From contig JAGVPM010000171.1 in NCBI GenBank assembly GCA_020052235.1, positions 1-44,404 of the forward strand: a stretch of 44,404 nucleotides of DNA. Reading direction: 5' to 3'. Positions 1 through 44,404 of the stretch are shown piece by piece; position 1 is the first letter of the stretch; the number at the start of each line of letters is the position of its first letter. A model generated the notes under the pieces. It did not search any database. It was given only the letters and a program-made list of their open reading frames with translations, and was not told the origin of the DNA. Source of the stretch: Candidatus Goldiibacteriota bacterium (lineage in GTDB: Bacteria; Oederibacteriota; JAAXVQ01). Position numbers and translations under genes: made by a program.

Positions 1-144
1 CGCTTCGCCTCCTTTGGCTTTGTTGATCACATAGGGCCATACCCCGGCCACACTATCAAGGCAATAAGAGAGGAATTTTTCAGATTTATTCGGTGGAATG
101 GCAGGCAAAATTTCGGGCCTTCAAACTGGGTAAACTTGGCATAA
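1..144 (+). CDS. C-terminal fragment of an unidentified protein, cut by the window edge
   Basis: Frame 1 is open from the first base to a TAA at 142-144, giving 47 residues with a protein-like composition (includes DHIGPYPGHTIKAIREEFF and ends in NWVNLA). The family is not recognised. The stop codon runs directly into a perfect 11-bp hairpin (141-174) that looks like a terminator on the same strand, which supports a real gene end here. The alternative is a chance open frame, since 47 codons is short. Confidence 0.4.
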   Translation, partial: RFASFGFVDHIGPYPGHTIKAIREEFFRFIRWNGRQNFGPSNWVNLA

Positions 145-174
145 ACCTCTCTGTTTCAACGCCGAGAGGTTTAT
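141..174 (+). terminator. hairpin after the partial left-edge gene
   Basis: Perfect 11-bp stem ATAAACCTCTC (141-151) with GAGAGGTTTAT (164-174), 12-nt loop, followed by a short T-rich tract. It starts at the TAA of the partial gene. Likely intrinsic terminator on the plus strand, though the T-tract is weak. Confidence 0.45.
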
Positions 175-198
175 TTGCATGGAAAAATATTTTCCGGA

Positions 199-268
199 AT
201 TTGGGTTAAGTCCCATTTTCAACAATGGTAAAATTTTAAAAAACAACCAAATGGGACTTAACCCAAAT
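199..268. repeat. inverted repeat with perfect 20-bp arms
   Basis: Arms at 199-218 and 249-268 are exact reverse complements, separated by an AT-rich 30-nt loop. The arms contain the 13-mer GACTTAACCCAAA (255-267, inverted at 200-212), which recurs at 451-463. The whole stretch 145-488 has no credible gene; it holds this repeat, another inverted repeat at 387-442 and the hairpin at 456-484. Confidence 0.75.
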
Positions 269-386
269 CACTTAACCTATTGCGATTTTAGAGAATCCGA
301 GAGAATTTCGGCTGGATTTTTGGGTTTTAGCTGCGAAGAGAATTTAGCTGATAGAAACCTGAGGAAAAATAGTTTTTAGCCAAAAA

Positions 387-442
387 CAGAAATAGCTTTG
401 GAATTCAAAGCGAAAACGCCGTTTTGTCCAAAGCTATTTCTG
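387..442. repeat. inverted repeat with perfect 16-bp arms
   Basis: CAGAAATAGCTTTGGA at 387-402 is mirrored exactly at 427-442 around a 24-nt centre that itself contains AAAACG/CGTTTT. It belongs to the noncoding hairpin cluster between the left-edge gene and tRNA-Gln. Confidence 0.7.
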
Positions 443-455
443 CTTTTTTCGACTT

Positions 456-484
456 AACCCAAACTTGGAAAGTTCGGGTTTTTT
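456..484 (+). terminator. rho-independent terminator facing right
   Basis: AACCCAAACTT (456-466) pairs with AAGTTCGGGTT (470-480, including one wobble pair) around a 3-nt loop, followed by a T-run to 484. The T-run is on the plus strand, so it would stop rightward transcription just before the convergent tRNA-Gln gene. On the minus strand the same hairpin could end the tRNA transcript but lacks a T-run. Confidence 0.5.
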
Positions 485-488
485 AAAC

Positions 489-564
489 TGGCTGCCGACC
501 CTGGAATCGAACCAGGAACACCCTGCTCCAGAGGCAGGTGCTCTGCCAATTGAGCTAGTCGGCA
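489..564 (-). tRNA. tRNA-Gln (anticodon CUG)
   Basis: The full cloverleaf is readable: 7-bp acceptor TGCCGAC/GTCGGCA, D-stem GCTC/GAGC with a GG-containing loop, anticodon stem CCTGC/GCAGG with loop CTCTGGA, 5-nt variable loop, T-stem CCTGG/CCAGG with TTCGATT. The 3' CCA is encoded. The weak U1-A72 pair and G73 are typical of bacterial tRNA-Gln. Its first ten nucleotides are also the last ten of gltX, including the gltX TAG stop. No promoter of its own was seen, so it is probably co-transcribed with gltX. Confidence 0.95.
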
Positions 565-2033
565 ATATTTATTCCCACGCTCGCCAAACCTGCGGCCAAG
601 CGCTTGATGGCGCGTTCTTTTCCAAGCAATTCCAATACTTCAAAAATCCCCGGCGAATTGGCCCGGCCCGTTACCGCGGCGCGCAGGGGATGAACCAAAT
701 CGCCGAATTTCACCTGTGTTTCGGCAATAAAAGCCTTCATCATTTCCTCAAGTCCCGCATGGGTGAAGGATTCTAGCATGCTCATCTTTTGGTGTAAAGC
801 CTTAAATAATTCCGCGCGCTCTTTAGCCAAGGCCAGCTTTTCCCCGGCCGCGTCGTCCAATTCCACGGTTTCCCCGAAAAAATATTGCACGTGCCGGGGC
901 AATTCATTGAATACCTTCACATGTTCCTTGACCAACAACGCCACCCGGCCGGCCCAGGCGCGCTGTTCTTCGCTTAAAGGTTCATGCAACAATCCCGCTT
1001 GGATGATAAACGGCACGGCGCGGGCAACATACTCTTCCGCGGGCAATTGGCGGATGTACACGCCGTTCATCCACTGCAATTTGGCAGGGTCGAATACTGC
1101 CGGATTTTTACTTACTTTTTTAAGCGAAAATTTTTCTATCAATTGCGCAGGCGTGAACAAGGTGGTTTTATCATCAAACGCCCAACCCAACAACGCCAAA
1201 TAATTTACCATGGTGTGCGGCAAAAAACCCTCGTCGGCATATGCACCTACGGATGTGGCGCCGTGCCGTTTGGAAAGCCGGGTTTTGTCTGATCCTAAAA
1301 TCATGGGCACATGCGCAAAGGCCGGCAAGGCTTCGCCCAGCGCCTGATACAAAATAATTTGCCGCGGGGTATTGGAAATATGGTCGTCGCCGCGGATGAT
1401 GTGCGTAATTTTCATGGCCGCGTCATCCACCACGGCTGCAAAATTATAGGTGGGCAAACCATTCGTCCGCGACAAAACATAATCGTCAAGCACTGAATTT
1501 TCAAATACCATTTTTCCGCGGATTTTATCATCAATAATCGTGCTGCCTGCATCCGGTATTTTCAAACGCACCACATACGGCTCACCGGCTTGCACCCGCG
1601 CTTTGGCCTCGGCCGGGTTTAAACGGCGGCAGGTCCCGTCATATTTGGGCTGCTGGCCCGTGGCCATGGCAAGTTCGCGTTTTTTTTCCAGGGTATCCGC
1701 GGAGCAGAAGCAATAATACGCCGACCCGCGTTCGAGCAAAAACTCGAGCTTTTCCCGGTATAAATCCAAGCGTTGGGTTTGAAAATACGGCCCAAAGGGT
1801 CCGCCTATTTCCGGACCTTCATCCCATGTCATGCCCAACCATTTTAAATCGTGCAAAATCATCTGCACGGACTCGTCCGTGGAACGCTCCGCATCCGTAT
1901 CTTCAATGCGCAGCACAAACACGCCGTTTTGGCGGCGGGCATATAGGTAATTAAACAGCGCCGTGCGCGCGCCGCCGATGTGCAAGTGCCCGGTGGGCGA
2001 GGGCGCGAAACGTACGCGAATTTGTTCCGTCAT
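555..2033 (-). CDS. gltX: glutamyl-tRNA synthetase
   Basis: Class I aminoacyl-tRNA synthetase that attaches glutamate to tRNA-Glu; in bacteria lacking GlnRS it also misacylates tRNA-Gln for GatCAB. Visible motifs are the HIGH-box HLHIGG near residues 16-21 after RFAPSPTG, a Cys-x-Cys...Cys segment in the zinc-site region (CFCSAD, later DGTCR), and the KMSKS variant RLSKRHG. Length 492 aa is normal. The frame is open upstream to a GTG, but ATG 2033 is chosen because the family begins just before RFAPSPTG, a GGTGG lies 8-9 nt upstream, and the longer version would start inside the bactofilin terminator. The stop codon lies inside tRNA-Gln. Whether this enzyme is discriminating cannot be judged from sequence alone. 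Confidence 0.97.
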   Translation of the reverse strand: MTEQIRVRFAPSPTGHLHIGGARTALFNYLYARRQNGVFVLRIEDTDAERSTDESVQMILHDLKWLGMTWDEGPEIGGPFGPYFQTQRLDLYREKLEFLLERGSAYYCFCSADTLEKKRELAMATGQQPKYDGTCRRLNPAEAKARVQAGEPYVVRLKIPDAGSTIIDDKIRGKMVFENSVLDDYVLSRTNGLPTYNFAAVVDDAAMKITHIIRGDDHISNTPRQIILYQALGEALPAFAHVPMILGSDKTRLSKRHGATSVGAYADEGFLPHTMVNYLALLGWAFDDKTTLFTPAQLIEKFSLKKVSKNPAVFDPAKLQWMNGVYIRQLPAEEYVARAVPFIIQAGLLHEPLSEEQRAWAGRVALLVKEHVKVFNELPRHVQYFFGETVELDDAAGEKLALAKERAELFKALHQKMSMLESFTHAGLEEMMKAFIAETQVKFGDLVHPLRAAVTGRANSPGIFEVLELLGKERAIKRLAAGLASVGINIAD

Positions 2034-2060
2034 GTGAAAACCACCCATTTTTATTTCGGT

Positions 2061-2101
2061 AATAAAAAACCCTCCTGCCGCATATAGCTGCACGCAGGAG
2101 G
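2061..2101 (-). terminator. intrinsic terminator after bactofilin, in the gltX leader
   Basis: Stem CCTCCTGC/GCAGGAGG (2071-2078 with 2094-2101) with partly paired loop, followed on the minus strand by GTTTTTTATT. It ends the M23-bactofilin transcript. The gltX start is only 28 nt beyond the T-run, with no obvious promoter between. Confidence 0.85.
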
Positions 2102-2126
2102 GAAAACAAAATCACCTTGAGTTCCG

Positions 2127-2510
2127 CTATCTTTTGATCCTGCTGGGATCCAACTTAAATTCGGCTTCAATCTTATCCAACCCCATATCGCAATTACCCT
2201 TGAACACCACGCCTTCGGCAATCACCAAGCGCGGCGCCCTTATATCGCCCTGCAACTGGCCGGTGGGCGTTATTTCCAGGCGTTTAATGCAGCTTATGTT
2301 GCCCGTGACTTTACCCGAGAGTATGACGCTTTTGGCGCTGATATTTCCTTTGACGACACCTTTGTCCCCAATGATGATGCCTTCTTCGCTGGTGACATTA
2401 CCTTCCACCCGTCCATCAATGCGGATAGTGCCTTTGGCGAACATTTGGCCTTTAAAATCCGACCCCACGCCTAAAACCGTGTCAACATTGCCGATTTTGT
2501 TTTCCGACAT
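2127..2510 (-). CDS. bactofilin
   Basis: A 127-residue bactofilin (DUF583): a right-handed beta-helix protein that polymerises without nucleotide and scaffolds peptidoglycan enzymes and polar structures. The periodic short Gly/Val/Ile-rich rungs (GRVEGNVTSEEGIIIGDKG, then repeated xGNIS and GDI turns) are characteristic, with short polar tails at each end. ATG 2510 is preceded by GGAG at a good distance. It lies 11 nt after an M23 peptidase gene, a recurrent bactofilin pairing (for example LmdC-BacA and the Csd proteins with CcmA). parB and parA lie just upstream. It probably positions the peptidase; the partnership is inferred from context. Confidence 0.93.
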   Translation of the reverse strand: MSENKIGNVDTVLGVGSDFKGQMFAKGTIRIDGRVEGNVTSEEGIIIGDKGVVKGNISAKSVILSGKVTGNISCIKRLEITPTGQLQGDIRAPRLVIAEGVVFKGNCDMGLDKIEAEFKLDPSRIKR

Positions 2511-2521
2511 AACTACTCCGA

Positions 2522-3427
2522 TTATTGCTTCAGATATTTTAGAGGATCCACGGGTACACCATGATTGCGAATTTCAAAATGCATATGCGGTGCCGTAGAA
2601 CGGCCGGTGGTCCCCAAAAAGGCAATCACTTGGCCGCGTTTAACGCGCTGCCCAATGTTCACCAAACTGCGCTGCAAATGGCCGTAGCGGGTTGAATACC
2701 CGTAGCCGTGATCAATGACGATTAATTTGCCATAGCTGCCCTGCCATCCCGAATAAATCACAATGCCGTCGGCCGGCGCCTTTACCGAGCTGCCTTCTTC
2801 ATTGGCAATATCCAACCCTTGGTGAAACGTCAACCCGTCCCAAAACGGAGGTTGACGCATGCCGAAGCGGGAGGTAATCCAGCCGCGAACCGGCCAACTG
2901 GTCGGCCGGGAAGCCAGCAGCGACCGTTGGGTGGCCACATATTTTTTCAATTCATTATACGTATCCACATTTTCCGTGGCGGATTTACGCAAATATCCCA
3001 AACTTTGATCAAACTCGTTTTCCGTGATGGCCGACCGGTTTTTCAAGGTCTGCATAAGCTGAACCTGATCCGCCATGGTAGGCCCGCCTTCGCCTGTGTA
3101 TTCCAGCAAGGCTTTGCGGGTTTTCATTTTCAACATGGCCTGCAATTCCTCTTCAATTTTTGCCACGCGTTGAAAGGCTTCATGCGACTTGGCCAATTCT
3201 TGAATGAAATAGGCGTTTTTCTCCGTTAGTTGAATATTGGCCCGTTTAACGGTTTCGTAATTCACCCGCTGGGTGAGAATAAAAGAGGATATGCCAATTG
3301 TCACCAGCCATAAAACGCCAATAATAACAAGCAACGGCAGGGAAAGTTGTGCACAAAACGTCTTCCCGGCGTTGTGCGGAATCATCATAAGTGTGACGTA
3401 ATTTTTCTTCTCTTTCGCTGGTGCCAT
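2522..3427 (-). CDS. membrane-anchored M23 peptidase (LytM/NlpD-like)
   Basis: Predicted peptidoglycan endopeptidase of 301 aa. It has a short cytoplasmic N-terminus, one membrane segment (LSLPLLVIIGVLWLVTIGI, about residues 29-47), a helical and probably coiled-coil region, then a C-terminal M23 domain. Zinc ligands are visible: HxxxD in FHQGLDIANEEG and HxH in APHMHFEIRNHG, with DHGYGYSTRYGHL between. ATG 3427 is chosen over an upstream TTG (3463) because it has AGAGG 6 nt before it. Both the zinc and general-base residues are present, so it looks active. Promoter at 3484-3512; bactofilin follows after 11 nt. Confidence 0.93.
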   Translation of the reverse strand: MAPAKEKKNYVTLMMIPHNAGKTFCAQLSLPLLVIIGVLWLVTIGISSFILTQRVNYETVKRANIQLTEKNAYFIQELAKSHEAFQRVAKIEEELQAMLKMKTRKALLEYTGEGGPTMADQVQLMQTLKNRSAITENEFDQSLGYLRKSATENVDTYNELKKYVATQRSLLASRPTSWPVRGWITSRFGMRQPPFWDGLTFHQGLDIANEEGSSVKAPADGIVIYSGWQGSYGKLIVIDHGYGYSTRYGHLQRSLVNIGQRVKRGQVIAFLGTTGRSTAPHMHFEIRNHGVPVDPLKYLKQ

Positions 3428-3483
3428 AATCGCCTCTACCTTAGTATCGTCCCAAACTGCCAAAAATCCATAGTCCTAGGATA

Positions 3484-3512
3484 ATAATATAATTATTTTA
3501 CAACTCGGTCAA
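3484..3512 (-). promoter_or_regulatory. sigma-70-type promoter for M23-bactofilin
   Basis: TTGACC (3507-3512) and TATTAT (3484-3489) separated by 17 nt on the minus strand, about 57 nt upstream of ATG 3427. Confidence 0.65.
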
Positions 3513-3536
3513 ATATTTTGTAAATTATTTTGGCCT

Positions 3537-4406
3537 CTACCCCATCAAAGACACAATACGATCCAAGTCCTCCAAGGAGTAATATTCTATCTCAATTTTG
3601 CCCTTTTGCAGGTTACGCGGAACCACTTTGACATGCGTGCCCAATTTCCTGCGCAATTCCTCTTCCAAATGCCGGGCATGCGGATCTTTAATTTCAGCCT
3701 TGGACCCTTTGGCTTTGGCTGGTCTTGCGGGTTTAATGCCCTGAGCCAAACGTTCGGCTTCACGGACAGATAAGCTGTCCCTGATAACTTTTTCCGCCAA
3801 CGATTGCATGGCGGATTCATCCTCCAAGGTCATAAGGGCCCGGGCATGTCCTTCGCTCAAGCGTCCGTCGCCTACCATGTCCAACACAGTTAAGGGCAAC
3901 TTTAAAAGCCTCAAGGTATTGGCCACGGACGACCGGTCCTTACCCACTTTGGCAGCCATTTCTTCCTGGGTAAGCTGAAATTGGAGCATTAACTGCTGAT
4001 ACGCGCGGGCTTCTTCCACGGGATTCAAATCCTCGCGCTGAATGTTTTCAATCAACGCCATTTCCATGCTGTCGCGGTCGCTGACTTCGCGGATAATGGC
4101 CGGAATTTGACCCAAGCCCGCCAGTTTGGAAGCCCGCAACCGGCGCTCGCCGGCCACCAGTTCATAGGTGCCGTCGGACTTGGGGCGGACAATGATCGGC
4201 TGCATGACGCCTTTTTCGCGAATGGAGGCCGCCAATTCTTCCAATTCCTGGGGTTGAAATTCACGCCGCGGTTGAAAGGGGTTGGGTCCAACCACATCAA
4301 TGGGCAATTCCTGGCGGTTGGAGGCGGCGGCAGCTTGAGGTTCATCAATATTTCCCTGGATGGGAATCAATGATTCCAACCCTCGTCCCAAAGCTTGTCT
4401 GCTCAT
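3537..4406 (-). CDS. parB: chromosome-partitioning protein ParB
   Basis: CTP-dependent DNA clamp that loads at parS and works with ParA in chromosome segregation. N-terminal ALGRGLESLIP box, CTP-binding motif GERR (86-89) and ENIQREDLNP (120-129), helix-turn-helix about 146-168 (LTQEEMAAKVGKDRSSVAN), C-terminal dimerisation segment. 289 aa. The frame opens earlier with a GTG at 4418, but ATG 4406 matches family N-termini. It follows parA after 63 nt that contain a perfect palindrome. A canonical parS was not found in the window. Confidence 0.96.
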   Translation of the reverse strand: MSRQALGRGLESLIPIQGNIDEPQAAAASNRQELPIDVVGPNPFQPRREFQPQELEELAASIREKGVMQPIIVRPKSDGTYELVAGERRLRASKLAGLGQIPAIIREVSDRDSMEMALIENIQREDLNPVEEARAYQQLMLQFQLTQEEMAAKVGKDRSSVANTLRLLKLPLTVLDMVGDGRLSEGHARALMTLEDESAMQSLAEKVIRDSLSVREAERLAQGIKPARPAKAKGSKAEIKDPHARHLEEELRRKLGTHVKVVPRNLQKGKIEIEYYSLEDLDRIVSLMG

Positions 4407-4445
4407 AACTGTTTGCACCCCTTTTGGCTACACGTAATATTAAAT

Positions 4446-4473
4446 GTAGAGACACAAAATTTTGTGTCTCTAC
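4446..4473. repeat. perfect 28-bp GTAG...CTAC palindrome over the parA stop
   Basis: GTAGAGACACAAAA and its exact reverse complement meet at the centre. The parA TAG stop is 4470-4472, inside the right arm. It has the same length and the same GTAG/CTAC ends as the palindrome at 42173-42200. Confidence 0.85.
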
Positions 4474-5315
4474 GAGATGGTTGAATATCCTTCCGCAGGC
4501 CCGGAGGCCGGATTAACCGAACCCGGGGCGGTCGCCGCGGCTGCACTGACCGGTTCATTTCTCTGGATCATTTCCTCGGCCAGCTTGCGATACGCCACAG
4601 CCCCGGCAGAGCGATCGTCGTATTCATTGATCGGTTTGCCGAAACTTGGGGCCTCGGATAATTTGATGTTGCGCGGAATAATGGTGTTGTACACTTTATC
4701 TTGAAACCGTTTTTTAATTTCCTGCATGACCTGCACGGATAAATTAGTCCGCAAATCGCACATGGTCAGCAACACGCCTTCAATCCGCAAATTCGGATTC
4801 AACCCGCTTTTAACCAAAATGATCGTGCGCAGCAATTGCCCCACGCCGTCCAAGGCATAAAATTCGCATTGAATCGGAATAAACACGGTTTCGGCAGCCG
4901 TCAAGGTATTGATGGTCAGCAACCCCAGGGAAGGCGGGCAATCAATTAAAATGAAATCAAACTCATGCTTCATTACGCTCAAAGCCTGGCGTAATTTGGT
5001 CTCGCGGGCTATGGCGTTTACCAGTTCAATTTCCGCACCCGAAAGATGGATATTGGCCGGTGCAATAAAAAGGTTGGGGGTTTCCGTGGGCAAAACAATT
5101 TCGTTCATCGTCTTGCGGCCGATCAAAACATCATAAATACTGCATTCTAATTTTTCCTTGTTGAAGCCAAGCCCAACCGTGGTGTTTCCTTGGGGATCGA
5201 TATCAATCAAAAGGGTTTTTTTACCCAGCACAGCCAAGTTGGCGCCCAGGTTGATGGAGGTGGTGGTCTTACCCACGCCGCCTTTTTGATTTACAATGGC
5301 AATGACCTTACCCAT
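4470..5315 (-). CDS. parA: chromosome-partitioning ATPase ParA/Soj
   Basis: Walker-type ATPase that forms DNA-bound gradients driving ParB-parS movement. Deviant Walker A KGGVGKTTT starts at residue 11, after MGKVIAIVNQ; Walker A' and B regions are visible as LLIDIDPQGN and FILIDCPPSLG. 281 aa. ATG 5315 is preceded by GGGG at 6 nt; in-frame alternatives at 5321 (ATG) and 5327 (TTG) are less well spaced. The Ala/Pro-rich C-terminal tail ends inside a 28-bp palindrome, which suggests the palindrome inserted at or reshaped the gene end. parB follows. Confidence 0.97.
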   Translation of the reverse strand: MGKVIAIVNQKGGVGKTTTSINLGANLAVLGKKTLLIDIDPQGNTTVGLGFNKEKLECSIYDVLIGRKTMNEIVLPTETPNLFIAPANIHLSGAEIELVNAIARETKLRQALSVMKHEFDFILIDCPPSLGLLTINTLTAAETVFIPIQCEFYALDGVGQLLRTIILVKSGLNPNLRIEGVLLTMCDLRTNLSVQVMQEIKKRFQDKVYNTIIPRNIKLSEAPSFGKPINEYDDRSAGAVAYRKLAEEMIQRNEPVSAAAATAPGSVNPASGPAEGYSTIS

Positions 5316-5384
5316 ACACATCCCCAAAATCCCACATGATTAAATTACCTTGAAATTCCTTATGATTCTATTACGCAAGGGTCC

Positions 5385-5413
5385 ATTTAACACAATTGTT
5401 CAAGCCTTGTAAA
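5385..5413 (-). promoter_or_regulatory. possible parAB promoter
   Basis: TTTACA (5408-5413) and TTAAAT (5385-5390), spacer 17 nt, about 70 nt upstream of the parA start. The -10 is only a moderate match. Confidence 0.4.
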
Positions 5414-5556
5414 GGGAAAAACACACCCTAAAATTGTCGTCTGGTACCCCAAACTATTACAGGGTTAAAAAAATGCTTTCATTTCATTGCAACTTTCCCG
5501 CGTCAACCATTGTCTTAAGCTTTTAATGCATTTGCAGCTTCAAAAGGAGGATTTGT

Positions 5557-7104
5557 ATGTTTGCCCAAGTTTTCAGCAGTGCCCTGTGGGGAATTGCCGC
5601 CAAACGCATCCAGGTGGAGGTGGACATCAGTTTAGGCTTGCCCAACTTTTGTATTGTCGGGCTCCCAGATGCCGCGGTCAAAGAAAGCCGGGACCGGGTT
5701 ATGGCAGCTCTTAAAAACACGGAATTGGAGCTCCCGCCGCGCCGCATCACAGTCAATTTGGCCCCAGCACACCTGCGCAAGGAAGGACCGGCCTATGACT
5801 TACCCATGGCCCTGGGCTTGTTGGCCGCTACGGGTCAAATGGAACCCGCCCAACTGGCGGAATTTCTGGTTTTCGGTGAATTGTCCCTAGACGGCCGGGT
5901 TCGCCCTGTCCGTGGAACGCTTTCATTAGTAACCGCCGCGCTCAACTCCGGTTTGCGCAAAATACTCTTGCCTGCGGAAAACGCACCCGAAGCGGCCGTG
6001 ATCCGGTCATTGGAAATTATCCCCGTGGCCACGCTTTTGGATGCCGTGGAGTATTTTAACGGCAAACGGAAAATTGATCCGTATCGCGTGGATCCCACCC
6101 GCATGATTATTCCCGCGGAAACATCCGCATGCGATTTTTCGGAAGTGCGCGGCCAGGAGCAAGCCAAACGCGCCCTGGAAATAGCCGCCGCCGGAGGGCA
6201 CAACCTTCTGTCCATCGGCCCTCCGGGCAGCGGAAAAACCATGTTGGCGCGCCGGTTACCCACCATACTCCCCGAGCTAAGCCTGGAGGAAGCCCTGGAG
6301 ACCACCCGCATTTACAGTATTTGCGGACTATTGCCTAACGAAACAGCACTTATGAGTCACCGGCCTTTTCGTTCCCCCCATCACACGGTAAGCGATGTGG
6401 CCCTCATTGGCGGGGGTTCCTATCCCAAGCCCGGAGAAGTTTCGCTGGCACATCACGGAGTTTTATTTTTGGATGAACTGCCGGAATTTTCCAAAAACGC
6501 CCTGGAGGTTCTGCGCCAACCGCTGGAAGAAGGTCAGGTATGCATTGCGCGCGCAGCGGCCGCCGTGCGCTATCCTGCGCGCTTCATGCTCATGGCCGCC
6601 ATGAACCCCTGCCCGTGCGGTTACTACACGGACCCGACCAAGGAATGCATCTGTTCACAGGCCCAAATTCATCGTTACCTGACCCGCATTTCAGGTCCCT
6701 TGCTTGACCGCATGGATATTCAACTGGAAGTTCCGGCCGTGCAATACCATGAACTGACGCAAAGCACTGAACCGGAGCCGTCGTTGCAAGTACGGCAACG
6801 CGTCGGTGAAGCCCGCGCACGCCAAGCGCTCCGTTTCCAACATATACGCGGAGTCTATGTCAATGCGCACATGGGACCAAAACTAATCCGGGAATATTGC
6901 CGTTTGGATGCTGCGGGAAATGCTTTGCTGCGCGCGGCCATTGAACGCTTGGGCCTTTCAGCCCGGGCGTATCACCGCGTATTGAAAGTCGCGCGCACCA
7001 TTGCCGATCTGCAGGCGTCGGAAACCATCCTGCCGGAATTTGTCAGCGAAGCCATTCAATACCGCAGCCTGGACCGGCGCTATTGGAGAAAAACCCGGCC
7101 GTAA
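5557..7104 (+). CDS. comM: YifB/ComM-family Mg-chelatase-like AAA+ ATPase
   Basis: ComM is a hexameric helicase that aids branch migration during natural transformation; the family is wider than competent species. 515 aa in the usual order: N-terminal Lon-like fold (1-170), Walker A GPPGSGKT (221-228), Walker B GVLFLDELPEF (about 300), the Cys-rich CPCGYYTDPTKECIC segment typical of the family, and a C-terminal lid (RAYHRVLKVARTIADL). ATG 5557 has a strong AAGGAGG 6 nt upstream. It is divergent from parA across 240 nt and convergent with the histidine kinase gene, with a palindromic repeat in between. Confidence 0.95.
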   Translation: MFAQVFSSALWGIAAKRIQVEVDISLGLPNFCIVGLPDAAVKESRDRVMAALKNTELELPPRRITVNLAPAHLRKEGPAYDLPMALGLLAATGQMEPAQLAEFLVFGELSLDGRVRPVRGTLSLVTAALNSGLRKILLPAENAPEAAVIRSLEIIPVATLLDAVEYFNGKRKIDPYRVDPTRMIIPAETSACDFSEVRGQEQAKRALEIAAAGGHNLLSIGPPGSGKTMLARRLPTILPELSLEEALETTRIYSICGLLPNETALMSHRPFRSPHHTVSDVALIGGGSYPKPGEVSLAHHGVLFLDELPEFSKNALEVLRQPLEEGQVCIARAAAAVRYPARFMLMAAMNPCPCGYYTDPTKECICSQAQIHRYLTRISGPLLDRMDIQLEVPAVQYHELTQSTEPEPSLQVRQRVGEARARQALRFQHIRGVYVNAHMGPKLIREYCRLDAAGNALLRAAIERLGLSARAYHRVLKVARTIADLQASETILPEFVSEAIQYRSLDRRYWRKTRP

Positions 7105-7106
7105 CA

Positions 7107-7230
7107 CTACAGCTGCGTTTTTAAGGCATACTGTCATTTCGAGGAGCGAAGCGACGAGAAATCTAAAAGAAACGCGTGAAAAAGATTTCTCGCTGCGCGC
7201 GAAATGACAATGATTTTCCAAAACGCAGCG
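7107..7230. repeat. dispersed palindromic element, copy A
   Basis: Imperfect inverted repeat about 120 bp long. The left half runs from CTACAGCTGCG through GTCATTTCGAGGAGCGAAG to GAGAAATCT; the right half mirrors it (AGATTTCTCGC...CGAAATGACAA...AACGCAGCG). Copy B lies at 10063-10186 in the same orientation. It fills the gap between the convergent comM and kinase genes and may act as a two-way terminator. Confidence 0.85.
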
Positions 7231-7236
7231 ATAGTA

Positions 7237-10002
7237 TTACGCCGAAGGTGTTAAAATGCTGCGGATGGTCTGTAATAATTCGGCTAAGGAATAGGGCTTT
7301 TGCAAAAAAGGAATTCCCCGGCCTTGAATCTGAGTCCATTGCGCCTTGCTGTCCGCATAGCCGCTGCTTAAAATCACCTTTAAGTCGGGATTTTCATTGC
7401 GCAATTCCTCGATCAGCTTTAAGCCGTTTTTATCCGGCAGAACCACGTCGCTCAAAATCAAATGGAGGCGCCCTTTTTCATTGCGGAAAATTTCCAGGGC
7501 TTCCTTGGCCGTGTGGGCTTTAAACACCACGTATCCGCATTCCTGCAACGCCCGGCTGGAAAATTCCAGCACCTGCTCCTCGTCTTCAATGACCAAAATA
7601 CGTTCCTGCCGCCCTTGATACTCGGCCAAAGAACGAACCGGTTTGCTCTGAACAATTCCCGTATGGCAGGTTGCGCAGGCCGGCCAATAAATTTTAAAGG
7701 TGGTTCCTTGTTCCGGAATGCTGGATACCTGCAGCCAGCCTTCGTGTTGTTTGACGATCCCGTACACCACGGCCAATCCCAACCCCGTGCCCAAGCCGAC
7801 TTCCTTGGTGGTGAAAAACGGTTCAAAAATACTGGGTAAAATTTCCGCATCAATCCCGCGCCCGGTATCCTCCACCGAAAGGCAGATAAATTTTCCGGTC
7901 CGTGACTCGGGCATCAAGGCCGTGTCCGCCGGAGTAATTTCGACCCGGCTGGTTTTAAATAAAAGCCGTCCGCCTTCCGGCATCGCGTCGCGCGCATTGA
8001 CCGCCAAATTCATTATCACTTGCTCCAAATTCACCAAATCCGCCTTAATCGCTTCCAGATCCGGCTCCAATTCCAGGGCCAGCTTGATATCTTCGCCGAT
8101 TAAATGGCTCAGCATCTTTTGCATGTTGAAAATCACCTGGTTCAAATCCAATTCGCGGACTTGCAAAACCTGGCGGCGGCTGTAGGCCAGCAATTGGCGC
8201 GTCACGGCGCCGCCCCGTTGGGCGGCTTTAATTACTTCTTCCACATCTTGGTACGCCCGGGGATCCAAGCCGGGACGATTGAGCACCAATTCCGAAAATC
8301 CCAGAATGGCCATCAATAAATTATTGAAATCATGGGCCACGCTCCCGGCCAAACGGCCCACGGCCTCCATTTTCTGCGATTGCCGAAGCTGTTCTTCCAG
8401 ATGCTTGGATTCCGTAACATCCAGCAGAGTGCCGATAATCGCCGACTGCCCGTTGATCTCCGTAACGCTCCCGTGCACCTCGCACAAAATCTCATGTCCG
8501 TCTTTCCTCACGCCCCGGAGTCGGAAACGCCCGGTATGTGTTTCTTGACTAAACAGCTGCTGCATCGTGTCTTGAACCAAATTAACTTCAGTCGGGTGCA
8601 CCACCGCATCCAGGCCAGGCATGCCCTGCATGGCGGAAACCGTGTATCCGAAAATCTCCGCCATCCGGGGATTCACGTATTGGAACATCCCTTCTTGTAT
8701 GATGTAAATCCCCACCAAAGAGTGTTCAACCAAGCTGCGGAATTTGGCTTCAGCGGCCATCATCGCCTGTTCGGCCATTTTCTTTTCAGTAATATTTTCA
8801 AAGGCCAACCCCAAACGCCGACCAGGCATGCGGAACGCGTGAAAAATAAAAAAAACTTCAATGCGATCGTCACGGTAATGCAATTCCTCTTCCACAAACG
8901 GTTCGCCGCTCTCCATGACTTTCAGGAAAGCATCTTTTAAGCCGGTTTGCTTGGCTTTCGGCCAAACTTCCTCAAACTCCTTGCCCATAAATTTTTGACT
9001 ATTGAGTTTCACCAAGCGTTCGGCTTCGGGATTGGCTTCCAGGAAAATCAACAGGTCGGGACTCTGGTGCTGAAAAATCATTAACCCCGAGGGAATGGAT
9101 TGCATGATGTCCGCGGACATTTGCCGCGATTCCCGCAGGGCTTCCGCGGCTTTTATCCGGCTCGAAATATCCCGCACAAATTCTATGACGCCCTTCAATT
9201 GCCCCGTGGCCGAATCCATGAGCGGGAACGTATGCAACTCAACGCTTCCGGTCGCATCCCCGTTTTCATTCACGAACGGCACTACGGCATACGAAGCCTT
9301 GCCTGTCCGAAGGGTATCTTTGCAGGGACATACGGCGCAGGGCTCAGTGCGGTTATGGTACACGCGGTAGCATTTCCGGCCGATCAACGGGCGTACATGG
9401 GAATAAAGTTTTTCCATGGCGGAATTTACGCGCAGGACATTCAATTCCGTATCCAGGACGCTCACGCCATCCTGAATGCTCTCAAAAACCTCGAACAAAA
9501 ACCGCTCTTTCTGAATTAAATTCTGCTCCATTTGCAGCCGCGCGGTAATATCCACACCCGACCCCAAATAACCGCCAACATGCTGATTTTGTGTAATAAA
9601 CGACGTATTGAATTCACCGATTAAATAGGCTCCTGATTTGGTCCGGACTCTTAACCGCTGCGTTTTCGGGGTTCCGCCCCGAGCCGTGCTTTCCAACCGT
9701 TTCACTGAACTCTCGGCATCGTCGGGATGAAGCAGGGATAAAAACGGCTTGCCCAACCACTCGCGCCGTGTCCATCCGGTCAGGGTTTCAAATGCATGAT
9801 TTAAAAAAAGAATTTCTTTTTCCGGTGAGAGGATATAAATGATGTCATTGGCCGTATCCACCAAATGTTCAAAAAACTGGCTGGAATCAAACTTCAATTT
9901 GGAAAACTTAGGCTTAAGCCGGTAATGACGCCAACAGGCAACCGCAACCCCAACCAAGGCAATTCCGGCGATGCTCAACCCGGCCCAGAAAAACCCAGAC
10001 AT
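7237..10002 (-). CDS. hybrid sensor histidine kinase with four PAS domains and a receiver
   Basis: 921 aa. One N-terminal membrane segment (about 5-24); four PAS-like domains (about 42-155, 165-285, 293-405, 415-535); HisKA with phosphoacceptor His557 in VAHDFNN; HATPase with N-box NLAVNARDAMPEGG, G1 EDTGRGID and G2 GLGTGLGLAVVYG; C-terminal receiver (about 800-918) with acidic pocket IEDE and phosphoacceptor Asp852 in SDVVLP. The second PAS contains a cysteine group C211, C222, C225, C227, suggesting a metal, iron-sulfur or redox site. No partner regulator is adjacent, so it is orphan. ATG 10002 has GAGGG upstream. Both sides carry the same palindromic repeat. The signal sensed is unknown. 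Confidence 0.93.
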   Translation of the reverse strand: MSGFFWAGLSIAGIALVGVAVACWRHYRLKPKFSKLKFDSSQFFEHLVDTANDIIYILSPEKEILFLNHAFETLTGWTRREWLGKPFLSLLHPDDAESSVKRLESTARGGTPKTQRLRVRTKSGAYLIGEFNTSFITQNQHVGGYLGSGVDITARLQMEQNLIQKERFLFEVFESIQDGVSVLDTELNVLRVNSAMEKLYSHVRPLIGRKCYRVYHNRTEPCAVCPCKDTLRTGKASYAVVPFVNENGDATGSVELHTFPLMDSATGQLKGVIEFVRDISSRIKAAEALRESRQMSADIMQSIPSGLMIFQHQSPDLLIFLEANPEAERLVKLNSQKFMGKEFEEVWPKAKQTGLKDAFLKVMESGEPFVEEELHYRDDRIEVFFIFHAFRMPGRRLGLAFENITEKKMAEQAMMAAEAKFRSLVEHSLVGIYIIQEGMFQYVNPRMAEIFGYTVSAMQGMPGLDAVVHPTEVNLVQDTMQQLFSQETHTGRFRLRGVRKDGHEILCEVHGSVTEINGQSAIIGTLLDVTESKHLEEQLRQSQKMEAVGRLAGSVAHDFNNLLMAILGFSELVLNRPGLDPRAYQDVEEVIKAAQRGGAVTRQLLAYSRRQVLQVRELDLNQVIFNMQKMLSHLIGEDIKLALELEPDLEAIKADLVNLEQVIMNLAVNARDAMPEGGRLLFKTSRVEITPADTALMPESRTGKFICLSVEDTGRGIDAEILPSIFEPFFTTKEVGLGTGLGLAVVYGIVKQHEGWLQVSSIPEQGTTFKIYWPACATCHTGIVQSKPVRSLAEYQGRQERILVIEDEEQVLEFSSRALQECGYVVFKAHTAKEALEIFRNEKGRLHLILSDVVLPDKNGLKLIEELRNENPDLKVILSSGYADSKAQWTQIQGRGIPFLQKPYSLAELLQTIRSILTPSA

Positions 10003-10062
10003 AATATCCCTCTTTCTTGACGGCCAACTTTAATCTGTTCAATCCCCGGCATCTACCTGTTG

Positions 10063-10186
10063 CTACAGCTGCATTTTTAAAGGATATTGTCATTTCGAGG
10101 AGCTTTAGCGACGAGAAATCTGAAAGAAATGCGTGAATCAGATTTCTCTCTTCGTTCGAAATGACAATTATTTTTCAGAACGCATC
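10063..10186. repeat. dispersed palindromic element, copy B
   Basis: Second copy of the element at 7107-7230, same orientation and similar length: CTACAGCTGCATTTTTAA, GTCATTTCGAGGAGC, GAGAAATCTGAAAG, then mirrored AGATTTCTC and CGAAATGACAA, ending AACGCATCT. It occupies the middle of the 361-bp gap 10003-10363, which otherwise holds only the promoter at 10242-10270 and no gene. Confidence 0.85.
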
Positions 10187-10241
10187 TATGGAACTAGTCA
10201 CGAATTCAAATGTGCGTAAAACCCCTTTCCATCGAATGCCA

Positions 10242-10270
10242 TTGACACCTAAATCTTATTTCCTTATTAT
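10242..10270 (+). promoter_or_regulatory. promoter for the O-antigen-ligase-like gene
   Basis: Consensus TTGACA (10242-10247), 17-nt spacer, TATTAT (10265-10270, running into TATAAT at 10268-10273), about 90 nt upstream of the GTG start. Confidence 0.7.
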
Positions 10271-10363
10271 AATACCATTTTCGGCTTTTCCTTACTATTT
10301 CTGTATGGTCTGGGCCGGTTTTTACTGGTTTGATTTTATTGCCAATTCCCGGAGGATTCCAGC

Positions 10364-12646
10364 GTGCCTACCAACTCTTTACAAATCGAAACCGACGCCA
10401 GGTTGATCCAATGGTGCGACCGGGCCATTGAAATTTTATTGTATCTCACTTTTTTGGCCATGCCTTTGTTTTTCGTCATTCTGACCCGCGATCAATTTGA
10501 ATTGCCCAAATTGACGCTGTTGCGCACCTTCACCATTGGCATGCTGGCTTTATGGGGAGTGCGCAGCCTGGCCGCCCGCCGTTTTGACTTCCGGCGCACA
10601 CCGCTGGATATCCCCATCGCCGTCTGGGTGGGCTTAAATTTCCTGACCAGCATTCACAGCGTATCCGGCTATGTGTCTTGGCTGGGTGAATATGAAAATT
10701 TCCGCGGATTATTGACCAACCTCAATTATGTGGCCTTGTTTTATATTTGCATTAATTTTATCCGGACCCGCGTGCAAATCGACCGGCTGCTGTTTGTCAT
10801 TTTTCTGGCCGGACTATTGACCACGGCTTACGGCATCGGCCAATTTTTCGGACTTGATTTCATTGCGTGGAATCCCATGTCCGTTTCCAAAGGCCGTTAT
10901 TTTTCCAGCTTGGGAAACCCTAATTTCCTGGCTGCCTATCTGGCCATGGTCATGCCTTTGATCGTCGTATTCTTCGTTGAAACCAAGTCCTCCTTTAAAC
11001 GCCTGTTGCTGTTTTTTTCCTTCATTGCCATGTTCTTATGCCTTATGGGCACCTGGAGCCGCGGAGGATTCCTGGGCTTGATCATGGGCTTGGCCGTCTT
11101 GGCCTTCTTGGGAGCACAAAAAATTTTCCGGCATTTCCAAGATATTTCCCACCTGCAAAACCGGACTTTGACGGAGACTCTGCGGATTGAAATCAGGCAG
11201 AATAAATTTTGGGTTTCTATTTTGGGAATTACCGTGGCCCTGCTCATATTGATTTCCGCCACCTTGGGCCGCGATCATATGGTGCGCGTGGCCAATGCCA
11301 TTCTGCACTTCCCGGAAACCATTAAAGTATCGCGCCTGCACATCTGGGGGCCGGCGGTTCATATTATCCGCGAAAACTTCTGGCTGGGCACGGGTTTGGA
11401 TACCTTTAAGACCGTGTTTCCGCGTTATGCCACGCCGGAATTTGCTTCCATTGACGGAGCCAATGTCGCTTCGCGGACCGCCCATAATGAAATCCTGCAA
11501 GTTCTCGCCGCGCAAGGCATCATCGGCCTCATCATAGTTTTGGCGCTTACGCTATCCATTTTATGGAATTGGTGGCGCGCCTGCCAACGCCATGAAAAAG
11601 AATGGAAAGACCGCCTGATTTTATTTGGTTTGCTGGGTGCCTGGACGGCATATTCGGTGCAAAATATTTTTTCTTTCGGCGTCGCCGCCATTGACACTTT
11701 TTACTGGCTCATCATTGCCCTCATCGTCCTGTTGCAAACCAGTCCGGAAGACCAAACCCGTTTGGCGCCTTCCCAAACACCCGAACCCAAGCCCGGGTCC
11801 GTCTTCCGCGCGCTCTTGACGGTCCGCACGCTGCTTTTGCTTCTCATCACCCTAAGCGCCGGGTATTTGAGCTGGCAGGCATTTAAAGTCGCGTATGCGG
11901 ATTACGAGTACAATTTGGGGACTTTATACCGGATGCAAAATTATTCGGATATGACTGTACAAGCCTTTGCCAAAGCCTCGGACTTATGTCCACTGGAGGT
12001 AAAATACAAAGTGTATCTGGGGCTGGCTTTTGAAGAAAAAGCCAAAAATACCAACGATCCCCAACAACAAAAACAATTGGTCCAAAGCGCCATTGAAGCC
12101 TACACCGAAGGTTTGCGTTTAAACCCGTCCAATGCCTACTATTTGGGCAACCTCGGGCGCGCCTACGGCCTGGCCGGGGAACTGGAGAAAGACCGCGTGG
12201 ATTATTATGAAAAAGCGGTGGCCTATTCCAAGCAAGCCATTGAGCAGGCGCCGGTCACGGTGCTGTTTTATCAAAACTTGGCGTTTTTGTATTTAGGGCA
12301 TGGGAATGAAGCCGGATTTATCCATTTGCTCGATACGTTGTCCAAATTTGCACCCGTGGACGGTTCGCGGCTTTGGTTTACGGCCGGAAATAATTTCTAC
12401 AACTCCGGTAATTTGCTCAAGGCTAAAACCTTTTATGAAAAATCCCTGGCCTTGGATCCAAAATATGTGGAAGGTTATTTTAACTTGGGAGTCACCATTG
12501 CCCAATTAAACGACCCGGCGCAAGCCATCGCCTATTGGCGCAAATCCTTGGAAATCAAACCGGATTTTGAACCGGCCCAGCAAATGATTCTGCGTTACGC
12601 CAAACCTTCTAAGGTTGAGGCGGCCAAGGGGATTCTGAGCCATTAA
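10364..12646 (+). CDS. O-antigen ligase-family membrane protein with C-terminal TPRs
   Basis: 760 aa. Roughly twelve hydrophobic segments in the first 470 residues with the Wzy_C/WaaL-type region (SLGNPNFLAAYLAMVMPL and GTWSRGGFLGLIMGLAVLA, then a large loop with WGPAVHIIRENFWLGTGLDT). A further membrane segment lies near 490-510, then about five TPR-like repeats (for example SNAYYLGNLGRAYGLAGE and VEGYFNLGVTIAQLND). Family members polymerise or ligate surface glycans at the outer face of the inner membrane; this one could also be a glycosyltransferase-like protein O-ligase. The GTG start is set by GGAGG 8 nt upstream. It is monocistronic, convergent with dnaE. No glycan-synthesis genes are next to it. 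Confidence 0.88.
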   Translation: MPTNSLQIETDARLIQWCDRAIEILLYLTFLAMPLFFVILTRDQFELPKLTLLRTFTIGMLALWGVRSLAARRFDFRRTPLDIPIAVWVGLNFLTSIHSVSGYVSWLGEYENFRGLLTNLNYVALFYICINFIRTRVQIDRLLFVIFLAGLLTTAYGIGQFFGLDFIAWNPMSVSKGRYFSSLGNPNFLAAYLAMVMPLIVVFFVETKSSFKRLLLFFSFIAMFLCLMGTWSRGGFLGLIMGLAVLAFLGAQKIFRHFQDISHLQNRTLTETLRIEIRQNKFWVSILGITVALLILISATLGRDHMVRVANAILHFPETIKVSRLHIWGPAVHIIRENFWLGTGLDTFKTVFPRYATPEFASIDGANVASRTAHNEILQVLAAQGIIGLIIVLALTLSILWNWWRACQRHEKEWKDRLILFGLLGAWTAYSVQNIFSFGVAAIDTFYWLIIALIVLLQTSPEDQTRLAPSQTPEPKPGSVFRALLTVRTLLLLLITLSAGYLSWQAFKVAYADYEYNLGTLYRMQNYSDMTVQAFAKASDLCPLEVKYKVYLGLAFEEKAKNTNDPQQQKQLVQSAIEAYTEGLRLNPSNAYYLGNLGRAYGLAGELEKDRVDYYEKAVAYSKQAIEQAPVTVLFYQNLAFLYLGHGNEAGFIHLLDTLSKFAPVDGSRLWFTAGNNFYNSGNLLKAKTFYEKSLALDPKYVEGYFNLGVTIAQLNDPAQAIAYWRKSLEIKPDFEPAQQMILRYAKPSKVEAAKGILSH

Positions 12647-12703
12647 TTCAGTTTCAAAACTATGCCGTCGGCAAAGCGGATATTGATTTTGTTTTTGTCG
12701 AAA

Positions 12704-12860
12704 GGCATGGTCTAAAGTTTTTAAATCATCGGGTCAGGCCCTCCACAACGTGTCCCCCCGAATTCATGCCGGGCGTTTAAGTTGGTACGTGTGCCGTAAC
12801 TATGCACGGAGTAAAATGTTGGGCTTCGGACCCGATGATTTAAAAACTTTAGACCATGCC
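12704..12860. repeat. perfect 32-bp inverted repeat around a 93-nt structured core
   Basis: Arms at 12704-12735 and 12829-12860 match 32 of 32 as reverse complements, starting GGCATGGTCTAAAG. The core carries two possible small hairpins (CCCG/CGGG around 12756-12773 and CGTG/CACG around 12788-12808), so the whole could fold as a three-way junction. It lies between convergent genes. No target-site duplication is evident and there is no protein inside. It is MITE-like, or a large bidirectional terminator or noncoding RNA. Confidence 0.85.
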
Positions 12861-12909
12861 GCCCTATATCATTTCATATAATTCGCTTTGCCAATGGCCT
12901 GGCTCTGAT

Positions 12910-15900
12910 CTAATTTTTTCCGTACCCAAGATTGCCTTCGATACGGATATGTGTTTCTCCGGCCAAATCCCGGACTTGGGCCAGCCATTCATCCGTCACC
13001 CGCACGCTCATGCGTTCGGGCAGGGTTTCCACCACCTCGCCATGATGCTCGGTCACCATGTGCAGAACCACGCGGATGTTTCCCGGTTGCCCAGTGAGCA
13101 GGCGCTTCAAGGCTTCCAATTGTTCAACCCCGGCGGTTGACGACAACGTAATGTGCACGGACTTGGCCAAACGCAAATACGCTTCGGCCATAGGAATGAT
13201 GTCCGTGGCCACCAATTTGCTTTCATCCCCGCTGCGGTCCACGCGCCCGGCCACAAACAACATGGCATCCTTTTCCAAATACCGGCTGTGCTTGCCGAGC
13301 AAATCCGGCCAGACAATCACCTCCGACAAACCTTCCAGGTCTTCCAGGGAAAACCGCACCATGGTTTCTTTGCGCTTGGTCAAACTCCGGCGAATGCCCA
13401 CCACCAAGCCCCCGACAATCACGATTTTCCCTTCATCGCAGGCATTCAAATCAATGGTCCTGACCGTGCGAAAGGTGCTTAATAAGTTTTGATATTCCGC
13501 CAACGGATGCCCGGATAAATAAAAACCCAGCACCTCCTTCTCATTAGCCAAACGGATATTTTCCGGTTCAGCCGCGGCGCTGGGGCGTGATGGGCTTCCC
13601 GGTTCCAAGAGCAAGTCGCCAAAAAGCGAAACTTGGCCGCGCGCGCGTTCCTCCTGTTTTTTTTGCCCGGATGCCAGACGTGCCGGCAACTCCTCCAATA
13701 ACGCATTCCGTAAAGGCGACAGGGCATCAAAAGCTCCGGCTTTGATCAAACTCTCAACCACGCGGGCATGCAGCACGCGGGCATCCACCCGGTTGCAAAA
13801 ATCATCAAAGGATGCGAATGCCCCGCCCGCGGCGCGTTCGCCGGCAATGGATTCCGCGGCGCCCACACCCACATTGCGGATGGCGGCCAGGCCGAAACGC
13901 AACCCCTGATCCTCCACCGTGAACATGGCCAGGCCGTGATTGACATCCGGCTGCCGGACGGTAATCCCCATGCGGCGGCACTCAATCACATACTGGGCAA
14001 TTTTATCCGTATTTCCCAATTCATTGGAGAGCAAGGCGGCCATGTATTCGAGCGGATAATTCGCCTTGAGATAGGCCGTCTGATAGGCCACCAAGGCATA
14101 CGCCAAACTATGTGATTTGTTGAATCCATATTCCCCGAAACGCGCCATGTGATCGAAAATTTCCTCTGCGCGCTCTCTTTCCAATTTCAAACCGGCCGCG
14201 CCCTTTAAAAAACGCTCGCGCTGCTGTTCGATCAATTCCGGATTTTTCTTGCCCATGGCGCGGCGCAGCAAATCCGCCTGCGCAAAAGTAAAATTGCCGA
14301 TACGCACCGCGATTTCCATGACCTGTTCCTGATACACAATCGTGCCGAAAGTTTCACTCAAAACGGTTTCCAGCGCCGGATGCAGATGCCGGATGGGTAG
14401 TTTGCCTTGCTTGCGTTGAATGAATTCGTCAATCATGGCCATGGGACCGGGCCGGTAGAGCGCCACCAGGGCGCAAATTTCCTCCAATGACTTGGGCTGC
14501 AACCGCTTCAATAAATCACGCATGCCGGACGATTCCAATTGGAATACGCCCAGGGTGTGCCCCTCGCCGAGTAATTTAAAGGTGGGTTCATCGTGCAATG
14601 GAATGCGCTCCAGGTCCACCGGAACCTGCTGCCTGGTTAAAATGGCCTGAACCGCGTCATGCATGATGGAAAGCGTGCGCAACCCTAAAAAATCCATTTT
14701 TAAAAGTCCCAAGCGCTCCAGCGATTCCATGGCATATTGGGTTGTCACTGTGCTCTCGCTGGCGGCCTCGTTGCTTTGTTCTACCGCCGCTGCACGGGCA
14801 TTTTTGGTATGACACAAGGGTACGGATTGAATCAAAGGCTCCCGGGAAATCACCACGCCGGCCGCATGCGTGGACGCGTGCCTAACTTGACCTTCCAAGG
14901 CTCTGGCCGTATCCAGCAAGGTATGAATCCTGGCCTCGGAATCGTACCACGTCCGCAGCTCCGGGACTTGCTCCAGGGCTTTTTGCAGCGTAATGTCCAA
15001 TTCCTGCGGAATTAATTTGGCCACGCGGTCAACTTCTTCATACGCGTATCCCAATACCCGGCCGACGTCGCGCACAGCCGCTTTGGCGGCCATGGTTCCG
15101 AAGGTAATAATTTGCGCTACGTTTTCCTGGCCGTATTTTTTCGTGACATAGCGGATAACCTCTTCCCTCCCGGTATCGGAAAAATCCACGTCAATATCCG
15201 GAGGGCTGATGCGTTCGGGATTTAAAAAACGTTCGAAGATCAAGCCATATTTAATCGGATCAATCCGGGTGATTCCCAGGAGATACGAAACGAGCGACCC
15301 GGCGGCCGAACCCCGCCCCGGGCCCACGGGAATTTTCTGGGCTTGGGCATACTGGATGAAGTCCCGGACAATTAAAAAATAAGCGGCATAGCCGACTTGG
15401 CGGATAACGCCCAATTCGCGTTTCAGCCGTTCTTCCACCCCGGTATCCGCCTGGGGATACAAACGGGGCAAATTTTCCCGGCATAATGTTTCCAGATAAG
15501 CGTCCAATTCGCGGCCCGGCTCTTCAACCTGGAGCGTTGCTTTGGCCTCCACGGGAATTTGATATTTCGGCAGCTGCACGGTTCCGGCGGGAATCTCCAG
15601 ATTGCACCGGTTCGCAATCTCCAGCGTGTTGCGCCCGGCTTCCGGCACCTCCTGGAACAAGGTCTCCATCTCCGCGCCGCTTTTCAAATAAAATTCCTGA
15701 GTGGGCATGCGCATCCGGCGCTCGTCTAAGAGCGTGGTGTTGGTCTGGATGCACAACAACGCCTCGTGCGCGAGGGAATCCTCCCGGCGCAGGTAATGCA
15801 CATCGTTGGTGGCCGCCAGCGGAATATTTGAGCTGCGGGCCAAATCAATCAGCCCCCGGTTGACTACCCCCTGGGCCGGAATCCCATGATCCATCATTTC

Positions 15901-16431
15901 CAGGTAAAAATTGCCCGCTCCGAAAATCTGACAATACTCATCGGCCAATTGCCGGGCTTGGGGAATTTCGTTTTTTTGGATGAGCATGGGGATTTCACCG
16001 TGCAGGCAGGCCGAGAGTCCGATCAATCCGCGGGCATGCTTGGCCAACACTTCCCGGTCAATGCGCGGACGGTAATAAAACCCCTGCAGAAATCCGATGC
16101 TGGAAAGGGCGACTAAATTCCTGTACCCCTCCAAATCGCGGGCCAGCAGGACCAAATGGTACGATGCGTCTTTCATGCCGTGATTGGAATGCTTATCCAG
16201 GCGTGATCCGGAAGCCATGTACGCTTCCATGCCGATGATGGGCTTGATTCCGTGTTTCAGGCACTCGTGGTAAAACTCCATGACGCCGTACATGGACCCA
16301 TGGTCGGTCAATCCCAAAGTCGGCATTTTCAATTCTTTGGCGCGGGCAATCAACGAGGAGAGGCGGCAAGCGCCGTCCAAAAGGGAGTATTCGGAATGGA
16401 CATGCAAATGAACGAAATGTTTGAACGGCAT
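12910..16431 (-). CDS. dnaE: DNA polymerase III alpha subunit
   Basis: Replicative C-family polymerase. 1173 aa, typical DnaE length. N-terminal PHP domain (HLHVHSEYSLLDGA, LTDHGSMYGVMEFY), polymerase palm with the paired aspartates of PDIDVDF (411-417) after PVGPGRGSAAGSLVSY, finger and thumb regions, helix-hairpin-helix (EYGFNKSHSLAYA upstream, then LRFGLAAIRNVG), and a C-terminal OB fold (IVIVGGLVVGIRRSLTKRKE). No intein or split. ATG 16431 lies 17 nt after guaA, with only a weak GGAA ribosome site, so translation is probably linked to guaA. It is convergent with the O-antigen-ligase-like gene. Confidence 0.98.
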   Translation of the reverse strand: MPFKHFVHLHVHSEYSLLDGACRLSSLIARAKELKMPTLGLTDHGSMYGVMEFYHECLKHGIKPIIGMEAYMASGSRLDKHSNHGMKDASYHLVLLARDLEGYRNLVALSSIGFLQGFYYRPRIDREVLAKHARGLIGLSACLHGEIPMLIQKNEIPQARQLADEYCQIFGAGNFYLEMMDHGIPAQGVVNRGLIDLARSSNIPLAATNDVHYLRREDSLAHEALLCIQTNTTLLDERRMRMPTQEFYLKSGAEMETLFQEVPEAGRNTLEIANRCNLEIPAGTVQLPKYQIPVEAKATLQVEEPGRELDAYLETLCRENLPRLYPQADTGVEERLKRELGVIRQVGYAAYFLIVRDFIQYAQAQKIPVGPGRGSAAGSLVSYLLGITRIDPIKYGLIFERFLNPERISPPDIDVDFSDTGREEVIRYVTKKYGQENVAQIITFGTMAAKAAVRDVGRVLGYAYEEVDRVAKLIPQELDITLQKALEQVPELRTWYDSEARIHTLLDTARALEGQVRHASTHAAGVVISREPLIQSVPLCHTKNARAAAVEQSNEAASESTVTTQYAMESLERLGLLKMDFLGLRTLSIMHDAVQAILTRQQVPVDLERIPLHDEPTFKLLGEGHTLGVFQLESSGMRDLLKRLQPKSLEEICALVALYRPGPMAMIDEFIQRKQGKLPIRHLHPALETVLSETFGTIVYQEQVMEIAVRIGNFTFAQADLLRRAMGKKNPELIEQQRERFLKGAAGLKLERERAEEIFDHMARFGEYGFNKSHSLAYALVAYQTAYLKANYPLEYMAALLSNELGNTDKIAQYVIECRRMGITVRQPDVNHGLAMFTVEDQGLRFGLAAIRNVGVGAAESIAGERAAGGAFASFDDFCNRVDARVLHARVVESLIKAGAFDALSPLRNALLEELPARLASGQKKQEERARGQVSLFGDLLLEPGSPSRPSAAAEPENIRLANEKEVLGFYLSGHPLAEYQNLLSTFRTVRTIDLNACDEGKIVIVGGLVVGIRRSLTKRKETMVRFSLEDLEGLSEVIVWPDLLGKHSRYLEKDAMLFVAGRVDRSGDESKLVATDIIPMAEAYLRLAKSVHITLSSTAGVEQLEALKRLLTGQPGNIRVVLHMVTEHHGEVVETLPERMSVRVTDEWLAQVRDLAGETHIRIEGNLGYGKN

Positions 16432-16448
16432 ATTTTATTTTTTTCCGA

Positions 16449-17987
16449 TCATTCCCATTCAATGGTCGCGGGCGGTTTGGACGATATATCCAGCACCACG
16501 CGATTGATGCCTTTGACTTCGTTAATGATCCGGTTGGAAACGCGGACCAGGAGCTCTTGCGGCAAATACGCCCAATCCGCGGTCATGGCATCCACGCTGG
16601 TTACGGCCCGAAGGGCCACCACATGCTCGTACGTGCGCTCATCGCCCATAACCCCGACGGACTTCACCGGCAGCAACACGGCAAACGACTGCCACAGCTT
16701 GCGGTAAAGCTGCGCATTTTTTACTTCCTGCACAAAAATCACATCCGCCTTGCGCAGCAGTTCCAGGCGCTCAAACGTGACTTCACCCAAAACGCGAATG
16801 GCCAGCCCCGGACCCGGAAACGGCTGCCGCCAGACAATGTCCTCAGGCAAACCCAATTCCTCGCCCACGCGCCGCACTTCGTCTTTAAACAATTCGCGCA
16901 AAGGCTCCACCAGCTTGAAGCGCATGGTCTTGGGCAAACCGCCGACATTGTGATGCGACTTGATGGTGGCCGAAGGACCTTTCACTGAAACGCTCTCAAT
17001 CACATCCGGATAGATCGTCCCTTGCCCCAGAAAATCAAATTGCCCGATTTTCTTCGACTCCCGTTCAAACACCTCGATAAATTTAACCCCGATGCGCTTG
17101 CGTTTTTCCTCGGGCTCGGTAATACCCTTAAGGTCATTTAAAAACTCCTGGGCCGCATCCACTACCACCAATTTAATGTCATAATTGCGCCGGAAAACTT
17201 CCGCCACGCGCTCCACTTCATTAAAGCGGAGCACGCCGTTGTCAATGAACATGCAGGTCAGCTGGGAACCGATGGCCTTGTGCAAAAGCGCGGCCGCCAC
17301 GGCCGAGTCCACGCCGCCGGACAAACCCAGCAGCACCTGGGACGCGCCCACCTGCCGGCGGATACGCTCTACGGTTTCCTCAATGTATGCCGCCGAGGTC
17401 CAGGATCCTGTGCACCCGCAAATTTTGGTTAAAAAATTTCCCAACAGCTTCATGCCTTCGGCCGTGTGCTGGACTTCGGGGTGGAATTGAATGCCGTATT
17501 GCGCGCGATCTTCCCGCGCGATCACCGCCATGGGGGCATTGGTGGTGGTGCCCATGATTTGAAAACCCGCGGGCATGGCCGCCAAACGGTCGCCGTGGCT
17601 CATCCAAACTTTGGATTTTAGGCTCATGCCTTCCAGCAGGCGGCACGGTGTGGCCACGTTGAGTTCCGCAAAACCGAACTCGCGTTCCGTGGAAGATTCC
17701 ACTTTTCCGCCCAACAAATGCGCCAACAGCTGCAACCCGTAACAAATGCCCAGTACCGGAATGCCCAGCTCAAACAATTCAGGCGAAACCAGGGGTGAAT
17801 CCTTTTGATAAACCGACGACGGCCCGCCCGAGAGGATAATTCCCTTGGGCGCCATTTCCCGGATGACCTTCACGGACAAGTGAAACGGATGAATCTCGCA
17901 ATACGTATTCAACTCACGGACGCGCCGTGCAATCAACTGCGTGTATTGCGAACCAAAATCCAAAATTAAAATAAATTCCTTATGCAT
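16449..17987 (-). CDS. guaA: GMP synthase (glutamine-hydrolysing)
   Basis: Converts XMP to GMP with ATP and glutamine, the last step of guanine nucleotide synthesis. 512 aa: class I amidotransferase domain with Cys82 in [11 protein letters not shown] and HPEV, then the ATP-pyrophosphatase domain with canonical PP-loop [14 protein letters not shown], and the C-terminal dimerisation domain ending [12 protein letters not shown] 17987 has GGGAG upstream. It is followed after 17 nt by dnaE. guaB lies upstream on the same strand but is separated by its own terminator and a repeat, so the two are probably separate transcripts. Confidence 0.98.
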
Positions 17988-18056
17988 CGTGCCCGCTCCC
18001 TATGCTTTCCTAATTGATTCCTGTTGTAGAAAGGTTGTTTCCGGTTTTTTATATTT

Positions 18057-18160
18057 CCCCTCCCCAGGATTTGGAGGGAGGGGATGAAGGGGAGGGGGCA
18101 AAAGCTTTAAATGAAAAAGCTTATCCCCTCACCTTCATCCTCTCCCACAAGGGGAGAAGA
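18057..18160. repeat. dispersed C-rich/G-rich inverted repeat
   Basis: CCCCTCCCCAGGATTTGG followed by GGGAGGGGATGAAGG and, after an AAGCTT-containing spacer, the mirrored CCCCTCACCTTCATCC and CTCCCACAAGGGGAG. The first 40 nt are nearly the same as 44360-44401 at the right edge. It sits in the 278-bp guaA/guaB gap (17988-18265) together with the guaB terminator; no gene is seen there. Confidence 0.75.
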
Positions 18161-18210
18161 ATTTAATAAATAAAGAGCAACTTTTCCACAACAAAAATTA
18201 ATTAAAAGTT

Positions 18211-18247
18211 TTTAAAAAAATCAGGGCGGCCTTTTCTCAGGCCGCCC
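18211..18247 (-). terminator. intrinsic terminator of guaB
   Basis: Stem GGGCGGCC (18224-18231) with GGCCGCCC (18240-18247), 8-nt loop, then ATTTTTTT on the minus strand. Located 19 nt after the guaB stop. Confidence 0.9.
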
Positions 18248-18265
18248 CAACGGAAATTATACGTT

Positions 18266-19862
<1,597 letters not shown>

Positions 19863-19934
19863 GAACTTTATAAAAATAGACTGCTGGCTCAAGCTCTCAG
19901 AAACATCCAAAAGCCAATTCAGAATTAAAGGGGG

Positions 19935-19963
19935 ATCATATCAGATGAAAAATAAAAAGTCAA
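19935..19963 (-). promoter_or_regulatory. guaB promoter
   Basis: TTGACT (19958-19963), 17-nt spacer, TATGAT (19935-19940) on the minus strand. Transcription would start near 19928. Confidence 0.65.
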
Positions 19964-19966
19964 GCC

Positions 19967-20022
19967 GTAGGGTACCCGATAATATCCACGCATCACCCGG
20001 GCGCAATGAATTGCGCCCCTAC
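19967..20022. repeat. GTAG...CTAC dispersed palindrome, larger variant
   Basis: Begins GTAGGGTACCCG and ends GGGCGCAAT-GA-ATTGCGCCC followed by CTAC. Shares ends and the GTAGGGGCG-type arm with the element at 42173-42200. It lies between the guaB promoter and the 3' end of the Thr-rich gene. Confidence 0.65.
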
Positions 20023-20037
20023 GCCATACATACTTTT

Positions 20038-20739
20038 TTATTTCTCCTTCACTACAGCCACTTTGCGCCAGCCATTGCCCAAAATTTGCTTGCCACCGGC
20101 AGTTTCAAGGGTTACCCGGTAGAGATAAATTCCCGGCGCCACACTTGCAATGGGCCATTGCGTCCTGAAGTATCCGCTCCCAGTATGCTCGTTGGCCAGT
20201 TCCGCGCATTTTTCACCAACAACATTGCAGATCTCAATTTTCACTTTTGCGTCAGTGTCACAGTGGTAATAAAACCACACACTATTCCCGCGTGCGGGCG
20301 AAGGGTAAGCCACCACCTCGCCCTCGGCCAATACATACGGGGTAATGGTCAGCGTGGGTGTCATGGTCATGGTCAGGGTTCCGGTTGTCGTTTGGGTCAT
20401 GGTCATGGTCAGGGTTCCGGTTGTCGTTTGGGTCATGGTCATGGTTCCGGTTGTCGTTTGGGTGATGGTCATGGTCAAGGTTGGCGTTGGTGTATTGGTC
20501 AAAGTAACAGTCGGAGTTGCTGTGCTGGTACTGGTAAATGTCGGGGATGATGTACTGGTCAAAGTAATGGTCGGCGTCGATGTGCGGGTACCGGTCTTGG
20601 TAATCGTTGGCGTCGGCGTACTGGTGGGTGTAATGGTAAACGTTGGTGTGTCCGTAAACGCCGCTTCTGCTGTAAAGGGCACTGACGACGCCCACGCCAG
20701 GGCCGCGCTGCTTAAGATGATTTTCGCCCAGGTTTTCAT
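20038..20739 (-). CDS. secreted Thr/Pro-rich repeat protein with FlgD-like C-terminal module
   Basis: 233 aa. Signal peptide (about 1-26, ending AEA) followed by a roughly 100-residue linker made almost only of Thr, Pro, Ser and hydrophobic residues, with near-perfect repeats (TMTMTQTTTGTL), then an 85-residue beta-rich module: VVAYPSPARGNSVWFYY, KVKIEICNVVGEKCAEL, GIYLYRVTLE. This resembles FlgD-Ig-like or type-A sorting-domain modules that end secreted proteins in many uncultivated diderms. Here there is no other large domain, so the protein is just linker plus module. ATG 20739 has GGAG upstream. Function unknown; it may be surface-bound or a donor of such modules. Confidence 0.8.
   Translation of the reverse strand: MKTWAKIILSSAALAWASSVPFTAEAAFTDTPTFTITPTSTPTPTITKTGTRTSTPTITLTSTSSPTFTSTSTATPTVTLTNTPTPTLTMTITQTTTGTMTMTQTTTGTLTMTMTQTTTGTLTMTMTPTLTITPYVLAEGEVVAYPSPARGNSVWFYYHCDTDAKVKIEICNVVGEKCAELANEHTGSGYFRTQWPIASVAPGIYLYRVTLETAGGKQILGNGWRKVAVVKEK
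20341..20478. repeat. 36-nt tandem repeat inside the Thr-rich gene
   Basis: Units starting GGTTCCGGTTGTCGTTTG recur at 20377, 20413 (36 nt apart) and 20443 (30 nt apart), each followed by GGTCATGGTCATGGT copies. They encode the TMTMTQTTTGTL repeats. Direct, in-frame and coding, so not a CRISPR. Confidence 0.9.
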
Positions 20740-20776
20740 ATATACTCCGGACTTTCTGATTTAAAAAACCAAACTA

Positions 20777-20785
20777 ATTATACCA
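20777..20785 (-). promoter_or_regulatory. extended -10 element for the Thr-rich gene
   Basis: TGGTATAAT on the minus strand, 38 nt upstream of ATG 20739. No convincing -35 was found. Confidence 0.45.
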
Positions 20786-21038
20786 CAAAACCCAACGCAA
20801 TTCCTTCCGGCGAATTTAAATTCCTGTAGAGTAAGGCACTGGTTGTATTAGATTTCGGGGCGTAAATTCAAAAAAGAGCGTACATTCCCTCCAAACCATT
20901 TATGACAACTCGCGGCAACTATGATTTTGCGTTATTTTACAAAACAAACTATACCACAACAATTCTATTGTGTCATTCCCGTGAAAATAGGAAGGACAAA
21001 TTTAAGTTCCGAAAATATGCCGTCCGCCACTTAATGTG

Positions 21039-21067
21039 TTGACAGTGCGTTCGCGTTGTCATACAAT
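21039..21067 (+). promoter_or_regulatory. toxin-antitoxin operon promoter with overlapping inverted repeat
   Basis: TTGACA (21039-21044), 17-nt spacer, TACAAT (21062-21067). The pair TGACA/TGTCA forms an inverted repeat spanning the spacer, a plausible operator for the RHH antitoxin. Confidence 0.7.
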
Positions 21068-21095
21068 GTATTACAAACAGGACGGAGGTGGAACT

Positions 21096-21311
21096 ATGAG
21101 CACGTTGTCCATTCGCGTGGATGAGAAAACCATGCGGGAATTGCGCCGCATCAGCCGGGAAGAACATGTCGCGATCAGCGACTTTGTGAGAGACTCGCTC
21201 CAAAAATCAATCCTGGCCGAGCGTTTCAAAATTACCCGCAGCAAGGCGCTGCCTTTCGCGGAAATGCAGGGACTGATTACGGATGAAGATATTTTTGCGG
21301 CTTTAAAATGA
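21096..21311 (+). CDS. ribbon-helix-helix antitoxin
   Basis: 71 aa. The N-terminal half is a ribbon-helix-helix fold (STLSIRVDEKTMRELRRISREEHVAISDFVRDSLQ), expected to bind DNA as a dimer. The C-terminal half (FAEMQGLITDEDIFAALK) would wrap the toxin. The frame opens at GTG 21036, but ATG 21096 has GGAGG 7 nt upstream and begins the fold. It overlaps the PIN toxin gene by ATGA. The operon promoter contains an inverted repeat that could be its own binding site. Family assignment rests on the fold pattern and the partner gene. Confidence 0.87.
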   Translation: MSTLSIRVDEKTMRELRRISREEHVAISDFVRDSLQKSILAERFKITRSKALPFAEMQGLITDEDIFAALK

Positions 21312-21760
21312 AAGTCGTATTCGACTCCAATGTCATTATCGCCGCTTACGCGGCTCGCGCCGGTTTGTGCCACGATATATTTGAACTGTGCCTAAAAAAT
21401 CACACCATTTTTATCAGCCGAACGCTCGTTCTGGAAATTAAGCGCGGATTGACTAAAAAACCAAAATTGCCGGATACGTTGACAGCGGAAATCATACGGG
21501 ATTTGGAAGCAAGCCTGACGGTGATTAAGGCTTCGGACGCGCATTGCCCGGAATGCCGCGATCCTGATAATCTGGCCGTGCTGGGCTTGCTGGCCGCAGC
21601 GCAGGCCGATGTTTTGATTTCCGGAGATCAGGATTTGTTGGTTTTGAAATCATTCGGCGGTGTTCCCATCATAACCGTGCGTGAATTTTGGGAAAAACTG
21701 CGGCAGGAGACACTGCTTAAAGCACAACCCCATCCCCGGCGCAAACCGCATTTTAAATAA
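21308..21760 (+). CDS. PIN-domain toxin (VapC-like RNase)
   Basis: 150 aa. PIN nuclease of the 'putative toxin-antitoxin toxin component' family: Asp6 in VVFDSNVIIAAY, Glu43 in LVLEIKRGL, Asp85/Asp87 in CRDPDN and Asp107/Asp109 in ISGDQDLL supply the acidic metal site, so it looks intact. PIN toxins cleave tRNA or rRNA. Its ATG overlaps the antitoxin stop by four bases (ATGA). The C-terminal tail is basic. It is convergent with the downstream ATPase gene, with 39 nt between. Confidence 0.9.
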   Translation: MKVVFDSNVIIAAYAARAGLCHDIFELCLKNHTIFISRTLVLEIKRGLTKKPKLPDTLTAEIIRDLEASLTVIKASDAHCPECRDPDNLAVLGLLAAAQADVLISGDQDLLVLKSFGGVPIITVREFWEKLRQETLLKAQPHPRRKPHFK

Positions 21761-21799
21761 ACGAGCAACGTGCCCGTCACCATTTTTGCAAAAACAGGC

Positions 21800-23041
21800 T
21801 TACACCGGAAACAGCCACCCAAAAGGCAAGGCAAATATGTTATCGCCCAAAGGCCGGGCTGTGGTGCCGTCAAATAGGACCAGTGAGCGGACCAAAGAAT
21901 TTTTCTTGGGAAGGGAATCCCTAAAAGCGATTAAATTTTTCGCATCCGCCGGAGTGACTTGTGAGCCGCTTTTTATTTCCAAAGCCGCCAAATCACCGTT
22001 TTGTTCCAGAATAAAATCAACTTCATTTCCTTTTTGGTTTCTCCAATAATAAATATTGCGGTGGGCAGGGGACAAAGATCTCCAACTTTGCAAAGTCTGA
22101 AAAATTGATTGTTCGAGCCAAAAACCAATATCCGGCCTGTGCTTTAAGACCTTTTCATCGGATATCCCGGCCAGCCATGCACCCAACCCCGAATCTTTCC
22201 AGAAAAGTTTCTTGCTTTTAATCAAGGGGATGCTGGGATTGGTGCTGTAAACCGGCAGGCGTTCAATTTGGTAAGTGGTTTCCAAAAGATTGAGATAACG
22301 ATGAGCCGTTGGTTGGGATAAACCGGCATCCCTGGCAACTTCAGATTGATTAAACAGGCGCCCAACCCGGTTGGCGGCCAGGCGCATTAAGCGCCTAAAA
22401 TCCGGAAGGTTTGAAATTTGCTGAAGATCGCGTAAATCTCTTTCCAGGTACGTTTGCACATAGCCGGAAAACCATAAATCCAGGGATGTTGCGTCTGTGA
22501 GCGCCAACGCCGGGGGGAATCCGCCCCGCAGGACCCAGGATTTCCAATCGCCTTTTTTCGTTGGCCAAATTTGCGTGGAAAAATCAGCGCCAAACAAGGA
22601 TTCAACCGGTGCAAGCGGATCTTTGGTTTCTGTCCATTCCAAAGGCGCAAAAGGCGGAAGCTCGAGATAATATGCCCTGCCGGCCAAAGATTCGGAAACT
22701 GTTTTCAAAAGCGCCAAATTCGCCGAACCGGTCAATAAAATCATTCCGGGTTTTCTTCCGGCATCCACGCGCTTCTTTACCGCCAGTAAAAAGGAGGGAA
22801 CTCGTTGCACTTCATCAATCGTAACCGGCAATTGTTGGAGCAGAGAGTCCGGATTTGCGTTTGCCTGTTCCTGGATGTCCAGATCGTCAAAAGAAAAATA
22901 CTGCCGGGAGGCATCCTTGATTAGAAATTTGGCCAACGTGGTTTTACCGGTTTGGCGTGGTCCGGTAATGACCACAACCGGCATGGTTTTCAATGCGGAT
23001 TGAAGTTGGGCTGACAGCCAGCGAAACTTAATGTTATTCAT
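21800..23041 (-). CDS. AAA_14/DUF4143-type ATPase
   Basis: 413 aa. Walker A TGPRQTGKTT (about 27-36), Walker B in VTIDEVQRVPSF, sensor-like LLTGSANLALL, winged-helix segment (LFNQSEVARDAGLSQPTAHRYL), and a C-terminal DUF4143/restriction-like region (YYWRNQKGNEVDFILEQNGDLAALEIKSGSQ) with E...D...ExK residues of a PD-(D/E)xK-like fold. These proteins are widespread, mobile and of unsettled function. The first ATG (23059) overlaps the -10 of a consensus promoter, so ATG 23041 is chosen, which leaves almost no leader and no Shine-Dalgarno. It is convergent with the PIN toxin gene and lies just beyond the groEL terminator. Confidence 0.88.
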   Translation of the reverse strand: MNNIKFRWLSAQLQSALKTMPVVVITGPRQTGKTTLAKFLIKDASRQYFSFDDLDIQEQANANPDSLLQQLPVTIDEVQRVPSFLLAVKKRVDAGRKPGMILLTGSANLALLKTVSESLAGRAYYLELPPFAPLEWTETKDPLAPVESLFGADFSTQIWPTKKGDWKSWVLRGGFPPALALTDATSLDLWFSGYVQTYLERDLRDLQQISNLPDFRRLMRLAANRVGRLFNQSEVARDAGLSQPTAHRYLNLLETTYQIERLPVYSTNPSIPLIKSKKLFWKDSGLGAWLAGISDEKVLKHRPDIGFWLEQSIFQTLQSWRSLSPAHRNIYYWRNQKGNEVDFILEQNGDLAALEIKSGSQVTPADAKNLIAFRDSLPKKNSLVRSLVLFDGTTARPLGDNIFALPFGWLFPV

Positions 23042-23051
23042 GACGCGAATA

Positions 23052-23080
23052 ATTATCATTCATGGCGTGAATTCTGTCAA
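23052..23080 (-). promoter_or_regulatory. consensus promoter of the DUF4143 ATPase, nearly leaderless
   Basis: TTGACA (23075-23080), 17-nt spacer, GATAAT (23052-23057). The expected start (about 23045) is a few bases from ATG 23041. Confidence 0.7.
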
Positions 23081-23085
23081 TAATT

Positions 23086-23121
23086 AAAAAGGCCGGGCAG
23101 CTTTCGCAGCCCGGCCTTTTT
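23086..23121 (-). terminator. intrinsic terminator of groEL
   Basis: A-tract plus GGCCGGGC (23091-23098) pairs with GCCCGGCC (23109-23116) and a T-tract on either strand; a 13-bp stem in all. Located 21 nt after the groEL stop. It could work in both directions. Confidence 0.92.
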
Positions 23122-23141
23122 AATTGCGCCTTTTCTTCGAT

Positions 23142-24818
<1,677 letters not shown>

Positions 24819-24840
24819 TCAGATTTAATTTTTTGCCTCG

Positions 24841-24876
24841 CTCCCCTTCTTTTATTAAAGAGGGGGACGGGGGGAG
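24841..24876. repeat. C/G-rich hairpin between groES and groEL
   Basis: CTCCCCTTCTTTTATTAAAG pairs back on itself and with GAGGGGGACGGGGGGAG. It resembles the C-rich/G-rich dispersed elements at 18057 and 44360. It could reduce or protect the groEL part of the mRNA. Confidence 0.6.
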
Positions 24877-24878
24877 TT

Positions 24879-25169
24879 CTATGCTTCCAAAATACCGTAA
24901 ATATCTTCCTCGTGCATAATCATCAATTCCTGGTCATCCAGCTTCACTTCACTGCCCGAATACTTGCCGTACAGCACGCGGTCCCCGGCTTTGATGTTCA
25001 TGGCAATGCGCTGTCCCTTGTCATCCAATTTGCCCGGACCCACGGCCACGACAATGCCTTCCTGCGGTTTTTCTTTGGCCGTATCCGGAATAATGATTCC
25101 GCCGCGCTTGACTTCTTTTTCTTCCGCGGACTTCACCAGGACACGGTCACCAAGTGGTTTTAACTTCAT
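24879..25169 (-). CDS. groS: co-chaperonin GroES
   Basis: 96-aa lid of the GroEL chamber. [13 protein letters not shown] start, mobile loop [22 protein letters not shown], and the [34 protein letters not shown]-terminal half are all typical. ATG 25169 has AAGGAGC upstream. First gene of the operon; promoter at 25249-25276 and CIRCE-like inverted repeat at 25213-25239. Confidence 0.99.
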
Positions 25170-25212
25170 AAACTGTCACGCTCCTTTGATGATATTTTTA
25201 CCATTTTTTTAT

Positions 25213-25239
25213 TAGCAGTCTCGATCATCGACTGCCAGC
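25213..25239. promoter_or_regulatory. divergent CIRCE operator (HrcA site) for groESL
   Basis: TTAGCAGTC-N9-GACTGCCAG. The canonical CIRCE is TTAGCACTC-N9-GAGTGCTAA. The left arm has one mismatch, the right arm three; the arms match each other at 7 of 9. It overlaps the expected transcription start. hrcA itself is not in the window. Confidence 0.7.
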
Positions 25240-25248
25240 GAATGACCT

Positions 25249-25276
25249 TTATAATGAATCACCGGGGAAAAAGCAA
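25249..25276 (-). promoter_or_regulatory. groESL promoter
   Basis: TTGCTT (25271-25276), 16-nt spacer, TATAAA (25249-25254) on the minus strand, directly upstream of the CIRCE-like element. Confidence 0.6.
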
Positions 25277-25285
25277 GAGGAAAAA

Positions 25286-26482
25286 TTAAAAATTGTAACT
25301 GCAGGCCAACTGCGTCCGCACTGCGTCGCCTTGCTCAATTTGCTTGTATATCGTGCGCAGTTGGGACACTTCCAGCGCCAGAACCACATTGGCGGTCAAA
25401 TTATAGAAGGCATTGGCGAAAATCGCGGTATTTTGCGTGCGCCAGCTGCTGGCCGGAGTCACATCCGGAATCTGATCGTACCGTGTCGTGTCAATGGCGG
25501 CACCGGCATTGACTTTCACGCCGGCCCACGGACCCGTGCACAGCTCCACCCAACCGCCCTGCGATTCCACGGACTCCTGACCCACTAAATTCAGGCCTTG
25601 CCCAACACCGGCCATGTACGTCTCAATGTTCGCGCCTTTCCAAACACTGCCTTTGCACGAAACTCCGTCCGCCAGCGGCAATTGCACATCCACGGCGCCG
25701 CCCCAGGCCGGATAAATTTTTGGATCGTAGGCCGCGGCATTGGTGTCGTATTGTTCACGCGACCATACCCCGGACAGGCAGAGCGTCGCCGGGGCAGCAG
25801 TCCACAGCGGACTCGAAAAGGTAACGCTGCCCTGAACAGCCGGGAATCCGGATTCCGTACCCGAATCAAGCCCATTCGCGGGAACCGCATGCCCCATGTT
25901 GCGTGATGCGGCCGCCTTGGCAATCAGCGAAGCTTTTTCTCCCAACTTTATGGTTTCTGATAAACGAAGCTGCGGATGACGATAGCCGATTTCCCCAAAA
26001 AACTCAAACACGGGATAATTCACGGCATCCGGAAGTAAGGGAGCAAATATATCCCAAGCCTGACCCGCAAGCAGGCTCAGATTCAAATCAGTCCAGGTCA
26101 GCTCAAAATAACCCAACCGCATCATCAGGTTGCCCTTGTTCTCAGCGCCGCCTAGGCCGTAAAAGTCCATTTCCACTTTTCCCGCTGTTTTGGCTCCCGC
26201 TACATCCGGGCCCGACAAATTCAGACCCAAACGGGTCTGGTTGGCCGTCATGCTCAATTGATTGTCATCGTTGTACGTTCCTTCGGATTTTACATAGACG
26301 GCATAGTTGCCGGTATATACGCGCGACGTGTCATAGGCAACATCCAAACGCGTGTACCCGTAGAGTTGCACGTCCACATTCGCGAGCACATTTTTCTTCT
26401 CCGGGGCATCCGCGGCCTGAAGCACGCCCGCACACCCCAGCCCCAACAACGACGCGATCAACAACACACTGATTTTTTTCAT
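25286..26482 (-). CDS. outer-membrane porin-like protein (DcaP-like)
   Basis: 398 aa. Signal peptide (about 1-23, ending LQA), then alternating beta-strand sequence: LYGYTRLDVAYDTS at the start, NQTRLGLNLSGP, and a terminal strand ending in Phe (TQLACSYNF), the usual outer-membrane insertion signature. The layout resembles DcaP-like trimeric porins, which carry small anionic solutes. ATG 26482 has AGAGG upstream. It is the last gene of a likely operon with a chemoreceptor (65-nt gap) and a substrate-binding protein, suggesting that all three handle one solute. The substrate is unknown. Confidence 0.82.
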   Translation of the reverse strand: MKKISVLLIASLLGLGCAGVLQAADAPEKKNVLANVDVQLYGYTRLDVAYDTSRVYTGNYAVYVKSEGTYNDDNQLSMTANQTRLGLNLSGPDVAGAKTAGKVEMDFYGLGGAENKGNLMMRLGYFELTWTDLNLSLLAGQAWDIFAPLLPDAVNYPVFEFFGEIGYRHPQLRLSETIKLGEKASLIAKAAASRNMGHAVPANGLDSGTESGFPAVQGSVTFSSPLWTAAPATLCLSGVWSREQYDTNAAAYDPKIYPAWGGAVDVQLPLADGVSCKGSVWKGANIETYMAGVGQGLNLVGQESVESQGGWVELCTGPWAGVKVNAGAAIDTTRYDQIPDVTPASSWRTQNTAIFANAFYNLTANVVLALEVSQLRTIYKQIEQGDAVRTQLACSYNF

Positions 26483-26547
26483 ACAACACCTCTTTTCATT
26501 AGGATGATTTTTTTGCCGCGAAACGCGGGTGGGACCGAATTCTCAAA

Positions 26548-28287
26548 TCAAGTTTTCATATTTCGGATCGTTTCATTCAAATCATTAACAGCCTGATCAA
26601 TGGTCTGAATGTTGGAAGTCATGGAACCCGTGGACGTATTCAGCGCCTGCATGCTGGCCGAAACCTCTTCCAGCGCCGCGGAATTATCCTCGGCGAAAGA
26701 AAGCATCTCCTTCATCTTTTCCCGAATCACCGATGTGCGTTCCTTTTGCCGGGTGGACATTTCCGACATGGAACTGATGCTTGATTGTTGGTTGGTAATA
26801 GCTTCCATAATTGAATTAAGATGGGTTTCGGATTGCGCCATGGCTTCGCGGCCGGATGTTATAAGCTTGGTGCCGTCCGTCATTGATTGTACGACGGTTT
26901 GATTCAAGGACTGGATCTGTTTAATCAACCCGCTGATTTGTTTGGCTGCGGCCTCGGAACCTTCGGCCAGTTTGCGCACTTCATCGGCCACAACGGCAAA
27001 ACCGCGTCCGAATTCACCGGCGCGGGCAGCTTCAATCGCCGCATTTAAGGATAATAAATTAGTTTGCGCGGTAATGGATGTAATCACTTCCAAAACGTGG
27101 TCAATCTGCTGAATGGCCTTGCTTAATTCCTGAATTTTATTGGTGTTTTGATCAAAAATTCCGAACAAGGTGGCGGTTTGATCCAATGCGGATTTAATAT
27201 TATTCCCGCCTTGGGCGGCGGTTTTTTGCGTCGTGCGGGAGACTTCGACGAAATCATGCATTTTGACGGAAGATTGCTGCAAAAACCCGCTTTGTTCTTC
27301 AATCAAAGTTGCGGAAGTGCCCGTAATTTCATTCTGATTGGCCGCATTCTCCGTAACTGAAGATATGTTGGCGGTAACCTGCCGCGTCGATGCGCTTATT
27401 TCTTCAGCCATGGCCGACAACTGCTCTATGGTCATTTGCAGTGCTTGCGTCAAGGATTTCGTTTGATGGATAATACCGCGGATAGTTTCGGTAAATTGAT
27501 CAAACGCATTGGCCATATCGAGAATTTCATCATCGTAGGCATAATTCAAACGCGTAGTCAAATCAACGCGGCCGCTGGAAAATTCCTGCATGCGCTTCAT
27601 CATAAGGTCATTTACAGTGCGCAGGCGGGTTAAAATCCGGATAACATAATTCATAAATGCGACAAAAGAAATAATGATTACCAAAGCGGTGCCCACCAAG
27701 GTGATGAGGAAAAGCCGGTGATTAATTTCATTGGTCTTTTTAATTTCACGCAAAATGGCGCTGTTCTTTACGGCCAATTGCGCAATAATGCTTGTGAGCA
27801 GAGTCAACTGGGCATCGCTTTCATCGGCGTGCAGCCCGTTCAGCTCCGTCCGGAGATTAATGATGGCAAAGATGAGCTGCGCGATTTCGGAGACCTTTTC
27901 CTGAAATTTCCCGGAAATGGCCTTGAAACTCTGCTCTTCCCTTTCCACGGATAACCGGCCGCCGCGCTGTAAAATGTCGACCGAGCTTTTCAAATCGTCA
28001 ATTTGCCCATCGACTTCATTGTTGAGATTTTCCGTTTCAAAACTATGATCTACATTGGAACTGCGCAGCAGCAGGACCTGAAGCGTCTTCCGGCTGACGG
28101 ATTCAATGGTCTGATTTTGTATACGCAAAAGTTTCTCATTCTGATTGCTGGAAAATTGCTGGTTGTAAAAATAAAACGTAAGACCCATCGAGCCGATCAG
28201 CCAGGCGGGAATGAAAAAGACAAGAACAGAAAACCAAAATTTAACTTTCCCGACACCGGCGTTTTTCAAAGACCCCTCACGGCTCAT
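26548..28287 (-). CDS. methyl-accepting chemotaxis protein
   Basis: 579 aa. First membrane segment about 17-40, periplasmic helical region (41-190, no PAS or Cache pattern; looks like a four-helix bundle), second membrane segment about 191-215, HAMP, then the signalling domain with the conserved hairpin tip ([38 protein letters not shown]). No CheR-binding pentapeptide at the C-terminus. ATG 28287 has no clear ribosome site. It follows the substrate-binding protein gene by 51 nt. Helical-bundle receptors can sense via docked periplasmic binding proteins, so the neighbour may be its ligand carrier; that is inference. Confidence 0.95.
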
Positions 28288-28338
28288 AAAAAATTTTAAT
28301 CTGAAACGCTCTACGGCCTACTGGCCGTCCCCATACAT

Positions 28339-29499
28339 TCATTCCAAAATTTCAAAATTCCTGCCTTTGATTTCGCTGATAAAAACCTTCTCAAAAAAGC
28401 TGTGATTATCCGGTCCAATGACGCACGGCAAATTTGTTCCGGCATTGTAATCGGACATTTTTTCCAGGGTTTTCAGAAAATTCTCCCGGGTTAAATTTTT
28501 GCCGCAACGGTTTAAAGCCTCAATCAAAATCTTGGCATTAACGAACCCTTCCATGGCCACGTAATTGGGCTCTTCCTGGGGATAATATTTTTTGTACAAG
28601 CCCGTAAATTCCTTGGCCAAGTTATTGGAAAGAGCATACGGCGAAGGCACTACCTGGGTTACATAGACGTTTTTTTCCACTCCGTTCTGAAACGCAAGCA
28701 ATTCCTTGGCAAACGCTTCGGAGCCCACGAAAGACACGGTATGAAATTCCGCATCCTTCAACCCGTTTTCCTTCGCCTGCTTAACAAACAGCGCCAGGGG
28801 CGTGTACGTGCCCACCATGACAATACCGTCGGGATTGGCGGCAATGACTTTGTCCAGCTCGGCTTTGGTGGGCAATTCACCCCGGACGTATTTGCCCAGC
28901 GCAGCGAGTTTAAGACTGTGGCGGGAAAGCGCCAGATTTACACCGTCGAGTACCGCATACCCAAAAGCATCATCCTGGATAAACGCCGCGATGCGCTTAT
29001 GGCCTTTGCCAAACCACCAGTCGACGATGGTCTCCGCTTCTTTATAATAGGAACCGCGGACATTAATAATATACGGCTGGAAAGGATTTCTTAAAAATTC
29101 CGCCCCGGTGAAAAATCCTAAAATCGGCATTTTATTGGTATTAATTGTCTTAACAATCACTTTGGCCGTAGGCGTGCCCACATAGTCAAAAAGCACAAAA
29201 ACCTTGTCTTGGGAGATCAATTTCTCCGTATTGGAAAATGCCTGCGGAGGATCATATTTATCATCCGTGCAAATCAAATTTATTTTCCGGCCGCGAATTC
29301 CGCCAGTGCGATTAACTTCGTTAATTAATGCCAAGGATCCCTGTGTCAGTTGCGTTCCCAGGAAAGACGCATGCCCGCTCAAGGCCGAGGAAGAACCTAT
29401 TTTAATTTCATCTTTCGTTATTCCATTCTCTTCAGCGTTAATAACGCCCGGCAGCAGCAGTAATGCCAAAAATAAAATTTTTAGTGCATTTTTTTTCAT
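28339..29499 (-). CDS. periplasmic substrate-binding protein, LivJ/Peripla_BP_6 type
   Basis: 386 aa. Signal peptide (KKNALKILFLALLLLPGVINA) then a type I periplasmic binding fold: DEIKIGSSSALSGHASFLG, LINEVNRTGGIRGRKINLI, and KDEIKIG-type starts common in branched-chain amino-acid, amide and urea binders. ATG 29499 is chosen (AAGGAG 9 nt upstream) over ATG 29508, which would abut the ribosome site. No ABC permease or ATPase gene is next to it; instead a chemoreceptor and a porin follow. That points to a sensory or shared-uptake role rather than a complete transporter. Confidence 0.93.
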   Translation of the reverse strand: MKKNALKILFLALLLLPGVINAEENGITKDEIKIGSSSALSGHASFLGTQLTQGSLALINEVNRTGGIRGRKINLICTDDKYDPPQAFSNTEKLISQDKVFVLFDYVGTPTAKVIVKTINTNKMPILGFFTGAEFLRNPFQPYIINVRGSYYKEAETIVDWWFGKGHKRIAAFIQDDAFGYAVLDGVNLALSRHSLKLAALGKYVRGELPTKAELDKVIAANPDGIVMVGTYTPLALFVKQAKENGLKDAEFHTVSFVGSEAFAKELLAFQNGVEKNVYVTQVVPSPYALSNNLAKEFTGLYKKYYPQEEPNYVAMEGFVNAKILIEALNRCGKNLTRENFLKTLEKMSDYNAGTNLPCVIGPDNHSFFEKVFISEIKGRNFEILE

Positions 29500-29801
29500 A
29501 AACATCATCTCCTTTTTCTAATTGTTTTCTTCACCCCATACCCGATTAATTTTAAAATCCATACTTAGGATCGGCATTACTTGGAAAACTTTAATCCAAA
29601 CTCTCTCCAATACCTTGGTTGAAAAAACAACTTTAAATACCGCCGACTCTTTAGTTTGTCGATGGTGTTTGTATACTATAACACAAAACCATCATTTTTT
29701 AAATATTTTTCATATCCGTCAGGATAATAAAAAACGCCGCCGGTTGCGAACTAACCAGGCGGCGTTTGAACTAAACTGCGGTTCCAAAGAAAAAACGCGA
29801 A
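29500..29801. other. intergenic region upstream of the binding-protein operon
   Basis: 302 bp with no gene. It contains the terminator at 29728-29768 and, further right, nothing else. A TATAGT (minus strand, near 29677-29682) could be the -10 of the binding-protein operon, but its -35 is poor. Confidence 0.5.
29728..29768 (-). terminator. intrinsic terminator after the lipoprotein gene
   Basis: AAACGCCGCC with GGCGGCGTTT (arms about 29732-29741 and 29758-29767), inner GGTT/AACC pairs, followed by TTTTTTATTAT on the minus strand. Confidence 0.92.
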
Positions 29802-30698
29802 TTATTTTTTTGTATTATCTTTTAATGAACGGATCAACTCCATCAGCGTATTCACCGAATCACGGGTGAACTCCTTGCGGTCGAAATATGCCAAGCGCCG
29901 TCCTGATGGATCAACGAGTTCCATTCCGTCAAACTCCTGAAATTCATACCGGCGGGTGACAATCTGCGCCGTATGCAAAAACAAACGGGTAAAATCTTCC
30001 CGCAATACCGGCGACCCGACGGTCTCAAACGCAGGCGCGCCGGGTTGAAATTGCAATGTCATCCTGAACAAATTGGCCGGCAAAGTATGCTGATCCCGGC
30101 CCGGAGTCACGTAAGCGCCTTCGATATTTTCCAGCCGGAACAAACGCGAAGCAACCAAATTTAATTCCAAATCCTGCCGCAGCCTTTCGGCCAATTGTCC
30201 GGCTAAAAAATCCGGCAAAGAATATGTTTTTAAAACAAAGGGAGCCGCAGGATCGACCACGCGGACATCGATGATCATGCGCTGGAAAAAGTCCGTGCGC
30301 GAAATATCATCGGTAATCAGCCGCCGGATGTCTTTGATGTAACGCACAAACGAAATCTCCGCGCCGGTCCGTACATCCCGGGTGGTGATGACAAAAAAAT
30401 CATACTTCATTTCAGACGACAAGGTAACCCGGGTCACGGTCAGCATGACGTGCTCGATTTTTTCCAACACGTGATCCGAAAAAGTCAAATCGCTTTTAAG
30501 CACGTTGATGGACGGGATGAACGCGCCAATGGTTTTCCCGTTGGTTTGGACCGTTACGCGCTCGCCATATTCCTTATTGCAAATATCCATAACAGCCTGG
30601 TTGGCGGTTCCGGCTTTGTACGTCGGCTTGCACCCCGCAGCCAGGGGCCAAACCAACAGCATCATGGCCAGCCAGGTAAAATTCCGTTTCAGGTTCAC
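29802..30698 (-). CDS. lipoprotein of unknown function
   Basis: 298 aa. Starting at GTG 30698, one base after the ftsH-like stop, gives an ideal lipoprotein signal: basic NLKRN, hydrophobic WLAMMLLVWPLAAG, lipobox Cys23. The longer open frame (to 30755) would bury the signal. The mature part is a mixed alpha/beta protein with no motif I recognise (VTVQTNGKTIGAFIPSIN, ADFLAGQLAERLRQDLE-like segments). Tightly coupled to the FtsH-like protease, so it may be its substrate, adaptor or a periplasmic sensor. Ends in a strong terminator. Confidence 0.78.
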   Translation of the reverse strand: MNLKRNFTWLAMMLLVWPLAAGCKPTYKAGTANQAVMDICNKEYGERVTVQTNGKTIGAFIPSINVLKSDLTFSDHVLEKIEHVMLTVTRVTLSSEMKYDFFVITTRDVRTGAEISFVRYIKDIRRLITDDISRTDFFQRMIIDVRVVDPAAPFVLKTYSLPDFLAGQLAERLRQDLELNLVASRLFRLENIEGAYVTPGRDQHTLPANLFRMTLQFQPGAPAFETVGSPVLREDFTRLFLHTAQIVTRRYEFQEFDGMELVDPSGRRLAYFDRKEFTRDSVNTLMELIRSLKDNTKK

Positions 30699-30699
30699 G

Positions 30700-32454
30700 T
30701 TAGGCCGATGCCTTTTTTGAATTTGATTTGGAACGCGGGCTCTTGGTTTCCGCAACCTTTGTTACCTCGGCCGCAGCCGGAGTCTCGCTGGCCGGGGTGG
30801 CCGCCTGGGCTATGGCCGGAACCGACAATGTTGCCGGTATACTGAGCACCACCGGGTGAGCCTTGCCGAATTCGCCAAAAATCACATCAATCTGATCGTA
30901 GTCCAGCTCTTCTTTTTCCAACAGTTCCTTCACGAACCGTTCCACAATCTTCCAGTTTTTCCTGAGCGTGCGCTCGGTATCCTCATAGCAGGTTTTTAAA
31001 ATCTTTTCAGTTTCCGCATTCAACCGTTCTTTCAGGGATTCGGAAAGCTGGGCTTCGGGCACTTGGGCAAAATCCCCTAAATACCCGTTGCCGCCCATGC
31101 CCATGCTCCAAACCATATTATGGGCCAGCAGCATTGCGCTTTGAAAATCCGAAGCCACCCCGGTGGAGGTGGTTCCGAAACGCAATTTTTCCGCCACGTA
31201 CCCGGCAATGGACACCTTAACATTGGCCAGAATGGTTTGCTTGTCCATGGTATACATTTCCTCGCGCGGCGAATGATGAACCACGCCCAATGCCGGCCCG
31301 CGTGAAATGATGGATGCTTTGAACACATCGTCGGTCGGATGCAACAAATATAAAATGACCAAATGCCCGGTTTCGTGAAAAGCCACCATTTCCCGCTCAT
31401 GCGGATTCATCATCTTGCGGTGTTCCACACCCAATTCAATGCGCTCAATGGCTTTGCTCAAGTCGGTATATTCCACCTGCTCCTTGCCGAAGCGCGTGGC
31501 AATCAACGCGCCTTCCTTCACCACGTTCTCAATGTCCGCCGGGCTCTTCTGCACGGATTTGCGCGCCAAATGCCCTATGTCCAAATCGGGATTGTGCCGG
31601 ACTTTGGATAAGTAATAACGGAACAATTGCTCGCGCTCCTGCAGGTTGGGCTTGTCGATGTAAATTTTCCGGTCAAAACGGCCCGGACGCAGCAGCGCTG
31701 CGTCTAAAACCGCTTCATTAGCATTGGTCGCGCCAATGACAATGACATTTTCCGCTTTGGACCCCAACCCGTCCATTTCAACCAAAAGTTGGTTTTGCGT
31801 GCTGTTGGTTTCTTCGCCGCCGCCCATGTAGCTGAACGTACGTCCCCGGCCAATGACTTCGATTTCATCAATAAAAACTATGCACGAACCTTCGGCATAG
31901 GCCAACTGACGGGCCTGCTTGAACAATTTGCGCACCCGCGAAGCGCCCACCCCAACAAACACTTCCACAAACTCCGAACCGGCGATGGAAATGAACGGGA
32001 TCCCGGCTTCGGTGGCAATGGCCTTGGCCAACAGTGTCTTCCCGCAGCCCGGAGGCCCTACCATCAGCATGCCGCGCAAAATCCTGCCGCCAATGGCTTT
32101 TAACTTGGACCGATCCTTGATTAATTGCACGACTTCCCAAGCTTCTTTTTTCGCCTGCTCCAAACCTACCACATCGGAAAACTTAACATTCACCGTGCCG
32201 GGCTTGGTTTTGGATTTTTTCATTTTGGAAAATCCGCCCTGAAACACGCTCATGTACAAATACACAAAAATCACGGCATTCAGCGCGGTCATCAACAATT
32301 GCAGGGGCAGGGTTGCCAAAGTCAAATTCAGATAAAAAGATTCAAGCGAGGCCAAACCGACAATGGTGAAAAAAATCAAAAGCACAACAGCCGTGATGAC
32401 CAACAACTTCACCCAGTTGTTCATCAACCATACTTTAATGCGACGATACATCAT
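30700..32454 (-). CDS. FtsH-like membrane AAA+ metalloprotease lacking the periplasmic domain
   Basis: 584 aa. Two membrane segments (about 15-35 and 45-70) joined by only about ten residues, where canonical FtsH has a periplasmic domain of about 75. Then AAA+ with Walker A GPPGCGKT (133-140), pore-loop FVGVGASRVR, Walker B IVFIDE (193-198) and second region of homology (LLRPGRFDRKI). Zinc protease site HETGH (360-364; canonical HEAGH) and third ligand Asp436 in GVASDFQSA are present, so it looks active. Long Ala/Lys/Ser-rich tail. It lies between spoVS and a lipoprotein gene. Probably a paralogue of the housekeeping FtsH; ATG 32454 with GGAG 10 nt upstream. Confidence 0.92.
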   Translation of the reverse strand: MMYRRIKVWLMNNWVKLLVITAVVLLIFFTIVGLASLESFYLNLTLATLPLQLLMTALNAVIFVYLYMSVFQGGFSKMKKSKTKPGTVNVKFSDVVGLEQAKKEAWEVVQLIKDRSKLKAIGGRILRGMLMVGPPGCGKTLLAKAIATEAGIPFISIAGSEFVEVFVGVGASRVRKLFKQARQLAYAEGSCIVFIDEIEVIGRGRTFSYMGGGEETNSTQNQLLVEMDGLGSKAENVIVIGATNANEAVLDAALLRPGRFDRKIYIDKPNLQEREQLFRYYLSKVRHNPDLDIGHLARKSVQKSPADIENVVKEGALIATRFGKEQVEYTDLSKAIERIELGVEHRKMMNPHEREMVAFHETGHLVILYLLHPTDDVFKASIISRGPALGVVHHSPREEMYTMDKQTILANVKVSIAGYVAEKLRFGTTSTGVASDFQSAMLLAHNMVWSMGMGGNGYLGDFAQVPEAQLSESLKERLNAETEKILKTCYEDTERTLRKNWKIVERFVKELLEKEELDYDQIDVIFGEFGKAHPVVLSIPATLSVPAIAQAATPASETPAAAEVTKVAETKSPRSKSNSKKASA

Positions 32455-32620
32455 AACAATATGACTCCTTTATAAACAGCTATAGCTTACACATGGTGCT
32501 TTGACCCTGTGAAGGCATTCGGGTTCAAAAAAACTTTTGGCCGGACGGTCTTCCTGGCTTCGGCTCGGTGGGATTCCCCGGGTTTGGCAGGCGTTCCTCG
32601 TCCAACGCGCCGTACTCCAA

Positions 32621-32935
32621 TCACCCTGCCGAAGAAGTGGTTGGCCGGGGTACGGGCTGTCCTTCCAGCTTGAAGGTGAGAACCACCAGCTTGATGGCGC
32701 TCTTGCGCTCGCCGTCAAGTTCCAAATGAATAAATTCGGGCCGGAAGGTCAAGTCAATTTTATCATCCGCCAAATATGAACGCGAGATGGTAATGGCTTT
32801 GATGGCTTGATTGACACTGAGGGGACCCATGGCGACAATTTCGATATCTTTGCCCTCGCGGATGTTATTGGCGATTGCGCCTGCTACGGTGGCGGGATTA
32901 CTCTTACCAGCGACCTTGAGCGTCAGCAGCGGCAT
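32621..32935 (-). CDS. SpoVS-family protein
   Basis: 104 aa matching the stage V sporulation protein S fold, an Alba-like nucleic-acid-binding domain: LKVAGKSNPATVAGAIANNI, VAMGPLSVNQAIKAITISRSYL, ERKSAIKLVVLTF. SpoVS is needed for late spore coats in Bacillus, but homologues occur in many non-sporulating lineages, probably as regulators. ATG 32935 has GGAG 8 nt upstream. The promoter at 33018-33046 is strong. The FtsH-like gene follows after 166 nt without a clear terminator, so co-transcription is likely. No sporulation genes are nearby. Confidence 0.88.
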   Translation of the reverse strand: MPLLTLKVAGKSNPATVAGAIANNIREGKDIEIVAMGPLSVNQAIKAITISRSYLADDKIDLTFRPEFIHLELDGERKSAIKLVVLTFKLEGQPVPRPTTSSAG

Positions 32936-33017
32936 GATACTGTCTCCTTTGCGGCGAGGTTAAACTTAACCGGGGAATAAAAAGCCGGCCGCCTTGTAGG
33001 CGAAGATTTTACTTAAA

Positions 33018-33046
33018 AGTATAGCATAAGCAGCACCTCTTTGCAA
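33018..33046 (-). promoter_or_regulatory. promoter of the spoVS-ftsH-lipoprotein cluster
   Basis: TTGCAA (33041-33046), 17-nt spacer, TATACT (33018-33023) with TGn extension. The following leader contains a CGCC/GGCG mini-hairpin, GCCGGC and TTTTTATT, which might act as a weak attenuator. Confidence 0.65.
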
Positions 33047-33061
33047 ACCCCAGGAATGATT

Positions 33062-33898
33062 TCAACGGGAATGCGCTTGGTTATAAACTTCAGCCCGCGG
33101 CAGCCTCCGCTCCCGGGCAACGCGCGCCACGGCCTGATTCAGGCTCAGCCCCTCGGACTGGAGGCGGGCCAGCTGAACTTCCACGGTTTCAACCACGGCT
33201 GCAGGCTCGGGTTGGCTGCTGCCTGCAATGGCCAGCGTATATTCACCGCGCGGTTCGTCTTCGCTCACGCGTTGATATACTTCCGCTAAATTTCCGCGGA
33301 TATATTCTTCATGCAGTTTAGTCAGTTCCCGCCCCAAGGCGGCTGGGCGTTCGCCCCAACAATCTAAAAAATCCTTGATTACCTGCCGGACCTGGTGCGG
33401 CGATACAAAAAATATCTGAGTTTCAGGACGGTATTTTAACATCTCGAGTTGTTTTTTGCGCGTTCCCGGACGGGTGTCTAAAAATCCATTAAACGTAAAC
33501 GCCTCGGCATCCAGCCCTGAACCCAGCAAGGCCACCAAGACCGCCGAAGCGCCGGGAATCACTTCCACGCGCAGCCCGTTTTTCACCGCCTCGCGGATCA
33601 AGGCCGTGCCCGGATCCGACACTGCCGGGGTGCCTGCGTCAGTTACCAAAGCCACGGATTTCCCCTGGCGCAAGTGTCCGATCACATCCTGGGACTTGGT
33701 GTGCTCAACTTCCTTATAATAACTGAACAACGGCTTGTTAATTTCAAAATGATTTAACAACTTGAGCGTCCGCCGCGTGTCCTCGGCCGCAATGAGGTCC
33801 ACTTCTTTTAAAACCCGCAGGGCCCGCAAGGTGATGTCTTCCAAGTTGCCGATGGGCGTAGCCACCAAGTACAATGTGCCGGCCGGGGAAGCACTCAT
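33062..33898 (-). CDS. rsmI: 16S rRNA 2'-O-ribose C1402 methyltransferase
   Basis: SAM-dependent tetrapyrrole-methylase-fold enzyme that methylates the ribose of C1402 in the 30S decoding centre. 278 aa, with LVATPIGNLEDITLRALRVL, EDTRRTLKLLNHF, VTDAGTPAVSDPG and GASAVLVALLGSGL in family order, plus a short helical C-terminal domain. ATG 33898 overlaps the preceding gene's TGA (ATGA), so the two are translationally coupled. It ends about 126 nt before the spoVS promoter region. Confidence 0.97.
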   Translation of the reverse strand: MSASPAGTLYLVATPIGNLEDITLRALRVLKEVDLIAAEDTRRTLKLLNHFEINKPLFSYYKEVEHTKSQDVIGHLRQGKSVALVTDAGTPAVSDPGTALIREAVKNGLRVEVIPGASAVLVALLGSGLDAEAFTFNGFLDTRPGTRKKQLEMLKYRPETQIFFVSPHQVRQVIKDFLDCWGERPAALGRELTKLHEEYIRGNLAEVYQRVSEDEPRGEYTLAIAGSSQPEPAAVVETVEVQLARLQSEGLSLNQAVARVARERRLPRAEVYNQAHSR

Positions 33899-34383
33899 GG
33901 CGCGGTTGATTTGCGCCGTTCGGCTTTGGCCAGGTATTGCCGCACCGCATCCAACTGCGTGCGTATTTTCTCAAACTCCCCGTTCTCGACGCTCCCGTCG
34001 CGGACGATTTCATCAATGACACCCAATAAAAATTTCAATTGCCCGGCAGCCATGGCATCCAGCTTCGGCGTGTTGCCGACTTCATGAATTTCCCGTAAAA
34101 ACGACTCCAATTGATTCCCGTCTTCGGTGCCGAATCTCCCGATTTTCACTTTAAGTTTGTCTTCCACATCATAGGTTTGCGCCAGGATGGCCAATTGGTA
34201 CAGGCGATTTTGATGTTGCACGAACATAACCACGCCCACAATTATCAACGCCGCCAACGTGCCCACCACCGCCAGGATCCAACCCTTGCGGATCTTCCCG
34301 GGCCGGGTCGGCGTAAGTTTGGGTTTTTTAATCCCAGCGGCCTGCTCGCGCCGTTCTTTTTTTATTTTTTGCTTTCTGCCCAT
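33895..34383 (-). CDS. small membrane protein of unknown function
   Basis: 162 aa. A very basic N-terminus (RKQKIKKERREQ... with KPKLTPTRPGKIRKG), one membrane segment (about 34-56, WILAVVGTLAALIIVGVVMFV), then a helical C-terminal region of about 105 residues. No domain recognised. ATG 34383 with GGGGG about 10 nt upstream. It overlaps rsmI by four bases, so its translation is linked to that rRNA methylase; the basic tail might contact RNA, which is only a guess. Confidence 0.72.
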   Translation of the reverse strand: MGRKQKIKKERREQAAGIKKPKLTPTRPGKIRKGWILAVVGTLAALIIVGVVMFVQHQNRLYQLAILAQTYDVEDKLKVKIGRFGTEDGNQLESFLREIHEVGNTPKLDAMAAGQLKFLLGVIDEIVRDGSVENGEFEKIRTQLDAVRQYLAKAERRKSTAP

Positions 34384-34405
34384 CGAATAATCCCCCTTTT
34401 TACTT

Positions 34406-34494
34406 TACCGCAGAGGCACAGAGTTCGCTGAGTATTAAAAAAATATTTTCATTTCCAAAAAACTTCTCTGCGTCCTCCGCGCCTTTGCGGTGAA
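34406..34494. repeat. dispersed inverted repeat (ACCGCAGAGGC type)
   Basis: TTTACCGCAGAGGCACAGAG and its mirror CTCTGCGTCC...GCCTTTGCGGTGAAAT enclose an AT-rich centre. It fills the 119-bp gap between the NadE-like gene's 3' end and the next gene. Similar elements are common in environmental genomes. Confidence 0.65.
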
Positions 34495-34502
34495 ATTATG
34501 TT

Positions 34503-35960
34503 TTATTTATTCCACGGGCGCGGTTGGTAGTACCCGGTCATGGCTTCCCACACCGGCGCGCGGCGGTTTTGGGCCGTGACTTTCAATCTTTGATACACTG
34601 CGCGCAGCTTCAGTTCTTCCACGCCCAGCTCCACAAGTTTGGCCAACGACACTTTCACATCCAGCATCTGATACAACAACCCGTCCGCTTCCACGGTTTT
34701 TAAGCCCATTTCCTTGGCAGGCGCAAACTCGCGCGAGGATTCCACCACCTGCGGCGGGATGTTGCACACTTTGGACAATTCATAAACCTGACTTTGATAC
34801 AAATCCCCCAAAGGCCAAATGCTGCGTCCTTGATCAGCCACGCTTTCGTCGGCATCCAACAAGCGCTCGGTCTTGTTGGTGCTTTGAATGACCAAAGCAT
34901 TCTGCGCTTTGGCCATATCCGAAAGCCACACTTGCTTTTCCAGCGCCACCCGCACCCGGCGGCGTTTTTCCGTGACTTGCGTTTCCCCCGCATACGCGGC
35001 AGTCAGCATGGGGCGCAAATCCTTGATTTCCAAAGTACGCCCCAAACGGCTGGCCACCAGGCGCGCCTGCTCGCGGCGATTCTGATTGCCCGCTTCCCCG
35101 TCCATAAAAAAGCACAGTTCCACGTGCTCGCCGCCAAAAGCTTCCACCAGCAGCGCCGAGGTGGTAATGGAATTTAATTCCCCGGACAATTCCATGACCG
35201 CGCGTTTGCGGCCATGCGTTTCACGCTGGGCTTGCAAAAACGCAATCAAGGCTTTCTTTGTACGCCCTGTGTCCAATCCCGGCAATTTCAATCCACTGTA
35301 CGCAGCCGCTTCCGGCTTGATGGGGGCCACGGGAATTTCCTTTTGCGCAACCACGGCCGCAGGCGGATTAAATTTGGGCACAGGTGGTGGTGGCGGCGCT
35401 ATGGGCGTATGCGTTTCATGTGCGGCCGAAGCCACCGGACGCGCAAGCTCAGGTTCCCGCACCACAGGTGCCGCAGCCGCAGTTTCCGCAGGCGTGGTTG
35501 CACTGTCCCCGGTTCCCCCGGAACGGCGCCGCCGATGCCGCCTGCCGCCGCGATGCCGCCGTTTCTTAGGCGCCGCGCCGGGTGTGCTCCCGCCGGTTTC
35601 CGCAGGCGTTGTTGCCGTGCCTTCACTTGCACCTTCCGTGGACCCGGAGCTCTCCGCTTCTGGTTCTGCTTCAGACGGCTCTATTTCATCATCATAGCTC
35701 GGCTCAGGTTCCGGCGGCCGGGCAATGGATTCCACTTCTTCAAATCCGCCATCGTCCTCTGCCTCGGACAGTGCTGCCTGGGGCGCATCGGCAGGCAACT
35801 TGGTCTCTGCGCTCTTGGGTTTAACTGATTTACGGTAACGCCTGCGTTTCCGCGGACGCCGCGCTGCCGCCGGACGTTTGGCTGGGGCAGAGTCGCCGGA
35901 CGCGGCGCCCTGCGCTTGCATGGGTGCCGCTTCACTGGGTTTATCTGAAAAGTCGTTCAT
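34503..35960 (-). CDS. NadE-fold protein with degenerate PP-loop and Arg-rich N-terminal extension
   Basis: 485 aa. Residues 1-220 are low-complexity and charged: basic patches at 34-48 (RRPRKRRRYRK) and 132-147 (KKRRHRGGRRHRRRR) separated by acidic and Ala/Pro stretches. Residues about 230-475 follow the NH3-dependent NAD synthetase pattern (STNKTE at 360-365, GDLYQSQVYEL at 385-395). The ATP-pyrophosphatase loop SGGxDS is SGELNS (259-264), so catalysis by the usual mechanism is doubtful. ATG 35960 overlaps the larC TGA (ATGA) with AAAGGAG upstream; the longer frame is larC antisense-phase and is rejected. NadE and LarB use the same substrate, NaAD. It could bind or channel NaAD, replace LarE, or act as an RNA-binding pseudoenzyme. 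Confidence 0.8.
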   Translation of the reverse strand: MNDFSDKPSEAAPMQAQGAASGDSAPAKRPAAARRPRKRRRYRKSVKPKSAETKLPADAPQAALSEAEDDGGFEEVESIARPPEPEPSYDDEIEPSEAEPEAESSGSTEGASEGTATTPAETGGSTPGAAPKKRRHRGGRRHRRRRSGGTGDSATTPAETAAAAPVVREPELARPVASAAHETHTPIAPPPPPVPKFNPPAAVVAQKEIPVAPIKPEAAAYSGLKLPGLDTGRTKKALIAFLQAQRETHGRKRAVMELSGELNSITTSALLVEAFGGEHVELCFFMDGEAGNQNRREQARLVASRLGRTLEIKDLRPMLTAAYAGETQVTEKRRRVRVALEKQVWLSDMAKAQNALVIQSTNKTERLLDADESVADQGRSIWPLGDLYQSQVYELSKVCNIPPQVVESSREFAPAKEMGLKTVEADGLLYQMLDVKVSLAKLVELGVEELKLRAVYQRLKVTAQNRRAPVWEAMTGYYQPRPWNK

Positions 35961-37141
35961 AGTTTCTCCTTTGCGAGCGCCATCGCCCGTTGGGCAATGT
36001 TGCGCCAGGGTTGTTTTTGCGCTTGGGCACATTTTTTTACATCTTCATATTCGGGCATCACGGTAATGATTTTTTTTCCTTGCCGCGCCGCTTTGACGCG
36101 TATGTCATGTCCTGCCACGCGCACCACACTTTGCGTGCGTTTCAAAATAAGCCGTTGCTGCACATCCACGCGCAGGCCCAGCGTGGTGGTTTCCTGAAAC
36201 AAAATTCCCGCCATCTGCGCAATTTCGCTGGGGCAACACAGCACTTCCACCCGGTGCGCCAAACGGTTTTTCTTCATGTGAATCGGCTGCAACACCACAT
36301 CCCACGCCCCCGCTGCCAGCAACTGTTCCATGGCATAGCCCAGCATCTGCGGCGCCGCATCATCCACATGCGCTACCAAAACACCCACTTCGTCTTGCTC
36401 CCACGGCGCTGCGTTGCGCGCAGGCTCCCCGCCCAGCGTCACGCGCAACAAGTTCGGAAAATCCGGCCACTGCCGCTCACCCGCGCCATACCCGATGGCC
36501 GCAGGCACAAACTTCGTCGCGCGTTGCACAGGCTGCGCCAAGGCCGCGAGCAAAGCTGCCCCCGTTGGCGTGGTGTGTTCAGCCGCAGGCCCTGCGGAGA
36601 ACACCTCAAACCCTTTGAGCAATTCCGCAGTCGCTGGCGCCGGGACCGGCAACCAACCATGCTGTGACTTAATCAGCCCTGAGCCCACGTTCACCGCCGA
36701 GGTCCACAAACGCTCCACGCCCAGCCGTTCCAACCCTGCGCACACGCCCACAATATCCACCACCGCGTCAAGCGCACCCACTTCATGAAAATGGATTTTC
36801 TCCACGGGCACGCCGTGCATACGCGCTTCCACCTGCCCCAGCTTTTCAAACACAGATACAGACCGCGTTTGCACGCGTGTGGGTAACTTGGACGCATGGA
36901 TGATCTTTCGTATCTCGCGCAAGCCGCGATGCGGATGCGCCACGTCAGTCACCTTGACCCGCGCCCGCGTACCTGCCAGCGCGCCGCGCATCACGGATTC
37001 GCGCCGTACACTCCAGCCGCTGAGCTTCAACCCTTTTAAATCCGCCTGCAACTGTTTCAAGGGCAGGCCTGCGTCCAACAGCGCGCCTAAAAACATATCC
37101 CCGGAAATTCCCGCAAACGGGTCGAGCCACAAATCAGCCAT
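35957..37141 (-). CDS. larC: nickel-pincer cofactor biosynthesis protein LarC
   Basis: 394 aa. LarC inserts nickel into the pincer nucleotide using CTP. Signatures: LWLDPFAGISGDMFLGALLDAG at the start, HxHxHFHEVGALDAVVDIVG-type core (KIHFHEVGALDAVVDIVG), PVPAPATAELLKG, TPTGAALLAAL, PIHMKKNRLAHRVEVL in the C-terminal half. One continuous frame, whereas some species split it by frameshift (larC1/larC2). ATG 37141 overlaps the last base of larB (TAATG), and its TGA overlaps the next gene. No larA or larE is in the window, so the target enzyme is unknown. Confidence 0.95.
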   Translation of the reverse strand: MADLWLDPFAGISGDMFLGALLDAGLPLKQLQADLKGLKLSGWSVRRESVMRGALAGTRARVKVTDVAHPHRGLREIRKIIHASKLPTRVQTRSVSVFEKLGQVEARMHGVPVEKIHFHEVGALDAVVDIVGVCAGLERLGVERLWTSAVNVGSGLIKSQHGWLPVPAPATAELLKGFEVFSAGPAAEHTTPTGAALLAALAQPVQRATKFVPAAIGYGAGERQWPDFPNLLRVTLGGEPARNAAPWEQDEVGVLVAHVDDAAPQMLGYAMEQLLAAGAWDVVLQPIHMKKNRLAHRVEVLCCPSEIAQMAGILFQETTTLGLRVDVQQRLILKRTQSVVRVAGHDIRVKAARQGKKIITVMPEYEDVKKCAQAQKQPWRNIAQRAMALAKEKL

Positions 37142-37899
37142 TACTGCGCCCCAGTGCGGTTTATCAGCGCTGCTAAAAAGCCCGCGCCAAACCCGTCGTC
37201 AATATTCACCACTGCCACGTTCGGCGCGCAGGAATTCAACATGGCCAGCAAAGGCGTCACCCCGCCAAACGCCGTGCCATACCCCACCGAGGTAGGCACG
37301 CCAATCACCGGACACGCCACCAGCCCACCCACCACCGAAGCCAAAGCGCCTTCCATACCCGCCGTGACCACAATGCTGCGCGCGCGTTCCAATTGTGAGC
37401 GGTGCGCAATCAGGCGATGCACCCCAGCCACGCCGACATCAAAAATGCGATCCACCTTGGCGCCCAGACATTCTGCCGTAACTGCCGCTTCCTCGGCCAC
37501 GGGAATGTCGGCTGTTCCCGCAGTCACCACCGCCACGCAGCCTTTTTCCGGAATCCGGGCCGAAGGTTTGCGAATAATAGCGCAGCGGGCTATCGCGTTA
37601 TACTTCAAGGGTAATTTAAGTGTCCGCAAAACCTTGACTTGTTCTGGCGCCAGCCGGGTGATGAGCACCAACCCAGACCGTTGATATAAAGCGCGGGTGA
37701 TGGATTTAAGTTGCGCAGCGGTTTTTCCCGGTGCAAAAATAACTTCCGGAAACCCCTGCCGTTGTTGCCGGTGATGATCCACTTTGGAAAAACCCAAATC
37801 TTCATACGGCCAATGCTCCAGGCGTTGCATCGCCGTTTCCACTGAAAGTTTGCCTGCGGCCACCTGCTGTAAAAAAATTTTCAAGTCCGGGGTTTGCAT
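37141..37899 (-). CDS. larB: nickel-pincer cofactor biosynthesis protein LarB
   Basis: 252 aa. LarB carboxylates the pyridine ring of NaAD and hydrolyses the product, first step to the nickel-pincer nucleotide. PurE-like C-terminal half: VVTAGTADIPVAEEAA, DVGVAGVHRL, GMEGALASVVGGLV, VGYGTAFGGVTPLLAMLNS. The N-terminal half includes FSKVDHHRQQRQGFPEVIF. Cys224 in MLNSC matches the position reported as covalently attached to the substrate in the Lactiplantibacillus enzyme. ATG 37899, 2 nt after the TPR lipoprotein stop, has only a weak ribosome site, consistent with coupling. Confidence 0.96.
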   Translation of the reverse strand: MQTPDLKIFLQQVAAGKLSVETAMQRLEHWPYEDLGFSKVDHHRQQRQGFPEVIFAPGKTAAQLKSITRALYQRSGLVLITRLAPEQVKVLRTLKLPLKYNAIARCAIIRKPSARIPEKGCVAVVTAGTADIPVAEEAAVTAECLGAKVDRIFDVGVAGVHRLIAHRSQLERARSIVVTAGMEGALASVVGGLVACPVIGVPTSVGYGTAFGGVTPLLAMLNSCAPNVAVVNIDDGFGAGFLAALINRTGAQ

Positions 37900-37901
37900 G
37901 C

Positions 37902-38744
37902 TCAGTAGCCCAAACTTTCCAAGGTGTCCAAATTCTTTTGCGCTGTTTCATTGGTTGCGTCCAGAACCAGCACCAATTCCCATTCAGCGCGGGCATTGCC
38001 GTAACGCCCTTGCTGAAAATACGCCGACCCCCAATTGTTGTGCGCAACCGCCAGCTTCGGGTCGAGCGAGACAGCCTGTTCAAAGGCCGTAATGGCATCA
38101 TCCAACTGCCTGGCCTTTAAATAGGCGCTGCCCAGATTGTTGTAAGCCGTGGCATCCCGGGGCGCCAATTTCACCAACTGTTGAAATTCCGAAATGGCGT
38201 CCGCGTATTTTCCCTGTTTATAGTAACTCAATCCCAACGCGCGATGCACTTCCGCATCCTGAGGGCGGGCTTGCACGATTTGCTTGAAATGTGTTTGCGC
38301 CTGATCATCCTGCCCTTGATCCGAATACAACTGCGCCAAACTTAAACGCGCGGATTCGTGAGCCGGATTCAGATCCAGGGCCTTATTCCAAGATTCAAAA
38401 GCATCGCTGATTTTTCCCGCTTGCCGGTAGGTTTGTCCGCGCTTGAAATAACTATCCGCCAGTTTGGCGGTTATTTCCGGCTTGGCGGGCGCCAGTTCGC
38501 GGGCATGTTGGTAGGCTTTAAACGCGTCGTCGTTTAAACCCTTGGCTTCCAACGCGCGTCCCAAATCCATTTGAATATCCGCGCGCCGGGGTTCGGCTTG
38601 CGCTGCCATGCAATACGCAGAAATGGCGTCATCCAATTTCCCTTGTTTATGCAATTCTTGTCCGCGAGGATATTGTCCGCCGAGGCTGGCGCAACCGGAA
38701 AGGATCAGCAATGGTCCCAACAGGCAGAGGCGATGGAAATTCAA
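37902..38744 (-). CDS. TPR lipoprotein
   Basis: 280 aa. Lipoprotein signal with lipobox LSGC (Cys18), then about seven tetratricopeptide repeats (for example ESARLSLAQLYSDQGQDDQA and TAYNNLGSAYLKARQLDDA), so it is a periplasmic scaffold on a membrane. The start is TTG 38744, chosen because GGAGG lies 5 nt upstream and the lipobox spacing is right. It heads the larB-larC-NadE-like operon (2-nt gap to larB) from the promoter at 38863-38891. A TPR lipoprotein is not a usual lar partner; it may be incidental. Confidence 0.9.
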   Translation of the reverse strand: MNFHRLCLLGPLLILSGCASLGGQYPRGQELHKQGKLDDAISAYCMAAQAEPRRADIQMDLGRALEAKGLNDDAFKAYQHARELAPAKPEITAKLADSYFKRGQTYRQAGKISDAFESWNKALDLNPAHESARLSLAQLYSDQGQDDQAQTHFKQIVQARPQDAEVHRALGLSYYKQGKYADAISEFQQLVKLAPRDATAYNNLGSAYLKARQLDDAITAFEQAVSLDPKLAVAHNNWGSAYFQQGRYGNARAEWELVLVLDATNETAQKNLDTLESLGY

Positions 38745-38862
38745 ACTTCCCTCCGAATGGGTTACAACCCGAAATGACAGAACAGCCGTCGGCGAGCGAA
38801 AAAGTCACCCTGCGCAAGTTCAAGTAAAGGCAGGTGCCGCCAATCCAACCGTTTGCGAGTAA

Positions 38863-38891
38863 AGCGTAACAAATACGTGGAACCTTGTCAA
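38863..38891 (-). promoter_or_regulatory. promoter of the TPR-larB-larC-NadE-like operon
   Basis: TTGACA (38886-38891), 17-nt spacer, TGTTACGCT extended -10 (TACGCT at 38863-38868) on the minus strand. Confidence 0.5.
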
Positions 38892-38934
38892 GGGAAGGGG
38901 GAATTCACAAGCTTCAATTCAATTAAATAAATTT

Positions 38935-39498
38935 TCATAATCCGTGCACCGCAGCTAATCGACCTGCAATCCGGCCACAAATATTTGCACTAATTCCGCG
39001 CAAATATTTAATTCGTCCCCTATCTGTTTTCACGCTAACTTTATAATCAATTGCGTTCAACGCTATCATTTGATCAATCAATTCCCTCTGTATAATAAAT
39101 TTGTGAGCCGCTTGATTTCGAAGTTGATTAAATAAACCAATTGTCGGGAAAAGTACTGGATCGCCATATGCCAAACCCATCATTTCGGCAATTTTCGTTT
39201 TTTGAAAAAATGTAAACTCAATATCTTCAAAATCAAACAAAACATTCGACATACACCTAATGAACTGAGTTATTGCATATTCAACGATTAAATGACCTTT
39301 GATAATTGCCAATTCTAAATTGGCGGTTCTAGGAAATTGTTTTAGCGTTATTTCTTCGATTTCCTTAATCACGTTGTTAATTATCTTGTCCGCTTCAACC
39401 TTTTGAATAAAATCGGTTTCATTAACCCCGCCACCAATTCCCCTTTGACGCCAATCATGCGCATATTTTAATGTCACTTTTTTCCGCCGTAACTTCAT
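38935..39498 (-). CDS. HEPN-like protein (RX4H motif)
   Basis: 187 aa, mainly helical. Residues 60-135 look like a HEPN domain: NLELAIIKGHLIVEYAITQFI, later FFQKTKIAEMMGL, and FNQLRNQAAHKF with the motif R127-x4-H132 that forms the RNase site in active HEPN proteins. N-terminus basic. Codon and base use is more AT-rich than the neighbours, suggesting transfer. ATG 39498 has AGGAGG 4 nt upstream. HEPN RNases act as toxins or antiviral effectors; no MNT-type antitoxin is adjacent, so it stands alone. Exact family unknown. Confidence 0.72.
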   Translation of the reverse strand: MKLRRKKVTLKYAHDWRQRGIGGGVNETDFIQKVEADKIINNVIKEIEEITLKQFPRTANLELAIIKGHLIVEYAITQFIRCMSNVLFDFEDIEFTFFQKTKIAEMMGLAYGDPVLFPTIGLFNQLRNQAAHKFIIQRELIDQMIALNAIDYKVSVKTDRGRIKYLRGISANICGRIAGRLAAVHGL

Positions 39499-39606
39499 TT
39501 ATCCTCCTACACATTTTGGGGGCCGTGATAGGGGCCGGAGTTAGTTTATTAGTTTCATTTTTCTTTTTATTGCATCCGCCAACCAACTTCTCAATCCCGT
39601 ACTTGA

Positions 39607-39632
39607 GTAGGGACGTATTGCAATACCATTAC
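39607..39632. repeat. degenerate GTAG palindrome
   Basis: GTAGGGACGTATTGCAATAC followed by CATTAC, a decayed copy of the 28-mer at 42173-42200. It lies in the gene-free stretch 39499-39763, where nothing else was recognised. Confidence 0.6.
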
Positions 39633-39763
39633 AGTACTGTTTGGTGCTTCTGCTGCTTGAAAGGTTACCAGGAACTGCCAAGGAACTTCACGTGCTGTCG
39701 GAAAGATAATAATCCATTTAAAGGCGGGGAACAAGGGTTTTTATGTCCTTGCTAAGCTTTACC

Positions 39764-40036
39764 TCAGGCGGCTTTTTCAAAAAAATCAGCTTCATACTCC
39801 GGGAACATAATAAGCGCCGGATGAACACCAAATGCCTTGGCCAAAGCCAACGCCCTTTGCTTGCCCACTTCCACCTTGCCGTTTTCTATCATGCTGATGT
39901 TGGCGGCATGCAGCTTGGTTTTCTGGGCCAATTCGGCTTGCGTCCACCCTTTCAACTCGCGCAGCATTTTCACCACATCGGCGGTGGTTAAATCCGCGCG
40001 TTTGCGGGCCGGTTTAAATTCACTTTTCCGTATCAT
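39764..40036 (-). CDS. XRE-family antitoxin (HigA-like)
   Basis: 90 aa with a central Cro/C1-type helix-turn-helix (WTQAELAQKTKLHAANISMIENGKVEVG). This is the usual antitoxin partner of RelE/HigB toxins and represses its own operon. Start ATG 40036, with AAAGGGAG 10 nt upstream. Just upstream (40054-40272) is a RelE/HigB toxin remnant with no start, so the antitoxin is effectively orphaned. The TTG at 40057 would overlap the toxin stop and is less likely. Confidence 0.88.
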   Translation of the reverse strand: MIRKSEFKPARKRADLTTADVVKMLRELKGWTQAELAQKTKLHAANISMIENGKVEVGKQRALALAKAFGVHPALIMFPEYEADFFEKAA

Positions 40037-40053
40037 AGTTGACCAACTCCCTT

Positions 40054-40272
40054 TCAATAGTTATGCGGTGTAATTTCAATCACATACACGGTTATTTCTT
40101 CCTGCCCAGCTTCGTAGATAACCCGGTATTTCAAGTTTAACCTGGACGACCGTTGTCCAACACGATCACCCTTTAATCCTTCGTCGTGAAAACCAGAAAA
40201 TTCCCGCAAAATCTCCGGAGAGTTTTTAAAACCGGGCTCGGAACGGGATAGAATTAACCACTTAAGCCATGC
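40054..40272 (-). pseudogene. 5'-truncated RelE/HigB-type toxin
   Basis: The minus strand reads through 72 codons ending at TGA 40054-40056, with the C-terminal two-thirds of a RelE/StbE/HigB toxin: EILREFSGFHDEGLKGDRVG, QRSSRLNLKYRVIYEA and VIEITPHNY. The N-terminal 25-35 residues and the start codon are missing; the frame opens after a TAA at 40273-40275. The missing part coincides with the 3' end of the PIN gene (stop at 40254), which overlaps it in another frame. The antitoxin that should follow is intact. Decayed by replacement or deletion. Confidence 0.75.
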
Positions 40273-40673
40273 TTACGCCAAAACGACATAAAATCCGATG
40301 GGTTAAAAATGTAAAACTTGCCTTTTGCATATTTCGGAAAATGCCTTAAATTGCCGGTAACCAAGCATTCCGCTTTCCCTGAAATGAAAACTTCTAAAAA
40401 AGGCTCATCTGCTTCATGAAGTAAATGTTTTCCCAACGGGCGGGCGGAAACCGGGCAGCCCGATATTTTTATTTGAGTCATTACTGCGTCAATGTCATCC
40501 CTGTCAAATTTAAACTTAGGGCGCAGCAAAACTTCCTGGTATTCGCACAATATCCTGGCATCGTAGCAAAGTTGCAATTCCCCGCCTACGATCATCCTCA
40601 TTATTTCAGCGGGCGCCCCATAAGGCGATAATAATCCCGAAACCAAAACATTGGTATCCAACACAATTAACAT
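40254..40673 (-). CDS. PIN-domain toxin
   Basis: 139 aa. PIN nuclease of the second toxin-antitoxin family: Asp6 in IVLDTNVLVSGLLSPYG, Glu44 in ILCEYQEVLLRPKF, Asp89/Glu94 in EADEPFLEVF. The last acidic position is replaced (TGNLRHFP), as in this subgroup. ATG 40673 overlaps the end of the antitoxin gene by seven bases. Its 3' end overlaps the truncated RelE toxin by about 19 bases, so insertion of this pair may have disrupted that gene. Confidence 0.88.
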   Translation of the reverse strand: MLIVLDTNVLVSGLLSPYGAPAEIMRMIVGGELQLCYDARILCEYQEVLLRPKFKFDRDDIDAVMTQIKISGCPVSARPLGKHLLHEADEPFLEVFISGKAECLVTGNLRHFPKYAKGKFYIFNPSDFMSFWRKHGLSG

Positions 40674-40957
40674 TTCGGCCTTTTTTTCCTAACTTCAGAA
40701 ATTTCCTTTTCTATTTCCGCAGCGGATAACTTGTCCAATCCCTTCTCGGCTGATTTAAGCTGCATTGAATTTAATGCATCTTGGGCCATGGCCCGCCGTA
40801 CAGAGGCCAAGGTTTCATCCATATTGTCTTCTTTGATCTTGGTTACCAACGCAATGGGTTTTCCATTCGAGGTAATAACCATGTTTTTTTCCAGTTCAAG
40901 TTGTTTCCAAACCTGACCGGACTTTCCGCGAAAATCACGTACGGGTACGAACCGCAT
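40667..40957 (-). CDS. Phd/YefM-type antitoxin
   Basis: 96 aa. N-terminal Phd fold (RFVPVRDFRGKSGQVWKQLE, MVITSNGKPIALVTKI), which dimerises and binds the operator, and a charged helical tail that would inhibit the PIN toxin. ATG 40957 has AAGGAG 9 nt upstream; ATG 40966 would abut the ribosome site. Overlaps the PIN gene. Confidence 0.9.
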   Translation of the reverse strand: MRFVPVRDFRGKSGQVWKQLELEKNMVITSNGKPIALVTKIKEDNMDETLASVRRAMAQDALNSMQLKSAEKGLDKLSAAEIEKEISEVRKKRPKC

Positions 40958-41098
40958 ATTAATCATCTCCTTTCCGTCGCACTTTAGTATACATGATCGT
41001 CACCCATTTGTCTACATGGCGGGTTACCGTGGTGAAGGATTCGGCAATTCCATAATCTGCCTAATTGCCTCTGACCTCGACGGATCTGTAAAGGGCTT

Positions 41099-41134
41099 CG
41101 CTGAAGGGAACAGGCATGCCTGTTCCCTTCAGCG
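41099..41134. repeat. perfect 36-bp palindrome
   Basis: CGCTGAAGGGAACAGGCA meets its exact reverse complement. A looser outer pair (ATTGCCTCTG at 41064 and CAGAGGTAAT at 41146) extends it. It lies between the antitoxin gene and the 3' end of the lipoprotein gene and may end the latter's transcript. Confidence 0.85.
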
Positions 41135-41187
41135 TCACCTTCAGGCAGAGGTAATAAATGCCGCAAATGTCGCCTGCATGGATATTT

Positions 41188-41742
41188 TTAAAAATAAATA
41201 TTTATTACAGCCACATTAAAAACAAAATTAGCTATTGTGAAGTCCTGTTCCTTCACCACCGCGCCATTTTTATAAATTCGCAACGTAAACTTTGTATTGT
41301 TAATCTCGGGGTGGTTGGTGATAAAATTGGCGGTAACAAAAGAGACCGCTACGGAAGCTTGCGTGCCTAAATTTACATTGGTTGTTTGCTGCCAGGGAAA
41401 TGCTTGGTTCGAAATATCTACCTGAACCTCACTATCGTGTTTATAGCTGATGTAATCCGCTTGCGTTAAATAACTACCCGCGCCAATGGCTTGCGTAATC
41501 ACTTCATATTTACAATTTCCGGAAGGTATGGGAGTGGCCGTCGCCTGTGCTCCAGGTGTCGCAGTTGCAACTGGTGCACCGGAACCTCCGGGTGTCGCTG
41601 TTGCAACGGGTATAGCTGTTGCGGCGGGCACGGGTGTGTTGGTTGGTTGTGGTGCAGGTTCAGTCGGGGACTTCGAACAGCCTACAACTAGAAAACCTGC
41701 CAGTACAATGGCGGATACCGCTAAACATAAATTCCTTTTCAT
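41188..41742 (-). CDS. lipoprotein with low-complexity linker and MmpS-like domain
   Basis: 184 aa. Signal with lipobox VVGC (Cys22), a Pro/Thr/Ala linker with repeated TATPG and PVATA units (about 25-72), then a 110-residue beta-rich domain (KYEVITQAIGAG..., FPWQQTTNVNLGTQASVAVS, TLRIYKNGAVVKEQDF). The pattern resembles MmpS-like or other small secreted beta-sandwich domains. Function unknown. ATG 41742 has GGAG 6 nt upstream. Confidence 0.75.
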   Translation of the reverse strand: MKRNLCLAVSAIVLAGFLVVGCSKSPTEPAPQPTNTPVPAATAIPVATATPGGSGAPVATATPGAQATATPIPSGNCKYEVITQAIGAGSYLTQADYISYKHDSEVQVDISNQAFPWQQTTNVNLGTQASVAVSFVTANFITNHPEINNTKFTLRIYKNGAVVKEQDFTIANFVFNVAVINIYF

Positions 41743-42202
41743 TTATTTCTCCTTGTTTTATATGTGATGGTTCAATCAGGTCTACTTCCAAAGCCGCTTA
41801 TTGCTTCCTGCAAACTTCCGCATTTAAAATGATCCGCTGACCACCTCCCACGCTCCTCATAAGGCATAGAAATGCCTAGTTATCACCTGGTGCATTTTTT
41901 TAAAATACGGGAATCAATCATCTGTCAGTTGAATAAGGTTATACTTAAGACAAGTTTGCTTGAAAAACATTGCGGAAAAAATTTGATTTTTTGAATATTT
42001 TTTATATCTCTGTGCGCTCCCCTTCCACAAAAATCCCAGGGATGGGAATGGTGTATGGACGAGTCAACGGTACTTTCCGGGGAATTAATTACGAACAATT
42101 AATATATGAAATAATTTTTTGGGGGGTTGAAGGGTGACTATTTATTTGCGGGTGGTGCACCAAAATTCTGACGTAGGGGCGTATTGCAATACGCCCCTAC
42201 GA
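41743..42202. other. AT-rich intergenic region
   Basis: 460 bp with no credible gene. It holds ATTAATT-ACGAAC-AATTAAT at 42084-42103 and the GTAG palindrome at 42173-42200. The rest is AT-rich with no recognised signal. Confidence 0.6.
42173..42200. repeat. perfect 28-bp GTAG...CTAC palindrome
   Basis: GTAGGGGCGTATTG and its exact reverse complement. It sits 2 nt past the dus stop codon, where it could serve as a transcript end. Same ends and length as 4446-4473; related copies at 19967-20022 and 39607-39632. Confidence 0.9.
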
Positions 42203-43213
42203 TTAACCTTCCACATTATCAATGACTTCCGTTGGGGCGGCGCCCGTCAAGATCATCCCTTGCTCCATCTCGTTCAAGAGTGTCATGAACTCAAGTTCGG
42301 TTTCGCAGGTGTTGACTCTTCGGCGCACTTCGGCTGCTCCGGGAATACCGCGCAGATACCAGGCGGTGTGTTTGCGCATTTCCAGGCGGGCGGTGCGTTC
42401 GCCTTTGAGTGCTTTCAAACCGGCGTGATGCTCGCGGATGACTTGCACGCGTTCCAGCATGCTGGGTTCGGGCAGCTCTTCGCCTGTGCTTAGAAAATGG
42501 TTGATCTGCTTAAACACCCACGGGCGTCCCATGGCTGCCCGGCCTACCATCACGGCAGCGCATCCCGTTTCTTCAAGCATGCGTTTGGCATCAGCCCCAG
42601 TGGTCACATCGCCATTGCCCAGAACTGGAATTCGCACCGCGCGCACCACTTCGGCAATGCGCGCCCAATCAGCCTGCCCGGCATATTTTTGCGCGCGCGT
42701 GCGCCCGTGCACGGCAATGGCCGTGGCGCCTGCGTCTTCAGCCCGGCGGGCGATTTCGCAGGCGTTTATATTATCCTGATCCCAACCCAGCCGGATTTTG
42801 ACAGTCACGGGACGGGGGCAGGCCTTGACGCAGGCAGCAACAATGGCTTGCAGCAAATCAGGTTCTTTCAGCAACGCAGAGCCGCCGCGGTGCCGCACCA
42901 CCTTGGGCGCCGGGCAGCCGAAATTCAGATCCACCACATCAGCCCCGGCTTCGGCCACCAGAATACTGGCCGACGCCATGGCTTGCGGATCGGCGCCGAA
43001 CAGCTGCACGCCCCAGGGTTTTTCCTCGGGGGTCGTGGCCAAAAGCCGCCAGGTGTTTGGCTGTTTGCGCAGCAGTCCGTGGCAGCTCATCATTTCCGAA
43101 TACACCATGGCTGCACCGAAGCGGCGGCACAAAAGCCGAAAGGGCAAACTGCCTATTCCAGCCAACGGCGCCAAAACCGCCCGGCCGTCCAATTGCAACG
43201 ATCCAAAGTTCAT
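42203..43213 (-). CDS. dus: tRNA-dihydrouridine synthase (DusB-like)
   Basis: FMN enzyme that reduces uridine to dihydrouridine in tRNA D-loops. 336 aa TIM barrel followed by a helical RNA-binding domain. Catalytic Cys100 in VDLNFGCPAPKVVRHRGGSALL, N-terminal VLAPLAGIGSLPFR, HGRTRAQKYAG and VLGNGDVTTGADAK are all in place. ATG 43213. It follows tsaD by 14 nt on the same strand, so both tRNA-modification genes are likely one transcript. The subgroup (DusB) is by overall similarity, not tested. Confidence 0.95.
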   Translation of the reverse strand: MNFGSLQLDGRAVLAPLAGIGSLPFRLLCRRFGAAMVYSEMMSCHGLLRKQPNTWRLLATTPEEKPWGVQLFGADPQAMASASILVAEAGADVVDLNFGCPAPKVVRHRGGSALLKEPDLLQAIVAACVKACPRPVTVKIRLGWDQDNINACEIARRAEDAGATAIAVHGRTRAQKYAGQADWARIAEVVRAVRIPVLGNGDVTTGADAKRMLEETGCAAVMVGRAAMGRPWVFKQINHFLSTGEELPEPSMLERVQVIREHHAGLKALKGERTARLEMRKHTAWYLRGIPGAAEVRRRVNTCETELEFMTLLNEMEQGMILTGAAPTEVIDNVEG

Positions 43214-43227
43214 AAATCCATCCTAAT

Positions 43228-44241
43228 TTATAATTCCAGATAAGGCACGGCAGGCAAGTCCCACCCGTCGCGCTCGCCTGCGGCCAAACGTTGCGCCCCC
43301 ACGGCGGCGATCATGGCTGCATTATCCGTGCACCACTCGCGCGGCGGGATCAGGCAGGCCAAGCCCTCGCGTTGGGCTGCCTGCGTCAAAGCGTCGCGCA
43401 ATGGTCCGTTGGCTGCCACGCCGCCGCTTAAGGCAATGGCAAGTGCATTTGTTTCACGCACGGCCAGCAAAGTTCTGCTCACCAAATCATCGATCACAGT
43501 TTTTTGAAACGCAGCAGCCACGGCAGAGGCATCCAGCGTCTGACCGCTTTTTTTCGCGCCTTCCACCACCAAACGCACCGCGGTTTTTATTCCCGAATAA
43601 GAAAAACCCATGGACCCGTCTTTTAATCGAGGCGGGGTAAATTTAATTCCCTGGTTGCCCACGGTTGACTGGCGCGCGGCTTTTTCAATGGACGGTCCCC
43701 CCGGGTAAGGCAGGCCCAACAGTTTGGCAACTTTATCAAACGCTTCCCCCACCGCATCGTCGCGCGTTTGCGCCATTAAGCGGTACTGCGGCAATTTCCC
43801 CGGACCTACCCAATACAAATTGGTATGCCCGCCCGATGCCACCAAGCCGATGAACGGGCGTTCTGCCGCAGGGCTGTTTAATTCCACGGCCTTTAAATGG
43901 CCCTCCAAATGATTGACGCCTTTGAACGGCAGCCCGCGGGCAAAGGCTGCGGCTTTGGCCCAGCACAAACCCACCAACAACGAACCCATCAGCCCCGGCC
44001 CGTGCGTGGCGGCAATGCCATCCAATTGGTCCCAGGACATTTGCGCTTGCTCCATGGCTTGGCCGGCCACTACCGGCAGATCCTGCAAATGCTGGCGCGA
44101 GGCCAGTTCAGGAACCACGCCGCCGTATTCAGCATGCAGTTTTAATTGTGACGCAATGACCGACGCCACCACATGCCCGTGTTCATCGGCAATGGCGGCC
44201 GCGGTTTCATCGCAGGAAGATTCAATGCCTAAAACCAGCAT
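43228..44241 (-). CDS. tsaD: tRNA N6-threonylcarbamoyladenosine transferase TsaD
   Basis: Transfers the threonylcarbamoyl group to A37 of ANN-decoding tRNAs with TsaB and TsaE. 337 aa: MLVLGIESSCDETAAAI start, metal ligands His111 and His115 in NHLEGH, GLVASGGHTNLYW, and ALSGGVAANGPLRDAL near the C-terminus. The frame opens at 44331, but ATG 44241 matches the family and has AAGGAG 6 nt upstream. tsaB and tsaE are not visible. Followed by dus. Confidence 0.97.
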   Translation of the reverse strand: MLVLGIESSCDETAAAIADEHGHVVASVIASQLKLHAEYGGVVPELASRQHLQDLPVVAGQAMEQAQMSWDQLDGIAATHGPGLMGSLLVGLCWAKAAAFARGLPFKGVNHLEGHLKAVELNSPAAERPFIGLVASGGHTNLYWVGPGKLPQYRLMAQTRDDAVGEAFDKVAKLLGLPYPGGPSIEKAARQSTVGNQGIKFTPPRLKDGSMGFSYSGIKTAVRLVVEGAKKSGQTLDASAVAAAFQKTVIDDLVSRTLLAVRETNALAIALSGGVAANGPLRDALTQAAQREGLACLIPPREWCTDNAAMIAAVGAQRLAAGERDGWDLPAVPYLEL

Positions 44242-44359
44242 AACCGACTCCTTCATAATAAAACCAACGTCAAAACCCAACTCCCCCGTCAGCCCTCGCG
44301 GGCTTCCTCCCCCTCTTTGAGACTGTGTCACAACGTCTGTCCACAGCCTCTAATCACAT

Positions 44360-44401
44360 TCCCCTCCCCAGGGTTGGTGGGAGGGGATGTAGGGGAGGGG
44401 G
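44360..44401. repeat. C-rich/G-rich dispersed repeat, cut by the window edge
   Basis: CCCCTCCCCAGGGTTGG then GGGAGGGGATGTAGGGGAGGGGG, closely matching 18057-18099. Its second half lies beyond the window. A further C-rich/T-rich stretch (44275-44320) is in the same gap; no gene is seen between 44242 and the end. Confidence 0.7.
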
Positions 44402-44404
44402 TTC

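Follow-up and report, generated by a model that had tools for sequence, protein, structure and literature searches.

In the window analysed here, a stretch of 44,404 nucleotides, the glutamyl-tRNA synthetase gene gltX ends inside the tRNA-Gln gene that follows it. This raises the question of whether the overlap is a selected tie between the synthetase mRNA and the maturation of the tRNA, as an earlier note on this DNA had proposed, or a by-product of local rearrangement. We consider it likely that an old gltX - tRNA-Gln(CUG) pair was rearranged recently and in this lineage alone, probably with neutral effect, and that the tRNA has a promoter of its own within gltX. The features on which the question turns are the following:

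555..2033, minus strand: gltX, glutamyl-tRNA synthetase of 492 aa (ORF; TIGR00464, 551 bits), with its TAG stop at 555-557.
489..564, minus strand: tRNA-Gln with anticodon CUG, encoded CCA and a U1-A72 pair (ARAGORN; RF00005, 62 bits).
555..564, minus strand: gltX/tRNA-Gln overlap of 10 nt, read from the sequence, the gltX 3' end being tRNA nucleotides 1-10.
381..442, minus strand: terminator-like inverted repeat CAGAAATAGCTTTGGA...TCCAAAGCTATTTCTG with TTTTT behind it, 3' of tRNA-Gln and partly picked up by the terminator scan.

The statement that the last ten bases of gltX, including TAG, are the first ten bases of tRNA-Gln(CUG) proved exact by the ORF and ARAGORN coordinates. Bases 564-555 (TGCCGACTAG) are common to the gltX 3' end and the tRNA 5' end, the ORF ends with ...GTG GGA ATA AAT ATT GCC GAC TAG, and the UAG stop corresponds to nucleotides U8-A9-G10 of the tRNA. 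The RNase P cut is expected between 565 and 564, that is, within the last Ile codon of gltX (AU/U). In alignment, the window GltX was 60-70% identical over its full length to the GltX proteins of the same order and matched its relatives up to their last residues, beyond which only 'AD' was extra. No frameshift error inside gltX is thus needed, and a sequencing frameshift within the gene was ruled out by this end-to-end alignment. The predicted MFE fold of the region kept the acceptor and T stems and left the leader unpaired, without recovering the full cloverleaf, and was set aside as evidence.

The gene order itself is old: gltX is followed by tRNA-Gln(CUG) in all five same-order relatives with a readable gltX 3' end, and tRNA-Glu(CUC) stands behind tRNA-Gln(CUG) in three of these five. 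In the relatives gltX has its own stop, which precedes the tRNA by 4 (G002), 4 (G005), 96 (G004), 43 (G006) and 55 (G007) nt. Within the genus, G001 lacked the gltX-tRNA-Gln locus and the contig of G003 ends within gltX. The earlier note had suggested looking for the same overlap in relatives; it was present in none of the five same-order gltX genes and in none of 13 more distant adjacent pairs, whose gaps ranged from 0 to about 132 nt. This distribution, together with the conserved promoter motif within gltX described below, speaks against the selected tie that the note had put forward.

Comparison with G002 suggested how the overlap may have arisen. From the last conserved Gly codon to the tRNA, G002 reads GGG-ATAGAAGTATAAATAC-TGCC (16 nt) and the window GGA-ATAAATAT-TGCC (8 nt). 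The window spacer is exactly 8 nt shorter, a difference that fits slippage between near-repeats, and from the outgroups we infer the direction of the change. A deletion of ~8 nt in the AT-rich spacer would have taken out the native gltX stop (TAA), after which translation would run two residues (A, D) further and end at the UAG already present in the tRNA. All six same-order tRNA acceptor-stem sequences would read GCC-GRY-TAG in the gltX frame; the latent stop is thus older than the overlap, and the tRNA was not adapted to the gene. The overlap is most likely neutral.

The spacing between protein genes and tRNAs in the order puts this event in perspective. For 133 tRNAs of the window genome and of the same-order genomes G002 and G004, we asked whether a co-directional ORF (100 codons or more) has its end inside the tRNA or at most 300 nt upstream of it. 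Such an ORF was present for 83 of the 133 tRNAs, and overlaps were recovered in two of these 83 pairs, namely gltX/tRNA-Gln(CUG) in the window and a tRNA-Leu(UAA) in G002; 13 further pairs had gaps of 1-20 nt. The gltX overlap is the rare tail of a distribution of tight ORF-tRNA spacing. Apparent overlaps at two other loci (L154, L090) were discarded, their ORF translations resembling antisense or non-coding frames. In the independent G002 case (L284), the stop of a 196-codon ORF occupies positions 16-18 of the tRNA, an overlap of 18 nt; the homologous ORF of the window genome (L017) leaves a gap of 7 nt to the same tRNA, which shows that such overlaps come and go. TAG occurs at positions 8-10 in 27 of 44 tRNAs of the window genome, and in 26 of 44 and 26 of 45 in the two relatives (G002, G004). 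The location of the gltX stop in a tRNA is therefore unremarkable, and a lost stop stands a good chance of immediate replacement, given the right frame.

We recovered within gltX a candidate promoter for the downstream tRNA:

770..798, minus strand: putative tRNA-Gln promoter TTTACA - 17 nt - TAGAAT with an extended -10 TG, at gltX codons 412-422, 205 nt upstream of the tRNA.

This putative site matches 10 of the 12 hexamer positions plus the TG. The motif TTTACA-17-TARAAT with TG lies at the same gltX codons (A/T/S-L-H ... L/V-E/K-S) in all six order members, the hexamers, the 17-nt spacing and the TG being preserved through synonymous choices (TTA, CTA/GTA). When sites were scored over the 12 hexamer positions plus the TG with a threshold of at least 11, each of the six genes had one sense-strand site per 1.47-kb gltX, and no site reached this score on the antisense strand of the six same-order genes. 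Under a codon-permutation null, 0-0.5% of trials produced such a site at any position within the last 450 nt, and resampling of synonymous codons at the position itself gave P values of 0.0005-0.0017 per gene (about 0.001). Synonymous conservation in gltX peaks at the promoter site (z about 7, the top of 457 windows), in a profile that is uneven, another region reaching z 6.6. The same consensus was found at most 250 nt upstream of 12 of 43, 11 of 44 and 8 of 45 tRNAs in three genomes, against about 0.2 expected. To judge from this conservation, tRNA-Gln(CUG) very probably has its own transcript from a predicted sigma-70-type promoter in gltX, and read-through of the gltX mRNA would be an additional source of the tRNA. 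With this putative promoter, the supply of tRNA-Gln would be independent of consuming gltX mRNA. The earlier note had named a separate promoter within gltX, giving most of the tRNA, as the finding that would undo its proposal; the six genes carry a putative promoter that answers to this in kind, recognized by its conserved motif. A probable tRNA promoter written into the synonymous codons of a synthetase gene across a whole order is perhaps the more useful by-product of this analysis.

The supposed regulatory tie also presumed that tRNA-Gln is a GltX substrate by way of GatCAB, and the earlier note had proposed a search for glnS and gatCAB. Both were found in the window genome (99.3% complete, 3.2 Mb), which encodes one GltX, one GlnRS (C127; TIGR00440, 733 bits), and GatA and GatB (C90). 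No match above the cut-off was obtained for AsnRS in this genome. GatCAB is thus accounted for by Asn-tRNA(Asn), and since GlnRS is present, tRNA-Gln can be charged directly and need not be a GltX substrate; this premise is consequently not supported here. Given GlnRS, the GltX of the window is probably of the discriminating type. At the anticodon-domain position that aligns with Thermus R358, the window has His and the five relatives have Lys, which is not diagnostic, so that an attempt to recognize GltX as a non-discriminating enzyme from this position was uninformative. GlnRS occurs throughout the order apart from G002 and is almost absent from the phylum outside the order, many genomes there having two GltX-like genes instead; from this distribution, GlnRS looks to have been acquired in the window's order. 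In relatives without GlnRS, tRNA-Gln could be a substrate of GltX.

On transcripts that run through both genes, the proposal that RNase P removes the gltX stop holds as logic, the geometry placing the cut before the stop; that the cut message would be nonstop and cleared by tmRNA, which is present in the window genome, is what we infer from this geometry. On full-length transcripts, RNase P and a ribosome terminating at the UAG would be in competition for the nucleotides of the acceptor and D stems, and each read-through message would give GltX until RNase P cut it. A weaker competition would be expected in G002 and G005 as well, their stops lying 4 nt from the tRNA; loss of the stop alone is the special feature of the window compared with these two genomes.

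These consequences could be read as a functional switch, in which maturation by RNase P makes the gltX mRNA nonstop, a given transcript yields either synthetase or tRNA, and fast RNase P or a shortage of ribosomes keeps GltX low. From geometry, a nonstop end is unavoidable on any cleaved full-length transcript, tmRNA is available, and the same model has been proposed, as untested, for selB-selC (PMC8124441). We nevertheless find a switch unlikely, as the overlap is missing from all five same-order relatives, an independent tRNA promoter motif is conserved, and GlnRS is present, so that tRNA-Gln is not the product pool that GltX would need to sense. A variant seems to us somewhat more doubtful still: with the stop lost, a shared transcript could serve either GltX synthesis or tRNA-Gln(CUG) maturation but not both, RNase P would set the GltX level through tmRNA-mediated turnover, and the intragenic promoter would keep up a basal tRNA supply.

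We give equally little credit to the idea that tRNA-Gln lacks its own promoter, relying wholly on gltX read-through, the conserved TTTACA/TARAAT being an accident of codon usage. Its best argument is distance, the site lying 205-305 nt from tRNA-Gln in the order, beyond most promoters of first-of-cluster tRNAs (mostly about 10-90 nt); it would nonetheless have to explain why hexamers, 17-nt spacing and TG are conserved in six of six genes, each at P about 0.001, and why the site is unique within each gltX. The least probable alternative in our view is an assembly or sequencing error, whereby a few spacer bases were lost in a metagenome-assembled contig and the native stop persists in the organism. 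The draft genome comprises 200 contigs, the contig breaks off in a repeat 0.5 kb from the locus, and no independent genome covers the locus; yet a collapse of 8 nt would be unusual in sequence that is unique and not homopolymeric, and both gltX and the tRNA are intact on either side. A neutral rearrangement, with the tRNA transcribed from within gltX, thus remains our preferred reading.

Arrangements of this kind have partial parallels. In bacterial mixed mRNA-tRNA operons, 5' maturation of the tRNA by RNase P separates a protein gene from a downstream tRNA on the same strand, and the stop codon normally stays with the mRNA. The gltX locus has the same gene-then-tRNA layout but differs in that the cut is expected before the stop. 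The closest published precedent is the selB-selC overlap, known from Alphaproteobacteria, Dyella/Luteibacter and Nitrospirae (Mukai, 2021, PMC8124441); in Dyella/Luteibacter the selB stop lies inside the tRNA-Sec gene, and formation of a nonstop mRNA by RNase P has been proposed (PMC8124441). In both cases the ORF of a translation factor enters a co-directional downstream tRNA gene, and close relatives without the overlap exist (PMC8124441). The selB-selC overlap, however, is widely conserved and reaches deep into the tRNA, at most through all of it, whereas that of gltX spans 10 nt in one species, and SelB carries its overlapping tRNA (PMC8124441) whereas GltX need not act on tRNA-Gln(CUG). 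The gltX case thus shares with the selB-selC type the co-directional genes and the stop inside the tRNA, but not the retention in related species. A coding end inside a tRNA, with alternative processing of one transcript, is likewise found in animal mitochondria, e.g., Armadillidium vulgare (cited in PMC8124441), although there in a compact organelle genome and here in a 3.2-Mb bacterial genome whose tRNA seemingly has its own promoter. Our search of the literature found no account of gltX being linked to tRNA-Gln and none of gltX stopping within a tRNA. The window offers a clean natural example of a protein gene surviving the loss of its stop, UAG being frequent at tRNA positions 8-10, and an example of an RNase P site placed before the stop codon of an essential mRNA.

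Linkage of gltX with tRNA-Gln(CUG), often followed by tRNA-Glu(CUC), recurs across lineages and phyla (loci L034-L063, L077-L156, L169-L248). The gltX - tRNA-Gln(CUG) linkage was present in 19 of the 30 top relatives, and nine of ten named loci with a co-directional tRNA at most 1.2 kb downstream of gltX had Gln(CUG) or Glu(CUC); gltX is usually linked to C34 isoacceptors, not to UUG/UUC. This recurrent gltX - tRNA-Gln(CUG) - tRNA-Glu(CUC) linkage in several phyla is a further useful by-product.

The 488 nt downstream of tRNA-Gln(CUG) (window 1-488) are repeated with 91% identity directly behind tRNA-Gln(UUG) (G000:C126:36330-36817), and both tRNA-Gln contigs end in this repeat. It looks like a larger repeated element that was either inserted at the 3' ends of tRNA-Gln genes or duplicated along with them; in G002, tRNA-Glu(CUC) stands in its place. 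A 47-aa ORF tail within it (window 1-141) had no Pfam match. On the other side of gltX lies one more feature:

2064-2102, minus strand: strong hairpin CCCTCCTGC...GCAGGAGGG with a run of six T after it, between a bactofilin-like gene (2127-2510) and gltX (2033).

This hairpin is a probable terminator; any promoter for gltX would then have to fit into about 30 nt, and gltX may depend on read-through past it.
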